Source of the DNA: Halpernia humi
GTDB lineage: Bacteria; Bacteroidota; Bacteroidia; Flavobacteriales; Weeksellaceae
NCBI RefSeq assembly: GCF_900108025.1
Contig: NZ_FNUS01000002.1
Location: forward strand, 310,001 to 374,000
Direction of reading: 5' to 3'
Length of the DNA stretch: 64,000 bases
The translations under genes were made by a program, and so were the position numbers. Under the pieces are notes generated by a model, which was not told the origin of the DNA, did not search any database, and was given only the letters and a program-made list of their open reading frames with translations. Below, piece after piece: positions 1-64,000 of the stretch (its first letter is position 1; every line of letters starts with the position of its first letter).

Positions 1-578
1 AGTTTTTCAGATGAAATATTCTTTAGTTCTGATGCTTTTTGATAAATTTCATTAATCTCAATTTCTGAAGCGTCCGTTTCTAAAAATAATTTATTTATCG
101 GAACTTTTTTAAAAAATTCTTGCAAATCTACGTTTTGAAGGAGAGATTTACCAAAACTTAAATAAAAACCTTCGGCTAATAATTTATTACCAATTGTTTC
201 CCGTTTGTTAAAGCCGTGAATCACCATCGGAACTGAAGCATTTTTTTTAAAGTTTGGAAGTTCTTGAAATTTTCGAACACAATGAATAATGATGGGTTTT
301 TGTAAATCATTAGCCAAACTTATTTGCTGCTGAAAAACTTTTTTTTGCAATTCATCTGAAAACGAAATCAAAGCATCTAAACCGCATTCGCCGATTGCAA
401 CACAGTTTTTGTGCGTTGCAACAGTCATTAACCAAGAAAATTGAGCCTTAAAATCTTCTAAAATATCTTTTGGGTGAATGCCTGCGGAAAACATAAAATC
501 GGGAATTTCTTCGCCCAAACTTAAGTTGTAAATCCCAAAATCCGAAGATTGGTGTTTGTGAAAATTAAAAAATCTCAT
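1..578 (-). CDS. TatD family metal-dependent hydrolase (3' end cut by window edge)
   Basis: The frame is open from an ATG at 578 down to base 1, giving the first 192 residues. The family are metal-dependent TIM-barrel DNases and hydrolases of the cytoplasm. Visible family marks are the N-terminal H-x-H (residues 7-9, FHKH), GECGLD at about 63-68 (usually GEIGLD), IIHC at 97-100, IHGF at about 121-124 and LETD at about 167-170. These supply metal ligands in TatD enzymes. Flavobacterial members of the short type are a little over 200 residues, so only a short tail should be missing. The first conserved Asp of the usual D-x-H-x-H is not present, which also occurs in short members. The substrate cannot be told. 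The gene is divergent from the TetR gene at 659. Confidence 0.85.
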   Translation of the reverse strand, partial: MRFFNFHKHQSSDFGIYNLSLGEEIPDFMFSAGIHPKDILEDFKAQFSWLMTVATHKNCVAIGECGLDALISFSDELQKKVFQQQISLANDLQKPIIIHCVRKFQELPNFKKNASVPMVIHGFNKRETIGNKLLAEGFYLSFGKSLLQNVDLQEFFKKVPINKLFLETDASEIEINEIYQKASELKNISSEK

Positions 579-614
579 TTATCAAAGATAAAAAAAATGA
601 AATTTAAACAGTTG

Positions 615-644
615 TTTGTTTATTGGCAATTTTTTATAACTTTA
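615..644 (+). promoter_or_regulatory. Flavobacterial promoter of the TetR gene
   Basis: TTTG at 615-618 is followed after 18 bases by TAACTTTA at 637-644, close to the Bacteroidota TTTG / TAnnTTTG pattern. It lies 15 bases before the ATG at 659. Confidence 0.5.
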
Positions 645-658
645 CAAAAAGGCAATAA

Positions 659-1285
659 ATGACAAAAAAATTTACTGAAAAACAGATACATATTTTAGAC
701 GTAGCAGAAGAACTGATTGCTAAAAAGGGTTTTGAGGGTACTTCTGTTCGAGATATTTGTTCAAAAGCGCAGATTAATGTAGCGATGATTTCTTATTATT
801 TCGGATCCAAAGAAAAAATGATGTCTTATTTGTACCAATATCGGGTGCAAAGAACAAGAGAAGGTTTTTCTGAATTTTCGGAAACTATTAAAGAAGGCCG
901 ACCAGAAATGCAGATGAAGGAACTTATTAAGTTTTTAATTCGTCAACTTTTTAAATATAATTATTTCCATGGTTTTGTAACTCAGGAATTGCGCCATACA
1001 GAACATTTGAAAGATGATTTGCTGGCATTTTACCAACTTTGTGTTTCAAAATTAGAAGATGTGGTAAAAAAAGGAGTAACAAGTGGTGTTTTTACAAATA
1101 TGCCAAAAGCGGAAGATATTTTAACAATTATTTTGGGTTCTTCACTTTTTGTTATTCGAAATAAAAATTTCTATGAATTGTACGTCAGAGATAGTGAAGA
1201 GGCTTATTTTAGCAATGCGGAACGCAAAGTTCAGGAAAATCTACTGACAACAATTTTTGCAGTTTTAGGTTATAATCCACAATAA
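659..1285 (+). CDS. TetR/AcrR family transcriptional regulator
   Basis: This is a 208-residue protein with the TetR helix-turn-helix at about residues 8-55 (core TSVRDICSKA followed by ISYYFGSKEKM). The remainder is the helical ligand and dimer domain with no recognisable ligand class. The length is typical. The start is the only ATG near the promoter. It is monocistronic here, divergent from the TatD gene and followed by bamD on the same strand, so neither neighbour clearly reveals its regulon. The family call is firm; the ligand and targets are unknown. Confidence 0.88.
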   Translation: MTKKFTEKQIHILDVAEELIAKKGFEGTSVRDICSKAQINVAMISYYFGSKEKMMSYLYQYRVQRTREGFSEFSETIKEGRPEMQMKELIKFLIRQLFKYNYFHGFVTQELRHTEHLKDDLLAFYQLCVSKLEDVVKKGVTSGVFTNMPKAEDILTIILGSSLFVIRNKNFYELYVRDSEEAYFSNAERKVQENLLTTIFAVLGYNPQ

Positions 1286-1385
1286 AAAGTTAAAGTATCT
1301 TAAATAGAAAAGGATTGGTAAAAAAATTCTATTTTTGCAGATTGAAAGTTGGGCGAACTTTTTTCGCGCTTTTATATTAAAATTT

Positions 1386-2381
1386 ATGAAAAAATATATC
1401 CTCGTAATTGTTGCTTTTTTTGCACTCACTGCTTGTAATAAACTTCAAGATCAAGCAATGAAAAGTGCAGATAAAGCGTTTATTTTGAAAGTTGCAAATG
1501 ATAATTTTGCAAAAAAGAAATGGAAAGACGCGCTTGCTTTATATGATCGTCTTCCAAATTTGGTTGCGGGCACAGATGACGCGCCAAACGTTGTTTTTAA
1601 TTCTGCTTACGCCAATTATTATGATAAAAATTATAAACTAGCGGGTCATCAATTCAAGAATTTTGCTATAAATTTTCCTGATGATCCTCGGAAAGAAGAA
1701 GCGTCTTATTTATCTGCGCTTTGTTATTATGAGGGTTCTATGGATTATAATTTAGACCAAACCAGCACAGAATTGGCAATTAATGAGTTACAAGATTTTT
1801 TAAATACTTATCCCAATTCTGAACGCTCTAAAAACATCAACCAATTAATTGATGAATTGTCTTACAAACTAGAATTTAAAGCCTACGAAAATGCACGTCA
1901 ATATTTTAAAATGGCTGATTACAAAGCAGCAAACGTGACTTTTGAAAATGTTTTAAATGATTTCCCAGCGACTAAACTTAGACCAAAAATCATGGATTAC
2001 ATTATGAAATCTAGATATGAATTGGCGCTAAATTCTGTATTTGATTTAAAAGAAGAACGTATAGCAAATGCTTTGGCCTACACCAAAACTGTGGAAAACG
2101 AATTACCAAATACTGAATATTCTGCAGATGCAATTAAATTTCGAGAGGACTTAAATGCTGAAAAAGTAAAATTTGCAAAAATAAAAGCAGAAATTGAAGC
2201 AAAAAAAGCCGAGTTTGCCAAGAAACAAAAGGTTTCCCAAGAAAAATTGGATGCAGAAGAAACTCAAAAATCTCAGGCCAAAGCACAAATAAAAGCAGAA
2301 AGTAAGGCAAACAAAATGAGAAGAGACAGCGCAAAATTGCAAACACCAGAACCAGCAGCTACTTTTAAAATTAGAAGATAA
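1386..2381 (+). CDS. bamD: Outer membrane protein assembly factor BamD
   Basis: BamD is a lipoprotein of the BAM complex, which inserts beta-barrel proteins in the outer membrane. Starting at the ATG at 1386 gives a 331-residue precursor with a lipoprotein signal (MKKYILVIVAFFALTAC, lipid Cys 17). An upstream frame extension to 1335 would bury this signal, so I reject it. TPR-like repeats fill the body (for example NFAKKKWKDALALYDRL and HQFKNFAINFPDDP). The C-terminal about 70 residues are a highly charged Lys/Ala/Glu coiled-coil tail ending near the repeat AKAQIKAESKA. A -7 like TATTTTTG lies at 1330-1337. It leads the conserved flavobacterial bamD - omega - coaBC - DUF4835 - recN cluster. 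Confidence 0.9.
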   Translation: MKKYILVIVAFFALTACNKLQDQAMKSADKAFILKVANDNFAKKKWKDALALYDRLPNLVAGTDDAPNVVFNSAYANYYDKNYKLAGHQFKNFAINFPDDPRKEEASYLSALCYYEGSMDYNLDQTSTELAINELQDFLNTYPNSERSKNINQLIDELSYKLEFKAYENARQYFKMADYKAANVTFENVLNDFPATKLRPKIMDYIMKSRYELALNSVFDLKEERIANALAYTKTVENELPNTEYSADAIKFREDLNAEKVKFAKIKAEIEAKKAEFAKKQKVSQEKLDAEETQKSQAKAQIKAESKANKMRRDSAKLQTPEPAATFKIRR

Positions 2382-2386
2382 GTTGT

Positions 2387-2394
2387 ATCTTTGC
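2387..2394 (+). promoter_or_regulatory. -7 promoter element before the omega subunit gene
   Basis: TATCTTTG at 2387-2394 matches the flavobacterial -7 consensus exactly, 28 bases before the ATG at 2423. No convincing TTTG at -33 is seen. It suggests an internal promoter after bamD. Confidence 0.4.
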
Positions 2395-2422
2395 ACACTT
2401 CAAATAAAATAAAATCTTCAAA

Positions 2423-2746
2423 ATGAGCATAAAAGATTCGCAAGCAGAATTAAGCACCATCACTTACGATAAAGATAAAATCGAGAAAAAAGTAAACTCT
2501 ATCTATGAAGCCATCGTCATTATGGGTAAAAGAGCAGAGCAGATAAATGCAGAAATCCGGTCAGAATTGCACGGGAAATTAGATGAATTCGCGGTGCACA
2601 ACGCCACTTTGGAAGAGGTTTTTGAAAATAGAGAGCAAATAGAAATTTCTAAGCATTACGAAAAAATGCCAAAACCAACTTCTATCGCCATCAAAGAATG
2701 GTTAGATGATGAAATTTATTTTCGCAAAACAGAAGAAAAAGAATAA
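2423..2746 (+). CDS. rpoZ: DNA-directed RNA polymerase omega subunit (RpoZ/Rpb6 family)
   Basis: This 107-residue cytoplasmic protein fits the Bacteroidota omega subunit in length, position after bamD, and the core with YEAIVIMGKRAEQIN (about residues 28-42), the helix that docks on beta-prime. Omega helps assemble and stabilise RNA polymerase. The N-terminus is short and charged, and the C-terminus ends in an acidic/basic tail. It is followed by a rho-independent terminator, so bamD and rpoZ probably share a transcript that ends before coaBC. Confidence 0.85.
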   Translation: MSIKDSQAELSTITYDKDKIEKKVNSIYEAIVIMGKRAEQINAEIRSELHGKLDEFAVHNATLEEVFENREQIEISKHYEKMPKPTSIAIKEWLDDEIYFRKTEEKE

Positions 2747-2768
2747 TATTTTTTCTTTAATAAATATC

Positions 2769-2800
2769 AATCCCAATAGTTTTCTTTTGGGATTTTTTTT
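2769..2800 (+). terminator. Rho-independent terminator after rpoZ
   Basis: An AATCCCAA arm at 2769-2776 pairs with TTGGGATT ending at 2793, followed by a run of eight T. It lies just downstream of the omega gene. Confidence 0.8.
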
Positions 2801-2934
2801 GCGTCGTAGCTTGCGAAAATTATTAATTTCATCATCTCTTATGAACTAAGTCCATTCAAAAATCTTAATGTTAAATTTTTTGTTTTACTTCAATTAATTT
2901 TAATTTAAGTAAATTCGTCCTCAAGTTTTAAAAT

Positions 2935-4134
2935 ATGACCTCACTTAAAGGTAAAAAAATATTAATAGGAATTTGTGGTGGAATCGCCGCTTATAAGATG
3001 AATTTTCTGGTGCGAGATTTTATAAAATTGGGCGCAGAAGTTCAAATTATTTTATCGCCTTCAGCAGAAAATTTCGTTTCAAAATTAACACTTTCAACAC
3101 TTTCAAGAAATCCCGTTTATTCAGAATTTTACTCAGAAAATGGCACTTGGAACAATCATGTGGAATTGGCACTTTGGGCAGATTTAATTTTGATAGCACC
3201 TTGCACGGCAAACACACTTTCCAAAATTGTAAATGGAGCTTGCGATAATTTGCTGCTCGCTGTTTATATGTCTGCAAAATCACCCGTTTTTATTGCGCCT
3301 GCGATGGATTTGGATATGTATAAGCATCCATCAACACAGCAAAATTTAGAAAAAGCAGAAGATTTTGGGCATTTTATAATTCCTGCAGAATTTGGCGAAT
3401 TGGCAAGTGGGCTAGAAGGGCGAGGAAGATTAGCAGAAAACGAAAGCATTTTAAATGAAATTATTTCATTTTTTAAGGTTGAAAAAAAATTATCAGAAAA
3501 AACAGTTTTAATTACGGCCGGCCCAACTTATGAAGCCATCGATCCTGTGCGGTTTATCGGCAATCACTCGTCGGGAAAAATGGGTTTTGCTTTAGCAGAA
3601 GAAGCCGCAAAACGCGGTGCAAAAGTGATTCTTATTTCGGGGCCAACTTCGCAAAAAATTGAAAATAAGAATATAGAACTGCACCGAATTACCTCTGCAA
3701 AAGAAATGTTCGCCAAAGTTTTCGAGTATTATGAAAGTGCAGATATTGCCATTGCAAGTGCGGCGGTTGCAGATTATGCGCCAAAAGAAATAGCATCAGA
3801 AAAAATTAAAAAATCAGAAGATTTTATGACTTTAGAACTAGTGAAAAATCCGGATATTTTAAAAACGATGGGCGAGAAAAAGACGCATCAATTTTTAGTT
3901 GGTTTTGCTTTGGAAACAAATAACGAAGAACAAAACGCCAAGCAAAAATTAAATAAGAAAAATTTAGATATGATTGTTTTAAATTCTTTGCAAGATGATG
4001 GCGCAGGCTTTAAAAAAGACACCAATAAAATTAAAATAATTACTAAAAATGAAATTTTAGATTTTTCTTTAAAATCTAAGAAAGCGGTAGCCAAAGATAT
4101 ATTCGACTTTGCAGAAACCCAGATTTTGAAATAA
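2935..4134 (+). CDS. coaBC: Bifunctional CoaBC: phosphopantothenoylcysteine decarboxylase / phosphopantothenate-cysteine ligase
   Basis: The protein catalyses two steps of coenzyme A synthesis: ligation of cysteine to 4'-phosphopantothenate (CoaB) and FMN-dependent decarboxylation (CoaC). The N-terminal flavoprotein domain (about 1-180) has GGIAAYK at 15-21, the catalytic His at 75 (WNNHVELA), CTANT at 90-94, and PAMDLDMY at 122-129. The CoaB domain (about 185-399) shows GPTYEAIDPVRFIGNHSSGKMG-type sequence near 196-217 and KNPDIL at about 305. Length 399 is normal. It stands 134 bases after the terminator of the previous unit and is followed after about 190 bases by the DUF4835 gene. Confidence 0.95.
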   Translation: MTSLKGKKILIGICGGIAAYKMNFLVRDFIKLGAEVQIILSPSAENFVSKLTLSTLSRNPVYSEFYSENGTWNNHVELALWADLILIAPCTANTLSKIVNGACDNLLLAVYMSAKSPVFIAPAMDLDMYKHPSTQQNLEKAEDFGHFIIPAEFGELASGLEGRGRLAENESILNEIISFFKVEKKLSEKTVLITAGPTYEAIDPVRFIGNHSSGKMGFALAEEAAKRGAKVILISGPTSQKIENKNIELHRITSAKEMFAKVFEYYESADIAIASAAVADYAPKEIASEKIKKSEDFMTLELVKNPDILKTMGEKKTHQFLVGFALETNNEEQNAKQKLNKKNLDMIVLNSLQDDGAGFKKDTNKIKIITKNEILDFSLKSKKAVAKDIFDFAETQILK

Positions 4135-4173
4135 AATTTTAGATTAAAGAAAATCAAATAATTTATTTCATTT

Positions 4174-4192
4174 TCTCGCAGATTTTACAGAT
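4174..4192. repeat. Short dispersed repeat (TCTCGCAGATTTT type)
   Basis: A 19-base stretch, TCTCGCAGATTTTACAGAT, between coaBC and the DUF4835 gene resembles one at 21596-21614. Such CGCAGATTTTGCAGAT strings are common between genes in this class from memory; function is unknown. Confidence 0.4.
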
Positions 4193-4327
4193 ACCGTAGA
4201 ATAATGGTTTTAGAAAAATAGCAAATCTGTATAATCCACGCAATCTTCGAGCGTAAATTTTATCGATTATCAAAACGAAAAATCAAATAATTTCTTTATA
4301 TTTCCGTTTTAAAATTTAAAAAAATAA

Positions 4328-5233
4328 ATGAAGAAAATTGCAACGTTTTTCCTACTCATTTTCCTTTCTGTTTCATTTTCTGCGCAAGAACTATTAGCAA
4401 ATGTGCAAGTGAATTACAGCCAAATTGGCGGCAGTAATGTGCAGGTTTTTAAAACTTTAGAAAAAAGTTTGCGAGATTTCATCAACAACACCAGTTGGAC
4501 GGGCAAAAAATTGCAAAACTTTGAAAAAATAAAATGTAATTTTTCAATCATTATTTCAGAAAGACCAGCGAATAATTCCTTTAAAGGAAGCATCGTGGTG
4601 CAAGCCGTTCGCCCAGTTTTTGGCTCTACCTACGAAAGCCCACTTTTAAATTTAAACGACACCAATTTTTCGTTTACTTATATTGAAAATGAAAATTTAA
4701 TTTTTAATGAAAGACAGTTTTCTGGTAAAAATTTGATTGACGTGATAAGTTTTTATGTTTACACTATTTTAGGATACGATGGCGATAGTTTTAAGTTTCG
4801 TGGCGGTCAAGATTATTTTTTGAAGGCGCAAAAAATTTCGCAAAACTCTCAAAATCAAAACTTTGGTGGTTGGTCTGTAGTAGAAGGACCGAGAACGAGA
4901 GCAGGATTAATAGATGGTATTTTAAATGAAAACAGCAATGTTTTGCGTAATACTTTTTACGTATATCACCGCTCCGGTTTAGATAACTTAAGCAAAATGG
5001 ATCAAAGCGCGGCGAAACAAAATATTGCAAATTCACTGATGCAATTGAAAACTTATGAAAATAATTTTCAACTAAACTATCCTTTTAATTTATTTATCGA
5101 TACCAAAAAAGATGAAATTTTTAATATTTTCAACACCAATAATAATGGTTCTGTGAATATGAACGACCTCAAATCTTTAATGTCCACGTTTGATCCGAAA
5201 GATATTGAAAGCAAATGGAACAAGTGGAAATAA
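4328..5233 (+). CDS. DUF4835 family secreted protein
   Basis: A 301-residue protein with a clear Sec signal peptide (cleavage after FSAQ, about residue 19). The family is conserved in Bacteroidota between coaBC and recN, and its function is not known. The body begins with the motif ANVQVNYSQIGGSNVQVFKTLEKSL, where the Q-V-N-Y start is typical. The protein is expected in the periplasm or at the inner leaflet of the outer membrane. There is no transmembrane segment beyond the signal and no Cys cluster. The call rests on sequence resemblance and gene order. Confidence 0.85.
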   Translation: MKKIATFFLLIFLSVSFSAQELLANVQVNYSQIGGSNVQVFKTLEKSLRDFINNTSWTGKKLQNFEKIKCNFSIIISERPANNSFKGSIVVQAVRPVFGSTYESPLLNLNDTNFSFTYIENENLIFNERQFSGKNLIDVISFYVYTILGYDGDSFKFRGGQDYFLKAQKISQNSQNQNFGGWSVVEGPRTRAGLIDGILNENSNVLRNTFYVYHRSGLDNLSKMDQSAAKQNIANSLMQLKTYENNFQLNYPFNLFIDTKKDEIFNIFNTNNNGSVNMNDLKSLMSTFDPKDIESKWNKWK

Positions 5234-5263
5234 ATCCTAAAGTAAAAAGCCAAAAAATCTTTT

Positions 5264-5287
5264 CCTAAACCTCAACCTTAACCTCAA
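5264..5287. repeat. Degenerate CCTAAA-type hexamer repeat
   Basis: Imperfect six-base units (CCTAAA, CCTCAA, CCTTAA, CCTCAA) occupy the gap between DUF4835 and recN. It is related to the longer array at 10036-10074. Confidence 0.6.
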
Positions 5288-5303
5288 TTTGCAGTTATAA
5301 AGA

Positions 5304-6953
5304 ATGCTCACAAGAATTTTCATCCAAAATTTTGCTTTAATAGACCGCCTTGAAATCAATTTACACAATGGTTTACAAGTTATTACTGGCGAAACAGGCG
5401 CAGGAAAATCTATTATTTTGGGTGCACTTCGCTTAATTTTGGGTGAAAGAGCAGATTTAAAATCCATATCAAATTCAGATTCAAAAAGTATAGTTGAAGC
5501 AGAATTTAACTTAAATGATAATTTTAAAAATTATTTTGAAAACCACGATTTAGATTACGATTCTCACACCATTATTCGCCGTGAAATTTTACCAACCGGG
5601 AAATCTCGTGCTTTCATAAACGACATTCCGGTGACTTTGGATATTTTGAAAGAATTGTCGCAAAGGCTGATTGACATTCATTCCCAGTTTGAAACTTCTA
5701 ATATTTTTAATGAAGATTATCAGTTTAAAATTATTGACGGACTTTCAGAAAATAAAAATTTATTGCCCAATTATCAACAACAATTTTCTGATTATTTAAA
5801 GTTAAAACGCCATTTAGAAAAACTTAAAACACAACTTGCAGAAGGAAACAAAGAAGCAGACTACAAAGATTTTCTACTTAATGAGTTATTTGAGGCAGAT
5901 TTAGACCAAGTCAATTTTGAGGAATTGCAAGATCAACTCAATACGCAAGAAAATGCGGAAGAAATTTCTGAAAATTTAGCCCAAATTATTCAAAATTTTG
6001 AGGAAGAAAATTTAGGAATTTTCGCACAACTTTCTGAAGTTCGAAATAAATTAAATAAAATTTCACAACTTTCTCACCAATTCGAAAACCCGAAACAACG
6101 TCTAGAAGAAGTGTGGCTGGAACTGAAAGATTTAATTTTGGAACTGGAAGATGAAGCCGAAAACATGGATATTAACGGCGAATTATTGCAAGAATTAAAC
6201 CTTAAAACCAACAAATTAAATTCTTTATTTCTAAAACACAACGTAAATTCTGTTGAAGAATTAATTGAGATTCGAAATCAGATTTCAGAAAATCAATCCC
6301 AATTTTTAGATTTAGAAAATGAAATTGCCAAAACGAATGAGGATTTAGTAAATTCTCAAAAAGATTTAGAAAAGTCTGCTAAAATTATAAGTGAAAACCG
6401 TAAAAAAATCATCCCAATTTTCATTAAAAAAATTGAAAAAATCATCAAACAATTGGGTTTAGAAAAAGCCAAGATTGAAGTAGAATTAATTCCAACTGAA
6501 ACATTATCTACTTTTGGAAAAGAAAGTATTCAGATTTTATTTCAGGCGAATTCTGGTTTTCCTTTAATGCCTATTCAAAACGCAATTTCTGGTGGCGAAA
6601 GAAGTCGTGTGATGCTTTCAATTAAAAAAATAATGGCAGAAAATTCTGAATTACCAAGTTTAATTTTAGATGAAATCGACACAGGCGTTTCTGGGAAAAT
6701 TGCCGAAGAAATGGGAAATGTGATGCAGGAAATGGCGAAAGATTTACAGTTAATTGTGATCACGCATCTTGCGCAAGTGGCCGCAAAAGGAAACAATAAT
6801 TACAAAGTGGTGAAAGAAGATATTGCGGGCAAAACGCAATCGAATATCATTTCTTTAAACGAAGCCGAAAAATTGCAAGAAATTGCGCAATTGCTTTCTG
6901 GTAGCAAGATTACGGAAGCGGCTGTTTTGCAAGCGAAAGAATTGATAGGGTAA
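5304..6953 (+). CDS. recN: DNA repair protein RecN
   Basis: RecN is an SMC-like ATPase acting in recombinational repair of double-strand breaks. The 549-residue protein starts with MLTRIFIQNFALID and has Walker A GETGAGKS at 29-36. A long coiled-coil region, rich in Glu, Asn and Leu, runs from about 150 to 380. The ABC signature is ISGGERSRVML at about 430, Walker B is LILDEIDTG at about 452, and the switch His is in VITHLAQVAA. The length is normal. It closes the conserved bamD-recN cluster. Confidence 0.96.
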   Translation: MLTRIFIQNFALIDRLEINLHNGLQVITGETGAGKSIILGALRLILGERADLKSISNSDSKSIVEAEFNLNDNFKNYFENHDLDYDSHTIIRREILPTGKSRAFINDIPVTLDILKELSQRLIDIHSQFETSNIFNEDYQFKIIDGLSENKNLLPNYQQQFSDYLKLKRHLEKLKTQLAEGNKEADYKDFLLNELFEADLDQVNFEELQDQLNTQENAEEISENLAQIIQNFEEENLGIFAQLSEVRNKLNKISQLSHQFENPKQRLEEVWLELKDLILELEDEAENMDINGELLQELNLKTNKLNSLFLKHNVNSVEELIEIRNQISENQSQFLDLENEIAKTNEDLVNSQKDLEKSAKIISENRKKIIPIFIKKIEKIIKQLGLEKAKIEVELIPTETLSTFGKESIQILFQANSGFPLMPIQNAISGGERSRVMLSIKKIMAENSELPSLILDEIDTGVSGKIAEEMGNVMQEMAKDLQLIVITHLAQVAAKGNNNYKVVKEDIAGKTQSNIISLNEAEKLQEIAQLLSGSKITEAAVLQAKELIG

Positions 6954-7000
6954 ATTTGTAACTTTTTTTATCATTTTGCAACCAATAAACTAAATATCAA

Positions 7001-8464
7001 ATGTTTAAAAAATTTCTCAATCTCGAAATAAAGAGTTTTTTTCGAAGCCCGCGTTTTGCGTCAGGAATTGCGATGAAAATTGCAACCGTTTTTTTAATGC
7101 TTTATTTTTCGGGAATATTAATAAGCGCTGCTTTTGGGCTGTTTTATTTTGGAATAGAAGGTGGAAAAGGTCCCATCAATTTATTTTCTAGATATTTTTT
7201 GGCTATTTTTGTTGGCGATTTGGTTTTAAAATTTCTTTGGCAGCAAATGCCTACAAATAATGTAAAGCCTTTGCTCACGCAGAATATTAAGAAAAATGTT
7301 ATTACCAGATATACTTTGGTGAAAATTTTAAGTTCTTTTTTTAGTTGGGCGTTTTTGCTTTTTCTTATTCCTTTTGTGGCACTTTTGATTTTTCACGGCA
7401 CTTTCCCGATTGTTTCTGTTTTCAGTTTGGTTGTTGCAGCACTTTCATTGGTTGTGATTAATACATTTATCAACATTATCATCAACAAAAATGATTATTT
7501 GATGTACGCAGTTTTTGCAGTATTGATCAGTTTTGCAGCGCTGCAATATTTTAAAATAATAGATATTTTTTCTTTTTCAGAACAGTTTTTTCTGAATTTT
7601 TATAATCTTCATTTTCTGTTTTTAATTCCTTTGGTAATTGCAATTGTTTTCGGTGTTTTAGTTTTTAAATTCATTAAAAGTAACTTGTATTTAGACAAAG
7701 GTTTAGAACTTAAAAAATCTGTTGGAAAGACAGAAAATATTGAGTTTTTAAATCAATTCGGTGCAGTTGGAACATTTTTAAATAATGATTTAAAATTGAT
7801 AAAACGAAGTAAAGCCGCAAAAGGAGCCGCGTTAAGTGGTGTTTTCTTTTTGTTTTACGGTTTGTTTTTCATAAGTAGTAAAAACGTAATTCCACCTATT
7901 TTTCCTGGGATTTTTATTACTGGCGGTTTTATGATTGTTTTCGGGCAAAAAGTGCCTGCTTGGGACAGTTCTTATTATTCCTTGATGATGACGCAAAATG
8001 TGCCTTATAAAGAATATTTAAAGGCAAAATGGTGGTTGGTTGTAATTGCAACAATAATTTCTATGCTTCTTGCAACCGTTTATGGATTTTACCAAGGTTG
8101 GGAATATTACTTCGCTATTTTCGCGGCAGGTTTGTATAATTTGGGTGTGAATGCCTATGTGACGCTTTTTGCAGGTGCTTTCAACAAAAGACCAGTTGAT
8201 TTGAATTCTGCAGCGAAAGGATTTTCTAACGGACAAAATAATTTTAATATTAAAAATTTCCTTTTAATTATCCCGCAATTTCTGGTTCCGATTGGTGTTT
8301 TTCTAGGCGTGAAATATTTCTTGGGTTTAACTGCAGCGGTTATTGCAATTGCGATTATTGGTTTTATTGGTTTCCTTTTACGCGATAAAATTTTTGATTT
8401 AATTGTCAAAACTTATAAAACTGAAAAATATTCAACTTTGTCTGCGTTCAAAAAATTAGATTAA
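7001..8464 (+). CDS. DUF5687 family membrane protein, probable ABC transporter permease
   Basis: A 487-residue polytopic protein with about 10-12 hydrophobic segments. The start, MFKKFLNLEIKSFFRSPRF, is typical of DUF5687, a Bacteroidota family of ABC-2-like permeases. It is followed 18 bases later by an ATP-binding protein gene, so the pair probably forms one exporter. No substrate can be inferred. The call rests on the N-terminal family signature, topology and pairing. Confidence 0.8.
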   Translation: MFKKFLNLEIKSFFRSPRFASGIAMKIATVFLMLYFSGILISAAFGLFYFGIEGGKGPINLFSRYFLAIFVGDLVLKFLWQQMPTNNVKPLLTQNIKKNVITRYTLVKILSSFFSWAFLLFLIPFVALLIFHGTFPIVSVFSLVVAALSLVVINTFINIIINKNDYLMYAVFAVLISFAALQYFKIIDIFSFSEQFFLNFYNLHFLFLIPLVIAIVFGVLVFKFIKSNLYLDKGLELKKSVGKTENIEFLNQFGAVGTFLNNDLKLIKRSKAAKGAALSGVFFLFYGLFFISSKNVIPPIFPGIFITGGFMIVFGQKVPAWDSSYYSLMMTQNVPYKEYLKAKWWLVVIATIISMLLATVYGFYQGWEYYFAIFAAGLYNLGVNAYVTLFAGAFNKRPVDLNSAAKGFSNGQNNFNIKNFLLIIPQFLVPIGVFLGVKYFLGLTAAVIAIAIIGFIGFLLRDKIFDLIVKTYKTEKYSTLSAFKKLD

Positions 8465-8482
8465 ACACAAAAAACTAAAATT

Positions 8483-9190
8483 ATGATTTCTATAAAAAAT
8501 ATTTCAAAAGTTTACGGCGATAAAAAAGTGTTAAACATTCAAAATCTTGAAATTCCTAAAGGCGAAAGTTTTGGTTTAGTGGGAAATAATGGTGCGGGAA
8601 AAACGACGCTTTTTTCTTTGCTTTTAGATTTAATTCAGGCCAGTTCTGGTGAGATTTTAATTGATGGCGAAAATGTAGCAAAATCCGAAAACTGGAAGAC
8701 CAAAGTGTCTGCTTTTGTAGATGAATCTTTTTTAATTGGTTATCTCACGCCAGAAGAATATTTTTATTTTATCGGTGAACTTCGCGGTGAAAATAAAGCC
8801 TCAGTTGACGAATTTTTAAAACAATTTTCAGATTTTTTTAATGGAGAAATTATTAATGCTGGAAAATATGTAAGAGATTTATCTAAGGGAAATCAGAAAA
8901 AAGTAGGCGTTGTTGGCGCATTAATAGGCAAACCAGAAATTATTATTTTAGATGAACCTTTTGCAAACCTTGATCCTTCCACACAAATTAAACTTAAAAA
9001 TTTAATTAGAAAATGGTCGCAAGATTCTCAGGTTACATTTCTTATTTCCAGTCACGATTTAGCGCACACGACGGAAGTGAGCAATAGAATTGTCGTTTTA
9101 AACAAAGGTGAGTTGGTGAAAGATATCCAAACCAATCCAGAAACTTTGAAAGAATTGGAAAGTTTTTTCGCGGAATCGGTTGTAGTTTAG
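8483..9190 (+). CDS. ABC transporter ATP-binding protein, partner of the DUF5687 permease
   Basis: A 235-residue single nucleotide-binding domain. Walker A GNNGAGKT lies at 34-41, the signature is LSKGNQKKVGV at about 136-146 (K in place of the usual G in LSGG, as in many ABC-2 partners), Walker B is IIILDEP at about 155, and SSHD marks the H-loop. It is encoded 18 bases after the permease gene and almost certainly co-transcribed with it. Confidence 0.9.
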   Translation: MISIKNISKVYGDKKVLNIQNLEIPKGESFGLVGNNGAGKTTLFSLLLDLIQASSGEILIDGENVAKSENWKTKVSAFVDESFLIGYLTPEEYFYFIGELRGENKASVDEFLKQFSDFFNGEIINAGKYVRDLSKGNQKKVGVVGALIGKPEIIILDEPFANLDPSTQIKLKNLIRKWSQDSQVTFLISSHDLAHTTEVSNRIVVLNKGELVKDIQTNPETLKELESFFAESVVV

Positions 9191-9222
9191 ACAATTTTAT
9201 TAAAAATAATTCTATATGAATC

Positions 9223-9933
9223 ATGCAACAAGTGCATCCGCAAAATGACGAGAGATATGACAATATTTGTTGTTATTGTCAAAATTCATTTAAAAATAAT
9301 AAAACAAAAGATCATATTCCATCAAAAGTTCTTTTAGACGAACCTTTTCCAGAGAATCTTCCTATTGTATTTTGTTGTTACGATTGCAACCAAAGTTTTT
9401 CCACTGATGAAGAATATTTCGCTTGTATTATTGAATATTTAGTTGCTGGAACAAAAAATATTGAAAAAATTGAAAGAAAAAAAATCAAAAATATTCTAAA
9501 TCAAAAAAAATATTTAAAAAATAAAATAGAGGCAAATATTACTGAAAACAACGGTGTTTTAACTATTCATTTTGATGAATCAGTTTTGAAAAAAGTTCTT
9601 AGCAAATTAGTTTTCGGTCATATGAGTTATGAACTTTCTAATCCATACATTCAGACACCGAATTTCATCGGGTTTAATACAATCGATAATTTAAATGATT
9701 TTGAATACCAAGAGTTTATTTCGGATTCATTTGTTGATATAATACCCGAAGTTGGCACAAGAGCATCTTTAAACCATATAATTCAGAATCAAAAATTAAT
9801 CTCAACTTGGAAAATAGTTCAAAAAAATAATTATCAATATAAACTTCAGATTTTAGATAATGAAACTGTTTTAAAAGTAATTATCCGCAATAAATTATAT
9901 GTAATAGCCACATGGACTAATAAGACTAATTAA
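9223..9933 (+). CDS. HNH-nuclease-like protein of unknown role
   Basis: A 236-residue protein. Near the N-terminus there is a CCYC pair (about residues 17-20), DHIPS (about 32-36), and a second pair, CCYDCN (about 54-59), followed by FSTDEEYFA. The spacing CxxC - DHIP - CxxCN resembles the zinc-stabilised His-Me finger fold of HNH endonucleases. Whether it cuts DNA is not shown. The C-terminal 150 residues (Lys/Asn/Ile rich) match nothing I recognise. It is even more AT-rich than its neighbours, which may indicate acquisition. It starts 32 bases after the ABC gene but is unlikely to share its function. Confidence 0.5.
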   Translation: MQQVHPQNDERYDNICCYCQNSFKNNKTKDHIPSKVLLDEPFPENLPIVFCCYDCNQSFSTDEEYFACIIEYLVAGTKNIEKIERKKIKNILNQKKYLKNKIEANITENNGVLTIHFDESVLKKVLSKLVFGHMSYELSNPYIQTPNFIGFNTIDNLNDFEYQEFISDSFVDIIPEVGTRASLNHIIQNQKLISTWKIVQKNNYQYKLQILDNETVLKVIIRNKLYVIATWTNKTN

Positions 9934-9990
9934 AAGTGTTTGTGAAAGATAGATGATTTTATGTTTAATTTAATATTGTATTAGAAAACA

Positions 9991-10027
9991 AAAAAAAGCG
10001 GATTAAAATTTTTAATCCGCTTTTTTT
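9991..10027. terminator. Bidirectional terminator between the HNH-like gene and fumC
   Basis: A perfect AAGCGGATTAAAA stem with a complementary arm is bordered by an A tract on the left and a T tract on the right, so it works on both strands for the converging genes. Confidence 0.85.
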
Positions 10028-10035
10028 AATTTTGT

Positions 10036-10074
10036 CTAAACCTAAACCTAAACCTAAACCTAAACCTAAACCTA
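10036..10074. repeat. Telomere-like CCTAAA hexamer array
   Basis: About six and a half perfect CCTAAA units end exactly in the fumC stop codon (complement of 10072-10074). Related degenerate arrays lie at 5264 and 31568. Confidence 0.9.
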
Positions 10075-11466
10075 CTTCAATCCACCCACCATATCTTCCG
10101 GTTTCACCCATTCATCAAACTGTTCAGCGGTTAAAAGTCCAAGATTGATGGCTTCTTCTTTTAAAGTCGTTCCGTTTTTGTGTGCTGTTTTTGCAATTTT
10201 TGCGGCATTTTCATAACCAATGTGCGTGTTCAAAGCCGTTACAAGCATTAAAGATTTGTCAACTAACTCTTTTATTCTTGGCAAATTTGGTTCAATTCCA
10301 ACGGCGCAATGGTCGTTAAAAGACACACAGGCGTCGCCTAGAAGTTGCGCAGATTGTAGAAAATTGTAAGCCATTACAGGTTTAAAAACATTCAGTTCAT
10401 AATTTCCTTGCGTTCCTGCGAAAGAAATCGTCACATCATTTCCTAAAACTTGTGCGCAAACCATTGTTAGTGCTTCATTTTGTGTTGGATTTACTTTTCC
10501 AGGCATAATAGAAGAACCCGGTTCATTCTCAGGAATATGAATTTCACCGATTCCAGAACGCGGTCCAGAAGCCAAAAAACGAATATCCTGCGCAATTTTA
10601 TACAAAGAAACCGCCAATTGTTTCAGCGCGCCGTGCGTTTCCACAATTGCATCGTGCGCTGCTAAAGCTTCAAATTTATTTGGTGCCGTTTCGAAAGGCA
10701 AACCAGTAAAATCTGCAATATATTTCGCTACTAAAACATCATAACCTTTCGGTGTGTTCAAGCCAGTTCCAACCGCAGTTCCGCCCAGTGCGAGTTCGTG
10801 CAAATGCTCCAAAGTATTTTTTATCGCTTTCAAAGCATAATCCAATTGCGCCACATAACCAGAAAATTCTTGGCCTAAAGTGAGTGGCGTTGCGTCCATC
10901 AAATGCGTTCTACCAATTTTTACAATAGATTTGAATGCTGTTGCTTTTTCATGCAAAGTCGCGCGTAATTTTTCAACACCGGGAATTGTAGTTTCCACTA
11001 CTTTTTTATAGGCTGCAATGTGCATAGCTGTTGGGAAAGTGTCGTTTGAGGATTGCGATTTATTCACATCATCATTCGGGTGAACTTCTGCTTTTTCGCC
11101 TAATTTTCCGCCAGAATTTACGTGGGATTTATTTGAAATTACTTCATTCACATTCATGTTAGATTGCGTTCCAGAGCCAGTTTGCCATATCACAAGCGGA
11201 AATTGGTCGGCTAATTTTCCTTCTAAAATTTCATCACAAACTTTTGCAATTGCATCACGCTTTTCAATGGATAAAACACCTAATTCTGCATTGGTAAAAG
11301 CCGCCGCTTTTTTCAAATACGCAAATGCTTCAATTATTTCTTTCGGCATAGAGGCTTCTTCGCCAATTTTAAAATTATTTCTGGATCGCTCGGTTTGTGC
11401 GCCCCAAAATTTATCTGCTGGCACTTGCACATCGCCCATCGTGTCGTGTTCTGTTCTTAAATTCAT
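10072..11466 (-). CDS. fumC: Fumarate hydratase class II
   Basis: The enzyme interconverts fumarate and L-malate in the citric acid cycle. At 464 residues it has the normal length. The fumarase/aspartase signature [11 protein letters not shown] is present at about 317-327, together with [11 protein letters not shown] at about 138-148 and [13 protein letters not shown] near 96-108, which form the active site. It is iron-free and thermostable as a class. The gene is monocistronic, with the bidirectional terminator just downstream and an intergenic region with repeats upstream. Confidence 0.97.
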
Positions 11467-11475
11467 ATTGTTTTA

Positions 11476-11500
11476 GTCATTGCGAGGAACGAAGCAATCT
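11476..11500. repeat. GTCATTGCGAGGAACGAAGC-type intergenic repeat
   Basis: This 25-base string is of a kind found many times between genes in diverse bacteria, from memory. It occurs once in the window, just upstream of fumC. Confidence 0.5.
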
Positions 11501-11584
11501 GTTGAAAAATTGCAAATCCTCCGGTTAAAGTTATTTTTTATTTTAATTATTAGGAGCAAGACGTTTGTTTATTGTTTCAAGTTT

Positions 11585-11655
11585 CGTCCCGCTTTCCGCT
11601 ACAATCTTTTTATTTTAAAAAAAATAAAAAGGATTTCCACTTCAATCGGGGCTAA
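11585..11655 (-). repeat. Structured intergenic repeat, copy A
   Basis: Read on the minus strand: GCCCCGATTGAAGTGGAAATCC, then an AT-rich perfect hairpin (TTTTTATTTT paired with AAAATAAAAA), then GATTGTAGCGGAAAGCGGG, each cited part being short and conserved. The same 5' and 3' blocks frame a different hairpin at 15974-16027. I recall similar sequences in many flavobacterial genomes. It may be a structured RNA or a small mobile element. Confidence 0.6.
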
Positions 11656-11765
11656 ATTTCGAGGGTTTTTCTATTTTTCAACATTTTAAATTGGCGAAAA
11701 ATTTCCAGCACGAATTTACACATTTCTAAAATCTAAACAAAATGATAAATTTTGCATCTAAAACT

Positions 11766-11796
11766 TTTGCCTAAAAGAAATTTTAAAGTATTTTTG
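11766..11796 (+). promoter_or_regulatory. Strong flavobacterial promoter for the 93-residue membrane protein
   Basis: TTTG at 11766-11769, exactly 19 bases, then TATTTTTG at 11789-11796. This is the ideal Bacteroidota promoter layout, 16 bases before the ATG at 11813. Confidence 0.7.
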
Positions 11797-11812
11797 CCTA
11801 AATTCTATTACA

Positions 11813-12094
11813 ATGATAATGTTATCTGCTTTTTGGCCTTTTTACCAATTTTTATGGACGGTTTACTTTGTAGCAATGTTCCTAGTTGGATTTTGGTGTA
11901 TTTTTATGTTTTTCGGTTTTGTTATTCCATTGTGGTTAACAGAAGGACTTTGGGAATATTTTGGAAAGTCTAAACCTTTTGATCCGGAAGAAGTTAGATT
12001 TAAAAAATTATACGAAAAAGAAGGTTACGAGGTAATTTACAACGAACCAAAAGGACACGGTCCTTATTTGCACGATTCGCACGCAGCGCATTAA
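11813..12094 (+). CDS. Small membrane protein of unknown function
   Basis: 93 residues. Two adjoining hydrophobic segments (about residues 3-45, very rich in Phe and Trp) are followed by a charged tail (KSKPFDPEEVRFKKLYEKEGYEV) that ends in a His-rich stretch, GHGPYLHDSHAAH. The tail could bind a metal, but nothing else supports this. The promoter just upstream and codon use support a real gene. A second in-frame ATG two codons on (11819) could also serve. I do not recognise the family. Confidence 0.6.
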   Translation: MIMLSAFWPFYQFLWTVYFVAMFLVGFWCIFMFFGFVIPLWLTEGLWEYFGKSKPFDPEEVRFKKLYEKEGYEVIYNEPKGHGPYLHDSHAAH

Positions 12095-12141
12095 AAAAGC
12101 AATTCTTCGCTATGCAAGAATTGCCACAAGCGAAACTCTAT

Positions 12142-12182
12142 ATATTAAATCCATTCAAATGTTTTGAGTGGATTTTTGTTTT
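12142..12182. terminator. Terminator, left copy of a 41-bp direct repeat
   Basis: ATCCATTCAAA and its partner TTTGAGTGGAT form a stem followed by a T-rich run. The 41 bases recur at 12784-12824 with one mismatch. It ends the transcript of the membrane protein. Confidence 0.75.
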
Positions 12183-12212
12183 ACAGTAGAATATCTTTTA
12201 AAACAATTTAGT

Positions 12213-12246
12213 TTTGTTTTTATAAAAAAGAAATTAATTATCTTTA
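12213..12246 (+). promoter_or_regulatory. Promoter of the toxin-antitoxin pair
   Basis: TTTG at 12213-12216 and TATCTTTA at 12239-12246 are separated by 22 bases. The -7 element shares 13 bases with the one before bshB1. Confidence 0.4.
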
Positions 12247-12263
12247 CAAAATAATTTAAAATT

Positions 12264-12488
12264 ATGGCAATTCTTATCCAAACATCTTCACAAGAAGAGC
12301 AATCTTTACTTGAAAGTCTTTTAAGAAAAATGAAAATTTCTTTTGAAAATACAGAGACTAATCAAAAAGTGAACGTTTCTGAACAAGAAATGCAATCAAT
12401 AGAAAAAGGTTTAAATCAGGCTAAAAATGGATTGTTAAATTCCAGTGAAAATGTTCATCGTAAAGCAAAACTTTTGTGTTCCAAGTAA
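12264..12488 (+). CDS. Antitoxin-like protein of a ParE-type module
   Basis: 74 residues, Glu/Gln/Ser rich, with no recognisable DNA-binding fold at sequence level. Its place immediately before a RelE/ParE-like toxin, with a 13-base overlap (12476-12488), is the main support. Known antitoxins of this superfamily neutralise the toxin by wrapping around it with a C-terminal tail, and repress the operon. Here the C-terminal half (SIEKGLNQAKNGLL) is a plausible toxin-binding helix, which is an inference. Confidence 0.65.
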   Translation: MAILIQTSSQEEQSLLESLLRKMKISFENTETNQKVNVSEQEMQSIEKGLNQAKNGLLNSSENVHRKAKLLCSK

Positions 12489-12775
12489 AATGGACAGATG
12501 AAGCCGAAGAAAAATACTTCGAGACTTTAGAATTTTGGATAGAGAACAATAAATCTACAACCTATTCTAAAAAAATAGTTAATGAGGTGATTTACACCGA
12601 ATCACTTTTGAAAGATAATCCATTAATTGGACAAATTGTAGAAGGAACAAAAGATGAAGTTAGAAGGGTGTTAGTTTTATACAATTATTCTATTTTTTAT
12701 AGAATCAATGAAAATATTATAGAAATAATTTCTTTTTGGGCAAATAAAATGAATCCTGAAGATTTGAAATTATAG
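12476..12775 (+). CDS. RelE/ParE family toxin
   Basis: 99 residues with the small plasmid-stabilisation fold: FQVKWTDEAEEKYFETLEFW at the N-terminus (a beta strand and the two-helix hairpin), NPLIGQIVEG in the middle, RRVLVLYNYSIFYRI as the central strands, and FWANKMNPEDL at the end. Family members inhibit DNA gyrase (ParE) or cleave mRNA on the ribosome (RelE); which applies cannot be told. The start is GTG, inside the antitoxin gene, implying translational coupling. Confidence 0.82.
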   Translation: MFQVKWTDEAEEKYFETLEFWIENNKSTTYSKKIVNEVIYTESLLKDNPLIGQIVEGTKDEVRRVLVLYNYSIFYRINENIIEIISFWANKMNPEDLKL

Positions 12776-12783
12776 TTTTCAAA

Positions 12784-12824
12784 ATATTAAATCCATTCAA
12801 ATTTTTTGAGTGGATTTTTGTTTT
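12784..12824. terminator. Terminator, right copy of the 41-bp direct repeat
   Basis: Same stem and T run as at 12142-12182 (40 of 41 bases identical). It lies directly before bshB1 and bounds the toxin-antitoxin pair on the right. Confidence 0.75.
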
Positions 12825-12833
12825 CAAAATAAT

Positions 12834-12841
12834 TATCTTTA
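12834..12841 (+). promoter_or_regulatory. -7 element four bases before the bshB1 start codon
   Basis: TATCTTTA at 12834-12841 precedes the ATG at 12846 by only four bases. Transcription would begin at or next to the start codon, implying a leaderless or nearly leaderless mRNA. Confidence 0.4.
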
Positions 12842-12845
12842 CACA

Positions 12846-13565
12846 ATGAAAGTAGATTTTTTAGCCATTGGCGCACATCCAGATGATGTAGAATTAGGTT
12901 GCGGCGGTACACTTGCCAAATTAATTTCAGAAGGAAAGAGCGTTGCAGTTGTAGATTTAACCCGCGGCGAACTCGGCACGCGCGGAACCGACGAAACCCG
13001 AGCGCAAGAAGCAAAAGCGGCATGTGAAATTTTAGGAATCTCTCACAGAGAAAATTTAGGAATGAAGGATGGTTTTTTAAAAAATTCTGACGAATACCAA
13101 ATGCAAATCGTAAAAATTATCCGGAAATATAGACCAGATATTTTATTTTGTAACGCGATTGATGATCGGCATCCGGATCATGCGAAAGCCGCGAAATTGG
13201 TTTCTGATGCTTGTTTTCTTGCAGGATTAAAAAAAATAGAAACAGAATTGAACGGCGAAAATCAAGAAGTTTGGCGACCGAAGCAAATTTTTCATTACAT
13301 TCAATGGAAACACATTACACCAGATTTTGTGTATGATATTTCTAATTTTATAGATAAAAAAATAGAAGCGTGTTTGGCTTATAAAACTCAGTTTTACGAC
13401 CCAGAAAGCACAGAGCCAATTACACCAATTGCAACAAAGGATTTCTTAGAAAGTCTCACTTACAGAGCCCAAGATTTGGGTAGGTTGTCGGGTGTAGATT
13501 TCGCAGAAGGATTTACAACAGAAAAGTTATTAGCATTCAAAAATTTTGACGGAATTGTTTGTTGA
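12846..13565 (+). CDS. bshB1: Bacillithiol biosynthesis deacetylase BshB1
   Basis: BshB1 removes the acetyl group from GlcNAc-malate in bacillithiol synthesis. The protein of 239 residues has the LmbE/PIG-L zinc motifs AHPDD (10-14) and HPDH (110-113), and the family-specific RGELGTRGT at about 41-49 and AIDDRHPDH. I chose the ATG at 12846, because the sequence from there (MKVDFLAIGAHPDD) matches the family start; the open frame reaches back to 12810 only through the terminator. No bshA or bshC is in the window. Confidence 0.93.
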   Translation: MKVDFLAIGAHPDDVELGCGGTLAKLISEGKSVAVVDLTRGELGTRGTDETRAQEAKAACEILGISHRENLGMKDGFLKNSDEYQMQIVKIIRKYRPDILFCNAIDDRHPDHAKAAKLVSDACFLAGLKKIETELNGENQEVWRPKQIFHYIQWKHITPDFVYDISNFIDKKIEACLAYKTQFYDPESTEPITPIATKDFLESLTYRAQDLGRLSGVDFAEGFTTEKLLAFKNFDGIVC

Positions 13566-13588
13566 TTTTAAAGAAAGTGCTATATTTG
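13558..13588 (+). promoter_or_regulatory. Promoter of tRNA-His
   Basis: TTTG at 13558-13561, exactly 19 bases, TATATTTG at 13581-13588. It overlaps the end of bshB1, and the tRNA starts 15 bases on. Confidence 0.6.
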
Positions 13589-13602
13589 CACTTCTGAAAA
13601 AC

Positions 13603-13678
13603 GGTGGTTGTAGTTCAGTTGGTTAGAATGTCGGTTTGTGGTACCGAAGGTCGTGGGTTCGAGCCCCATCATCCACCC
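13603..13678 (+). tRNA. tRNA-His (anticodon GTG)
   Basis: The cloverleaf is readable: acceptor GTGGTTG with CATCCAC (one U-U mismatch), anticodon stem TCGGT/ACCGA around the loop TTGTGGT, giving anticodon GTG, and T arm GTGGG-TTCGAGC-CCCAT. An extra G at 13603 pairs with the discriminator C, the hallmark of tRNA-His. CCA is not encoded. Confidence 0.95.
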
Positions 13679-13684
13679 AAAATA

Positions 13685-13714
13685 AAAAGTGTTCCTTTCG
13701 GGACACTTTTTTTT
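13685..13714 (+). terminator. Terminator after tRNA-His
   Basis: AAAAGTGTTCC pairs with GGGACACTTTT over a short TTTC loop, and a T tract follows. Confidence 0.85.
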
Positions 13715-13843
13715 ATGCTTTTATAATATTGTATTGCTCTTTTATTTTAGATTTTTACTTAGTACTTTGGTTTTTCTAATTGAATCGAATTTTTATAAAA
13801 ATATTTAAAATTAGCCATACCTTTGATTATTAAAAATTGCCTT

Positions 13844-14968
13844 ATGAAAACCAAACTACTTTTTTTATTTTTCTCGATTTATTCTTGCTTTATATTTGCT
13901 CAAACGAAGGAAAATACAAAAGAAAATCAAAAATTTTATTTCCCTTCTGCGTCATTTTCTAACCCAAAAGATTTTGAAAAAAACCTCAATAATCTAGTTT
14001 TAGAAATCGCGCCACTCGAAATTAATGAAAAAACACAAACATTTTCGGATGGTGCAGAAACGATTTATCTGTTGCAGAAAAATTATCAAGGTTTAGAAAA
14101 TTATTCTAAAAATGAAAATTTCCCGAAAGAAAGTTTGCCTTTCAAGAGTTTTGCAGAAGCTATGATTGCAGATCCCACGCAAGGAAATCAATTTAAAAAG
14201 ACATTTACAGAAAATTTTTCGAGAGATTTTAATAAAATGAATGGTCCAGCCAAGACGAATATTGCAAAGTATTTTGATGAAAAAATGGTAAGTTCTTTTC
14301 AAAAAATGGCTAATGGTTTTATAGATCAACTTTCTAAAAAGAAAACTGATAGTTTATCTTATACAGATGCAAAGAAATTAATCGCTTTTGAAAGTCAAAA
14401 AAGGGTAAATAGCGCCATTTTACCTTTAGGAAAAAATATTGTGAAAGATTACATCGTCGAGTTTTTTCAACCTTTTATTACTGGTCCAATGTGGATTTCT
14501 GTGGTGAAGCCAAAAGAAGTAAATGATTTGCCAGATGTTTCCAAAGATTATAAAATTCTGTTTGAAATTACCAATTTTAGTACTAAAAACACTAAAGAAA
14601 CCGCTTTTAAAAATGAAAATTCTTCTTTGATAGAAGCCGGTAGAATTATGAATCTCCATGTTGCTTCAGGCATTTCGCCAGAGAAATTGCATATAGTAGT
14701 AGTCGTGCACGGAAGCGCAATTGATTTTTTGTTGAATAATAATTCGTACAAAGAAAAATATAAAGTAGAAAATCCTAATTTATCATTAATAAAACAAATG
14801 CAGAGCAAAGGTGTGAAATTTGTGGTTTGCGGACAATTAATGACTTGGGATGGCTTGACATTAAATGATATTACAGAAAACGTGAAAGAAGCATTTTCTG
14901 CAAAAACGGCGCTTTCAAACTATCAAACGCAAGGTTTTGTGCTCTATCAATTAAATGATAAAGATTAA
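13844..14968 (+). CDS. DsrE-like domain protein with signal peptide
   Basis: A 374-residue secreted protein when started at the ATG at 13844, which opens a clear signal peptide ending near FIFAQ; the frame reaches back to 13823, where a TACCTTTG -7 element lies (13818-13825). The C-terminal about 120 residues (MNLHVASGISPEKLHIVVVVHG, then GVKFVVCGQLMTWDG, ending in TQGFVLYQLN) are of the DsrE/DsrF type, a fold used in sulfur relay. The single Cys in FVVCGQ is at the place where family members carry the active Cys. The N-terminal 230 residues are not recognised. The gene converges on a TsdA-like cytochrome gene with a 4-base overlap, which supports a periplasmic sulfur role (inference). Confidence 0.75.
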   Translation: MKTKLLFLFFSIYSCFIFAQTKENTKENQKFYFPSASFSNPKDFEKNLNNLVLEIAPLEINEKTQTFSDGAETIYLLQKNYQGLENYSKNENFPKESLPFKSFAEAMIADPTQGNQFKKTFTENFSRDFNKMNGPAKTNIAKYFDEKMVSSFQKMANGFIDQLSKKKTDSLSYTDAKKLIAFESQKRVNSAILPLGKNIVKDYIVEFFQPFITGPMWISVVKPKEVNDLPDVSKDYKILFEITNFSTKNTKETAFKNENSSLIEAGRIMNLHVASGISPEKLHIVVVVHGSAIDFLLNNNSYKEKYKVENPNLSLIKQMQSKGVKFVVCGQLMTWDGLTLNDITENVKEAFSAKTALSNYQTQGFVLYQLNDKD

Positions 14969-15876
14969 TTATTCTTTTTTCTAAAATCATCCATGGCCTG
15001 AAACGGGCCGTATTTATGCTGTTTTTCTGTGAAAGAATCTGCGAAAGGTCCAAAAGCGTAGTCAATTGGTTTGGTTTTTAGATTAGGCCAATCTTCCTTG
15101 AAGAATTTTTCAGGGCGGGTTTTAGAAATAATATAAGCCGCAACATCCCACGCTTCTTCCTGCGTAAGAATTGGTTTGTTGTGACTCGCCAAATTGTAAG
15201 GCATATTCTCATAAATGAAACCAGAAAGATTTTTTATTCTATTCAGTCCGGCAGAAGTGTTATAAGAATTTTTACCCCAAAGTGGCGGATATATAAAATA
15301 ATCGCCCGTTTTATTTGGCGACAAAACGCCTTGCCCATTGTTTCCGTGGCATTGCATGCATTGTTGATTGTAAACGATACTTCCCTTTTCTGGATCTGCG
15401 GCTCTTGTTAATAATTTTAATTTTGTAATGCCAGAGGTTTTTGGCGTGGTGTTTTTTGGAACGTTTTGGCCGACAGAATTAATATAAACCATCATTGCGA
15501 GAAGTTCTGGGCTATTTTTGGGCAATGCTTCGCCATTTAAACTCCGCTGAAAACAGTCGTTAATTCTTTTTTCTAAAGATTCTATTTTCCCACTTCTTGC
15601 TCTAAATTTTGGATAATTCGCAAAAACGGCTTTATAATTATTTCCAAAATCTCTTGTTCCCGCATCAAGATGGCAATTGGTGCAATTCATGCCATTTGAA
15701 TGTTGGGAAATACTTCCGTTTGGTCCAAAATATTTTGATGTATTGAGAATAAGTTCTTTTCCGTAAACTATATTTTTTTGTATTTCAGAAGGTTGCATTT
15801 CTGAATTAGAAATGGATTCCGCTTTCTTGGAACAAGAAAATACTGTGAGAAATAGCACTAGAAAATAACTTTTCAT
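14965..15876 (-). CDS. Dihaem c-type cytochrome, thiosulfate dehydrogenase (TsdA)-like lipoprotein
   Basis: 303 residues. The lipoprotein signal ends at Cys 15 (LTVFSC). Haem 1 binding site is CTNCH (65-69) and haem 2 is CMQCH (173-177). The stretch CHLDAGTRDF, then FRARSGKIESLEKRINDCFQRSLNG (given here as parts: FRARSGKIESLE at 91-102, RINDCFQRSLNG at 104-115) matches the TsdA family, whose members oxidise thiosulfate to tetrathionate or reduce tetrathionate. It would sit in the periplasm anchored to a membrane. Substrate is inferred from family likeness only. It is convergent with, and overlaps by 4 bases, the DsrE-like gene. Confidence 0.82.
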   Translation of the reverse strand: MKSYFLVLFLTVFSCSKKAESISNSEMQPSEIQKNIVYGKELILNTSKYFGPNGSISQHSNGMNCTNCHLDAGTRDFGNNYKAVFANYPKFRARSGKIESLEKRINDCFQRSLNGEALPKNSPELLAMMVYINSVGQNVPKNTTPKTSGITKLKLLTRAADPEKGSIVYNQQCMQCHGNNGQGVLSPNKTGDYFIYPPLWGKNSYNTSAGLNRIKNLSGFIYENMPYNLASHNKPILTQEEAWDVAAYIISKTRPEKFFKEDWPNLKTKPIDYAFGPFADSFTEKQHKYGPFQAMDDFRKKNN

Positions 15877-15973
15877 ACTTTTTATTTAAAGTAAATTTAG
15901 TTTTTTTTGATTAAATATTTGATACAAATCTAATTTTGGTTTAAAAAAAAGATGATAAAATCAGCAACCAATT

Positions 15974-16027
15974 GCGGCCGCGATAGGAGCGGCATCCCCG
16001 CGTCGGCAGGATATAGCGGATAGCGCG
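15974..16027 (+). repeat. Structured intergenic repeat, copy B (GC-rich)
   Basis: GCGGCCGCGATAGGAGCGG, CATCC, a short GC-rich hairpin (CCGCGTCGGC), AGGAT and ATAGCGGATAGCGCG. The conserved blocks GATnGnAGnGG-nATCC and GATnnAGCGGAnAGC match copy A at 11585-11655 on the other strand. It is strikingly GC-rich against the AT-rich surroundings, and lies between the PUR and cytochrome genes. Confidence 0.6.
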
Positions 16028-16080
16028 AATGGTCCGCCATAAAAAAAAGCATCTAATAAATTAAATGCTCTTTGTATTTT

Positions 16081-16416
16081 TTAAATTTCGTCTTCAGAAT
16101 CTATGGTGAAAGATTTTGATTTGAAATCTTTGTCGTGCCTTTCCGAGATGACGTCTTCGCCTTTATTTTCTATAATAAAATCGGATGCTTCGGTGAACAT
16201 TTCGCCAAATTGGGCAAAATCTTCTTTGTAAAGGTAAATTTTATGTTTTTCGAAAGAAGTAGCACCGTTTTCACCGAAACTTTTTTTACTTTCTGTGATT
16301 GTCAGATAATAATCGCCGGCTTTGGTTTCTCGCACATCAAAAAAATAGGTTCTCCTTCCTGCTTTTAAAACTTTTGTGAAAATTTCATTTTCATTTCTTT
16401 CTTTGTAATCGCTCAT
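16081..16416 (-). CDS. DUF3276 family PUR-type DNA/RNA-binding protein
   Basis: A 111-residue cytoplasmic protein with one PUR repeat: EIFTKVLKAGRRTYFFDVRETKAGDYYLTITE-type sequence, best recognised from AGRRTYFFDVR (about 19-29) and YYLTITESKK (about 35-44), and ending with an acidic tail. Bacteroidota PUR proteins bind single-stranded DNA and RNA; the physiological role is unclear. Length and strand order are as usual for the family. It is followed downstream by structured repeat B. Confidence 0.9.
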   Translation of the reverse strand: MSDYKERNENEIFTKVLKAGRRTYFFDVRETKAGDYYLTITESKKSFGENGATSFEKHKIYLYKEDFAQFGEMFTEASDFIIENKGEDVISERHDKDFKSKSFTIDSEDEI

Positions 16417-16517
16417 TTTTCGCTATTTTTTGCAAACTTGTTTTAACAAATATAAAAGAATTCTTTTAATCTCAAAATTATTTTAAAATTTTATTTAAAT
16501 AATTGAATATCAAAATA

Positions 16518-18179
16518 TTAAACTAATTCAAGCTCGTTTATAGGCGTTAAATGGAGAATTTTATCAGCTCTTTTTGCGCTGGATTCTCGGTGCGTTATGA
16601 TAATGTTGGTGGTGTTATTGATTTTTTCGTCAATATTTTTCAAAATATTTTCTTCTGTTTCGGTGTCTAAAGCGGAAAGTGAGTCATCAAATATCAAAAT
16701 TTTAGGCTGCTTTATCAAGGCTCTTGCGATGCAAATTCTCTGTTTTTGTCCTCCAGAGAGCATCACGCCGCGTTCGCCCACCATCGTATCATATTTATTT
16801 TTAAAACCGATAATGTTATTGTGAACATCGGCAGTTTTGGCGACTTCTTCTACTAATTTATGTGATGGATGGTCTAAAGCGAAACCAATATTATTCTCGA
16901 TAGTATCCGAAAAAAGGTAACTTTCTTGTGGGATATAACCAATGTTATTGCGATAAACTTTCAGATTGTGGTCTTTTAAATTGCGCCCGTCGATGAGAAT
17001 TTCACCTTCGTCTGGATCAATTAATCGGCTCAAAAGTAAGGCGATTGTAGATTTTCCGCTTCCAGTTTTCCCCATAATGGCAAGCGATTTTCCGGCGCCA
17101 ATTTTAAAAGATAAATGGTCTAAAGCCTTAATGCCTGTATTTGGGTAAGTGTAAGAAACATTTCGGAATTCGATTTCTCCGTTGATGTCGTAAGTGGCAG
17201 AATTGGTGTTTATAATTTCGGATTTCATATCCATAAATTCATTCACGCGTTGCATTGAGGCATCGGCTCTTTGGTTAATAGAAGTTACCCAGCCGAGCAT
17301 AGAGAACGGAAAAATAAGAATATTGATGTACATAAAAAATTCTGCAATCGTGCCGACATTCATTTGTCCAGAAATATATTTTTGTCCGCCAATGAATAGA
17401 ATTGCGACATTAAGCAAACCAATTACAAAAATAATGATGGTGAAAAAGTAGGCTTCAGTTTTGGCTAAATCCAAAGATTTGTCTTGGTAATCTCGCACTT
17501 TATCGCTATAATTTTGCTCGATGTATTTTTCTTTTGCAAAAAATTTAATCACGCGAATTCCCGAAAAACTATCCGTCACAAAAGTGGAAATTGCCGATTG
17601 GCTTTTTTGCTTTATTTTGGATTTTTTATTGATGATGGAACTCACTTTATAAATAGCGTAAGATAATATGGGCAACGGAATCAAGGTCCATAAAGTCATA
17701 GAAACATCCGTTCGCAACATATAAAATGTAGTGATAGAGACCAATACCAAAAGGTTAGCAATATACATTACACCAGGGCCGAGATACATTCTAATCGCCA
17801 CAACGTCTTCACTCAAGCGGTTGAGCAAATCTCCGATGGTGGTTTTTTTATAATCGGTGATAGAAATTTCCTGATAATGTCTATATATTTTATTTTTTAG
17901 TTCATATTCAATTTTTCGAGAAGCAACAATGATGGTTTGGCGCATCATAAAAGTGAAAAAGCCCGTCAGAAGTGAAGAGCCAATGATGATGCCTACATTA
18001 ATTAGAACGGTTTCATTAAAACCTGTATTCTTAAAATTAGCAATTTCGTTTACAGAATCGCCAATGAAATGAACCTTGTAAATATTAAAAAAATTGCTTA
18101 AAATAATGAATATAAACCCGTAAAAAAGCAGGAGTTTATGTTTAAGAAAATAGGGATTTAGAGTTTTTAAAGCATTCAT
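16518..18179 (-). CDS. ABC transporter, fused permease and ATP-binding domains
   Basis: 553 residues of the exporter type. The first about 310 residues hold six transmembrane segments, and the rest is the nucleotide-binding domain with Walker A GKTGSGKST, signature LSGGQKQRICIARAL, Walker B ILIFDDSLSALD and the H-loop ITHRES. It works as a dimer in the inner membrane exporting lipids, peptides or drugs; the substrate cannot be told. It is divergent from nusB with about 60 bases between, so the promoters overlap. Confidence 0.93.
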   Translation of the reverse strand: MNALKTLNPYFLKHKLLLFYGFIFIILSNFFNIYKVHFIGDSVNEIANFKNTGFNETVLINVGIIIGSSLLTGFFTFMMRQTIIVASRKIEYELKNKIYRHYQEISITDYKKTTIGDLLNRLSEDVVAIRMYLGPGVMYIANLLVLVSITTFYMLRTDVSMTLWTLIPLPILSYAIYKVSSIINKKSKIKQKSQSAISTFVTDSFSGIRVIKFFAKEKYIEQNYSDKVRDYQDKSLDLAKTEAYFFTIIIFVIGLLNVAILFIGGQKYISGQMNVGTIAEFFMYINILIFPFSMLGWVTSINQRADASMQRVNEFMDMKSEIINTNSATYDINGEIEFRNVSYTYPNTGIKALDHLSFKIGAGKSLAIMGKTGSGKSTIALLLSRLIDPDEGEILIDGRNLKDHNLKVYRNNIGYIPQESYLFSDTIENNIGFALDHPSHKLVEEVAKTADVHNNIIGFKNKYDTMVGERGVMLSGGQKQRICIARALIKQPKILIFDDSLSALDTETEENILKNIDEKINNTTNIIITHRESSAKRADKILHLTPINELELV

Positions 18180-18208
18180 AAGAACGGCAAAATTACAAAT
18201 TTTTATAT

Positions 18209-18216
18209 TATCTTTG
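18209..18216 (+). promoter_or_regulatory. -7 promoter element before nusB
   Basis: TATCTTTG at 18209-18216, 22 bases before the ATG at 18239. The -33 box is not clear. Confidence 0.5.
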
Positions 18217-18238
18217 CAGCATCAAAAAAGTTCATTGA

Positions 18239-19147
18239 ATGTTAGGCAGAAGACAAATTCGCGAGAAAGTGGTGGAAACACTTTATTCTTTTTATCAAAA
18301 CCCAATTGCGGCAGATATTTTGGAAAAAAATATGATTTCGCAGATAGAAAAAATATATCATCTTTATATTTATGAACTTAATTTTTTAGTGGGTTTAAAA
18401 AATGTTGCAGAGCAGCAGATAGAAATTGGCAAACATAAATTCATCAAAACAGAATCCACCATTAATCCCAATCAAAAGTTTATCAATAATAAAGTTTTGC
18501 AGCAATTGGAAGAAAATACGGAGCGTTTATCCTTCACTTCCAAGCATTTAGAATTAAAATGGGATTTATATGATGATTTATTGGTGAGAACTTTTCAGCG
18601 CATAAAAGCGGGAAAACGCTACCAAGATTTTATGTCAGATGAAAATTCTTACTCTTTTGAAGATGACCAAAAATTTATTGGGAAATTATTTTTGCGTTAC
18701 ATTGCAGAAAACGAACATTTTCATGAGCATTTAGAAGAAAAAGAATTGAGTTGGGCTGATGATTTTCACATCGCAAATTCAATGATACAAAAAACAGTTG
18801 GTTTTCTTAAACCCAACGAAAGCAGCCACACTTTAATCAAAATGTTCAAAAATGATGAAGATGTAGATTTTGCAAAAAATTTATTGAAATATGCCATCAG
18901 CCATTTGCAAGAATCAGAAGAAAAAGTAAAAGAGCGCTTGCAAAATTGGGATTTGGAGCGGATCTCACTCATAGACAAAATAATAATAATCGCCGCCATC
19001 ACAGAAATGGATTATTTTCCGTTCACACCATCGGCGGTAATTATGAATGAATATATTGAGATTTCTAAGGTATTTTCCTCCGAAAAATCTAATATATTTG
19101 TAAACGGTATTTTAGATAAATACATAAAAGATAAAAACAGAGTTTAG
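18239..19147 (+). CDS. nusB: Transcription antitermination factor NusB (long Bacteroidota form)
   Basis: NusB binds boxA RNA with NusE (S10) and supports rRNA antitermination. At 302 residues it is about twice the length of the E. coli protein, as usual in this phylum: an N-terminal extension of about 170 residues starts with LGRRQIREKVVETLYSFYQNP, and the classical NusB fold occupies the C-terminal part (DLERISLIDKIIIIAAITEM, then PFTPSAVIMNEYIEISKVFS, and the end IFVNGILDK). Followed by DUF1573 and yajC genes on the same strand. Confidence 0.92.
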   Translation: MLGRRQIREKVVETLYSFYQNPIAADILEKNMISQIEKIYHLYIYELNFLVGLKNVAEQQIEIGKHKFIKTESTINPNQKFINNKVLQQLEENTERLSFTSKHLELKWDLYDDLLVRTFQRIKAGKRYQDFMSDENSYSFEDDQKFIGKLFLRYIAENEHFHEHLEEKELSWADDFHIANSMIQKTVGFLKPNESSHTLIKMFKNDEDVDFAKNLLKYAISHLQESEEKVKERLQNWDLERISLIDKIIIIAAITEMDYFPFTPSAVIMNEYIEISKVFSSEKSNIFVNGILDKYIKDKNRV

Positions 19148-19238
19148 TCTTGAAATTGCCATTATAAAATGTGCGAACAAACAAAAATGAAGATTTAGGT
19201 TATAAATATACGACCATTAAAAATAATAAAATCTAGAT

Positions 19239-19715
19239 ATGAAAAGTACAATTAAAGCATTAGCAATAGGTTTTTTAGTAGTTGCAATGGCACAATCTTG
19301 TAAGAAAAAAAGCGAACCTGCTGATCAGTTGCATATTGATACTGCGATGGCATCACCGGTTAATCCAAATGAGGCAGCAGCAAAAGAGGCGCAATCTAAA
19401 CCTTTAACCAACGTTGCGATTTCAGAAGATACTTTTGATTTTGGAACCATTAAAAAAGGCGATGTAAAAAGCCATACTTATGAAATTACGAATACCGGCA
19501 CAAATCCGCTAATCATTTCTCAGGTAAGCCCAACTTGTGGCTGTACGGTTTCAGAATTCACGAAAGAGCCAATTTTACCTGGAAAAAAAGGAAAGATCAC
19601 ATTAAAATTTAATTCAGAAAATTTTGAGGGTGTGGTTCACAAAACGGCGAACGTTTTCGCAAATGTAAGCAAAGCACCAATTGCACTAAATTTTACGGCA
19701 AATATTAAAAAATAA
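19239..19715 (+). CDS. DUF1573 domain lipoprotein
   Basis: 158 residues. A lipoprotein signal ends in VAMAQSC (Cys about 21). The DUF1573 domain covers about 60-155 (FDFGTIKKGDVKSHTYEITN, then PTCGCTV and PGKKGKITLKFNS), an immunoglobulin-like all-beta domain common in Bacteroidota envelopes and of unknown function. The PTCGCTVSE Cys pair is characteristic of the family. It sits between nusB and yajC, a frequent arrangement here, with 10 bases to yajC. Confidence 0.9.
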   Translation: MKSTIKALAIGFLVVAMAQSCKKKSEPADQLHIDTAMASPVNPNEAAAKEAQSKPLTNVAISEDTFDFGTIKKGDVKSHTYEITNTGTNPLIISQVSPTCGCTVSEFTKEPILPGKKGKITLKFNSENFEGVVHKTANVFANVSKAPIALNFTANIKK

Positions 19716-19725
19716 AAATAAAAAA

Positions 19726-20046
19726 ATGATTTCAACAATATTTTTACAAGCAGGAGGAGGATTACAGTCGTTATTATTGCCCTTAATTGCAATGGTTGCA
19801 GGCTTCTATTTATTTATCCTTCGCCCACAAATGAAGAAACAGAAGCAAGAAAAAACCTTCCAAGAAACTATAAAAGTAGGTTCAAGAGTGGTAATGACGT
19901 CTGGAATTCAAGGCAGAATTGCACAAGTGATGGAAGACGGCGTAATTATTGAAACAATGGCTGGCAAAATAAAATTTGAAAAAGCAGCAATTTCTAGAGA
20001 ATTTACGCAACAGCGATTTCCTGACACGACGGAAGTGAAAAAATAA
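19726..20046 (+). CDS. yajC: Preprotein translocase accessory subunit YajC
   Basis: 106 residues. One N-terminal transmembrane segment (about 13-30, LLLPLIAMVAGFYLFILRP) is followed by the family signature RPQMKKQKQ and a cytoplasmic beta domain (GSRVVMTSGIQGRIAQVMED). YajC associates with SecDF in the inner membrane. The gene lies 10 bases after DUF1573, in one operon, and is followed by a terminator. Confidence 0.95.
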   Translation: MISTIFLQAGGGLQSLLLPLIAMVAGFYLFILRPQMKKQKQEKTFQETIKVGSRVVMTSGIQGRIAQVMEDGVIIETMAGKIKFEKAAISREFTQQRFPDTTEVKK

Positions 20047-20099
20047 GATTTTTAAACCACAAAGTCACAAATTTTTGTTCTTTAGTGCGTTACTAAAAT

Positions 20100-20132
20100 A
20101 ATTCCAATACAGAAATGTGTTGGAATTTTTTT
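20100..20132 (+). terminator. Terminator after yajC
   Basis: AATTCCAATACA pairs with TGTGTTGGAATT around GAAA, followed by a T run. Confidence 0.85.
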
Positions 20133-20285
20133 ATTAAAAAGTATTTTCGTCATCTTTAATAAAGAATGATAAAATTAGGGTTAAATATTAGTTAGAAATA
20201 AATTTAAAGTTTTCCGCAACTTAATAATCCTAAATGGTAAAATTCCATTTTTTTCTCTTAAATTGTAAAGGTTAAAATTCATAAA

Positions 20286-21581
20286 ATGGCAAAAGATTCA
20301 GAAAAAATTGGTTTATTAGAAGCCATTTCCATCGGAATTGGTGGAATGGTAGGCGGCGGAATTTTTGCAGTTCTTGGCTTGGCTGTTTCACTTGCAAAAG
20401 GTGGAACGCCCGTTGCATTTCTGGTTGCAGGCATTTTGGCGATGCTTACTTGCTACAGTTATGTAAAACTTTCAGGCGCTTATCCGGATAATGGTGGAAC
20501 TGTGAAATTTATCAATCAAGGTTTTGGGAAAACAGTTTTTTCGGGTGGCGTGAATAATTTGCTTTGGATCAGTTACATCATTATGCTATCGCTTTACGCT
20601 TCGGCGTTTGGCTCTTATGCGCCCAATTTATTTAAAATTTTTCCGGAAGGTAGAATGAATTTTCATATTTATGCTTCAGCTATTATTATTTTTGCGACTG
20701 GTATTAATTATTACAGCATCAAAATTGTCGGGAAAGTAGAATCTTTTGCGGTTGTGATAAAATTAGTAATTCTAGTCACTTTTGTAGCTTTGGGCGCTTA
20801 TGCTTTGATTGGAAATGAAAATATATCTCAATTAAATATTCAAAACTGGGAAAATCCCATCAAATTATTTGCCGGCGGAATGGTGATTTTTGTGGCCTAT
20901 GAAGGTTTTGAACTCATTGCTAATGCAGCACCGGATATTAGAAATCCGAAAAAAAATATTCCGCGTGCTTATTATATTGCCGTGGGATTTGTGATTTTGC
21001 TTTATATTTTAATTGCTATTATTACGGTCGGAACTTTGCCTTTTAAAGAAATTTCCACGGCAAAAGATTACGTTTTAGCCGAAGCCGCAAAACCAATGTT
21101 GGGACAAACGGGTTTCGTAATCATCACAATAACGGCACTTATTTCCACTTTTTCGGCGATAAATGCGTCACTTTTGGGCGGTAGTCGCGTGAATTACGAA
21201 ATTGCCGAAGACGAAGAATTACCAAAAAATTTTCTGTACCAGTTTTGGGCAAAACCGATTGGCTTAATGATTACCGCAGTTTCTACATTAATTTTAACCA
21301 ATATTTTAAAAATCGAAAGTATTTCTACAGCCGGAAGTATTTCATTTATTTTAATTTTTGGCGTGGTAAATTTTGTGGCTTTTAAAAAATCTGAAGATAT
21401 TAACGGTAATAAAGTAATTCCTTTAATTGGTTTTATTTTGTGTGGAATTGCCGTTGTTTCTCTAATTATTGAACAGTATTCCGATAATCAAGTGGGGATT
21501 TTTACTGCTGCAGGAATTATTATTTTTTGCTTTGTAGCGGAATATTTTTATCAGAAACATCGTTCAAAAAATTCAAAATAA
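20286..21581 (+). CDS. APC family amino acid permease
   Basis: 431 residues with 12 predicted transmembrane segments. The N-terminal LLEAISIGIGGMVGGGIFAV is the substrate-binding TM1 motif of APC transporters, and AGGMVIFVAYEGFELIANAA is the TM6 break region. Substrate is unknown. A second permease of the same family occurs at 39747. The gene stands alone. Confidence 0.88.
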   Translation: MAKDSEKIGLLEAISIGIGGMVGGGIFAVLGLAVSLAKGGTPVAFLVAGILAMLTCYSYVKLSGAYPDNGGTVKFINQGFGKTVFSGGVNNLLWISYIIMLSLYASAFGSYAPNLFKIFPEGRMNFHIYASAIIIFATGINYYSIKIVGKVESFAVVIKLVILVTFVALGAYALIGNENISQLNIQNWENPIKLFAGGMVIFVAYEGFELIANAAPDIRNPKKNIPRAYYIAVGFVILLYILIAIITVGTLPFKEISTAKDYVLAEAAKPMLGQTGFVIITITALISTFSAINASLLGGSRVNYEIAEDEELPKNFLYQFWAKPIGLMITAVSTLILTNILKIESISTAGSISFILIFGVVNFVAFKKSEDINGNKVIPLIGFILCGIAVVSLIIEQYSDNQVGIFTAAGIIIFCFVAEYFYQKHRSKNSK

Positions 21582-21595
21582 TTTTGGAAATATGC

Positions 21596-21622
21596 TCTCG
21601 CAAGTTTTGCAGATGACACAGG
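21596..21622. repeat. Short dispersed repeat (CTCGCAAGTTTTGCAGAT)
   Basis: A degenerate copy of the string at 4174-4192, located just after the APC permease gene. The rest of the 255-base gap to dtd holds nothing recognisable. Confidence 0.35.
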
Positions 21623-21837
21623 TTTTTTTCTGGTTTAAATACGGACGCGTAAAGTTTTGTTTTTAATAGCAAGGTTAGAATTATCTTTATTCCGTTGGAA
21701 TATATGCAATATTTTTAAGGCTTAGATTCCTACGGAAATTCAAAATGGTGGTTTAATTATACAAGTAAATTTTTTCTTTTAAAACTTAATTTTCTAAGTA
21801 CTATTTTAAATCTTATTTCTAAAAATATTTTTTTAAA

Positions 21838-22287
21838 TTAAATTTTCGTTTTGCTATCAAAAACCAAAGTGACCGGTCCATCATTTACCAAAGACACTTT
21901 CATATCTGCCGCGAAAATGCCACTTTCAATTTTTAAACCAGATTTTGCAATTTCGGTTTTAAAATAATTAAATAAATCTAAGGCTTTTTGTGGTTTTGCA
22001 GCTTTTATAAAAGAAGGTCGGTTGCCTTTTTTGTAATCTGCGATTAAAGTAAATTGGCTAATGCAAAGGATTTCACCGGAAATATCTTTTATGGAAAGAT
22101 TCATTTTTCCTTCATTATCGCTGAAAATTCTTAAATCTAATATTTTTCGAATGAGCCAATCCGCATCTTCTTTTTCGTCTTGTTCATCCACGCCAATTAA
22201 TAGCAGAAAACCTCTTGAAATTTTACCGACAGTTTTGTTTTCAACTTCTACTTTTGCTTCAGAAGCTCTTTGGATAACGGTTTTCAT
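21838..22287 (-). CDS. dtd: D-aminoacyl-tRNA deacylase
   Basis: Dtd hydrolyses D-aminoacyl-tRNAs, and glycine mischarged on tRNA-Ala, to protect translation. The 149-residue length is normal. MKTVIQRASEAKVEVENK is the standard start, the active-site motif is SQFTLIADYKKGNRPSF at about 79-95, and the cross-subunit Gly-cisPro motif is NDGPVTL at about 136-142. The gene follows the Rieske-like lipoprotein gene on the same strand by 10 bases. Confidence 0.96.
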   Translation of the reverse strand: MKTVIQRASEAKVEVENKTVGKISRGFLLLIGVDEQDEKEDADWLIRKILDLRIFSDNEGKMNLSIKDISGEILCISQFTLIADYKKGNRPSFIKAAKPQKALDLFNYFKTEIAKSGLKIESGIFAADMKVSLVNDGPVTLVFDSKTKI

Positions 22288-22297
22288 TTAGTTAAAT

Positions 22298-22750
22298 TTA
22301 ATTATAAATAGTTAGAGTATTCGTAGAAGAATCATAATTTACAGGATAAGTTTTTGGTGGAACTTGAGAAATTTTTACCGGTTCACCCGTAATTAATATC
22401 CATTCTGCGCCGTCTTTTGGGCAAACAATTTTTGTAGTGTTTCGAACTTCTAAAGTGGTGTTTGTATCCGGACAAATGTGTGGTGCATTTCTGTCGTACG
22501 CTTTAAAAGAATTGGTAGAACGAACGACAATTAAACCTCTCGTGCCGCTACTTTGCTCATTTACATAAATATAGCCGCCCACATTTTGAAGGTTTTGATA
22601 AGCAGGAAGGCTTAAATTTAAAGTCACATTTATGGGTGAGTTTGGGAAGCAACTTACTGTTTCTTCTCGGTTACCACAAGCATTAGTGATTATTAAAGCG
22701 CTGAAAATCAGTATTATTGTATTTATAAAATGGTAAGTATTCGTTTTCAT
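22298..22750 (-). CDS. Rieske-fold-like lipoprotein with altered ligand motifs
   Basis: 150 residues, with a lipoprotein signal ending in TNAC (Cys about 25). The layout of VGGYIYVNEQ, RGLIVVRS, FKAYDRNAPHICPD, VCPKDGAEWIL and TGEPV follows the Rieske [2Fe-2S] fold, whose second box is usually C-x-x-H-G. Here Asp stands where the second His is expected (CPKDG), and the first box also differs. It may bind no cluster or a changed one. It is one of a recurrent group of lipoproteins in this class that I recognise only by pattern. Operon with dtd. Confidence 0.6.
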   Translation of the reverse strand: MKTNTYHFINTIILIFSALIITNACGNREETVSCFPNSPINVTLNLSLPAYQNLQNVGGYIYVNEQSSGTRGLIVVRSTNSFKAYDRNAPHICPDTNTTLEVRNTTKIVCPKDGAEWILITGEPVKISQVPPKTYPVNYDSSTNTLTIYN

Positions 22751-22763
22751 TAAAATAAATTTA

Positions 22764-22771
22764 TATCTTTG
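22764..22771 (+). promoter_or_regulatory. -7 promoter element before greA
   Basis: TATCTTTG at 22764-22771. A leader of about 70 bases follows before the ATG at 22848. Confidence 0.5.
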
Positions 22772-22797
22772 TAACTACAAATCAAGAAAAGATATTG

Positions 22798-22824
22798 TCC
22801 GGCAAATGTCGGATTATTTTTTTT
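22798..22824 (+). promoter_or_regulatory. Hairpin and T run in the greA leader
   Basis: TCCG at 22798-22801 can pair with CGGA at 22810-22813, and a run of eight T (22817-22824) follows. It looks like a weak terminator inside the leader, with about 24 bases more to the ATG. Confidence 0.35.
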
Positions 22825-22847
22825 ATCCACATTAAACAAAAAAAGAA

Positions 22848-23318
22848 ATGGCAAATTATGTAACACAGGAAGGTTTTACTAAAATGAAAACCGAATTGGA
22901 GCAGTTGGAAACCATTGAGAGACCAAGAATTACACAGCAAATTGCAGAAGCACGCGATAAGGGTGATTTATCTGAAAACGCTGAATACGATGCTGCCAAA
23001 GAAGCACAAGGCATGCTAGAAATGCGTATTTCTAAACTAAAAAATATTTTAGCAGATGCTAAAATTATAGATGAAACGAATCTCGATACGTCAAAAGTTT
23101 CTATGTTGACGACGGTTACTTTATTGAATAAAGACACAAAAAAAGAGCAAAAATTCACTTTGGTTCCCGATAATGAGAGTGATATTAAAGTGGGGAAAAT
23201 TTCCATCAGTACACCGATTGCAAAAGGTTTATTAAACAAAAAAATTGGAGAAACTGCAGAGATAGTTTTGCCAAATGGTAATAAATTATCCTTTGAAATT
23301 TTAAATATTAGCATTTAA
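22848..23318 (+). CDS. greA: Transcription elongation factor GreA
   Basis: GreA rescues backtracked RNA polymerase by stimulating transcript cleavage. The 156-residue protein has the N-terminal coiled coil with the acidic tip ARDKGDLSENAEYDAAKEAQ (about 34-53) and the C-terminal FKBP-like domain ending PNGNKLSFEILNI. Operon with the HIT gene 24 bases on. A hairpin in the leader is noted separately. Confidence 0.97.
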   Translation: MANYVTQEGFTKMKTELEQLETIERPRITQQIAEARDKGDLSENAEYDAAKEAQGMLEMRISKLKNILADAKIIDETNLDTSKVSMLTTVTLLNKDTKKEQKFTLVPDNESDIKVGKISISTPIAKGLLNKKIGETAEIVLPNGNKLSFEILNISI

Positions 23319-23342
23319 TTTTTTGAAAATAGAGATTAAAAA

Positions 23343-23732
23343 ATGGAAACAATTTTTACAAAAATCATCAACGGTGAAATTCCTGCCTATAAAATTGCGG
23401 AAAATGAGAAATTTTTGGCTTTTTTAGATGCAATGCCGTTGGTGGAAGGTCATACTTTGGTAATTCCCAAAAAACCAACCGATAAAATTTTTGATATTGA
23501 AAGTGAAGATTTTAAAGAATTGTTTGGTTTTGCGCAACAAGTCGCGAAAAAAATAGAAAAAGCAATTGTTTGTAAAAGAGTTGGGCTTGCCGTAGTAGGT
23601 CTGGAAGTTCCTCACGCACACATTCATCTTATTCCATTAAATAAAATGGATGATATGAATTTTAAAAATGTTCGTTTAAAATTTTCAAAAGATGAATACG
23701 AACGAACAAAAAACTTAATTAAAAATGCATAA
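23343..23732 (+). CDS. HIT family nucleotide-binding protein
   Basis: 129 residues. The histidine triad HAHIHLIP (about 90-97, in VPHAHIHLIPL) identifies the family of nucleotide hydrolases and transferases. The N-terminal ETIFTKIINGEIPAYKI is also typical. The cellular substrate in Bacteroidota is not established; such proteins often hydrolyse AMP-linked molecules. It lies between greA and clpX, both on the same strand. Confidence 0.92.
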   Translation: METIFTKIINGEIPAYKIAENEKFLAFLDAMPLVEGHTLVIPKKPTDKIFDIESEDFKELFGFAQQVAKKIEKAIVCKRVGLAVVGLEVPHAHIHLIPLNKMDDMNFKNVRLKFSKDEYERTKNLIKNA

Positions 23733-23770
23733 AAATTAGTTGAATGGCTGATTTTTAATTTAAAAATATT

Positions 23771-24934
23771 ATGAATTCAAACCAATGTTCTTTTTGCGGT
23801 AGAAAAAGAAATGAAGTGCAAATGCTGGTTTCTGGCAAAGAAGGATTTATCTGCGAAAACTGCATCGAACAAGCGCACGCAATTGTAAAAGAAGGCGAAG
23901 GGAAAAGCAAGTTTGCACCAGCCGAAAATTTAGAGGAACTAAAAAAACCGCGAGAAATCACGAAATTTTTAGATCAATACGTCATCGGGCAAGAGCAGGC
24001 AAAAAAGCAAATGTCTATAGCTGTTTATAACCATTATAAAAGATTGTTGCACGCGAAAGATGAGAATCGGGAAGTGGAGATTGAGAAATCCAACATCATT
24101 ATGATTGGCGAAACTGGAACGGGAAAAACGCTTTTAGCAAAAACAATAGCAAGGGAATTAAATGTGCCTTTCTGTATTGTGGATGCCACGATTTTAACGG
24201 AAGCGGGCTATGTGGGAGAAGATGTGGAAAGTATTTTATCTAGGCTTTTGATGGTGGCGGATTTTGATGTGGAAAGGGCGGAAAAGGGAATCGTGTTTAT
24301 AGATGAAATTGATAAAATTGCGAGAAAATCTGATAATCCAAGTTTGACGAGGGATGTTTCTGGTGAAGGCGTGCAGCAAGGTTTGCTGAAACTTTTGGAA
24401 GGTAGTATTGTGAATGTACCGCCACAAGGGGGAAGAAAGCATCCAGACCAAAAATACATACAAGTGAATACGCAAAATATTCTGTTTATCGCAGGCGGCG
24501 CTTTTGATGGGATTAAGGAAATTATCGAACGAAGACTCAATAAGCAAGCGATAGGTTTTAGCGCAGAAAAATTAAATAAAATTGAGGAGGAAGATTATAT
24601 ATTAAGCCAGTTAAACGCAATAGATTTAAAAACATTTGGATTAATACCAGAACTTTTGGGCCGTTTCCCGATTATTACATATTTAGATAAACTCACAAAA
24701 GAAACAATGATGAGAATTATGACTGAGCCAAAAAATTCAATCGTAAATCAATATGTTGAACTATTTAAAATGGATGGTGTAAATCTAAATTTCTCAAAAG
24801 AAAGTATAATGAAAATTGTAGAAGAGACTTTAGAAAAAGGATTGGGCGCAAGAGGTTTGCGGGGAACAACAGAAAAAGTGTTAGAAAATTATATGTATGA
24901 TATAGACACTTTAGATAAAAATCTACAGCTTTAA
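23771..24934 (+). CDS. clpX: ATP-dependent Clp protease ATP-binding subunit ClpX
   Basis: ClpX unfolds substrates and feeds them to ClpP. The N-terminal zinc finger has C7-x2-C10 and C29-x2-C32 (CSFCGRKR, ICENC). The AAA+ core shows Walker A GETGTGKT, Walker B IVFIDEIDKI, and the pore loop region GYVGEDVES. The protein has 387 residues, slightly shorter than the 400-420 usual for the family, mostly at the C-terminus (ends ENYMYDIDTL and a short tail). The IGF loop for ClpP docking is present (KQAIGFSAE, about 257). The clpP gene is not in the window. Confidence 0.96.
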   Translation: MNSNQCSFCGRKRNEVQMLVSGKEGFICENCIEQAHAIVKEGEGKSKFAPAENLEELKKPREITKFLDQYVIGQEQAKKQMSIAVYNHYKRLLHAKDENREVEIEKSNIIMIGETGTGKTLLAKTIARELNVPFCIVDATILTEAGYVGEDVESILSRLLMVADFDVERAEKGIVFIDEIDKIARKSDNPSLTRDVSGEGVQQGLLKLLEGSIVNVPPQGGRKHPDQKYIQVNTQNILFIAGGAFDGIKEIIERRLNKQAIGFSAEKLNKIEEEDYILSQLNAIDLKTFGLIPELLGRFPIITYLDKLTKETMMRIMTEPKNSIVNQYVELFKMDGVNLNFSKESIMKIVEETLEKGLGARGLRGTTEKVLENYMYDIDTLDKNLQL

Positions 24935-24976
24935 AACAGTGTTTAGACCCTTTTAGCCATAATTTTGACTTAATAT

Positions 24977-25007
24977 TTTGCTGATTAATAAAAATACTAT
25001 ATTTTTG
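24977..25007 (+). promoter_or_regulatory. Consensus promoter of the T9SS cargo gene
   Basis: TTTG at 24977-24980, exactly 19 bases, TATTTTTG at 25000-25007. The ATG is 50 bases downstream. Confidence 0.65.
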
Positions 25008-25056
25008 TAGCTAAATATATTCTCTTTTAAGAGTTTTGTTTTTAAAATACAATCAG

Positions 25057-26967
25057 ATGAAAAAATATTTATTATCAGTAAGCGCAGTCTTATTTGGCAT
25101 TAGCATTTGTGCGCAAGTTCCGTTAACTTACGTAGGAAATAGTGCTTTAGTTACGGTTCAAAGCAATGCTTTAGTCTATAACGGCGGCGGTTTTCAGACA
25201 GTTGGAAGCGGAGAAGTTGATAATTATGGTAACATAATGATTGTTGGTTCTTCCGCAGATAAATTTCAAACCGCAGCAGCAACTAATTTTGTGCTGAAAT
25301 ATACAGATGCTGCAAACTATGGGCAACTTTATATTAGTGGCATTACGCAAACTAATTTATCGGGTAACTTAACCAAAGAATATAGAGGCGAAGATGGTGG
25401 TTCTTACCAACAAAGTGGAATGCCGTTTTATCAAAAAACACTATATTCGTTAGGGAGTGAACTGGGTAAAAGTTTTTCTAACATTAGATATTCACAAAAC
25501 GAAATTTTGAAGTATGATGCGCCCAATGTTGTGGCAGCAAATACTGATGTATATACTGCAATGACAGAGCCAGCGGCCTATTATATGCTGGGTACAAAAG
25601 GAATTAATTTCTCAACACCTTTTAGTAGTCCTACTGGTGTTTTTAAATTAGTTGGTAGACCCGTTGCGGAAGGTGTCTCTGTAACTTTGACTGGTGCAAA
25701 TTCAAATGTACCTAGTTTTGGTACAAATGGATTTGGAAAAAATATTTATAATGAATATTTTAACAGTTACTTGCAAGATCCTTTTGTTGCAACTGCATGG
25801 ACAGGTGATTACGGTAAAAATATTTATCAGTATTCCAATCCTTATTTAACTAATATAGATTTATCTGGTATATATAAAGTTGAAACTGGAGGCGATCTTA
25901 CAAACGATGGTAATTACATCAGCAATATTCAAGGTATTAGATTTTCACCTGGTAAATATATTAGAAGTAATACAACGGGAACTTTTAGTACAACCGGACA
26001 ATATCTTACATTTTCAACAGGTAACCCTCGTGTTGCAGTAGGTGATTATGATAATTTAATTATTAGACCTTTGCAGACTTTCGTTATTAAACTTGCAGAT
26101 GGTAATGCTGCCGTTGCACCCGCTACATTAAATTTGAATTTTGATAAATTAAGAAGGTTTAAAGATACAGCAAGAAATCCTGCAACTGCATATTCGGTAA
26201 CTGCAGCAAGAAATGCAAACGCAAATACTTCTACAGTAAAACAATTAGGCGTTATAGCTCTTGATGCTGATGGCAATGAAATGGGCCGCACTTACTTTGT
26301 GGTTTATAACAATGGTGTTTCTGGCTATAATCCAGCTTTAAATACGCAGGTTGTAAATAACTCTGATAATGTAATAGGGACTTTTGAAGAAAATGCAACC
26401 GATGGTGGTATTGATCCAAATTATGAAAACAAATATTGGTTGTATATCAACGAGGTAAATGAGCAAAACTTTAAAGGAAAAGCAGTTCCGATGATGCTTT
26501 ATAACACAGGTATTAAAACTCTAAAATTTCAAATTAGAGAAAATGAAGCGCTATTGCCCGATGGTAATTCTGATCTTTCAACTGGTGTGGGTTTCTATTA
26601 TAGAGCAGCAAATGGTTCAGTGGCAGAAATTTCACAAGGCGAGTCTATCCCTGTAACTGCAGATAACTATTCTTTGTATTATGGCAAACCAGATGGTGTT
26701 CTAGGTACAGATGGCGCCACTATAAAAGCGAATAGAACACAAATTACTTATAATCCTGCAATCGATAATTACATTGTGAGATTCGATCCTAATTGGAACA
26801 AAGCACAAATCCAAGTTTATGATGCAAGTGGAAAATTAGTTCTTTCAAAGAAAAATGTTTCTACTGCTCAAGATTTTGTTATACAACTTAACAAAGATAA
26901 TAGAGCATACGTGGTAACAGCAACTTCTGAAAAAGGAGAAATAGCAGTTGCAAAAATAATAAGATAA
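25057..26967 (+). CDS. Surface or secreted protein with type IX secretion C-terminal domain
   Basis: 636 residues from the ATG at 25057, which opens a signal peptide ending near SICAQ; an upstream TTG at 25036 is in frame but less likely. The middle is beta-rich and low in charge, without a recognised catalytic domain. The last about 75 residues (IVRFDPNWNKAQIQVYDASGKLVLSKKNV then FVIQLNKDNRAYVV) form a type A T9SS sorting domain: substrates cross the outer membrane and are cleaved or attached there. The following small membrane protein is 32 bases on, and the TlpA-like gene follows, suggesting one transcription unit. Confidence 0.8.
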   Translation: MKKYLLSVSAVLFGISICAQVPLTYVGNSALVTVQSNALVYNGGGFQTVGSGEVDNYGNIMIVGSSADKFQTAAATNFVLKYTDAANYGQLYISGITQTNLSGNLTKEYRGEDGGSYQQSGMPFYQKTLYSLGSELGKSFSNIRYSQNEILKYDAPNVVAANTDVYTAMTEPAAYYMLGTKGINFSTPFSSPTGVFKLVGRPVAEGVSVTLTGANSNVPSFGTNGFGKNIYNEYFNSYLQDPFVATAWTGDYGKNIYQYSNPYLTNIDLSGIYKVETGGDLTNDGNYISNIQGIRFSPGKYIRSNTTGTFSTTGQYLTFSTGNPRVAVGDYDNLIIRPLQTFVIKLADGNAAVAPATLNLNFDKLRRFKDTARNPATAYSVTAARNANANTSTVKQLGVIALDADGNEMGRTYFVVYNNGVSGYNPALNTQVVNNSDNVIGTFEENATDGGIDPNYENKYWLYINEVNEQNFKGKAVPMMLYNTGIKTLKFQIRENEALLPDGNSDLSTGVGFYYRAANGSVAEISQGESIPVTADNYSLYYGKPDGVLGTDGATIKANRTQITYNPAIDNYIVRFDPNWNKAQIQVYDASGKLVLSKKNVSTAQDFVIQLNKDNRAYVVTATSEKGEIAVAKIIR

Positions 26968-26998
26968 ATAGTAATAGAAACACATTAAGAAAATCGAA

Positions 26999-27241
26999 AT
27001 GAAAAAGAATTTTACAAATAAAATAGGCGTTTTTTTATTACTACTTGTTAGTATATTATTTAACACATTAAGTGCAAGTGAACCAATTGCCCCGCCACCA
27101 GCCCCAGGTGTTGGAGGAGGAGGAACAGGTGGACCTGGTATTGCAGCCTCACCAATTGATATGTATCAGATAGTACTTTTTTTATCAGCAGTTTTTTTAA
27201 TTGGCTATTTTTACAAAAAAATTAAATTTGTTAAAAATTAA
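26999..27241 (+). CDS. Small exported membrane protein with a Gly/Pro-rich linker
   Basis: 80 residues: a signal peptide (to about LSAS), a Pro/Gly-rich linker (EPIAPPPAPGVGGGGTGGPG), then one transmembrane helix (about 54-74) and a basic end (YKKIKFVKN). Such proteins occur after T9SS cargo genes in Chryseobacterium-like genomes and are sometimes labelled signal peptidase without basis. It has no known role. Confidence 0.65.
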   Translation: MKKNFTNKIGVFLLLLVSILFNTLSASEPIAPPPAPGVGGGGTGGPGIAASPIDMYQIVLFLSAVFLIGYFYKKIKFVKN

Positions 27242-27263
27242 TTATTTAAGATACTTTAACTTT

Positions 27264-27294
27264 AAATCCCGCAGAATTTTCTGTGGGATTTTTT
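27264..27294 (+). terminator. Terminator between the small membrane protein and the thioredoxin gene
   Basis: AAATCCCGCAGAA pairs with TTCTGTGGGATTT, followed by a T run. The downstream gene therefore needs its own promoter, which I cannot place with confidence. Confidence 0.8.
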
Positions 27295-27305
27295 ATATTT
27301 ACAGC

Positions 27306-28592
27306 ATGAAAAATTTAATTATTTTAGTAGCATTATTTATTTCTGCTATCATACACGCACAATTCACAGTTACTTTGAGTTCTGCACAATCTAAGGCTGG
27401 TTCAGACGCATATTTATATACTTTAAATGGGTCTAAAGACGTACTCTCTTCTAAGGCAGTGAATAGCAAAAATAAATGGGTTTTTAAAGTCCCAGATTCT
27501 TATGTAGGAATGCTTCGCGTTTATATTCCTGAAGGTAATAATTCGGTAAACCTAATCTCTGAAAATAAAAATATAGAAGCTTCATATCTGATGAAAGGAG
27601 ACAAAATATCAGAAGTCAACTATATTGACGAAACCAACAAAACTATGAATGATATTCAAGATATTCAGCGTAAAAAGGAAATTATTTTGCCAGCTCTTTA
27701 TCAAATGAATGATTTTTATACTTCAAAGTCACCTTTTAAAACTGCAATCAACGAAGAAATTGTGAGATTATCTCAAAATATTACTTATGATGCAAGTAAA
27801 CATCCTTTTATAGATTTTTACAATTCAAATTATAAAAAGTTTTTAGCGCCAGACGCTACAACACCAAAAGTAGAAGAAAAAGACATCATTAATTTTATTG
27901 CAAATTCTAGCGAAATGCTTGAAACCTCTTCTCTATTAAAGCCTATTTTGGTATCTTACCTTAATAATGCACCTAAAGCAGATGTCTCTAAATCAATAGA
28001 TAATCTTTTGAATGCCGTTAATATTGAAACACCTCGTGGCCAAACCGTTTTGTCTGAATTAATCGAGATTTTTGATACTTATGATATGGCAGACCTCAAA
28101 GCGAAGTATCTAGCCGAAGCCATGAATTTAAAATGCACAATAAATGATAGGCTTGCAGGTACAATTGCCATCAGTAAAAATTTGGAAATAGGTGCTAAAT
28201 TCGCGAACTATACTTTTACAAATGCTTTCAATACAAAAGCAAAATCTATTTATGACGTAAAAGCATCAAAAAAAATAATATTGTTTTGGGCATCTACATG
28301 TTCACATTGCGAAGCAGAAATTCCCAAATTAATAGAAAAATATGCGCAAATGAAGGCACAAAATATCCAAATTATTGGCCTATCAGTAGATAATGACAAA
28401 GATTCTTACGAGAGAAGAATTAAAGATTTACCATGGATAAATGATGCTCAACTTCGCGGCTGGAATAGCACCTACGCAGAAACCTATAATGTACACGCCA
28501 CACCGACTTATTATATTTTAGATCAAGATAATAAAATCATAGCAAAACCCAATCATGTGGGCGATGTGCTTAATTTCTTAAATTTAAAATAA
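27306..28592 (+). CDS. TlpA-like thioredoxin-domain protein, exported
   Basis: 428 residues from the ATG at 27306, which gives a signal peptide (to IIHAQ) and lies just after the terminator; the in-frame extension to 27201 crosses the terminator and is rejected. The C-terminal about 150 residues form a thioredoxin fold with the active site CSHC (FWASTCSHCEAEIP) and the cis-Pro motif ATPTYYI. N-terminal residues 20-280 are of the kind found before TlpA domains in Bacteroidota, but I cannot name them. It is likely a periplasmic thiol-disulfide oxidoreductase. Confidence 0.85.
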   Translation: MKNLIILVALFISAIIHAQFTVTLSSAQSKAGSDAYLYTLNGSKDVLSSKAVNSKNKWVFKVPDSYVGMLRVYIPEGNNSVNLISENKNIEASYLMKGDKISEVNYIDETNKTMNDIQDIQRKKEIILPALYQMNDFYTSKSPFKTAINEEIVRLSQNITYDASKHPFIDFYNSNYKKFLAPDATTPKVEEKDIINFIANSSEMLETSSLLKPILVSYLNNAPKADVSKSIDNLLNAVNIETPRGQTVLSELIEIFDTYDMADLKAKYLAEAMNLKCTINDRLAGTIAISKNLEIGAKFANYTFTNAFNTKAKSIYDVKASKKIILFWASTCSHCEAEIPKLIEKYAQMKAQNIQIIGLSVDNDKDSYERRIKDLPWINDAQLRGWNSTYAETYNVHATPTYYILDQDNKIIAKPNHVGDVLNFLNLK

Positions 28593-28619
28593 TATATTTT
28601 TTAACTCGCAATAATTTTT

Positions 28620-28627
28620 TATCTTTG
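28620..28627 (+). promoter_or_regulatory. -7 element before tRNA-Met
   Basis: TATCTTTG at 28620-28627, 16 bases before the tRNA. Confidence 0.5.
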
Positions 28628-28643
28628 CACCACCGAAAAATAA

Positions 28644-28717
28644 GGCGAGGTAGCTCAGTCGGTTAGAGCGCAGGATTCATAACCCTGAGGTCACGGGTTC
28701 AATTCCCGTCTTCGCTA
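28644..28717 (+). tRNA. tRNA-Met (anticodon CAT, elongator type)
   Basis: The cloverleaf is acceptor GGCGAGG with CTTCGCT, D arm AGCTCAGTCGGTTAGAGC, anticodon loop TTCATAA (CAT), and T arm CGGG-TTCAATT-CCCG. A first G-U pair and the sequence lack the initiator hallmarks (C1 mismatch, GGG/CCC anticodon stem), so elongator Met is most likely; an Ile2 tRNA with modified CAT cannot be ruled out. CCA is not encoded. Confidence 0.9.
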
Positions 28718-28725
28718 CAAGAATT

Positions 28726-28765
28726 AATCCGCATTATATTTATTTTAAGTATATGCGGATTTTTC
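28726..28765 (+). terminator. Terminator after tRNA-Met
   Basis: AATCCGCA (28726-28733) pairs with TGCGGATT (28754-28761), extended by a TTATA/TATAT segment, and a T run follows. Confidence 0.75.
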
Positions 28766-28862
28766 ATTTAATAAATGTAGTTATTAAATTAGTTGCGGTG
28801 GAACTCAAGTGTCATGTTATTTGTTTATCTGGAAAAATTACAAAGTTTAAACCGTATTTAAC

Positions 28863-29120
28863 TTAAAAATTTCTGCCAGCATCCTTACATATATCTAATA
28901 ATTTTGCCGGCATTTTAGAAAAATAATTATTTTCAAAGTAAGTGTCGGTTTTTGGTATATAAATGCTGTACGTTTTGTGCAAAGGAAATAACGGAATAAA
29001 AAATAATTCGAAATAAAAGCGGTATACTTTTATAACCGCATTAGACATTTCGCCTTCAAAGTAAATGCTTCGCTCTACTTTTCCTTTTAGTCGCTTATTG
29101 ATGCCAAAAATATAAAACAT
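28863..29120 (-). CDS. Small protein related to zinc-ribbon domain proteins that has lost its cysteines (unsure)
   Basis: 85 residues. The plan (MFYIFGINKRLKG start, RFYFELFFIPLFPLHKTYSIYI in the middle) resembles short zinc-ribbon proteins in which FIPLFP follows the first half of the ribbon, but no CxxC pair is present; only one Cys remains. It is AT-rich and stands alone between tRNA-Met and a broken gene. The frame is open and the composition is coding-like; function unknown. Confidence 0.45.
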   Translation of the reverse strand: MFYIFGINKRLKGKVERSIYFEGEMSNAVIKVYRFYFELFFIPLFPLHKTYSIYIPKTDTYFENNYFSKMPAKLLDICKDAGRNF

Positions 29121-29261
29121 ATGATTTCAATGAAACAATAGTTATTGTAAGTAAAAAAGAAGTACTTAAAAAGATTGTACTTGCATTAGATTTTATGTAA
29201 ATAAATTATATAAAATTTGATTTTCAGATTTTTAAGGCAACTTAATTTAGTCGAGAAAGTT

Positions 29262-29651
29262 TTATCTAGATTGTAATTTTAAAATTTCATATTTGTGTTC
29301 AAATGGAATCAGTTTGTCTTGTTTTATTTGATAAATAATTTGAGATGGCATATAATATTTTTTACAAGAATCACATCTCGTAATTTCTAAAAATAATTTA
29401 TTTGGTGATAATTCCCAATTCCCATAATAATCATCTCTGCTAATTTCATCATAATGTACATTTAAATTAGATTTATAAAATGTTTTATCTTTATAAAGTA
29501 TCAAACTATCTACAATATATAGATGTTTTATATCTTTTTTATAAGAAAAGATTCAATTGATTTCTTTTGATTTATAGTCATTCTTTACCTTTTTCTGAGA
29601 ATTAGTGGTTCCAAAAAATAATAAGAAAACAAAGCAAATTAAAAATTTCAT
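29262..29651 (-). pseudogene. Broken secreted-protein gene, in-frame TGA at codon 33
   Basis: A frame from an ATG at 29651 encodes a signal peptide (MKFLICFVFLLFFG, then TTNSQKK) and runs in one frame to a stop at 29262 (130 codons), interrupted only by TGA at 29553-29555. After the TGA the text continues coding-like with a CDSCKKYYMP Cys pair. The ATG overlaps the stop of the DUF423 gene as ATGA, typical of translational coupling. A single base change, TGG or CGA to TGA, explains the break, and a base-call error is possible. The family is not recognised. Confidence 0.55.
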
Positions 29652-30037
29652 CAAAACTTATTTTTCACAAAATACCAAATCAACATTCCCCAGGAAATAA
29701 TCATAAAAAGTCCGCCAAGTGGTGTGATCGGACCAATTATTTTTGAGGGTAAATTGATGGTTTCATTAAATGCCAAAAGATAAATACTGAAGGAAAAAAG
29801 AAATGTTCCCGCAATCATTAAAATGGAAATCCACTTTTCCGTGCCTGATTCAAATTTCAAGAAAAAGCCGATGATTAACAGGAAAAAAGCCGCGTACATT
29901 TGGTAACGAACACCAGTTTCAAAACTTTGAAGTTTTTCTATCGTAAGCATTTTTTTAAATAAATGCGCACCAAAAGCACCAAGAATTACTGAAATTAAGC
30001 CATAAACGGCACCGAATATTAATGTAAAAGTTTTCAT
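29651..30037 (-). CDS. DUF423 family membrane protein
   Basis: 128 residues, four transmembrane segments. AVYGLISVILGAFGAHLFKK at the N-terminus (GAFGAH) and ITPLGGLFMIISW at the end (PLGG) are the conserved marks of DUF423. The inner membrane role is unknown. It is part of a minus-strand run: HMG-CoA reductase, a 54-residue protein, DUF423, and the broken gene, with close spacing. Confidence 0.9.
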   Translation of the reverse strand: MKTFTLIFGAVYGLISVILGAFGAHLFKKMLTIEKLQSFETGVRYQMYAAFFLLIIGFFLKFESGTEKWISILMIAGTFLFSFSIYLLAFNETINLPSKIIGPITPLGGLFMIISWGMLIWYFVKNKF

Positions 30038-30038
30038 T

Positions 30039-30203
30039 CTATTTTTTTAAAAACATTAGGGTTAGTTTGCCGATAAATGTGAGAATTCCCAATACTATAA
30101 AAATCCACGCGAATTTTTTAGAACTTTGAAAGCCAGGATTTGTAGTGGCTCTTAAATAAAATCCGAAAGAAAGAATCGCGAAACTTAATATTAATCCAAA
30201 CAT
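30039..30203 (-). CDS. 54-residue membrane protein of unknown function
   Basis: An open frame, ATG at 30203 to TAG at 30039-30041, encodes MFGLILSFAILSFGFYLRAT, a short linker (NPGFQSSKKFAW), and a second hydrophobic segment (IFIVLGILTFIGKLTLMFL). Its start lies 2 bases from the HMG-CoA reductase stop, and its stop 2 bases before the DUF423 start, which supports an operon gene. It has two transmembrane helices and no recognised motif. Confidence 0.65.
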   Translation of the reverse strand: MFGLILSFAILSFGFYLRATTNPGFQSSKKFAWIFIVLGILTFIGKLTLMFLKK

Positions 30204-30204
30204 A

Positions 30205-31533
30205 TTATTGATTTCTCATTTTGTTAAACTCGTCAATAACTTCATGGTGAGACACGGTTTTATCTTTAAAATAATTCACGAAATGGGCTTTTTCATCTTC
30301 CGTTGCGCCCATTTGGTTTAGAATATTTAGCAAATGCATTTTCATGTGCCCTTTTTGAATTCCCGTCGTCACCAAAGAACGCAGCGCAGCAAAATTTTGC
30401 GCCAAACCGGAAACTGCCAAAATACTCATCAATTCTTGCGCGGAAGGTTTTCCCAAAAGCGACAAAGAAAATTTCACCAAAGGGTGCAAATTAGTTAAAC
30501 CACCGACAACGCCGACAGAAATAGGCAAATCGATCCAAAATCTAAAAATTCCATTATCAATTGTGCAATGCGTCAAACTTTTATAAGTTCCCGTTTTTGC
30601 GGCGAAAGCATGTGCGCACGCTTCCGTTGCCCGAAAATCATTTCCAGTTGCTATTACGACTGCATCTACGCCGTTCATTACGCCTTTGTTGTGCGTGGTC
30701 GCGCGATAAGGTTCAATTTCTGCAATGGTTACGGCTTGTTTAAATTTCCAAGCAAATTCTTCATTAGAAATTCCGCTGTCGTCTTTTAAATCTTCAATCT
30801 TGCAGGAAACTTCGGCTCTTACAATGCAATGCGGCGTATAATTCGACAGAATATTCATCACAATTTGTAAAGAATTTTTTTCTTCTTCCGTGAATTCATC
30901 ATTCTTTGAAACTTCTTCCTTCAAAGTTTTTCCAAACTGTTCAAGACAAGAATTAATGAAATTTGCGCCCATCGAATCCACCGTGTCAAAACTCGCTTTC
31001 AGTTGGAAATAATTTTCTAGATCTGCGGTTTTGTCAATCAGTTTTATATTTAAAATGCCGCCGCCGCGATTTCGCATATTTTTGGTAATCGCTTCTGTGG
31101 CTTCAAACAATTTTTTCTTTAATTTAAAATTAAAAAAATGCAACACTTTATGCGGTTCAACATTTAAGATAAAATGCGTGTGACCCAATTTTTCTGTATT
31201 GATGATGGTAGTTTTAAAACCACCTTTATTCAACCAGAATTTTGCAGATTTTGACGCCGCTGCAACGACAGAACTTTCTTCAACCGCCATTGGAAGTGCG
31301 AGTAATTTTCCGTCTATGAGGAAGTTTGGCGCAATTCCGTAAGGCATGTAAAAATTGGAAATGGTGTTTTCAGAAAACTCATCGTGCAGTTTTTGCAAGG
31401 CTGCATCTTCATTCCAATACTGTTCTAAAACTTTTTTGTAATCTTCGTTATTATTTAAATATTCCTGTAATAACCAATCGATTTTTTGCTCTTTTGATAA
31501 TTTAGAAAAACCTTCTACCGGCGTGTGATTCAT
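30205..31533 (-). CDS. mvaA: Hydroxymethylglutaryl-CoA reductase, class II type
   Basis: The enzyme makes mevalonate from HMG-CoA (or runs in reverse) for isoprenoid synthesis. 442 residues is normal. PVEGFSKLSKEQKIDWL is the class II N-terminus; catalytic motifs include NKGVMNGVDAVVIATGND at about 271-288 with the Lys and Asp of the active site, AVEESSVVAAASKSAKFW at about 80-97 with the catalytic Glu, and LVTTGIQKGHMKMH near 387-400 with the catalytic His. It leads a minus-strand unit with the two small membrane proteins downstream. Confidence 0.95.
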   Translation of the reverse strand: MNHTPVEGFSKLSKEQKIDWLLQEYLNNNEDYKKVLEQYWNEDAALQKLHDEFSENTISNFYMPYGIAPNFLIDGKLLALPMAVEESSVVAAASKSAKFWLNKGGFKTTIINTEKLGHTHFILNVEPHKVLHFFNFKLKKKLFEATEAITKNMRNRGGGILNIKLIDKTADLENYFQLKASFDTVDSMGANFINSCLEQFGKTLKEEVSKNDEFTEEEKNSLQIVMNILSNYTPHCIVRAEVSCKIEDLKDDSGISNEEFAWKFKQAVTIAEIEPYRATTHNKGVMNGVDAVVIATGNDFRATEACAHAFAAKTGTYKSLTHCTIDNGIFRFWIDLPISVGVVGGLTNLHPLVKFSLSLLGKPSAQELMSILAVSGLAQNFAALRSLVTTGIQKGHMKMHLLNILNQMGATEDEKAHFVNYFKDKTVSHHEVIDEFNKMRNQ

Positions 31534-31567
31534 AGAAATTGAATTTGAATTTCAAAGATAAGGAATT

Positions 31568-31598
31568 TTAGGATGAGGTTTAGATTAAGGTTTAGTTT
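31568..31598. repeat. Degenerate TTTAGG-type hexamer stretch
   Basis: TTAGGATGAGGTTTAGATTAAGG and TTTAGTTT-type units run in six-base steps, the reverse of the CCTAAA arrays at 5264 and 10036. Confidence 0.45.
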
Positions 31599-31643
31599 AA
31601 AATTCAGATGATTCAATTTGTCTAAATTTACCACCATTTTGTC

Positions 31644-31682
31644 ATTCCGAAGGAATCTAAGCCGCCTAAATTTCTTCGGAAT
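31644..31682. repeat. ATTCCGAAG inverted repeat
   Basis: ATTCCGAAG at 31644-31652 and CTTCGGAAT at 31674-31682, inside a larger near-symmetrical block with GTC outside. Such blocks are often repeated between flavobacterial genes, from memory. Confidence 0.5.
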
Positions 31683-31734
31683 GTCAAATACTCTTTTAAA
31701 AAATAAATCATCCAAATATAAATCAATCAAAAAA

Positions 31735-31780
31735 TTTCATTAAATTTAAATATGAAAAACTTTTGGTTTTTACTTCTATA
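31735..31780 (+). pseudogene. Decayed copy of the DUF4846 gene start
   Basis: About 46 bases, including TTTCATTAAATTTAAA, an ATG at 31752, and the codons for MKNFWFLLL, closely match 31869-31914 (which begins the intact gene with MKNLRLLLL). The frame stops after 14 codons. It is a partial tandem duplication. Confidence 0.6.
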
Positions 31781-31819
31781 TTCGCAGCAATTTTAACTGG
31801 AATTTAACGTTTTGAAAAT

Positions 31820-31848
31820 CCTTGTAAAGGTTTTAAACCTTTACAAGG
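31820..31848. repeat. Perfect 29-base palindrome
   Basis: CCTTGTAAAGGTTT, one T, then its exact reverse complement. It may be a bidirectional terminator or a repeat element; no T run follows. Confidence 0.7.
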
Positions 31849-31885
31849 TTACTCGTTTTGAAGATTATTTTCATTAAATTTAAAC

Positions 31886-32761
31886 ATGAAAAATTTACGG
31901 CTTTTACTTCTATTTTTGATTTTTATAAATTGTAATAAAAAAGAATCAAATTCTGTTTCAAATATCTCTAAAAGTTCTCAAATAAAAGAAACCTCAGAAG
32001 TTAAAAATTTAATTAATAAAAACGGTTTAACCATAAAAGACCGATTTTTTCCGCCAGAAAATTTTAAATTAAATACTGAAAAAGAAGGCAGTTTTGGCGC
32101 TTTTATTGAAAATTTTAAACTTAAACCATACGGAAGTAAGATTTTAAAATATGATGGAGCGCCAATTTCCACTCAAAATTTGCATGAAGCTATTTTTGAT
32201 ATTGATACTGGAACAAAAGATTTGCAACAATGCGCCGATGCTGTTATTAGATTGAGAGCTGAATATCTTTATAAAACCAAACAATTTAATGACATAAAAT
32301 TCCATTTTACCAACGGCGATTTGATGACCTGGAATGATTACAAGAACGGCGCTCGTGCTTTTGTAAATGGAAACAAAGTAAGTTTTAAAACAACTGAAAA
32401 ATTTGATGATTCTTACCAAAATTTCAGAAAATATTTAGATTTAATTTTTAATTATGCGGGAACTATTTCATTAAATAAAGAAACTTTTCCTGTTTTAAAA
32501 ACTTCGAGTTTAAAAACTGGTGATATTTTAATCACAGCAGGAAGTCCGGGACACGTCGTTTTTATTGCAGCAGTCGCGGAAAATGATAAAAAAGAAAAAT
32601 TATTTTTGCTTGGCGAAGGTTATACACCTGCTCAATCCATTCATATTGTGAAAAATTCTTTTCAGCCAGAAATTTCGCCTTGGTATAAATTAGACACAAA
32701 AAATACCGAAACAGAAACTGCACGGTATTTATTTAAACCTACTAATTTTAGGAGTTTTTAA
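31886..32761 (+). CDS. DUF4846 family lipoprotein
   Basis: 291 residues. Lipoprotein signal to FINC (Cys 14). Conserved family marks are FGAFIENFKLKPYGS, LQQCADAVIRLRAEYL, FHFTNGD, FNYAGTISLNKE and GDILITAGSPGHVVFIA, plus GYTPAQSIHIVKN and SPWY near the end. The QQCAD and GHVV motifs suggest a papain-like or related hydrolase fold, but catalysis is not shown. It overlaps the ABC-F gene end by 4 bases, convergent. Confidence 0.88.
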   Translation: MKNLRLLLLFLIFINCNKKESNSVSNISKSSQIKETSEVKNLINKNGLTIKDRFFPPENFKLNTEKEGSFGAFIENFKLKPYGSKILKYDGAPISTQNLHEAIFDIDTGTKDLQQCADAVIRLRAEYLYKTKQFNDIKFHFTNGDLMTWNDYKNGARAFVNGNKVSFKTTEKFDDSYQNFRKYLDLIFNYAGTISLNKETFPVLKTSSLKTGDILITAGSPGHVVFIAAVAENDKKEKLFLLGEGYTPAQSIHIVKNSFQPEISPWYKLDTKNTETETARYLFKPTNFRSF

Positions 32762-34701
32762 ACCTCAACTTGATCCGCCAAAAACGACCATTCTTCCAAA
32801 GCCAAATTCAATTCTTCTTTTTTAGAATTGTAATTTTCTAAAGTTTGTTCTGAAGGATTTTCTGTGGTAAAAGATTTTTCTAAAGTTTCAACTTCAGTTT
32901 CCAATTCTGTAATTTTTTCTTCTACTTTTTTTATTTTATTGATGAGATTTTTCTGCTCTTTGCTAACTAAAGTTGTCGGTTGGTGGTTGTCGGTTGATGG
33001 TTTTTCAACTGCAATTTTTTTCGCAGAAACCGAGTTTGCATCTTTTTCCAATTGCAATTTAGAACGTTCCGCAGAAATCTCTCGGATGCTTTCCTTTTGT
33101 CGGTATTCTAAGTATTCATCAATGTTACCAAGGAATTCTTTCATTCTTCCATCACGGAATTCGAAGATTTTATCAGCCAAACCTTGAAGAAATTCACGGT
33201 CGTGGGAAATCACAATTAAAGTGCCTTCATATTTATTTAAAGCCAGTTTTATAATTTCTTTGGACTGAATATCCAGGTGATTCGTCGGCTCATCCATAAT
33301 TAAAACATTGAACGGACGCAAAAGTAATTTACACAAAGCCAAACGGTTTCTTTCCCCACCGGAAAGTACTTTCGTTTTTTTCGTTACATCGTCGCCTTGG
33401 AAGAGAAAACTTCCCAATAAATCCCGAACTCTTGGTCGCGTTTCTTCGGTTGCAGCGTCTTCCGCTTCTTCTAAAACGGTTTTATTTGGCGTTAAAACTT
33501 CTTCTTGGTTTTGTGCAAAATAACCAATATTTACGTTGTGACCAAGATTCCATTCGCCAGTATAATCTTTAATTTCACCCGATAAAATTTTGGCTAAAGT
33601 GGTTTTCCCTTGTCCATTTTGTCCAAGCAAAGCAATTTTTTCACCACGCTCTACAAAGAAATCTACGCCATCAAAAACTTGTTTATCGCCGTATGATTTT
33701 CCTAAATTTTTGGCTTCAAAAATCACTTTTCCGGGAACAATGCTTTGCACGAAACGGATATTGAATTTAGAAACATCTTCGTTATCCACTTCAATGCGTT
33801 CAATTTTATCTAATTTTTTAATTAAAGATTGGGCAAAAGAAGATTTGGTAGCAGACGCGCGAAAACGGTTGATGTTGTCTTCCATTTGCTTGATTTCCAC
33901 ATCCTGATTTTTCTTCGCCTGAATCTGCTTTTCTTTTCGCTCTTTGCTTAGTTCCAAATATTTGGAATAATTGGCTTTATAATCATCCACTTTTTTATTA
34001 TTGATGTCAAAAGTGCGGTTGCAAACCGACGTCATAAACTGTTTATCGTGACTTACCAAAACAATCGCGCCATTGTAAGTTTTAAGAAAATCTTCCAGCC
34101 AAATGATGGATTCCATGTCCAAATGGTTGGTTGGCTCATCGAGAAGTAATAAATCATTTTTTTGAAGTAACAATTTTGCCAGTTCAATTCGCATTCTCCA
34201 ACCGCCGGAAAATTCATCAGTAATTTTTTTGAAATCATCGGCTTTAAAACCGAGACCAAAAAGCACTTTTTCTACGTCGCCTTCAAGATTATAAGCGTCG
34301 TGATGCATCAACAAATCATTCAAATCCGTCATTCTTTGGATGAGTTGCGCATAATCATCACTTTCGTAGTCGGTTCTTGTTGCTAGTTGTTCATTAACTT
34401 CATCCAGTTCATTTTTAAGTAAATTGATTTGTTCAAAAGCCTGCATGGTTTCGTCCCAAACGGTTCTTCCTTTTACAAAATCTAAATCCTGTTTTAAAAA
34501 ACCGATGGTAATATTTCCTTCGGGAACGATTGTGCCTTCATAGAAGTTAATTCCGCCGGTAAACATTTTTAAAAGCGTTGATTTTCCGGCACCATTTTTC
34601 CCAACAAGACCAATTTTATCATCTTTTTTGATGGTAAAATTTACGTTTGAAAATAAATAATTTCCCGAGTGATGAAGACCTAAGCCCTGAACTGAAAGCA
34701 C
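32758..34701 (-). CDS. ABC-F family ATPase
   Basis: 647 residues with two nucleotide-binding domains and no membrane segment. Walker A GKNGAGKST (first) and GQNGQGKTT (second); signatures FSGGWRMRIELAKLLL and LSGGERNRLALCKLLL; Walker B DLLLLDEPTNHLD and VLIMDEPTNHLD. ABC-F proteins act on ribosomes in translation (EttA-like) or in tolerance to stalls or antibiotics. The C-terminal about 100 residues are a coiled coil (LINKIKKVEEKITELETEVE), as in Uup-type members. The sub-class cannot be fixed. Confidence 0.94.
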   Translation of the reverse strand: MLSVQGLGLHHSGNYLFSNVNFTIKKDDKIGLVGKNGAGKSTLLKMFTGGINFYEGTIVPEGNITIGFLKQDLDFVKGRTVWDETMQAFEQINLLKNELDEVNEQLATRTDYESDDYAQLIQRMTDLNDLLMHHDAYNLEGDVEKVLFGLGFKADDFKKITDEFSGGWRMRIELAKLLLQKNDLLLLDEPTNHLDMESIIWLEDFLKTYNGAIVLVSHDKQFMTSVCNRTFDINNKKVDDYKANYSKYLELSKERKEKQIQAKKNQDVEIKQMEDNINRFRASATKSSFAQSLIKKLDKIERIEVDNEDVSKFNIRFVQSIVPGKVIFEAKNLGKSYGDKQVFDGVDFFVERGEKIALLGQNGQGKTTLAKILSGEIKDYTGEWNLGHNVNIGYFAQNQEEVLTPNKTVLEEAEDAATEETRPRVRDLLGSFLFQGDDVTKKTKVLSGGERNRLALCKLLLRPFNVLIMDEPTNHLDIQSKEIIKLALNKYEGTLIVISHDREFLQGLADKIFEFRDGRMKEFLGNIDEYLEYRQKESIREISAERSKLQLEKDANSVSAKKIAVEKPSTDNHQPTTLVSKEQKNLINKIKKVEEKITELETEVETLEKSFTTENPSEQTLENYNSKKEELNLALEEWSFLADQVEV

Positions 34702-34902
34702 GCTTTAAAAATTTAAAATTAAACTGTTTTTTGAATTTGCAAAAGTAGTGATTTTCAAGGGATTTGAAAATGCTTTTTATTTTATCTTTAAATATGTCTT
34801 AAAATTGATTTGATTGATGATAAAATGCAATATATATCAATCAATTTGATGTAAAGGTATTAATGTAATTTATGAGAAATATAAAACATATAAATAATAA
34901 TT

Positions 34903-34922
34903 AATGAATAAATTTATTCATT
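34903..34922. promoter_or_regulatory. Perfect 20-base palindrome upstream of DUF6671 - Sua5
   Basis: AATGAATAAATTTATTCATT is a perfect palindrome, followed within two bases by TTTTTGC (a degraded -7, CATTTTTG at 34919-34926). It is a plausible operator 80 bases before the gene. Confidence 0.4.
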
Positions 34923-34998
34923 TTTGCAAATGAAATTTTAATTATATAGTTGCTGTTGGGAATTGTGAAGCAATTTCTAATGATTTAATTTAAGACTT

Positions 34999-35835
34999 AT
35001 GTTTCAAGGACGAACCTTATTAATTGTGACTAAACATGAAAAGGAAAAAGTGATTGCGCCTTTGCTAGAAAAAGAATTAGGCGTAAATTGTGTAGTTTCT
35101 AGCAATTTTGATACTGACGAATTGGGTACGTTTACTGGCGAGATTGAACGGAAAGAAGATCCGATTAAGACGGTTAGAAAAAAATGTCTTCAAGCAATGG
35201 AATATTCTAATTGTGATTTGGCGGTTGCGAGCGAAGGTTCGTTTGGGCCGCATCCAACAGTGTTTTTTTCATATGCCGATGATGAATTTGTTATTTTTAT
35301 TGATAAAAAAAATAATTTTGAAATTATTGGTCGAAATCTTAGTCTTGAAACTAATTTTAATGCGAAATTTGTAAATTGTGAAAAAGAATTACATGAATTC
35401 GCAAATAATGTAGGATTTCCGGCGCATGCTTTAATTTTAAGAAAAGATAAAAATGATTTTTCGAATATCGTAAAAGGAATTACAGATTCATACGACTTAG
35501 ATTTAGCATATCAGAAATTAAGTGGTGAAGACGGAAAAGTGTATGCAGAGACAGATATGAGGGCGCTTTATAATCCTACACGTATGAAAGTGATTGAGAA
35601 GGCAACGCTTGATTTGGTAAAACAGATACATTCTAAATGCCCAAATTGTAAAATACCAGGTTTTTCGGTCATCGAAGTTAAAAAAGGTTTGCCATGTGAA
35701 GAATGCCATTTTCCAACTAAAGGAACCTTAAGTTATATTTATTCATGTAAAAAATGCAGTTTTAGTAAAGAAGAATATTTTCCGAATAAAGTTTTTGTTC
35801 AAAGTGCAGAATTTTGCGATATATGTAATCCATAA
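34999..35835 (+). CDS. DUF6671 family protein
   Basis: 278 residues. The start FQGRTLLIVTKHEKEKVIAPLLE and the blocks LGTFTGEIERKEDPIKTVRKKC, LAVASEGSFGPHP and GFPAHALILR fit DUF6671. A C-terminal zinc-ribbon pair is present: CPNC at about 214-217 and CEEC at about 233-236, then CKKC and CDIC. The function is not known. The gene ends 3 bases before sua5, so they share a transcript and perhaps a tRNA or RNA role (inference). Confidence 0.8.
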   Translation: MFQGRTLLIVTKHEKEKVIAPLLEKELGVNCVVSSNFDTDELGTFTGEIERKEDPIKTVRKKCLQAMEYSNCDLAVASEGSFGPHPTVFFSYADDEFVIFIDKKNNFEIIGRNLSLETNFNAKFVNCEKELHEFANNVGFPAHALILRKDKNDFSNIVKGITDSYDLDLAYQKLSGEDGKVYAETDMRALYNPTRMKVIEKATLDLVKQIHSKCPNCKIPGFSVIEVKKGLPCEECHFPTKGTLSYIYSCKKCSFSKEEYFPNKVFVQSAEFCDICNP

Positions 35836-35838
35836 AAA

Positions 35839-36795
35839 ATGATTAGTAAAGATTTAGATTTAGCCGTTAAAATATTAGAAGATGATGGTGTGATTGGTTT
35901 TCCTACCGAGACCGTTTATGGTTTGGCCGGTAATATTTTTAGTGAAAAAGCAATAAATAATATTTTTAATATAAAAAAAAGACCACTTTTTAATCCTTTA
36001 ATTGTTCATCTAAAAAGTATTGAAGAATTAGGAAATGTTGCTTCTGAAATTCCTGAAATTGCTTTAAAATTGGCAACTGCATTTTGGCCAGGTCCGTTAA
36101 CGCTTTTATTACCTAAAAAAGATTGCATACCAGACTTAATCACTGCTGGAAAACCAACTGTAGCAGTAAGGATACCAAATCATCCGATGGCACTATCGCT
36201 CTTGAGACGTTTAGAATTTCCTTTGGCAGCACCAAGTGCGAATCCTTTCAAAAGGATAAGCCCGACAAAAGCACAACATGTTGAGAATTATTTTGGGAGC
36301 GACATTGAAATGGTTTTGGATGGTGGAATTTGTAAAACTGGGGTAGAATCTACAATTGTTGGGTTTGATAATAGTGAAGTGATTATTTATCGCCTTGGCG
36401 GAATTTCTGTTGAAGAAATAAAAAAAATAACTAAAAAAGTTACTATTTTTAATAAAAATAATGATAGCCCAGAAGCACCAGGGATGCTTCTAAAACATTA
36501 CGCCCCCAAAACGCCTTTAATTTTTACTAAAAATATTGCCGAAGAAATTTCAAAAAATAAAAATAAAAAAGCGGGTATTTTACTTTTTGGTCAATCTAAC
36601 TTAAAATTACCAGATAATTTTCAACAAATAATTTTATCTGAAAGTGAGAATTTAGAGGAAGCCACCTTTAGATTTTATGAATCTTTGCATTTGATGGATG
36701 AAATGAATCTTGAAGTTATTATTTCGCAACCCTTTCCTGATACCGGTTTAGGACGTGTTCTTAATGATAAATTATCTCGTGCTTCTTTCGAATAA
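35839..36795 (+). CDS. sua5: L-threonylcarbamoyladenylate synthase, Sua5 type
   Basis: The enzyme makes L-threonylcarbamoyl-AMP for the t6A modification of tRNAs reading ANN codons. 318 residues: a YrdC domain (about 1-200) with GFPTETVYGLAGN at 19-31, KKRPLFNPLIVHL at about 46-58, and SANPFKRISPTKAQHV, plus a C-terminal Sua5 domain after the linker with PGMLLKHYAPKTPL. Both domains are intact. It is the last ordinary chromosomal gene before the junction of the copper island. Confidence 0.94.
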   Translation: MISKDLDLAVKILEDDGVIGFPTETVYGLAGNIFSEKAINNIFNIKKRPLFNPLIVHLKSIEELGNVASEIPEIALKLATAFWPGPLTLLLPKKDCIPDLITAGKPTVAVRIPNHPMALSLLRRLEFPLAAPSANPFKRISPTKAQHVENYFGSDIEMVLDGGICKTGVESTIVGFDNSEVIIYRLGGISVEEIKKITKKVTIFNKNNDSPEAPGMLLKHYAPKTPLIFTKNIAEEISKNKNKKAGILLFGQSNLKLPDNFQQIILSESENLEEATFRFYESLHLMDEMNLEVIISQPFPDTGLGRVLNDKLSRASFE

Positions 36796-36805
36796 GGTAT
36801 ATAAC

Positions 36806-36833
36806 GAAAAAACGCCCTGAAAATCAAGGCGTT
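36806..36833 (-). terminator. Minus-strand terminator next to the tRNA-like fragment
   Basis: AACGCCCTGA and TCAAGGCGTT form a stem; on the minus strand it is followed by TTTTTT (complement of 36806-36810 and beyond), so it ends transcripts running leftwards, as a former tRNA gene would. Confidence 0.5.
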
Positions 36834-36844
36834 GTATATAAAAT

Positions 36845-36862
36845 TGCAGACCCACAGGGATT
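36845..36862 (-). repeat. tRNA 3'-end-like fragment, probable attachment site
   Basis: On the minus strand: AATCCCTGTGGGTCTGCA, which has the layout of the end of a tRNA T loop, T stem and acceptor strand with discriminator A. No full tRNA accompanies it. Such fragments mark the ends of elements integrated into tRNA genes. The tRNA identity cannot be told. Confidence 0.45.
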
Positions 36863-36870
36863 AAAGTTAA

Positions 36871-36942
36871 ACAACAGTACACAACACTACACAACTATTT
36901 TACTGATATTGAATGTTTTACAAAAATTAAAACAACACTACA
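36871..36942. repeat. Phased 10-bp repeats (ACAACANTAC)
   Basis: ACAACAGTAC at 36871-36880, ACAACACTAC at 36881-36890 and ACAAC at 36891 follow without gap, one helical turn each; ACAACACTACA recurs at 36932-36942. They look like binding sites for one protein, for example integrase arm sites. Confidence 0.55.
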
Positions 36943-36972
36943 TATCTATAAAACACTCTGAACGAAACCAAA

Positions 36973-37004
36973 TTTAGTCCCCGATTTTGAAAACGGGGAC
37001 TAAA
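36973..37004. terminator. Strong inverted repeat, possible terminator
   Basis: TTTAGTCCCCG (36973-36983) and CGGGGACTAAA (36994-37004) are exact complements around a 10-base loop. Only a weak A/T tract flanks it on each side. Confidence 0.5.
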
Positions 37005-37280
37005 AATTAGAGGTTGTTTAAATTATATTTTTAAAAAAACAACTACAGGAGAATGTTTAAATTTAAAAACTTTCAGATAATAAAAAAATTTGCCTTGTTG
37101 AAAAATGATTCTACACCATAGTTTCTCAAAACTTAAACGCATATGTAAGTTGAGCGGCTATAGAATGAAAATTAACAATATAAAGATAACTTCAAATATT
37201 TATTTAAACAGTTTTAGAATATTAAAAAAGTGAATTGTCAAACATTAGGCTATTATTGTTTTTTTATATAAATAAATAGT

Positions 37281-37288
37281 TAAATTTG
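37281..37288 (+). promoter_or_regulatory. -7 element before the Cys-rich gene
   Basis: TAAATTTG at 37281-37288, 15 bases before the ATG at 37304; TTG at 37256-37258 lies 22 bases upstream. Confidence 0.45.
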
Positions 37289-37303
37289 CATATCTCTTAA
37301 ATA

Positions 37304-37720
37304 ATGATGCTGAATTATTTCAAATCGATATCTTTTATATTTCTATTAGGACTTTTTTTAGTTCCAACTAGTATTGATGCTTGCCAAAAAGAAAGTTATC
37401 AAGCAACTAAAGAGTTGAAGAAAGTAAAAACTCATATCATTGCCACTTTTTCTAAATTAGAAAGTTCATGTGAAAGTGGAACGTGCATAGAAGGATGTTG
37501 CGACAAAAAAACCAAAGGTTGTGGTCATGCTGATTGCAATGGTAATTGCAATGTAAGTTCTTGTTTTACTGGTGGTTCAGGCGCATCAGGCACATTGGAA
37601 AATTTCAAAGTGCAAAATAATAATACTGATTTGTCGCTTTTAGAAAAAAGTTTCTTTTTCTACATAAACTCTAACTATTTAGCAGGAATTTACCCAATTT
37701 GGCAACCGCCAAAAATATGA
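37304..37720 (+). CDS. Cys-rich secreted protein of metal-resistance islands
   Basis: 138 residues (ATG at 37304, or the next codon). A signal peptide (to about IDAC) is followed by a central Cys cluster, CESGTCIEGCC then CGHADCNGNCNVSSC, nine or more Cys within about 45 residues, and a C-terminal hydrophobic-aromatic end, YPIWQPPKI. I recall similar proteins with this end in flavobacterial heavy-metal regions, without a known function. The cluster could bind Cu or another soft metal in the periplasm or at the outer membrane. First gene inside the island. Confidence 0.65.
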   Translation: MMLNYFKSISFIFLLGLFLVPTSIDACQKESYQATKELKKVKTHIIATFSKLESSCESGTCIEGCCDKKTKGCGHADCNGNCNVSSCFTGGSGASGTLENFKVQNNNTDLSLLEKSFFFYINSNYLAGIYPIWQPPKI

Positions 37721-38001
37721 TAGATTTTTCTCCTTACAGCCAAAATTGCGTTTTGTACAGAAATATCTGTATTCTTATTATTTGTTTTAAATAGGTTTGA
37801 ATTTAACACTTCAACTATTTAAATGAGATGTTTCGAATTATAAATAGTTATTCTAAACTATTCAATTTTCCTGTATAATTTCTTATTCAATCTATTCTAA
37901 CCAAAATTCATAATGTAATTTTTTGAAGAATTTATCCAGTATAGGATATTTTCATATTATTCAAAGGCATTAGATCGTGATCCCAATTATAAAAAAAATC
38001 T

Positions 38002-38559
38002 ATGAAAACAACATTATATATTAAAAATATGGTTTGTTACCGTTGCAAAACAGCCGTACAAAAGGAAATTGAAACTTTAGGTTTTGATATTGATTCTCTT
38101 GAATTAGGACAGGCAGTTTTAAATAATATTACGTCTTTTGATATTGCAAAACTTACAATTTCTTTAAATAAATTGGGCTTTGAAGTGCTCAAAGAAGAAA
38201 CAGACGTATTGGTAGAAGAAATAAAAATAGCAATTATTAATAAAGTCGACAAACAGGACCATTCCAATCTTTCTGCATTTTTAAGTGCCATTTTTAATAA
38301 GTCTTATCCTGTATTAAGTAAATTATTTAGTTTAAATGAAGGCATAACCATTGAAAAATACCGAATTAATTTACAGATGGAAAAAGTAAAGGAAATGATC
38401 CAGTTGGGAGAAATGAATTTTTCAGAGATAGCCTACAGTCTAGATTATAATAATAGCGGACATCTGGCGAAACAATTTAAACACGAAACAGGCATGTCTA
38501 TGACGGAATTTAAAAACCTGCGAAAATGGAACAGAAAATCTATTGATGATATTGTGTAA
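38002..38559 (+). CDS. AraC-type regulator with an HMA-like metal-binding N-terminus
   Basis: 185 residues in two parts. Residues 1-75 follow an HMA-like plan (TTLYIKNMVCYRCKTAVQKEIETLGF), with C-x-x-C in the NMVCYRC loop where HMA domains bind Cu+. The C-terminal about 95 residues carry an AraC helix-turn-helix (MNFSEIAYSLDYNNSGHLAKQFKHETGMSMTEFK-like text, best seen in EIAYSLDYNNSGHLAKQFK). The canonical second helix-turn-helix is present. A one-component copper sensor is a natural inference. It stands alone before a 549-base gap and the SHOCT gene. Confidence 0.8.
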   Translation: MKTTLYIKNMVCYRCKTAVQKEIETLGFDIDSLELGQAVLNNITSFDIAKLTISLNKLGFEVLKEETDVLVEEIKIAIINKVDKQDHSNLSAFLSAIFNKSYPVLSKLFSLNEGITIEKYRINLQMEKVKEMIQLGEMNFSEIAYSLDYNNSGHLAKQFKHETGMSMTEFKNLRKWNRKSIDDIV

Positions 38560-39108
38560 GTAATAAACCGAATTCTACCAAGAATTAGAAATTATAGTAC
38601 CTACATTTGTATAGTAAGAAATAATTATCTAAAGACTTAAACATTTAATTTTCAAGGGTTTCCTTTGAAAGCAATGTAAAAAATCTCTGCAAATTATTTT
38701 GTAAAGTCGATTTTGTTCCAAACAAAAGTAAATCTTGGAAGTAATAAAACCCAAGTTGCATTGAGCATCTATGCTCCGACATTATTCAGCAAACTTTTAA
38801 GAGGAGAAAGGCATCAAAGAAGAGTTGATGTTATATTTCGACGCTAAAAGTTCTCTTCAAGATTGATACGATAAACATTGTCTTCGGCAGTTCTATCAAG
38901 ATTCTTTTTATCCGTGACATCAAAATTAATCAAAATTCTACACTGTAGCCAAATTGCAGTTTACTTCGCCGCACATTGAACTACTGGTTTATTGCAAACA
39001 TACACCACTATATTTAGGGAAAAGCAACAACTTTATTAAGTATAGAATAAACATTTATCACTTGCAAAAATAACAGAAACAAATTATTAACAAACAAAAA
39101 CAAAAATT
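38560..39108. other. Gene-free region with possible remains of a gene
   Basis: About 549 bases. On the minus strand a frame ends at TAG (38844-38846) and reads back through INFDVTDKKNLDRTAEDNVYR-like coding text to about 38930, beyond which stops and frame changes appear; it looks like a decayed gene. No terminal repeats or transposase motifs are seen. The last about 60 bases are A-rich, leading to the SHOCT gene. Confidence 0.4.
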
Positions 39109-39327
39109 ATGAATTATTACGACGGAAGTTTTGGAGGTATGCACCTAATATGGTGGATTTTATGGTTCTTCTTTATCGCCTGGATATTTTTTATTCCTGC
39201 AGATATTCCTTACCAAAAAAGTAAAAAAGAAAGTCCATTAGACATCTTGAAAAAACGATTTGCCCAAGGTGAGATAAGTAAAGAGGAATTTAATGAGGCG
39301 AAAACAATTATCAATTCGGCTACTTAA
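39109..39327 (+). CDS. SHOCT domain membrane protein
   Basis: 72 residues. One transmembrane segment (about 14-30, WWILWFFFIAWIFFI) precedes a C-terminal SHOCT motif (PLDILKKRFAQGEISKEEFNEAKTII). SHOCT tails are short oligomerisation or interaction modules. Here it is the first gene of a run with DUF5676 16 bases on. Common beside heavy-metal genes in this class. Confidence 0.85.
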   Translation: MNYYDGSFGGMHLIWWILWFFFIAWIFFIPADIPYQKSKKESPLDILKKRFAQGEISKEEFNEAKTIINSAT

Positions 39328-39343
39328 CCTTTAAAAAAATATT

Positions 39344-39643
39344 ATGTACAAATTAAATGTAAAAAAACTGGGATTTGCTTTAGGGCTTACAGGTGCAATT
39401 ATTTACTTGGGCTGTATGCTGGTTATGGCAACGGCCGGAAAAGAAGGCTCAATTGTATTTTTCAACAGTTTATTGCACGGCCTTGATGTTTCGACCATCA
39501 TTAGAATGAACGTGTCTTTATCGGAAGCCTTACTTGGAATCTTACAAACATTTATTTTAGGATTTATTGTGGGTGCTTTCATTGCGGCTTTTTACAACGC
39601 GCAGATCAAAACACACGATATAAAATCAACAGAGAGTTTTTAA
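39344..39643 (+). CDS. DUF5676 family membrane protein
   Basis: 99 residues with two transmembrane segments (about 10-32 and 61-84). FALGLTGAIIYLGCMLV and GILQTFILGFIVGAFIAAFYN follow DUF5676. Function unknown, often near copper or mercury genes. Sits 16 bases after the SHOCT gene. Confidence 0.75.
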   Translation: MYKLNVKKLGFALGLTGAIIYLGCMLVMATAGKEGSIVFFNSLLHGLDVSTIIRMNVSLSEALLGILQTFILGFIVGAFIAAFYNAQIKTHDIKSTESF

Positions 39644-39746
39644 GTTCTAATAAGTTTGCTAGATTAAGATTCCTAATCAACGACATAATTGGAAATCTCA
39701 ATTGTTTTCACCAATTCTTTAAATCAAATAAAAACAGATTTTAAAT

Positions 39747-41096
39747 ATGAAAAATGCCCTCACAGAAAAAAATAAACTCTCACTCATAGGTTCCATTTCA
39801 TTGGGAACGGGAGTCATGATTGGGGCGGGGATATTTGTATTGATGGGACAAATTGCAGAATTAGTAGGAGATTTATTTCCCATAGTTTTCGTCGCGGGTG
39901 CAATAGTGGTCGGATTTAGTTCTTATTCTTACGTGAAATTTTCTAATGCGTTTCCTTCTTCAGGTGGCGTGGTGAAATTTTTAAATAAGTCTTATGGACC
40001 CGGAACGACTACAGGAGTTTTTTCTCTTTTGATGTACGTTTCAATGGTTGTTTCAGAAAGTTTAGTTGCAGGAACTTTTGGAGCGTACACACTTCGACTC
40101 TTTCCGGATAGTTTTTCGGGTTACGCTTCGATTCTTGGTGTTTTACTTTTGGTAACGGCGTACATCGTTAATATTTTAGGAAATAAGGTAATTGGCGCAA
40201 CCGCCACTTTTACCGCAATCATAAAGGTCGCAGGTATTGCATTACTCGCAGTTGCAGGACTCATCGTTTCAGGACTTGTAGATATTAAAGGCGATTATGT
40301 TGCTAAAAATGCTGCAGAATTGCCGCAAAGTTTTGGTTTTATCGCAGCGTTAGCGCTAGCCATTCTTGCTTATAAAGGTTTTACCACCATTACTAATCAA
40401 GGTGGGGATATTGTAAATCCACATAAAAATGTCGGACGTTCCATAATAATCTCTATTGTGCTTTGTACTTTTATTTATGTCACGTTGGCTCTCTCTGTGG
40501 CAGGCGGATTAAGTATCCCTGAAATTATCGAAGCAAAAGATTATGCTTTGGCTGCTGCTGCAAAACCGGTTTTTGGAGTTTGGGGTTCCTGGATCACCAT
40601 TTTACTTGCCATTATAGCAACATTTTCAGGAGTGATAGCCAGCGTTTTTTCCTCTTCCAGATTATTAGGAATGTTGAGCAGTATGAAACAGGTGCCATCA
40701 TTAAAACGGATGGGAAATTTTAAAAACCCTTCACTCATCTTTACTGTGGCGCTCGCAATTTTGCTCACGATGTTGCTCAATTTAACGCGAATAGCATCGA
40801 TAGGAGCCATCTTTTATTTAATCATGGATATTGCGATTCACTGGGGTTTGTTTAAGCATTTGAGGAAGGAAGTGAAATTTCAACCTGCTATTCCACTAAT
40901 TGCAATTGTAATGGACGTCGCCATACTTTCTGCTTTTCTCTATATAAAATATTTGAGTGATGCTTTCATACTAATTGTGGCAGCGATTGGGATTGTTTTA
41001 ATATTAATTGCGGAGCGATTATTTATGGCTTCCCACACCAATGATAGAGGGGAAATGGCAATGGGAATGGAAGACGAAGCAGATGCAGAAAAATAG
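39747..41096 (+). CDS. APC family permease of the island
   Basis: 449 residues with about 12 transmembrane segments. LSLIGSISLGTGVMIGAGIFVLMG is the TM1 motif and AYKGFTTITNQGGDIVNP the TM6 to loop region. It is a diverged paralogue of the chromosomal permease at 20286 (shared KDYxLAxAAKP block) and ends with a Met/Glu-rich tail (GEMAMGMEDEADAEK). Substrate is not known; why it stays with copper genes is unclear. Confidence 0.88.
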   Translation: MKNALTEKNKLSLIGSISLGTGVMIGAGIFVLMGQIAELVGDLFPIVFVAGAIVVGFSSYSYVKFSNAFPSSGGVVKFLNKSYGPGTTTGVFSLLMYVSMVVSESLVAGTFGAYTLRLFPDSFSGYASILGVLLLVTAYIVNILGNKVIGATATFTAIIKVAGIALLAVAGLIVSGLVDIKGDYVAKNAAELPQSFGFIAALALAILAYKGFTTITNQGGDIVNPHKNVGRSIIISIVLCTFIYVTLALSVAGGLSIPEIIEAKDYALAAAAKPVFGVWGSWITILLAIIATFSGVIASVFSSSRLLGMLSSMKQVPSLKRMGNFKNPSLIFTVALAILLTMLLNLTRIASIGAIFYLIMDIAIHWGLFKHLRKEVKFQPAIPLIAIVMDVAILSAFLYIKYLSDAFILIVAAIGIVLILIAERLFMASHTNDRGEMAMGMEDEADAEK

Positions 41097-41201
41097 AATG
41101 AGTTACAAGGGTACAAAACTGAAATCGCAGAGATTTCTTTAATCAAATTAAAAAGACAAATTTATAATAAAACAATTTTTTAACAATTTAAATACATCAT
41201 T

Positions 41202-41459
41202 ATGAACCAATTAGTAGAAATTAACGGCATGACCTGCGGAGGTTGTGTAAAATCTGTAGAAAAAGCGCTTCAATCAATTGATGGCGTAGAATCAGTAAAT
41301 GTTACTCTTAATCCGCCCGTTGCCAATTTAGAGACCAATCACTCCGTAAGTGACGCAGATTTAATGCATGCTTTGTCTGAAGCGGGAAATTACAGTATTG
41401 CTGGAAAATCCGAGGATGAAAGTGCACCAAAAAAATCCGGTGGCTGTGGTTGTGGCTAA
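41202..41459 (+). CDS. HMA-domain copper chaperone
   Basis: 85 residues. The metal-binding loop is NGMTCGGCVKSV (residues 8-19) with the CxxC pair, in a beta-alpha-beta-beta-alpha-beta fold of about 70 residues. The end, GGCGCG, holds another Cys pair and may be a second binding site. No signal peptide, so it acts in the cytoplasm, presumably passing Cu+ to the P-type ATPase at 49125 (inference). Confidence 0.92.
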   Translation: MNQLVEINGMTCGGCVKSVEKALQSIDGVESVNVTLNPPVANLETNHSVSDADLMHALSEAGNYSIAGKSEDESAPKKSGGCGCG

Positions 41460-41594
41460 TGAGAATCCGTAAAAAATTTTAAAAGTATGTGAAGTAGGCA
41501 GGTTGAAGAAGGTGAAAATTTATTTTTCCTGTTTACTTAATATGCTTTCTTATCAGATCAAATTATTGTAAAGTTAAATTTTAAACACAACAAA

Positions 41595-41684
41595 ATGAAG
41601 AATATAGGACTAATAGGATATGACGTCATTGGTAAAAGAGTAGTCGATGCGATCAACATGCAAGATTTCCTCATAGTAATATAG
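41595..41684 (+). pseudogene. 5' fragment of a type II glyceraldehyde-3-phosphate dehydrogenase gene
   Basis: ATG at 41595 opens 29 codons, MKNIGLIGYDVIGKRVVDA, INMQD, then a shifted or stopped end. This matches the NAD(P)-binding N-terminus of archaeal-type (type II) GAPDH, with one change in GYGVIG (G to D). The frame breaks after NMQD. Only this short fragment survives, so no enzyme is made. Confidence 0.6.
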
Positions 41685-41830
41685 AGAAAGTTGAGATCGG
41701 AACCGGCACGCCACTTTTATATGAATTTGATTGTTGTCTTAACATATTACATCACTCACATTTAAAATAGGAAATACCGAATTTTACCAATAAAATATGT
41801 AATTATATAAATCATTTTCTTTCTGTTTTG

Positions 41831-41838
41831 TATCTTTG
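41831..41838 (+). promoter_or_regulatory. -7 element before the first HYC gene
   Basis: TATCTTTG at 41831-41838, 9 bases before the ATG at 41848. The same box with the same following bases (TA) stands before the second copy at 61991-61998. Confidence 0.5.
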
Positions 41839-41847
41839 TACAACCTC

Positions 41848-42225
41848 ATGAAAAAGTATTTAGCAATAATGTTCACAGTTTTCTATTTCGGATTTTCATC
41901 CGGAATGGTTTATAATGTCCATTATTGTATGGATAAGGTTTTTACATCGTTTTCAAATTCCACCAACACCTGCGGACTCTGTGGTAAAAAGAAGATGAAA
42001 GACTGCTGCAAAGACCAGGTTAAAGTTTTAAAAACAGATACCGCGCAGAAGGCAGATATTTCTTTTATTGCTGATGCACCTTTTGCAGCCATTATTCCGC
42101 AAGTTTTCTATGCAGATTTTTTACTGCCTGTTTTAGAGCGCAATCAATTTTCGATTTTGGTAAATGCGCCACCCGATAGGCCCGAATTACCGCTCTTCAT
42201 TTCCTACTGTAATTTTAGAATTTAA
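41848..42225 (+). CDS. HYC_CC_PP family protein, first copy
   Basis: 125 residues from ATG at 41848. A signal peptide or N-terminal hydrophobic segment (MKKYLAIMFTVFYFGFSSG) is followed by the HYC motif (NVHYCMDK), a Cys cluster CGLCGKKKMKDCCKD (about 44-58) and the PP motif (NAPPDRPELP) near the end, the three marks naming the family. The role is not known; its place in this cluster argues for metal handling in the periplasm. It is followed by a DUF3347 gene. A second copy lies at 62013. Confidence 0.85.
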   Translation: MKKYLAIMFTVFYFGFSSGMVYNVHYCMDKVFTSFSNSTNTCGLCGKKKMKDCCKDQVKVLKTDTAQKADISFIADAPFAAIIPQVFYADFLLPVLERNQFSILVNAPPDRPELPLFISYCNFRI

Positions 42226-42317
42226 AATATAGACCTCATTTTTCTTTTGAAGAATGACGATTAATCATGTCCAGAATTTTGGACTTCCCTTATTTTAAAA
42301 TATCTAAAATTATTACA

Positions 42318-42785
42318 ATGAAAAAATTAATTTTCACCGCACTATTCTCAATATTTTCAGTTTTTACTTTATCAGCACAAGCAACTGATGCCTCAATTTC
42401 CAAACTTTATCAAAACTATATCAGCATCAAAGACGCCTTGGTAACAGACAATTCCGATGGTGCTTCAAAAGCCGCAAACGAGTTTATAAAATCTGCTTCT
42501 ATGGTAGATTATAAAGTTTTGTCTGAAGGAAATCTGGACGTTCTTCGAAAAGATGCATCCACCATTGCAGAAAGCAGAAGTATAGAAACCCAGCGGGAAT
42601 CTTTCGCAAAATTATCTGCAAATATGATTGCTGTGGCCAAAAACTTTAAATTGGCAGATTCTGTTTTCGTTCTCTATTGTCCAATGCAGGACGCTTCTTG
42701 GTTAAGCGAACAAAAGGAAATTAAAAATCCTTTTTACGGTAGTGCGATGCTTACTTGCGGAAGCGTGAAGTCTGAATTAAAATAA
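42318..42785 (+). CDS. DUF3347 protein, first copy of the HYC-linked type
   Basis: 155 residues from the ATG at 42318, which opens the signal peptide (to LSAQ). The DUF3347 domain fills the rest: repeated helical text with SKLYQNYISIKDALVTDNSDGASKAA at the start and ending in YCPM, SWLSEQKEIKNPFYGSAMLTCGSV. The Cys in YCPM and TCG and the adjacent Met residues are conserved in all five copies in this window and are likely metal ligands (inference). Located between the HYC and oxidase genes. Nearly identical in plan to the copy at 62491. Confidence 0.88.
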   Translation: MKKLIFTALFSIFSVFTLSAQATDASISKLYQNYISIKDALVTDNSDGASKAANEFIKSASMVDYKVLSEGNLDVLRKDASTIAESRSIETQRESFAKLSANMIAVAKNFKLADSVFVLYCPMQDASWLSEQKEIKNPFYGSAMLTCGSVKSELK

Positions 42786-42790
42786 TTCAA

Positions 42791-42828
42791 TTAAGGTTTT
42801 TTTTAATCAATTTAAAAAAAAGCCTTAA
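42791..42828 (+). terminator. Possible terminator after DUF3347
   Basis: TTAAGG plus a T run pairs with an A run plus CCTTAA (42791-42828). A second inverted repeat, TTAAAGTAG / CTACTTTAA (42840-42848 / 42871-42879), follows at once. Confidence 0.45.
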
Positions 42829-43030
42829 TAATTTCTGAATTAAAGTAGGATTTATTCCAAAGAGTAGGTTCTACTTTAATAAAGAAATTGCAAATATCTT
42901 CCTTATTAATTACTCAATATTAAGTCTCAAAAAATCCATCTGCACAACCGAATTGTACCAATCTTAAACCTAATTATTACATAACAAATTTCAGTTTAAG
43001 ATTAAATTTACGGATGAAATCAAAATATCA

Positions 43031-45628
43031 ATGAAAAAATTAAATTACTTACTCATCATCTTTTTAGGTTGCTTAAACACAGTTTTTGCACAGCAAAAAG
43101 GAAATGTGGACCATCTGCCGGTTCATGAATACACTTTGACCATCAAAGAAGAAATGGTGAACAAAGCAGGAAAAGAGGTGAAGGGAATGACCGTCAACGG
43201 TACAATTCCTGGTCCAACACTTACATTCACGGAAGGAGAATACGCCGTAATTTACGTGAAAAATGAAATGGATAAGGAAACTTCTGTGCACTGGCACGGA
43301 ATATTGCTTCCTAATTTCTATGATGGTGTACCTTACTTGACTACGCCACCTATTAAACCTGGGACTACGTTTAAGTATGAATTTCCGTTAAAACAATCCG
43401 GTACGTATTGGTACCATTCCCATACCATGTTGCAGGAACAAAGCGGTGTTTTTGGGTCAATAGTCATCAATCCTAAAAAGAAAGTTTTGGATTATGACAA
43501 AGATTTAGTTTTAATGCTTTCTGACTGGACAAATGAAAAACCAATGAACGTTCTGCGTAATTTGAAACGTGGCAATGAATGGTATCAAATGAAAAAAGGA
43601 ACTGCAACACCTTTAAATAAAGTAATTGCGCGCGGTGCTTTAGGAGCACAATTGGATTTCTGGAGACAAAGAATGGAAGGTGCTGATATTGCAGATGTTT
43701 ATTACCCCGCATTTTTAATTAATGGAGAAAAATCCGTAGATTATTCTGATTATAAACCCGGAGAAAAAATACGATTAAGGATAATTAATGGTTCCGCATC
43801 TACACAATTCTGGATGACTTTCGGTGGAAAGGCACCGATGCTGGTATCTGCAGACGGAAATGATGTCGTTCCCGTTGCACACAGCAAAACATTTATCGGA
43901 ATCGCTGAAACTTATGATTTTATCATCACGGTACCGCAGAATGGAAAAATCGAGTTAAGAGCAATGGCGCAGGATGGATCAGGAATAACTTCTGCCTATT
44001 TCGGAGCGGGAAAAATACTTCCCGCGGAAGTACTTCCAAAACCAGATAAAATCGAGATGATGCAGAAAATGGCGAAAATGGATATGAAAATGGGTGCGCA
44101 CGCTTTAAAATACCGCCCAAACAAAGATGAACGCTATAAAATGAAAGCGGAATACGGAATGCAGATGGATGGAATGAATATGGGCGATAAAAAAAAGGAT
44201 TCCGATATGAAGATGGATTCCGACATGAAAATGGATGACAAAAAAATGGATCCGAATATGAAGATGGATTCCGATATGAAAATGGATGACAAAAAAATGG
44301 ATCCGAATATGAAGATGGATTCAGATATGAAGATGGATTCAGATATGAAGATGGATCCAGATATGAAGATGGACGGTTCTAAAATGGATTCAGGAATGAA
44401 GATGGGAGACAAAAAAATGAATTCAAATATGAAGATGGGAAATGGTAAAATGAAGATGAATATGTCCAAAGATTCTAAAATGGATCATTCCAAAATGAAA
44501 ATGGATGGTGACAAAATGAACCCGCCTGCCGGACGGGCAGGTATGGATATGTCCGGAGATTCAATGAATGATTCTAAAATGGGCGGAATGAAAATGAAAG
44601 GAATGGACATGTTTTCCGAATACAATTATGATTTCCTAAAATCTCCCACAAAAACAAATTTCGATAAAAATCTTCCTGTAAAAGAAGTATTGCTAAATCT
44701 TACTGGAAATATGAGCCGCTATATCTGGAGCATGAACGGAGTACCATTGAGTGAAGCCGATAAAATTAAAATTAGCGGTGGAGAAGTTACCAGAATTACC
44801 TTTAATAATTTAACCATGATGCATCACCCGATGCACCTGCACGGTCACTTTTTTAGAGTAATAAATAAAAACGGAGACTATTCACCCTTGAAGCATACCG
44901 TAAATGTGCCACCGATGCAGCAAGTAACCATAGAATTTAGTGGCAACAACGGAGATGAAAACGGCGACTGGTTTTTACACTGTCATATACTATATCATTT
45001 GATGGGAGGAATGGCGAGGGTTGTAAGTTATGATACGCCCCGTGATCCAAAAATGAAAAATTTCCCCTTGAAAACTGCTGTTAATGAAACAGATAAATTC
45101 TACACGTGGTCTTTGCTTGACGTTGCATCTAATATGGCTTCATACAGATTCACAAGTTCAAATATCAGAAACCAGCTCAATGGCTCTTTTGAGTACGGAT
45201 GGAATAAAAATCTTGAGGGAGAAATTACTTACGAGCGTTACCTGCACGATTATTTAAGAGTTTTCGGTGGAGTAAATGTTGAAAATAAGACCCGAAACAG
45301 TGTGAAAGATCTCAAAACAACGGCTGTTATCGGAGTGCGATATTTAACGCCTTACCTCTTCAGCCTTGATGCAAGAGTGGACAGTGATTTGAGACCACAA
45401 ATATCCATTGGCAGAAGTATAATGATTTTTCCACGCTTTGCAGTTTTTGGCTATTATGAATATCAGATGGATTTCGGTTTTGTAAATAAATTTCCAGCAG
45501 GTAAAAATTTCGAGTCAGAAACAGTTTGGAGTGCTGGTGCCGAGTATTTCCTTTCCAGAAACTTTTCTCTAATGGGAAATTATGATAATCGCTATGGCGC
45601 AGGTGGTGGACTTTCCATCAGATTTTAA
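43031..45628 (+). CDS. Multicopper oxidase fused to a PcoB-like barrel domain, Met-rich linker
   Basis: 865 residues with an N-terminal signal peptide (to VFAQ). The three-domain oxidase (about 20-360 and 525-680) has the copper motifs HWHG (about 85-88), WYHSHT (about 128-133), HPMHLHGHFF (about 599-608) and HCHILYHLMGGM (about 650-661), together a full type 1/2/3 set. Between domain 2 and 3 lies a Met/Asp/Lys-rich insert (about 355-525) with many repeats of MKMD and Asp-Met. The last about 185 residues are beta-rich with aromatic-ending strands (GSFEYGWNKNLEGEITYERY, GVNVENKTRN, LSIRF at the end), a barrel as in CopB/PcoB, which in E. coli are separate proteins. It oxidises Cu+ to the less toxic Cu2+ in the periplasm (inference from family). 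Confidence 0.9.
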   Translation: MKKLNYLLIIFLGCLNTVFAQQKGNVDHLPVHEYTLTIKEEMVNKAGKEVKGMTVNGTIPGPTLTFTEGEYAVIYVKNEMDKETSVHWHGILLPNFYDGVPYLTTPPIKPGTTFKYEFPLKQSGTYWYHSHTMLQEQSGVFGSIVINPKKKVLDYDKDLVLMLSDWTNEKPMNVLRNLKRGNEWYQMKKGTATPLNKVIARGALGAQLDFWRQRMEGADIADVYYPAFLINGEKSVDYSDYKPGEKIRLRIINGSASTQFWMTFGGKAPMLVSADGNDVVPVAHSKTFIGIAETYDFIITVPQNGKIELRAMAQDGSGITSAYFGAGKILPAEVLPKPDKIEMMQKMAKMDMKMGAHALKYRPNKDERYKMKAEYGMQMDGMNMGDKKKDSDMKMDSDMKMDDKKMDPNMKMDSDMKMDDKKMDPNMKMDSDMKMDSDMKMDPDMKMDGSKMDSGMKMGDKKMNSNMKMGNGKMKMNMSKDSKMDHSKMKMDGDKMNPPAGRAGMDMSGDSMNDSKMGGMKMKGMDMFSEYNYDFLKSPTKTNFDKNLPVKEVLLNLTGNMSRYIWSMNGVPLSEADKIKISGGEVTRITFNNLTMMHHPMHLHGHFFRVINKNGDYSPLKHTVNVPPMQQVTIEFSGNNGDENGDWFLHCHILYHLMGGMARVVSYDTPRDPKMKNFPLKTAVNETDKFYTWSLLDVASNMASYRFTSSNIRNQLNGSFEYGWNKNLEGEITYERYLHDYLRVFGGVNVENKTRNSVKDLKTTAVIGVRYLTPYLFSLDARVDSDLRPQISIGRSIMIFPRFAVFGYYEYQMDFGFVNKFPAGKNFESETVWSAGAEYFLSRNFSLMGNYDNRYGAGGGLSIRF
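44520..44541 (+). repeat. GC-rich palindrome inserted in the oxidase gene
   Basis: Bases 44521-44541 (core CCTGCCGGACGGGCAGG) form a near-perfect palindrome within the Met-rich linker, adding about seven residues (PPAGRAG) in frame. It resembles small palindromic repeats that are common between genes in Bacteroidota. Confidence 0.6.
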
Positions 45629-45665
45629 ATAAATCAAATATATATTAATAATTAAATTTTAAAAA

Positions 45666-46238
45666 ATGACAAATCTAAAAATTACAGCAACAGTTGCAAC
45701 AGCAGTTTTATTAAGTTTTTCCGCGTTTTCGTGTAATAAAAATAAATCTACGAAAGAAACTGCAGTAGAAAGTACGGCTATGAATAACAATGAAATGGCA
45801 AAAACCGGTGCGGAATCATCCAGTGCAAAACAGATTGTAGCAGATTATATGACGCTAAAAAACGCATTAGTAGCAACAAATAAAGAAGATGCTGCAAAAG
45901 CAGGACTTGCGATAGGCGCTTCTTTGAACAGTTTTGATATGAGTAAATATACTGCACCGCAGCAGAAAGATCTGAAAGATATTATCGCAGATGCGAAAGA
46001 GAATGCGGAGCATATCAGCGAAAGTGAAATAGACCATCAAAGAGAACATTTTAAAATATTAACAAAAGACATTACTGATATGATCGCAATCACCGGTGCG
46101 GACAGTAAAGTGTATCAAATGAACTGCCCAATGTACGATGGTGGTAGCAATTGGTTAAGTGAAAGTAAAGAAGTTAAAAACCCATATTTAGGCAGTAAAA
46201 TGATGACTTGTGGAAGTATGAAAAAGGAATTAAACTAA
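45666..46238 (+). CDS. DUF3347 lipoprotein
   Basis: 190 residues with a lipoprotein signal (LLSFSAFSC, Cys about 23). The DUF3347 domain covers about 55-190, with YMTLKNALVATNKEDAAKAG at its start, [21 protein letters not shown] in the middle and YQMNCPM, NWLSESKEVKNPYLGSKMMTCGSM at the end. It lies 37 bases after the oxidase gene and one base before the haem-binding gene, so it is in one operon with them. Confidence 0.88.
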   Translation: MTNLKITATVATAVLLSFSAFSCNKNKSTKETAVESTAMNNNEMAKTGAESSSAKQIVADYMTLKNALVATNKEDAAKAGLAIGASLNSFDMSKYTAPQQKDLKDIIADAKENAEHISESEIDHQREHFKILTKDITDMIAITGADSKVYQMNCPMYDGGSNWLSESKEVKNPYLGSKMMTCGSMKKELN

Positions 46239-46239
46239 A

Positions 46240-46692
46240 ATGAAAATTTTGAAGATCATAGCGGTGGTTTTATTAATTGCATTTATTGGAATACAGTTTC
46301 TGCCAAAGCAAATTAATAAAAGCGAGACCACTTCAAAAGCAGACTTTTTGGTCGTCAATAAGGTTCCGGCAAATATCAAAAATAAATTGCAGGTATCTTG
46401 CTATGATTGTCACAGTAATAATACCCGTTATCCGTGGTATAATAAAATCCAGCCCGCCGCAATGTTTTTAGAAAATCACGTGAAAGGTGGAAAAAAAGAA
46501 CTTAATTTCAGTGAATGGGATTCCTTATCTGTAAGGAGGAAAAAAAGCAAATTGAAAGCGATAATCAATCAATTAAAAGATGATCAAATGCCTTTGAGTT
46601 CGTACACCATCATCCACACAGATGCAAAATTCACAGTGGCTGAAAAGCAGGAAATGATACAATGGATGACCCAAAAAAAAGATAGTTTATAA
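46240..46692 (+). CDS. Haem-binding domain protein
   Basis: 150 residues with an N-terminal hydrophobic anchor or signal (LKIIAVVLLIAFIGIQF). The motif CYDCHSNNTRYPWYNKIQPA (about 54-72), including CxxCH, identifies the haem-binding (Haem_bd) family. It may donate or accept electrons in the periplasm, possibly to the oxidase, which is inference from position. Operon with the DUF3347 genes on both sides. Confidence 0.9.
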   Translation: MKILKIIAVVLLIAFIGIQFLPKQINKSETTSKADFLVVNKVPANIKNKLQVSCYDCHSNNTRYPWYNKIQPAAMFLENHVKGGKKELNFSEWDSLSVRRKKSKLKAIINQLKDDQMPLSSYTIIHTDAKFTVAEKQEMIQWMTQKKDSL

Positions 46693-46711
46693 AATTTAAA
46701 AAAAAATTAAA

Positions 46712-47311
46712 ATGAAAAATTTAAAAATAAGTATAGCAGCAGTAATGATTTTTGCCGTTTCTTTTGCAAACGCGCAACAGAAAAACAAAATGGATATGAA
46801 GATGGACCACTGCAAAATGGATATGAAGATGGATCACGGCAAAATGAATATGAAAATGGACAACGGTAAAATGATGTCTATGAAAAGCGATGCAAAAGCA
46901 GAAGCCATATTGAGTGATTATTTTACTCTGAAAGATGCTTTAGTGGGAGACGACAGTAAGAAAGCAGGCGCTGCAGGTGCTAAACTCGCCGTTTCGTTGA
47001 AGGCTTTCAGCGCTGCAAAATATTCTGCAGCGGATAAAAAAGAATTGGCAGATATTATAGATGATGCCACAGAGCACGCGGAACACATTTCAAAAAGTGC
47101 GATAGACCATCAGCGTGAGCACTTTAAAACATTAAGCAAAGACATTTCAGATCTTGTTGCTATTACCGGAACCAAAACAAAAATGTACGAGCAGTTTTGC
47201 CCAATGTATCAAAAAGGAAGCACTTGGTTGAGTAAAAGCAATGAGGTTAAAAATCCGTTTTATGGAAGCAAAATGCTGACTTGTGGCAAAGTGCAAAGAA
47301 CAATTCAATAA
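46712..47311 (+). CDS. DUF3347 protein with a Met/His-rich N-terminus
   Basis: 199 residues. After the signal peptide (to FANAQ) there is a Met/Asp/His/Lys stretch (about residues 24-56; [20 protein letters not shown]-type repeats) that can bind Cu+ and Cu2+, followed by the DUF3347 domain (about 65-199) with the closing Cys-Pro-Met and TCG motifs. The Met repeats resemble the linker of the oxidase upstream. It lies 19 bases after the haem-binding gene. Confidence 0.88.
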
Positions 47312-47387
47312 AATCACTTATTCTGAAACTTGTTCTTTTTTAAATAAAAAAAAGAAAGCGCAGATTTATCAGATGAAAAATTTAAGT

Positions 47388-47442
47388 CCTAATGAGAGAA
47401 GAGGTAATAATTTAATTAAACGAACCTTTTCTCTTTGTTAGG
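47388..47442 (+). promoter_or_regulatory. Long imperfect hairpin upstream of the 45-residue gene
   Basis: CCTAATGAGAGAAGAGGT (47388-47405) matches the reverse complement of ACCTTTTCTCTTTGTTAGG (47424-47442) with a few mismatches and one bulge. It ends 17 bases before the ATG at 47459. It may be a regulatory RNA fold or the ends of a tiny element. Confidence 0.4.
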
Positions 47443-47458
47443 CACAAAAAAAATTATT

Positions 47459-47596
47459 ATGAAAGATTGTTGCAAAACAGGGAATGAAGATGAACAGAAA
47501 AAAAGTGGTTTGAAAAAATGGTTCAACTACGGTTTATACGCATTCATCGGTGCAATTATTATCGGTGTGATTGCATTGCAATTATTGGGAAAATAA
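47459..47596 (+). CDS. 45-residue membrane protein with an N-terminal Cys pair
   Basis: ATG at 47459 to TAA at 47594-47596. MKDCCKTGNEDEQKKSG begins with adjacent Cys at residues 4-5; one transmembrane segment follows (YGLYAFIGAIIIGVIALQLL). The frame is too short for common gene callers. The Cys-Cys suggests a metal contact; I do not recognise the family. Confidence 0.55.
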   Translation: MKDCCKTGNEDEQKKSGLKKWFNYGLYAFIGAIIIGVIALQLLGK

Positions 47597-47687
47597 GATT
47601 TAATTGATAAAATTATTTCACAAAATTTAATCGGAAATAAAAGCAATTTTAAAAAAAGTGAGATAATTTATCCAGATTTAAATTTTA

Positions 47688-48233
47688 ATGAAAGAAGAAA
47701 ATAGTATAGAAAACACCGTTGCATTTTATTGGCAGTTATTTAAAAGGCTAAAATATGTTTTACTGATAATTGTTGCGGCTTCAGTCCTGCAATTATTTTT
47801 GGGGGAATTTAATTTATCTTTTAGCAAAGAAATATTATTAATTCTCATTATTGCAAAAGTGGTAAGTATTGTAGCGCTATCATTTAATCAGTTAACTAAA
47901 ATAATTGGTCACAGTCATTTATTAAGCCATATTCTTGTATTGTTTACAGTGTTGATCGGTATTATAGTCTTTTCTTTCGCAGCAGATTTCACGGCACTTC
48001 ATTTATTGGATGATCACAGTTTTAAAGTCGATGTTCAAACCAACCAATCATTCTTTTCCCTATTTTTTAATTATTTATACATGAGTACCGTTACTTTTTC
48101 GTCTGTTGGATTTGGAGACATTACGCCAATATCTTCCCTTGCGAAATTTGTAGTAATGCTGGAGATTGGCTTAAGATTCTTTGTCTTGGTCTTTGGTATT
48201 GCTAATATTAATCAGATCCGCGTAAATAAATAA
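47688..48233 (+). CDS. Two-pore-type ion channel protein
   Basis: 181 residues with four hydrophobic segments. A K+ channel-like filter, SSVGFGDITP (about 143-152), lies between the last two helices, with YMSTVTFSSV before it. No cytoplasmic RCK or cyclic nucleotide domain is present. Likely a simple cation channel; why it lies in the metal island is unclear. Downstream of the small Cys protein by about 90 bases. Confidence 0.8.
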   Translation: MKEENSIENTVAFYWQLFKRLKYVLLIIVAASVLQLFLGEFNLSFSKEILLILIIAKVVSIVALSFNQLTKIIGHSHLLSHILVLFTVLIGIIVFSFAADFTALHLLDDHSFKVDVQTNQSFFSLFFNYLYMSTVTFSSVGFGDITPISSLAKFVVMLEIGLRFFVLVFGIANINQIRVNK

Positions 48234-48319
48234 ACGTCGTAAAACAAAATTTTTTAAAAAATTAAATTACTAAAAACGGGAACTAGGATTTCTACAAATT
48301 AATCTGAAAAATATTTAAA

Positions 48320-49069
48320 ATGGAAAATTTAAACGCATGGAGTTTTTTAACAAACGGATTTTTCGTGGTGTCCTGGTATTCGGCTGGTTTGATTTTAGCA
48401 ATTTGGGTCTTATATGATGTTTATTATGTAAATACCGCTGTAAGTAAACCTCTAAAAACGGCATTTCCCATTATTATCATCTTTTTTTCAATAATCGGTC
48501 TACTTATGTATCTAGTAACCTGTCGCCCAAAAAAAATGCCCTTACTAAAACCAAAAATTAGCACGGAAGATTTTGAAGCGAAATACCACAGTAAATACGT
48601 ATCCAATACATTTAGTAAAGTTACCGGTTCGGTGATGCACTGTACGGCAGGTGATGGTTTGGGAATTTTGACTGCAATGGTTGTCGGAACTTATATTGGT
48701 CTTGGGTTTTGGAATGAGTTTATTGCGGAATATATTATCGGATTTCTCTTCGGATGGCTTCTTTTTCAATATCCTGCGATGCGCGCTATGGGTCTTTCCA
48801 GTTCAGATGCTTTGTGGAAAGGTGGTCGTGCAGAATTTTTCTCCATGATTACGATGATGGGTGGAATGCTTTTTACAATGTTAGTGATCATTCCCCACGT
48901 TTTATCCTCAATGCCAATGCCGATGACATCAATGGATATGCCGATGCCAATGCCAGATACTTATGCATTCTGGGGTGTTGCCTGGTTTGGACTTTTAATA
49001 GGAACTATTGTAACTTACCCAATGAATTGGTGGCTCGTTTCGATAGGTTGGAAACATGGCATGCAATAG
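48320..49069 (+). CDS. DUF4396 family membrane protein
   Basis: 249 residues with about six transmembrane segments. A His/Cys-bearing segment, SVMHCTAGDGLGIL (about 105-118), and a Met-rich loop (SSMPMPMTSMDMPMPMPDT) precede the end FGLLIGTIVTYPMNWWLVSIGWKHGM, all features of DUF4396. This Met pattern suggests copper contact. 55 bases lie between its stop and the ATPase start. The family function is not established. Confidence 0.82.
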   Translation: MENLNAWSFLTNGFFVVSWYSAGLILAIWVLYDVYYVNTAVSKPLKTAFPIIIIFFSIIGLLMYLVTCRPKKMPLLKPKISTEDFEAKYHSKYVSNTFSKVTGSVMHCTAGDGLGILTAMVVGTYIGLGFWNEFIAEYIIGFLFGWLLFQYPAMRAMGLSSSDALWKGGRAEFFSMITMMGGMLFTMLVIIPHVLSSMPMPMTSMDMPMPMPDTYAFWGVAWFGLLIGTIVTYPMNWWLVSIGWKHGMQ

Positions 49070-49124
49070 AAAAATTAAAAATAAAAAAACGAGATAAAAA
49101 TCTTGGAAAAATTATAAATAAATT

Positions 49125-51629
49125 ATGAAACATACATATCACATACACGGAATGACCTGCGACGGTTGCCGAAAACACGTTGAAGAAACACTTTCAAAAA
49201 TTGAAGGCGTCTCAAAAGTGACGGTCGATCTTGCAAAACAGGAAGCAGTCATTGAAACCGATGGTCACTTACATATCGAAAAATATCAGGAAGCCTTAAA
49301 AAAGGATGGTGGAACTTACAGTATTCATAATATTGATGATCTGCCAAAAGCAGAGGAAGAAACCAAGAAAAAAGCAATTAAAAAAGAAAAAGGCAATGGT
49401 ACATTCTACTGCCCAATGCATTGCGAAGGAGAAAAAACCTACGACAAAGCGGGCGATTGTCCGGTCTGCGGGATGGATCTCGTAGAAGAACAAAAAGCGG
49501 GCACCTCAAATGCTGACCAATGGACTTGCCCGATGCATCCGGAAATTATTAGAGATGAACCTGGAGCGTGCCCGATTTGTGGAATGGATCTCGTGCCAAT
49601 GGCCGTGGATATTTCGGCAGAGGAAAAAACCTACAAGAAATTATTAAAAAAATTCTGGATTGCCGTAATATTTACTGTTCCCATTTTAATAATGGCAATG
49701 AGTGAAATGATCCCAAACAATCCATTATATAAAGTAATGGAACAAAAAAATTGGAACTGGGTACAGTTTGTATTGTCCATTCCGGTGGTTTTTTATGCGA
49801 CATGGATGTTTTTTGAACGTGCTTACAAAAGCATTATCACCTGGAAATTGAATATGTTTACGCTCATCGGAATTGGTGCAGGTGCCGCTTTCCTTTTTAG
49901 TGTTTTCGGAATGTTTTTCCCGGGTTTTTTCCCAGCGCAATTTAAATCGCACACAGGTGCCGTGCATGTCTATTTTGAAGCAGCCACAGTAATTTTAACC
50001 TTGGTTTTATTAGGTCAGGTTTTAGAAGCCAGAGCACACAGCCAAACCAATTCTGCCGTTAAAGAATTATTAAAACTCGCCCCAAACCGTGCTATCAGAG
50101 TTAAGGATGGCGTTGAAGAAGAAGTGACCATCGAAAACATCGTTTTAGGTGATATTCTTCGGGTAAAACCTGGCGATAAAATTCCGGTTGACGGTTCAAT
50201 TACTGAAGGACAAACAACAGTTGATGAGTCAATGATCACCGGCGAACCCGTTCCTGTAAGTAAAACTGTGGAAGATAAAGTAAGCAGCGGAACCATCAAC
50301 GGTAACCAATCCTTTTTAATGAAAGCCGAAAAAGTGGGATCAGATACTTTGCTTTCGCAAATCATTGAAATGGTGAATAATGCGAGCAGAAGTCGCGCAC
50401 CTATTCAGAAATTGGCAGATACCGTTTCCGGCTATTTTGTGCCGATCGTGGTTTTTATTTCAGTATTAACCTTTGCAATCTGGGCGATTTTCGGCCCCGA
50501 ACCTGCTTATGTTTTTGCATTTGTAAACGCAATCGCAGTTTTAATTATTGCCTGTCCATGCGCATTAGGTTTGGCTACGCCAATGTCTATAATGGTTGGT
50601 GTTGGAAAAGGCGCGCAAAATGGTGTTTTAATTAAAAATGCTGAAGCCCTGGAAAGAATGGACAAAGTAGATACTTTGATCATTGATAAAACCGGAACTA
50701 TTACGGAAGGAAAACCAACGGTTGAAAAAATCGGGACTTTCGGAGAAGAATATTCAGAACAAGAAGTTTTACAATTCATTGCTTCTTTAAATAAAATGAG
50801 TGAACATCCATTGGCAGAAGCCACTGTAAAATATGGAAAAGAGCAAAAAACGGAGATTTTAAATACTGACAATTTTAGTGCAGTTACTGGAAAAGGTGTG
50901 GAAGGAAGCATTAGCGGTAAAAAAGTAGATCTGGGAAATGAGAAAATGATGGAATACGCCAAGGCGAAACTTTCAGCAGAAATGGAAAACGAAGCGCAAA
51001 ACTTTCAAAAACAGGGCAAAACAGTTTCTTATTTATCTGTGGACGGAAAAGTTGCAGGTTTGGTAGTAATTGCTGATAAAATTAAGCCAACAAGTGCAAA
51101 AGCCATCAAAGAACTTCTTGATAAAGGAATCCAGGTTATTATGCTAACTGGTGATAATCACGATACTGCTCAAGCGGTTGCAAAAGAATTAAATCTTACT
51201 AATTTCAAAGCAGGAATGTTGCCCGAAAATAAATTGCAGGAAGTTGAAAAACTTCAAAAAAGCGGAAAAGTTGTGGCAATGGCAGGTGATGGAATTAATG
51301 ATGCACCTGCTTTAGCAAAAAGTGATGTTGGAATTGCAATGGGAACTGGAACTGATGTCGCCATAGAAAGTGCAATGATCACTTTGGTAAAAGGTGATCT
51401 GCACGGCATTGTGAAAGCACGTCATTTAAGTGAAGCCGTGATGAAAAACATTAAGCAAAATTTATTTTTTGCATTAGGTTACAATATTTTAGGAATTCCA
51501 ATTGCGGCAGGCGTTTTATTCCCTGTTTTTGGAATACTTTTATCACCGATGATCGCGGCTTTAGCAATGAGTTTCAGTTCTGTATCGGTAATTGGGAATG
51601 CATTAAGATTAAAGAATGTGAAATTATAA
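49125..51629 (+). CDS. copA: Cu+-exporting P-type ATPase
   Basis: 834 residues: an N-terminal HMA domain (GMTCDGC, residues 6-12), two Cys/Met/His-rich heavy-metal binding modules ([25 protein letters not shown] at about 90-115 and [24 protein letters not shown] at about 135-159), then the P1B core with the CPC transmembrane motif (477-479), DKTGT phosphorylation site (521-525), TGEPVPV, and [10 protein letters not shown]. The metal specificity follows from CPC and the Met/HMA equipment. It pumps Cu+ (or Ag+) out of the cytoplasm. Followed by DUF305 after about 190 bases. Confidence 0.97.
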
Positions 51630-51821
51630 TTATGAAAAAAAATTTAGTTTAGCACTATGGAATAGTGTTGCTGAAGTATTCTGATGTTTTAAAAATTTAG
51701 TAATTAAAATTAAAATCTCAAATCGTTCATATTGAAGCCAAACAAAAATACTAAATGCAGCATTCTAACATCAATCACCTATTAAATTACAACAAACAAT
51801 AATAAACTTAAAATTAAACTT

Positions 51822-52316
51822 ATGGAAAATTCAATGGATCACTCAATGGAACATTCAAAAAGCAATTCTTACACTACTTTTATGCTGATGCTTGCCGCCT
51901 CTTTTGTGGCGATGTACATCACGATGTATCTCAATACGTATGAACTTGATCACGTTTATTTCAGTCTGACGAGATTTTATATGAGTTGTCTCGGAATCTC
52001 GGCAATGGCAATTATTATGTTTTTATTTATGCGTAAAATGTATAAAAATAAGCAGAAAAATCTTGGAATTATCGTCGGAAGTGTAGGTTTATTTTTTGCT
52101 GCTTTAGGTTTGGTTCGTACTCAAAGTCCCATTATTGGCGACGTACTTTGGATGAAAGCAATGATTCCGCACCATTCAATTGCGATTCTTACCAGCGAAC
52201 GAGCAGATATTAAAGATCCTGAAGTAAAGAAATTAGCGGAAAGTATTATCAGCGCGCAAAGAAAAGAAATTGGAGAAATGAAAGCGATGATAAAAAGACT
52301 GGAAAACGCTAAATAA
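51822..52316 (+). CDS. DUF305 domain membrane protein
   Basis: 164 residues. The start is MENSMDHSMEHSKSN, a Met/His sequence that may bind copper; three transmembrane segments (about 20-100) follow, and then a DUF305 half (MIPHHSIAIL at about 121-130, KKLAESIISAQRKEIGEMKAM). DUF305 proteins are periplasmic and copper-linked. Stands between the ATPase and the Cys-rich lipoprotein. Confidence 0.88.
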   Translation: MENSMDHSMEHSKSNSYTTFMLMLAASFVAMYITMYLNTYELDHVYFSLTRFYMSCLGISAMAIIMFLFMRKMYKNKQKNLGIIVGSVGLFFAALGLVRTQSPIIGDVLWMKAMIPHHSIAILTSERADIKDPEVKKLAESIISAQRKEIGEMKAMIKRLENAK

Positions 52317-52481
52317 AATTTAAAAAGGAATTGCGATTATTATTTTACAAAATAGCGTAATTCAAAGTATTTAGTTTTGGTTAAAAATAGAACTGAAACA
52401 TTCAACAAAATAAAAAATGGGTAGAATTTCTTTTTTTTGAAGCATCTACCCTTATTATCAATCTTTTAAAATTTAATTTAA

Positions 52482-52886
52482 ATGAAAAATTTAATCTTTG
52501 GAATAATGGCAATATTTGCGTTATTCTTAACCTCTTGCAAAAAATCTGAAACTGCAACGCCTGCAAAAACGGAAATGGCTTCTGCAAGTAACGAGCAACC
52601 AAAAGTTGGAGATATTGTACCCAACGAAAAAGTCTGTATGGTAAATAATGCCTATATGGGCAAAAAACAATTAGAAGTAAAATATAACGGAAAAACATAC
52701 TACGGCTGTTGTGCAGATTGCCAGAAAAAAATCCCGACAGATGAAACTGCGAGAACAGCCTACGATCCGATTTCCAAAAATCCTGTAGATAAATCAGTGG
52801 CAATAATTGCAAAATCTGATGAAAATGATGCAGTACTTTATTTTGAAAATGAAGCCAATTATAAAGAATATTTTCAGAAAAATTAG
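52482..52886 (+). CDS. TRASH/YHS-like Cys-rich lipoprotein, complete copy
   Basis: 134 residues with a lipoprotein signal (LFLTSC, Cys 19). The core is KVCMVNNAYMGKKQLEVKYNGKTYYGCCADCQKKIP, where VCMVNN, GKTYYGCCADC reads like a TRASH/YHS metal-binding finger (C...C-C-x-x-C). The C-terminal part (SVAIIAKSDENDAVLYFENEANYKEYF) is typical of YHS-like sets. It could carry Cu in the periplasm. A truncated near-identical copy lies at 61634-61897. Confidence 0.75.
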   Translation: MKNLIFGIMAIFALFLTSCKKSETATPAKTEMASASNEQPKVGDIVPNEKVCMVNNAYMGKKQLEVKYNGKTYYGCCADCQKKIPTDETARTAYDPISKNPVDKSVAIIAKSDENDAVLYFENEANYKEYFQKN

Positions 52887-52964
52887 GTAAAATAAACACT
52901 TAATTTTAATCTAAATTTTCAAATTCTGTGACAATTTACTTTAAATATAATTAATATTTAAAAA

Positions 52965-53417
52965 ATGAAATTTATTTTATCAAGTTTTCTGATTTTCGGT
53001 ATTTACATCGGTGCGCTCGCTCAAAAAGCAACCAGTAGTGATCAAGAAAAAATAAAATCTGTATTGATGCAATATAATAAAGCCGTGCAAAATTTAGATG
53101 TATCCAATACTGAAAACTTATTTACAGAAGATTCCCAATTGTTTGAATCTGGTGGTGTAGAAGGTAGTTATGCACATTATAAAGAACACCATTTAGTGCC
53201 TGAATTAATGGAATTCAAATCTTTTGTCTACAATAATTATAAGGTGAAAATTGATGTTGACGGGAAATATAGTTTCGCAACGGAAACTTATGATTATGTA
53301 ATTACAGTTAAAAAGGACGATCGGGTTGTGAAGAGAAAAGGCGTTACCACATCTGTTTTAAAAAAAATAAATGGGAAATGGAAAATTATGATAAGCCATA
53401 ATTCTTCCAGAAAATAA
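52965..53417 (+). CDS. NTF2-like (SnoaL/DUF4440 type) secreted protein
   Basis: 150 residues with a signal peptide (to ALAQ). The DUF4440/SnoaL plan is visible: EKIKSVLMQYNKAVQNLDVSNTENLFTEDS, an EHHLVPELMEFKSF turn, and closing strands (WKIMISHNSS). Such cone folds bind small molecules; function here unknown. The gene follows the Cys-rich lipoprotein by about 80 bases and leads, after 76 bases, to cusA. Confidence 0.78.
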   Translation: MKFILSSFLIFGIYIGALAQKATSSDQEKIKSVLMQYNKAVQNLDVSNTENLFTEDSQLFESGGVEGSYAHYKEHHLVPELMEFKSFVYNNYKVKIDVDGKYSFATETYDYVITVKKDDRVVKRKGVTTSVLKKINGKWKIMISHNSSRK

Positions 53418-53493
53418 ATAAATTAAAGTTTACATTTTTGCAGGATTTTAATGGCAAAGTATTAAAACCAGCACGGAATAATTTCAAAAATAG

Positions 53494-56400
53494 ATGTTAG
53501 ATAAAATAGTAAAATATTTTTTAGAAAATAGATTAGTCACCATCCTAATTCTTGCCATCCTAATCGTTTGGGGAATTGCAACTTCACCTTTTGACTGGAA
53601 ACTGCCTTTTATTCCTTCGGATCCCGTTTCTGTGGATGCGATTCCAGATATTGGTGAAAATCAGCAGATTATTTTTACGCAATGGCAGGGAAGATCGCCG
53701 CAAGATGTGGAAGATCAAATCTCTTATCCTTTGACGACTTATCTCTTGGGGATTCCGGGTGTAAAATCCATTCGAAGCAATTCTATGTTTGGATTTTCGA
53801 GCATTTATATCATTTTTGATGACAGTGTAGAATTTTATTGGTCTAGAACACGGATTTTAGAAAAAATAAGTTCTTTGCCGAGCAACTTATTGCCCGATGG
53901 CGTGAATCCAACATTAGGTCCAGATGCAACGGCGTTGGGACAAGTATATTGGTACACGATTGAGGGTCGGGACAAAGACGGCAATCCAACTGGTGGTTGG
54001 GATTTACAGGAAATCAGGACAGCGCAGGATTATTATGTAAAATATGGATTAAATGCCGTCCAAGGCGTTTCTGAAGTCGCCTCAATCGGTGGTTATATTA
54101 AAGAATATCAGGTTGATGTAAATCCAGATGCTTTGAAAGCCTACAATATTAGTTTGATGCAGGTGATGACCGCCGTTCAAAAATCAAATAAAGATGTTGG
54201 CGCAAAAACCATAGAAATAAATCAGGCAGAATATTTGGTGAGAGGTCTTGGTTATGTAAAAAAAGTGGGCGACATTGAACAGGCTGTTGTTGCAGTTAAA
54301 GATAATGTTCCGATTCGGGTGAAAGATATCGGTGTCGTTAATTTAGGGCCGGCAACACGGCGTGGTGTTTTAGATAAAGGTGGCGCAGAAGCCGTTGGTG
54401 GTGTTGTGATTGCACGTTACGGTTCAAACCCTTTACAAGTAATTAATGGTGTAAAATCAAAAATTAATGAAATTGCTTCAGGTTTGCCTAAAAAAACTTT
54501 GGCAGATGGCACGGTAAGTCAGTTGACAATTGTTCCATTTTATGATAGAACGGCATTAATTCACGAAACCATCGGCACTTTGCAAACGGCACTTTCTCAT
54601 GAGGTTTTAATAAGCATCATTGTTGTTTTAATTTTAGTTTTAAATCTTCGTGCGTCGTTAATAATTTCAGGATTATTGCCGGTCGGCGTTTTAATCACAT
54701 TTATTGTGATGCGTTACGCAGGCGTCGATGCCAATGTTGTGGCTTTGTCTGGAATCGCTATTGCCATTGGGGTAATGATCGACGTCGGGATTATTTTCGT
54801 GGAAAATATTATAAGGCATCTGGAGATGCCGGAAAATCACGGCGTAAAAGGCAAGGAATTATTGAACGTTATTTATGACGCAACCACGGAAGTTGTTTCG
54901 GCGATTACAACTGCTTTGGCAACGACGATCGTGAGTTTTATTCCAGTTTTTGCAATGCAATCTGCGGAAGGAAAACTATTCAGACCTTTGGCTTTTACCA
55001 AAAGTTTCGCGCTTTTAGCCTCATTTATTTTAGGTTTGGTGGTTTTGCCTACTTTATCTTACTTCATTTTTGGGGTTAATTATAATAAAAAACGCGTACG
55101 AAGGTTTTGGTCTTTCGTATTTATTTCCGGCGGAATTTTATTGAGTATTTACTTTAAAATGTGGCTTCCTTTAGCCTTAACATTGATTGGTTTATACGAC
55201 TTGTTGAATCACAAAATCCCTGAAAAATACCACCATTACACCAAACATTTTAATTTAGTCGTCTTATTATTTATTGTTTCTTATTTCTTAACCGAAGAAT
55301 GGATGCCTTTGGGTGTGCAAACCAGTATTTTCGGAAATTATATTTTCATCATTGTACTTTTAGGAATTATACTTTTTGCCTTGTTAAGCATTGTAAACAC
55401 TTATGAAAGAACGCTTCGCTGGTGTTTAAAAAATAAGGGAAAGTTTATGCTGATTCCTTTGTTTACCTTACTTTTTGGGGTAATGATTTGGATCGGTTTT
55501 GCCACAACATTTGGCTTCGTCGCAAAAGGCTTTAATAAATTGGGTTGGAATATCCAGGAATCTAAAGTGTGGACAGTTCCTTCAAAAACGTTCCCCGGAA
55601 TTGGATCAGAATTTATGCCGACACTTAATGAGGGAAGTTATTTATTAATGCCAACTTCAATGCCACACGCAGGAATTGAGCAAAACCGAAAAGTGGTCGG
55701 GCAGATTGATATGATTGTCAGCCAAATTCCGGAAGTAGATATGTCCGTCGGTAAATTGGGCAGGGTAGATAGCCCGATCGATCCCGCGCCGATTTCAATG
55801 TATGAAAATATGATTGAGTATAAACCTGAATTTATATTGGATGGAAATGGACATCGAATGAGGTTCAAAACCGATAATAAAGGAAGATTTGTCACAAAAT
55901 CTGGCGATAGTCTGACGCACGAAAATGCTTTAAAAGAACATATTTCCATTAAAAATTTAATTGCAGATAAAGACGGAAAATATTACAGAAACTGGCGGGA
56001 TATGATTCATTCACCAGATGATATTTGGAATGAAATTGTGAAAGCCACAAAAATTCCAGGTGTGACTTCAGCGCCAAAACTGCAACCGATTCAGACTCGT
56101 TTGGTAATGCTTCAAACCGGGATGCGTTCACCGATGGGAATTAAAGTTTTCGGACCGGATTTAAAAACAATTCAGGATTTTGGTTTAAAATTAGAAAGCA
56201 TTCTGAAAACTGTTCCTTCAGTAAAAAAAGACGCCGTTTTCGCCGATAGAATCGTGGGCAAACCTTATTTGAATTTAAATATTGACCGTGAAAAAATCGG
56301 GCGTTATGGTTTAAATATAGAAGATATTCAGCAGGCGATAGAAACTTCCATCGGTGGAATGAAAGTATCTTCCACCGTTGAAGGCAGAGAGCGTTATCCG

Positions 56401-57327
56401 ATCAGAATCCGTTATCCACGGGAATTGCGGGACAGCCCGGAAACTTTGGCTAAAATTTTAGTTTCAACGCCATCCGGCGCGCAAATTCCGCTCGGGCAAT
56501 TGGTGAGTTTTGAATATAAACAAGGCCCACAATCCATTAAAAGTGAAGATACATTTTTAGTCGGTTTTGTTTTATTTGATAAAAATGAAAGTTTTGCGGA
56601 AGTAGATGTGGTGAATGATGCCCAAAAAGCGATTCAGACAAAAATTGATTCGGGCGAATTAAAAGTACCGCAAGGAATTAGTTATAAATTTTCCGGGACT
56701 TATGAAAATCAAATTAGAGCGATGAAACGCCTATCAATCGTAATTCCAATTTGTTTATTGGCCATTTTCCTCATTTTATATTTTCAGTTTAAAACTTTAA
56801 TTGCCTCAACTATTCACTTTTCGGGTGTGTTTGTGGCTTTTGCGGGCGGATTTATAATGCTTTGGCTCTATTCACAAGGTTGGTTCCTGAATTTTTCTGT
56901 TGGAGACGTTAATATGCGGGATTTATTTCAGATCCATCCGATAAATTTAAGTGTCGCAGTTTGGGTCGGTTTTATCGCTCTATTTGGTATTGCGACGAAC
57001 GACGGCGTAATTATGGGAACCTACATCCATCAGGTTTTTGAAAGAAAAAATCCGCAAACGGTTTTAGCAGTTAGAGAAGCCGTGGTGCAAGCCGGAAAAC
57101 AAAGAGTTCGGCCTGCAATGATGACCGCCGCAGTCGCGATTATTGCGCTGCTTCCCGTCTTAACTTCCACCGGAAAAGGGTCGGAAATTATGATTCCGAT
57201 GGCAATTCCCACTTTTGGCGGAATGACAATCCAGATTATGACGATGTTCGTAGTGCCGGTCTTGCAAGCCTATTGGAGAGAAACGGTTATTAAAAATCAG
57301 TTAAAAAAAGAAAGAAGAAATGCGTAA
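53494..57327 (+). CDS. cusA: CusA/CzcA family heavy-metal efflux RND transporter
   Basis: 1277 residues, larger than the usual about 1040, because of an insertion with extra hydrophobic segments (about 530-650; for example FVFISGGILLSIYFKMWLPLALT) before the TM7 region, as in other Bacteroidota members. Marks include GIAIAIGVMIDVG (TM4, about 419-431) with the proton-path Asp, EFMPTLNEGSYLLMP (about 706-720), typical of the metal-exporting subfamily, ATNDGVIMGTYIHQ (about 1167), and VRPAMMTAAVAI. Its adaptor and outer membrane partner follow in overlapping or close frames, so the system is cusACB. Cu+/Ag+ as substrate follows from the copper setting, with Zn, Co or Cd not ruled out. Confidence 0.93.
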   Translation: MLDKIVKYFLENRLVTILILAILIVWGIATSPFDWKLPFIPSDPVSVDAIPDIGENQQIIFTQWQGRSPQDVEDQISYPLTTYLLGIPGVKSIRSNSMFGFSSIYIIFDDSVEFYWSRTRILEKISSLPSNLLPDGVNPTLGPDATALGQVYWYTIEGRDKDGNPTGGWDLQEIRTAQDYYVKYGLNAVQGVSEVASIGGYIKEYQVDVNPDALKAYNISLMQVMTAVQKSNKDVGAKTIEINQAEYLVRGLGYVKKVGDIEQAVVAVKDNVPIRVKDIGVVNLGPATRRGVLDKGGAEAVGGVVIARYGSNPLQVINGVKSKINEIASGLPKKTLADGTVSQLTIVPFYDRTALIHETIGTLQTALSHEVLISIIVVLILVLNLRASLIISGLLPVGVLITFIVMRYAGVDANVVALSGIAIAIGVMIDVGIIFVENIIRHLEMPENHGVKGKELLNVIYDATTEVVSAITTALATTIVSFIPVFAMQSAEGKLFRPLAFTKSFALLASFILGLVVLPTLSYFIFGVNYNKKRVRRFWSFVFISGGILLSIYFKMWLPLALTLIGLYDLLNHKIPEKYHHYTKHFNLVVLLFIVSYFLTEEWMPLGVQTSIFGNYIFIIVLLGIILFALLSIVNTYERTLRWCLKNKGKFMLIPLFTLLFGVMIWIGFATTFGFVAKGFNKLGWNIQESKVWTVPSKTFPGIGSEFMPTLNEGSYLLMPTSMPHAGIEQNRKVVGQIDMIVSQIPEVDMSVGKLGRVDSPIDPAPISMYENMIEYKPEFILDGNGHRMRFKTDNKGRFVTKSGDSLTHENALKEHISIKNLIADKDGKYYRNWRDMIHSPDDIWNEIVKATKIPGVTSAPKLQPIQTRLVMLQTGMRSPMGIKVFGPDLKTIQDFGLKLESILKTVPSVKKDAVFADRIVGKPYLNLNIDREKIGRYGLNIEDIQQAIETSIGGMKVSSTVEGRERYPIRIRYPRELRDSPETLAKILVSTPSGAQIPLGQLVSFEYKQGPQSIKSEDTFLVGFVLFDKNESFAEVDVVNDAQKAIQTKIDSGELKVPQGISYKFSGTYENQIRAMKRLSIVIPICLLAIFLILYFQFKTLIASTIHFSGVFVAFAGGFIMLWLYSQGWFLNFSVGDVNMRDLFQIHPINLSVAVWVGFIALFGIATNDGVIMGTYIHQVFERKNPQTVLAVREAVVQAGKQRVRPAMMTAAVAIIALLPVLTSTGKGSEIMIPMAIPTFGGMTIQIMTMFVVPVLQAYWRETVIKNQLKKERRNA

Positions 57328-58540
57328 AATATTAATATTATCGGTTTTAATTTTTGCTTACACTGCAAAATCGCAGTCTATCAATGATTATTATAAAATC
57401 GCGGCGGAAAATAATCCGGAATTAAAGGCAAAATACAAAGAGTTTGAATCTGCGATGCAAAGAATTCCACAAGTGAGTTCTTTGCCGGATCCAAATCTTT
57501 CTATCGGTTATTTTATTTCCCCGGTGGAAACCAGAGTTGGTCCGCAAAATTTGAAGTTTTCGCTTTCGCAGATGTTTCCTTGGTTTGGAACTTTGAAAGC
57601 ACAGAAAAACGCTGCAAGTTTAATGGCAGAAAGTAAATTTCAGACTTTTTTAAATACTAAAAATCAGATTTATTCGCAAGTCGCTTCGGCTTATTATCCG
57701 CTTTATGAATTGCAACATTTGCAGGAAATAGAGCAGGAAAATATTAAGATTTTGGAGTCTTATAAAAGAATTGCCAATGCAAAATTATCTAATAGCAGGG
57801 GAAATGTAGTTGATGTTTTGCGCGTGGACATTATGATAAAAGATGCAGAAACCAATTTGAAAATTTTGAAAGCAAAAGAACCTGCCTTAACTTCTTGGTT
57901 AAACAGCATTTTAAATAGAAGATTTGATGAAAAAGTTGTTATTTCAAAAGATTTACAAATCATTGATTTGCCATTAGAATATCGAAAAGATTCTATCGCA
58001 AAAAATCCTTTGTTACAAGAAATTGAATTAAAAAAACAATCTTCTGGTGCTTCAATAGAAGTTGCGAAAAGACAAGGTTTGCCGAAAATCGGTCTTGGTT
58101 TGGATTACGTGGTTGTCGGAACAGGAATGAATAATTTTTCAAATTCTGGAAAAGATGCGATAATGCCAATGTTGACGGTAAGTTTACCCATTTTCCGAAA
58201 AAAATATGACGCAGCCGTTAAAGAAGCAGAATTAATGCAGGACAGTTATTCACTTCAAAAAGAAGCGCTGGAAAACAAATTGAACGGTAATTATTATAAA
58301 CTTCTTTTTGAACTGGAAAAAGAAAAAGATTTATTAGAATTATATGATAATCAGGTAAAAACGCTGAATAAAAGTCTAGATATTCAATACGCCTATTATA
58401 GCAACGCAAGTTTAGATTTCGTAGAATTATTGCGGATGCAGCAGGAACTTTTAAAATATCAGAAATTGAAATTGGCAAGTATCAGTACGTATTATATGAA
58501 ATTGGCTGAATTGGATTATTTAACAGCGAAACAATTTTAA
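57320..58540 (+). CDS. cusC: TolC family outer membrane efflux protein
   Basis: 406 residues with a signal peptide (to AKSQ) and the alpha-helical coiled coils typical of TolC-like channels (QKNAASLMAESKFQTFLNTKNQIYSQVASAYYPLYELQ, EKEKDLLELYDNQVKTLNKSL). It forms the outer membrane duct of the RND system. It overlaps cusA by 8 bases and is 2 bases before the adaptor gene, so all three are one transcript. Confidence 0.9.
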   Translation: MRKILILSVLIFAYTAKSQSINDYYKIAAENNPELKAKYKEFESAMQRIPQVSSLPDPNLSIGYFISPVETRVGPQNLKFSLSQMFPWFGTLKAQKNAASLMAESKFQTFLNTKNQIYSQVASAYYPLYELQHLQEIEQENIKILESYKRIANAKLSNSRGNVVDVLRVDIMIKDAETNLKILKAKEPALTSWLNSILNRRFDEKVVISKDLQIIDLPLEYRKDSIAKNPLLQEIELKKQSSGASIEVAKRQGLPKIGLGLDYVVVGTGMNNFSNSGKDAIMPMLTVSLPIFRKKYDAAVKEAELMQDSYSLQKEALENKLNGNYYKLLFELEKEKDLLELYDNQVKTLNKSLDIQYAYYSNASLDFVELLRMQQELLKYQKLKLASISTYYMKLAELDYLTAKQF

Positions 58541-58542
58541 AA

Positions 58543-60297
58543 ATGAAAAATTTAGACAGAAGAACAAAAATATTACTGGTTGTTTCCCTTTTGGTAGGCT
58601 TACTTTTAGGTGCGTTATTTTTCGGTGGAAGTTCTAAAACAGAAGAAACTACCGTAAAATCTACCACAGAAACTAAAAAAGCGGAAGTGTGGACATGTTC
58701 TATGCATCCACAAATCAGACAGTCCGGACCGGGACATTGCCCGATTTGCGGAATGGATTTAATTCCATTAGAATCATCAGATAATCTCGTCGATCCAGAC
58801 GCTATCACAATGTCGCCATCTGCAATGATTTTAGCCGGAATTTCGACGTACAGAGTTGGTTTTTCAGATGGAATAAAAGATATTCCATTAAATGGAAAAA
58901 TTGAAGTAAACGACAAAAAAGTGTACAGCCAATCGTCCCATATTCCTGGTCGGATAGAAAAAATTCAGGTGACTTATGAAGGCGAATATGTGCAGAAAGG
59001 CCAGTTGGTGGCAAACGTTTATTCACCGGAATTATCCAGCGCACAGCAGGAATTATTGGAAGCCTATTCTGTAAAAGATATGCAGCCGCAGTTGTACCAA
59101 TCTGTGCGGACAAAATTAAAAAACTGGAAAATTTCTGACGCTTCCATTAATGCCATTATTTCTTCTAGAAAAATTCGGGAATCTTTCCCAATTTTCGCAG
59201 ATGTTTCAGGTTATGTGGTGAAAAAAAATGTTGAGTTGGGCGATTATGTGCAGCGAGGACAAACATTATTTGATGTGGCAGATTTATCTTCGGTTTGGGT
59301 TTTATTTGAAATTTATGAATCGGATATGAATTGGATTAAAAAGGGAGATGTCGTTAATTATACCGTCGCTTCTTTGCCAGGTGAAAAATTTTCTGGCAGA
59401 ATATCCTTTATTGACCCATTCATCAATCCAACCACAAGAGTGGCGAATGCTCGTGTTGAAATTTCAAATCCCGGATTAAAATTTAAACCCGCGATGTTTG
59501 TTTCCGGAAATGTTGAGGCAAAAATTGCAAGCAACAAAGCCATTATTAGCGTGCCAAAAACCGCCGTGATGTGGACGGGAAAACGTTCCGTGGTATATGT
59601 TCAAACCAATACAGATAAAGGCTCATCTTTCAAATTACGCGAAGTAACGTTAGGACCGCAATTGGGAGACGATTACATCATCCAAGACGGTTTATCTGCA
59701 GGTGAAGAAGTGGTAGAAAACGGAACTTTTAATGTTGATGCGGCCGCGCAATTAGCGGGAAAACCAAGTATGATGAATCAAAAAGAGGAAGTGAAAGGTC
59801 ACACCGTTGATACCGACAAAGTAGTTTTAAAAAATGATAAAGTAGCGGATAATGCAGAAATTAATAAAAATCTGCAACCACTTTACAGAAATTATTTTGC
59901 TTTGACAGATGCTTTGACTAAAGATGATTTTAGTAGGGCTAAAGTGGCGCTTCTAAAATTTGATAAAGAAATTGCCCAAGTCGATAGTCAAGTTTTTTCT
60001 ACAAGTTCCTTAAAAGTTTGGAATAATTATAAAAGTAAACTAAACAACGAGACGAAATATGCCGTGAAATTGAAAGATATTGAAAAATTAAGAACAAAGT
60101 TTGAAGCAATCGCTAACGTGATGATTGATTTAACAAAAGCCTTCAAACCACTGGATGAAAGCACTTACGTTCAATTCTGCCCGATGGCAAATAACAACAA
60201 AGGCGCAACCTGGTTAAGCGATAAAAAAGAAATTGTAAATCCTTATCTCGGTAAGAAAATGCTGACTTGCGGTAGTACAAAACAAGTTTTAAAATAA
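58543..60297 (+). CDS. cusB: RND periplasmic adaptor (CusB type) with HMBD and C-terminal DUF3347
   Basis: 584 residues. After an N-terminal transmembrane anchor (KILLVVSLLVGLLLGALFF) comes a Cys/Met/His-rich heavy-metal binding module, [25 protein letters not shown] (about 50-74). The adaptor core (about 95-430) has the lipoyl/barrel-sandwich halves (PGRIEKIQVTYEGEYVQKGQLVANVYSPEL) and the beta-barrel region. The C-terminal about 140 residues are a DUF3347 domain ending FCPMANNNKGATWLSDKKEIVNPYLG and MLTCG. The fusion of adaptor with DUF3347 ties this domain directly to copper efflux. Follows cusC by 2 bases. Confidence 0.93.
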   Translation: MKNLDRRTKILLVVSLLVGLLLGALFFGGSSKTEETTVKSTTETKKAEVWTCSMHPQIRQSGPGHCPICGMDLIPLESSDNLVDPDAITMSPSAMILAGISTYRVGFSDGIKDIPLNGKIEVNDKKVYSQSSHIPGRIEKIQVTYEGEYVQKGQLVANVYSPELSSAQQELLEAYSVKDMQPQLYQSVRTKLKNWKISDASINAIISSRKIRESFPIFADVSGYVVKKNVELGDYVQRGQTLFDVADLSSVWVLFEIYESDMNWIKKGDVVNYTVASLPGEKFSGRISFIDPFINPTTRVANARVEISNPGLKFKPAMFVSGNVEAKIASNKAIISVPKTAVMWTGKRSVVYVQTNTDKGSSFKLREVTLGPQLGDDYIIQDGLSAGEEVVENGTFNVDAAAQLAGKPSMMNQKEEVKGHTVDTDKVVLKNDKVADNAEINKNLQPLYRNYFALTDALTKDDFSRAKVALLKFDKEIAQVDSQVFSTSSLKVWNNYKSKLNNETKYAVKLKDIEKLRTKFEAIANVMIDLTKAFKPLDESTYVQFCPMANNNKGATWLSDKKEIVNPYLGKKMLTCGSTKQVLK

Positions 60298-60395
60298 CTG
60301 TTAATAATCGATCTAAATAAAATACCGTTAATCATAAAAATGCCAATTTAACAATTGATTAAAAAGAAAATAGACTGTATATAAAACCATTAATA

Positions 60396-61643
60396 ATGAA
60401 TAATCTTTCTCAAATAATCCACCAATATAAAGCCGATAGCGAAAGTGTTTACAATACTTGGTTTATAGAAAATGACGAAAGATTAAAAGCCTTCCGTACC
60501 ATTAGACGTGGCGTTTTGCAGGTGATAGAAGATATTAAAAACAAAACTTTCCCCAATGATTTTAAAGGAAGTAGTTTAGAATTTGTATTGAGTTGCATCG
60601 CGGAACAAAAACAGGTTTTTGTCGGTATTTCCCATCCGTTTTACTGGAAGCCAAAATTAAGGATTCCCGATATTTATGAAAATCAGAATAACAAGATCGC
60701 CTTTGGACAATTTCTGGAAAACTGCATCAACGCAAAATCCGAAGAACAGGCTTTAAAAGAAATAGTAAAATTAGATGAACTCAAAATAAAAGGACTTGGT
60801 CCCGCAGTTGGAAGTATTTTGTATTTCCTGCATCCAACGTGGTTTCCGCCATTTAATACGGCGATTCTTAACGGGTTTAATTATCTTTTTAATGACAAAA
60901 AGAAATTGGGAAGTTGGACGGAATATTTAAAGATCAGGGAAATTTTAAAGCAAACCAATATTAAACACAAGGATGAACTTTCGAATGATTTGGGCGCGAT
61001 CGCAGGATTGTGTTTTGAGGTTGGTTCGCAGAAAATGTTGATTGGAAATGATGAATATTTAAGTGAAATAGAACGCACAAAATTTGAAAAAAATATTCTT
61101 AAAAGGCAAAAAGAAAATCAGGAAGAAAAATTAGCAGAAAATCTACACGATGAGATGCAATACCATTTGCTTAAGATTGGAATTTCTCTCGGTTTTGACG
61201 TTACGCCTGCAAGTAATGATAAGAGCAAATCTTTTGGCGGGCAAAGTTTTTCCTTTATTTCCCTCAATAAATTTCCTGAACTCAATTGTGATAAGGAAAC
61301 ACAAAATACCATTAAATTAATAGATGTTTTGTGGTTTAAAAAAGGAACCAACAAAATTATCGGTGCGTTCGAAGTCGAAAAAAGCACGAGCATTTATTCT
61401 GGAATTTTGCGTCTGTCAGATTTGTATTTCAGTATTTCCGATGGTGAAGAAGTTTTTTATATTATAATTCCGAACAGCCGGGAAAAAGACGTCATACAGC
61501 AATTAAATAGACCATCGATAAAAAATTCAAAAATTATCATTAAATACATCCTTTTTACGGAATTAAAAACCAACTGCGACGCCATCTGCAAATTCGGAAC
61601 CGACCATTCTATAATGGACAAAATAGCAAAATCATGTTTTTAG
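60396..61643 (+). CDS. Putative two-domain nuclease, HhH-like N-terminus and PD-(D/E)xK-like C-terminus
   Basis: 415 residues, not recognised by family. Residues about 128-155 (LKIKGLGPAVGSILYFLHPTW, then PPFNT) look like a helix-hairpin-helix glycosylase-type turn. The C-terminal half holds LIDVLWFKKG (about 308) and GAFEVEKSTSIYSGILRLSDL (about 323-343), a possible PD-(D/E)xK core (D, then E-V-E-K), followed by a hydrophobic strand (VFYIIIPNSRE). It could be a type II restriction-like nuclease without its methylase, or a related factor. It stands alone in the copper cluster, about 100 bases after cusB, and its end overlaps a truncated copy of the TRASH/YHS gene. Confidence 0.5.
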   Translation: MNNLSQIIHQYKADSESVYNTWFIENDERLKAFRTIRRGVLQVIEDIKNKTFPNDFKGSSLEFVLSCIAEQKQVFVGISHPFYWKPKLRIPDIYENQNNKIAFGQFLENCINAKSEEQALKEIVKLDELKIKGLGPAVGSILYFLHPTWFPPFNTAILNGFNYLFNDKKKLGSWTEYLKIREILKQTNIKHKDELSNDLGAIAGLCFEVGSQKMLIGNDEYLSEIERTKFEKNILKRQKENQEEKLAENLHDEMQYHLLKIGISLGFDVTPASNDKSKSFGGQSFSFISLNKFPELNCDKETQNTIKLIDVLWFKKGTNKIIGAFEVEKSTSIYSGILRLSDLYFSISDGEEVFYIIIPNSREKDVIQQLNRPSIKNSKIIIKYILFTELKTNCDAICKFGTDHSIMDKIAKSCF

Positions 61644-61897
61644 GCTTTATGGTAAACAATGCCTATATGGGCAAAAAACAGTTAGAAGTAAAATATGACG
61701 GAAAAACGTACTACGGCTGTTGCGCAGATTGCCAGAAAAAAGTCCCGACAGAAGAAACTGCAAGAACAGCATACGATCCAATTTCTAAAAAACCCGTGGA
61801 TAAATCATTAGCCATTATTGCTAAATCTGACGAAAACGATGCCGTAGTTTATTTTGAAAATGAAACAAATTATAAGGAATATTTTCAGAAAAATTAG
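61634..61897 (+). pseudogene. Truncated copy of the TRASH/YHS-like gene
   Basis: The 87-residue frame matches residues about 52 to the end of the complete protein at 52482 (from MVNNAYMGKK on, with few changes such as VPTEET for IPTDET), but lacks the lipoprotein signal and the first Cys box. The remaining TYYGCCADCQKK finger is intact. An in-frame ATG at 61634 or 61649 may allow a cytoplasmic short protein. The left half was apparently replaced when the nuclease-like gene came in; the similarity starts inside the end of that gene. Confidence 0.65.
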
Positions 61898-61990
61898 AGT
61901 TAAAATGTCAATTAATTACTACTATATCTTGTTAAATTAAAAAACTGATATTTATTACTTTTCGTATGTTAATTATACATTCAGTTTCAA

Positions 61991-61998
61991 GTATCTTT
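61991..61998 (+). promoter_or_regulatory. -7 element before the second HYC gene
   Basis: TATCTTTG, identical to the box before the first copy at 41831. Confidence 0.5.
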
Positions 61999-62012
61999 GT
62001 AAAAATTTTCTA

Positions 62013-62390
62013 TTGAAAAAATTTCTAATCATATTGCTCACTTTCTTCTATTTCGGGACTTCTTCCGGGATGGTTTACAAGTTGCACCAATGTTTTGAAA
62101 ATATTTCAATATATGCGGGGAACTCGAATGAGAACTGTCCGCTTTGTAAAACTAAAAAGAAAGGAGATTGCTGTAAAACAACGTTTAAAATAGTTAAGAC
62201 AGATCCTGCGCATCACGCCGATCTTCTGAAAATTGATTTCTTAAAATATCGTGCTTTACTTCCTGAAACAGTTTATTTAAATCCTCTTTTTCAAAAGTCT
62301 CTTGCGTACGATTCTTCGGTTCTTATCAACGCACCGCCTAATTTTAGGGGAGTTGCTCTTTTCATTAGCCATTGTAATTTTAGAATTTAG
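62013..62390 (+). CDS. HYC_CC_PP family protein, second copy
   Basis: 125 residues from a TTG start at 62013. Same plan as 41848: signal or anchor (FLIILLTFFYFGTSSG), HQC in place of HYC (KLHQCFEN), Cys cluster CPLCKTKKKGDCCK, and a late NAPPNFRG. The change of HYC to HQC, and other substitutions, show divergence from the first copy. Followed by a DUF3347 gene as in the first block. Confidence 0.82.
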   Translation: MKKFLIILLTFFYFGTSSGMVYKLHQCFENISIYAGNSNENCPLCKTKKKGDCCKTTFKIVKTDPAHHADLLKIDFLKYRALLPETVYLNPLFQKSLAYDSSVLINAPPNFRGVALFISHCNFRI

Positions 62391-62490
62391 AATTTATTGC
62401 ATCCTTTTTTTTATTTAAAGGATGAAAAGTCATGTCTTGGAATTCTATTTCCAACAATTATTTAATTCAAAAAATCTAAAATTTATTATA

Positions 62491-62961
62491 ATGAAAAAAT
62501 TAATTTTCACATCCGTATTATCCATATTTTCAATTTTTAATTTATCTGCTCAAACAAATGATGCGTCTATTTCAAAATTGTATCAAAATTATTTAAGTAT
62601 CACAACTGCATTAACAGCAGATAACTCCAACGAAGCCTCAAAAAATGCAGACTTATTTTTAAAGTCTGCCGCAATGGTAGATTACAAAGTTTTATCTGAA
62701 GGTAATCTCGATATTTTGCGAACAGATGCTACCAAAATCGCAGAAAGCCGAAGCATTGAAACCCAAAGAGAATCTTTTGGTAAACTTTCAAAAAATATGA
62801 TCTGGTTAACCAAAAAATTTAAACTGGCAGATGAATCTGTATTTATAATGTATTGCCCAATGGTTGATGCAAGTTGGTTAAGTGCAGAAAAAGTAGTTAA
62901 AAATCCTTTCTACGGCAGTTCTATGCTTTCTTGTGGAAGTGTAAAATCTGAAATTAAATAA
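62491..62961 (+). CDS. DUF3347 protein, second copy of the HYC-linked type
   Basis: 156 residues from the ATG at 62491, signal peptide to LSAQ. It is the paralogue of 42318 (shared DASISKLYQNY, MVDYKVLSEGNLDILR and ESRSIETQRESF), with the closing [26 protein letters not shown]; the TCG motif is changed to SCG. It lies between HYC copy 2 and oxidase copy 2, with 2 bases to the oxidase start. Confidence 0.88.
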   Translation: MKKLIFTSVLSIFSIFNLSAQTNDASISKLYQNYLSITTALTADNSNEASKNADLFLKSAAMVDYKVLSEGNLDILRTDATKIAESRSIETQRESFGKLSKNMIWLTKKFKLADESVFIMYCPMVDASWLSAEKVVKNPFYGSSMLSCGSVKSEIK

Positions 62962-62963
62962 TT

Positions 62964-64000
62964 ATGAATAATTATAAACGATATATTTTTAAAGCATTTG
63001 CGCTCTTGTATTTACTTTTTTATGTAAATGGATATTCTCAAGAAATGAAAATGTCTGAAAATAAAGCAGTAAAAAATAGTAACGATACCCAAGTTTCTTT
63101 CGGTGGAAAAACAGTGCGCTATGATTTATATGTAAGAGATACCCTTGTTACTTTTAATGGACATACGAGTCGTGCAATCTTCACAAATGGCAAATTACAG
63201 GCGCCAACTCTTTATTTTACAGAAGGAGATACGGCTGAAATATATTTGCATAATCAGTTAAAAAAAGAAAATACCGGTTTGCACTGGCACGGAGTGATAT
63301 TGCCCAATGAGATGGACGGCGTTCCGTATTTAACTACAAAAGAGGTAAAACCTGGAGAAACCCATCTTTATAAATTTAAAATTTCCCAAAACGGCACCTA
63401 TTGGTATCATTCTCATGAAGGCACGCAGGAACAGATCGGGATGAATGGGATTTTGGTTTTCAAGAAAAGGGAAAGTCAGCCAGAAACAGTTTTTGCAGCG
63501 GATATTCCTGTTTTGTTGGGAGATTGGGCAGCCAAAAATCCTAACCAGATTATGCGAAGACTTCACATGGACCAAACAGATTGGTACGCCATCAAAAAAG
63601 GTACTGTGCAAAGTTATTCTGAAGCCATTGGAAAAGGACATTTTAAAACAAAACTTCTAAACGAGTGGAAAAGAATGGAAGCGATGGATGTGAGTGATGT
63701 TTATTACAATAATTTTCTTATTAATGGTGAAATTTCTTCGGATTATAAAAATCTAAAAGCCGGTGATAAAGTTAGGCTCCGTGTCGCCAATGGTGCATCC
63801 TCTTCTTATTTTTGGTTAAATTATGGTGGCGGGAAAATCACAGTTATCGGAAGTGATGGTAATGAAGTAGAACCGGTAGAAGTAGATCGATTAATTGTGG
63901 GCGTTTCGGAATCTTATGATATTGAAGTGACTGTTCCTGAAAACAAAAGTTTTGAATTCCGCGCGACGTCGGAAGACAGACAGGGTCATGCTTCACTTTA
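62964..64000 (+). CDS. Multicopper oxidase, second copy (3' end cut by window edge)
   Basis: ATG at 62964; the frame is open to the right edge (345 residues). Signal peptide (to GYSQ), then the first two cupredoxin domains with HWHG (about 107-110) and WYHSHEGTQEQ (about 150-160). WYHSH and later FRATSEDRQ parallel the first copy at 43031. Third-domain motifs (HPMHLHGH, HCHILYH) and any barrel domain lie beyond 64,000. The third block of the repeated HYC - DUF3347 - oxidase set. Confidence 0.9.
   Translation, partial: MNNYKRYIFKAFALLYLLFYVNGYSQEMKMSENKAVKNSNDTQVSFGGKTVRYDLYVRDTLVTFNGHTSRAIFTNGKLQAPTLYFTEGDTAEIYLHNQLKKENTGLHWHGVILPNEMDGVPYLTTKEVKPGETHLYKFKISQNGTYWYHSHEGTQEQIGMNGILVFKKRESQPETVFAADIPVLLGDWAAKNPNQIMRRLHMDQTDWYAIKKGTVQSYSEAIGKGHFKTKLLNEWKRMEAMDVSDVYYNNFLINGEISSDYKNLKAGDKVRLRVANGASSSYFWLNYGGGKITVIGSDGNEVEPVEVDRLIVGVSESYDIEVTVPENKSFEFRATSEDRQGHASL

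Follow-up and report, generated by a model that had tools for sequence, protein, structure and literature searches.

A two-part nuclease-like protein family that includes CopL recurs in bacterial copper-resistance clusters

Toward one end of a 64,000-nucleotide stretch of the Halpernia humi genome (contig NZ_FNUS01000002.1, positions 310,001 to 374,000; hereafter the window), a copper cluster includes a gene for a nuclease-like protein of 415 residues (Table 1). The block of pump and adaptor genes (53494..60297, +) stops 98 bp before this gene and lies on the same strand. An intact TRASH/YHS gene precedes the block, and a truncated copy of it follows the nuclease gene. Farther downstream lies a cassette whose multicopper oxidase, named by eye and by its position beside genes of like order, runs past the end of the window. 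The pair formed by the small ORF and the DUF3347 gene occurs twice in the window (41836-42785 and 62013-62961), with 74% DNA identity between the two. In the sequence beyond the window (L272, window coordinates 65690-79916), ArsR/arsenic, CzcA/CzcB, ZIP, and Zn/Cd ATPase-like genes were recognized by eye, and the larger metal-resistance island composed of window positions 41000-64000 and this continuation ends, also by eye, near an integrase-like ORF at about 79230.

Table 1. Features of the copper cluster and of the nuclease-like gene, in window coordinates
Feature	Coordinates	Strand	Basis
Intact TRASH/YHS gene (reference copy)	52482..52886	+	ORF; Pfam matches below cut-off
CusA-type RND pump	53494-57327	+	ORF/profile
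Outer-membrane factor	57320-58540	+	ORF/profile
CusB-type adaptor with HMBD and DUF3347	58543-60297	+	ORF/profile
Two-domain nuclease-like gene (CopL-type family), 415 aa	60396..61643	+	ORF; full-length homologues
N-terminal domain, residues 1-215, HhH-GPD (8-oxoguanine glycosylase-like) fold in model	60396..61040	+	AF2, Foldseek, VIA
Candidate ligand/lesion loop, residues 77-95	60624..60680	+	H80...E95 stretch invariant in 116/116; low pLDDT at 77-86
HhH motif and following loop, residues 131-157	60786..60866	+	Sequence
C-terminal restriction-endonuclease-fold domain (predicted), residues 239-415	61110..61643	+	VIA on model; PADLOC
Putative active site, D310 (61323) ... E326-V-E328 (61371-61379)	61323..61379	+	Conservation
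Join, nuclease-gene end to middle of TRASH/YHS gene	61634..61642	+	Relatives' ends; TRASH homology start at 61642
Truncated TRASH/YHS copy, 87-aa ORF	61634..61897	+	ORF; alignment to copy at 52482
Downstream cassette: small ORF (62013), DUF3347 (62422), multicopper oxidase (62964)	61985..63998	+	

The earlier note on this DNA had described the short TRASH copy as lacking its front part and as beginning inside the end of the nuclease gene, with a common join, and both observations hold: the two ORFs overlap, and approximately the first 50 codons of the copy are gone, with Cys19 among the losses. Codons 6-87 of the truncated ORF correspond to codons 53-134 of the intact gene at 91% in protein, and the DNA match covers 241 of 276 positions, beginning at 61642; Cys52 of the intact gene is replaced by Phe. 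Matches to the YHS/TRASH Pfam models are below the cut-off for both copies. Over the 82 common codons there are 17 silent differences and 7 residue changes, so that the second copy probably still functioned as a gene until it was truncated.

The nuclease gene itself was shortened little at the junction. The 80 relatives kept for comparison align with it as far as residue 408-414, and their C-termini read K/S/T followed by I/V/T in 60 of the 80 and CF in none, so that in the window protein, which ends in AKS-CF-stop, the join falls within the Ser413 codon (61632-61634) or immediately behind it. The truncated copy looks like a local junction scar. Among 197 genomes drawn from the taxonomic family, 71 have a TRASH/YHS match, and a start at codon 53 occurs only in the window's own second copy; thus, no island with the same truncation and without the nuclease was seen in this set. 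A true empty site for the island was not found in related genomes, and a blastn comparison of the end of the window with small flanks returned no match.

Judging from its sequence, the 415-residue protein belongs to an uncharacterized two-part nuclease-like family of roughly constant length. Pfam, NCBIfam, and PHROGs have no match for it, although the homologue on the plasmid pMOL30 has one weak match in PHROGs (E 0.2), and searches of PDB sequences returned chance matches only. Names such as Pyruv_OxRed_insertion, SPC22, and PRK09751, returned for other family members, were below the cut-off and make no sense. Following tblastn, 95 genome loci were obtained and 80 were kept, with 57-89% identity to the window protein. 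Relatives occur in 179 of 72,556 plasmid records, 169 of them aligning over at least 80% of the length and 171 at below 60% identity. No relative was found in phage records or in viral contigs, the viral scan using short exact peptide patterns, which distant relatives could escape.

Broader draws of genomes add to this picture. In the Pseudomonadota, 15 of 398 drawn genomes match the family profile and yield 16 full-length loci (the centre genome, a known carrier, included). In the Bacteroidota, the profile matches 25 of 395. Fifteen of these carry a full-length copy, counting that of the window, and 10 match in the C-terminal domain only; the matches confined to the C-terminal domain number 11, one of them in a genome that also has a full-length copy, and 9 of the 11 were fetched and examined. 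Conservation was counted over 116 homologue rows, with second-sample rows L178, L206, and L207 (repeats) and L205 omitted and the repeat L193 kept. The tree omits 35 of the 116 rows, mostly near-duplicates, and deep placements in it are unsure owing to long branches (L090, L088, and others).

With marker proteins as tblastn queries, a metal-resistance marker was found near 71 of the 80 genome loci (a copper-specific marker at 63, a P1B-type ATPase at 54), and in all 71 the nearest marker is co-oriented with the nuclease gene, at a median gap of 146 bp and within 300 bp in 49. One locus counted as marker-less, L058, opens by eye with the tail of a P-type ATPase. Gene maps of 21 loci show a variable order around a constant nuclease, which may lie between the ATPase and the oxidase, behind CusB, or behind DUF3347 and haem-binding genes. 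Repair genes are immediate or close neighbors at four of the nine marker-less loci (RecC/RecB; MutS and UmuC; a RadA-like gene; a DinG-like helicase). This observation, made post hoc, is a hint at most and was set aside as proof, as the same six queries matched at 0 of 31 loci of a second sample and at 1 of 40 random regions.

Because the first 80 loci had been gathered by close similarity to the window gene, that second sample was drawn: 31 full-length loci from the Pseudomonadota and Bacteroidota draws, four of which also belong to the first set. Copper-specific markers accompany 19 of the 31 (16 of 27 without the four overlaps), and a copper-specific marker or an ATPase accompanies 21. In random regions of the same genomes the corresponding counts are 0/40 for copper-specific markers and 2/40 for the ATPase, and at the loci with the C-terminal domain only they are 0/9 and 2/9. 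Fisher's test of 19/31 versus 0/40 gives p = 1.6e-9, with relatedness ignored and rows that are not independent. Ten of the 31 lack copper-specific markers and ATPase alike; CusB is present at one of them, and some of these loci have metal-related neighbors by eye. In the tree, a clade of nine copies (from Nitrospirota, Calditrichota, Gammaproteobacteria, and Geothermobacter) is without copper context, and copper-context copies occupy most deep branches. The "copper" label on the tree is the analysts' own and covers rows with a pump or ATPase marker alone; rows L190 and L203, labelled "none," have metal-like neighbors by eye.

Plasmids tell a similar story. Copper or heavy-metal resistance genes are present in all of the first eight regions opened, which come from the pMOL30 cop cluster, Enterococcus, Listeria, Mucilaginibacter, Leptolyngbya, Streptomyces, Deinococcus, and Sphingomonas. 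With 14 more regions added, metal-resistance genes are present in 18 of 21 annotated regions, some of the 18 being counted on a P-type ATPase or DUF305 alone; those without are from Methylocystis, Paraburkholderia (where the record edge falls on one side), and Pseudarthrobacter, and the Methylorubrum region is unannotated. These 22 regions, out of 179 records, were chosen to cover different genera and are not a random sample. Copper-cluster relatives occur in at least six phyla (Bacteroidota, Bacillota, Cyanobacteriota, Actinomycetota, Deinococcota, and Pseudomonadota). The linkage is thus recurrent, close, co-oriented, and beyond chance, if not a property of every copy, and family members often form part of the copper-resistance clusters of bacteria. 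The varying company of a mobile passenger was not found: copper company recurs, a minority of copies lie elsewhere, and many are on plasmids.

The earlier note had read an HhH-like turn in the N-terminal part of the protein and a D...EVEK pattern resembling a PD-(D/E)xK core in the C-terminal part, and structural models are in keeping with both. The whole-protein model has a pLDDT of 84.6 and a pTM of 0.56; modelled alone with AF2, the N-terminal domain, which carries the turn at residues 131-157 and is of HhH type in the models, has a pLDDT of 86.6 and a pTM of 0.85. The best Foldseek match of this domain is 3knt (MjOgg; probability 0.96, E 0.11). VIA aligns it with MjOgg at Z 7.6 (168 aligned residues, rmsd 4.0) and aligns residues 3-213 of the whole-protein model with this 8-oxoguanine glycosylase at Z 7.5, scores in a range (7-8) that the aligner's own note calls middling; 47 of the 50 rows listed by VIA for the domain are HhH-GPD glycosylases. 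Pfam PF00730 does not match the protein, and hhalign of the domain against Nth and MutY of the same genome returned probabilities of 0.2 and 1.1%, no real match, so that the HhH-GPD assignment is a structural one.

In the model, residues 1-213 resemble archaeal Ogg2 (MjOgg, SsOgg) and other HhH-GPD glycosylases, from which the family differs in having no Pfam match, in a conserved loop of its own, and in its catalytic positions. The loop includes the stretch H80-x-F-x-W-K-P-K-x-R-I-P-D-I-Y-E95, invariant in 116 of 116 homologues. With the register set by eye on the motif against Nth and MutY of the same genome, the position of the usual catalytic Lys is Ala137 (115/116) and that of the usual catalytic Asp is Asn154 (116/116). 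Neither the Asp expected of a glycosylase nor the Lys of the bifunctional enzymes was found, and the models suggest for the N-terminal half an HhH-GPD-like domain in which both residues are missing.

The C-terminal half is predicted to be a restriction-type nuclease with a D...ExE active site (D310 ... E326-V-E328-K329). VIA aligns residues 239-415 with 2p14, the small subunit of R.BspD6I, at Z 8.2 (140 aligned, rmsd 4.0), with N.BspD6I at Z 8.1, and with FokI at Z 7.1, scores in or near the same middling range, and PADLOC matches residues 250-380 to REase_II at E 6e-7. Residues D310, E326, and E328 are invariant in all 116 homologues, which on sequence grounds argues for a working nuclease. 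The likeness to the PD-(D/E)xK domains of FokI and R.BspD6I extends to both predicted fold and acidic core, as in a type II restriction enzyme; the family differs from them in its other N-terminal domain, in having no recognized partner methylase, and in having ExE instead of D/ExK. ExE is also found in BamHI.

The sole named member of the family that was found is CopL. The homologue on pMOL30, 421 residues long and 40% identical to the window protein, lies between copQ/copH and copO/copF, where the literature has copL, and is by this gene order CopL (Rmet_6120) of Cupriavidus metallidurans CH34, record versions differing in coordinates; full-length homology and position in a copper cluster agree on its membership. 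In the passages available, PMC11647585 gives the pMOL30 order as copHQ; copL; copOFGJ, and PMC9045368 gives copL as Rmet_6120. Passages of PMC7563307 describe CopL as a "cys-rich cytosolic protein" and report that copL, like one other cop1 gene, was not up-regulated under acute copper exposure, that it has its own promoter carrying a motif common to the majority of cop genes, and that its antisense transcript is induced by copper. In passages of PMC11647585, copL is among the cop genes with both sense and antisense signals up under a multi-metal challenge, and as far as these passages go the two reports conflict. The copL of Xanthomonas, in the portion of PMC9973294 available, was taken to be another protein and set apart without comparison. 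Portions of PMC8478169, PMC6669625, PMC2858755, and PMC10140301 hold nothing on the family, and the open-licence text of PMC, which leaves subscription papers and the original pMOL30 studies outside its scope, yielded no paper describing it as a nuclease in copper clusters.

CopL also typifies one branch of the family. It has a CxCC motif at residues 110-113 and His at position 329, both lacking in the window protein. The motif is present in 11 of the 116 homologues (L089, L094-L096, and L186-L192, from pMOL30, Sphingomonas, Streptomyces, Deinococcus, and others), and His replaces Lys at 329 in exactly those 11. From this pattern in the sequences, CxCC and His329 are a possible metal site.

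The earlier note had seen no partner methylase, and the wider survey agrees. None was recognized by eye among the window ORFs, and none is annotated as a DNA methylase in the 21 annotated plasmid regions, for which the PLSDB gene table is incomplete. Unspecified methyltransferases are annotated in regions L089, L094, L277, and L278; that of L277 has no Pfam match at E 0.01. Two methylase queries matched at 0/80 and 0/31 loci, a weak test as they matched only themselves anywhere. From these annotated regions and queries, the cognate methyltransferase expected beside a type II restriction-modification gene was not found. Public annotation nevertheless names many homologues "type II restriction endonuclease."

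The nuclease domain occurs in other settings as well. At L214 (8460-9539), a relative adjoins by eye a C5-methylase-like gene and likely forms a true restriction system; at L210 (8891-10006), a relative with a weak, sub-threshold EVE-domain match has a large methylase-like neighbor by eye and is likewise probably restriction. Three Bacteroidota genomes (L212 8618-9541, L215 8631-9560, L216 8953-9882) have the domain in a protein of 307-309 residues, whose genes adjoin by eye queC- and queF-like genes of the 7-deazaguanine pathway, a different partnership. On a Hymenobacter plasmid (L284 9285-10481), an Mrr-type restriction gene (Mrr_cat, E 5e-9) follows directly behind the nuclease gene in a copper cluster.

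The earlier note had proposed a passenger gene that came in separately, beside or within the second TRASH copy and cutting it, perhaps as part of a defence or mobile unit, an account for which the truncation at the end of the nuclease gene speaks. The gene's restricted distribution speaks for it as well: in 149 genomes searched (the organism's own included), the same taxonomic family has no other full-length copy, only two weak partial matches, and a full-length copy occurs in three genomes of another family (f3, the window genome being f1). This account does not stand well against the wider evidence and is now very improbable, as relatives lie within copper clusters at most loci, co-oriented and close, in at least six phyla, and as the window gene nests in the tree among Flavobacterium copper-cluster copies, pairing with that of Flavobacterium profundi (support 100/94). 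It is therefore more likely that the gene travelled with the cluster.

The sequence from 61985 on, which begins just past the truncated TRASH gene, matches a cassette of sister genome G001 (small ORF-DUF3347-DUF305-oxidase); this genome is without the nuclease gene, and five flank genes of its cassette have no match in the window. Of the two small ORF-DUF3347 pairs in the window, the second (62013-62961) is the closer to the G001 cassette, at 75% versus 68%. The simplest account of the window's history is that the copper cluster and its nuclease were probably acquired from a Flavobacterium-like donor, that they joined a resident small ORF-DUF3347-oxidase cassette, and that a deletion or illegitimate junction would have joined the 3' end of the nuclease gene to the interior of the second TRASH gene, in whatever order these events occurred.

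What the protein does within such clusters is a separate question. An intact nuclease core, a base-inspecting fold without excision chemistry, and retention in copper clusters together fit an enzyme that incises damaged DNA, and our best guess, with a probability of about 0.4, is that the protein is a nuclease processing DNA that copper stress has damaged; the folds are predicted, and activity and substrate are inferred. Its more specific form, an inspector derived from 8-oxoguanine glycosylase, fused to a nuclease and dedicated in copper clusters to incising DNA damaged by copper or reactive oxygen species, is offered tentatively. Chief among the rivals is a restriction-type enzyme acting on its own, either modification-dependent or a type II enzyme without a methylase, that guards the metal element or its host from foreign DNA, its link to copper reflecting shared mobile elements. 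The nuclease domain is indeed related to restriction enzymes, relatives with the C-terminal domain only adjoin methylase-like genes at two of nine loci (L214 and L210, by eye), and both the public annotation and the 179 plasmid records point the same way. The lack of annotated DNA methylases and of matches to the weak queries weighs somewhat against it. A defence gene need not sit co-oriented some 150 bp from copper genes in successive phyla, and the C-terminal-domain relatives show no copper-specific link, so that this explanation appears rather unlikely.

A less probable alternative, and a decidedly doubtful one, is a non-cleaving regulator or copper-responsive DNA-binding protein in which the nuclease fold is reused on the DNA of the cop cluster, perhaps with Cu(I) sensed by the CxCC of one branch. 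The coupling of CxCC with His329 in that branch is in keeping with such a role, but the motif is absent from the other 105 rows, and the three putative catalytic acids are invariant throughout, unlike those of a dead nuclease.

For the favored damage-processing nuclease, a mechanism can be sketched. Excess copper would damage DNA; the glycosylase-like domain, having lost the Lys and Asp of base excision, would recognize damaged or distorted bases but leave them in place; and the nuclease joined to it would cut the DNA at such a base so that repair could follow. The gene would travel with the efflux and oxidase genes because all of them meet the same stress.

Copper resistance is usually attributed to efflux, oxidation, and sequestration. 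A nuclease within the copper clusters of six phyla suggests a DNA-directed function absent from current models of copper resistance, and the database label "type II restriction endonuclease" may mislead for this family. CopL, so far a "cys-rich cytosolic protein" in the passages of literature available, gains a testable role. An enzyme that protects DNA may be a standard component of bacterial copper defence and, if so, DNA repair would be a hitherto unrecognized, horizontally transferred arm of metal resistance.
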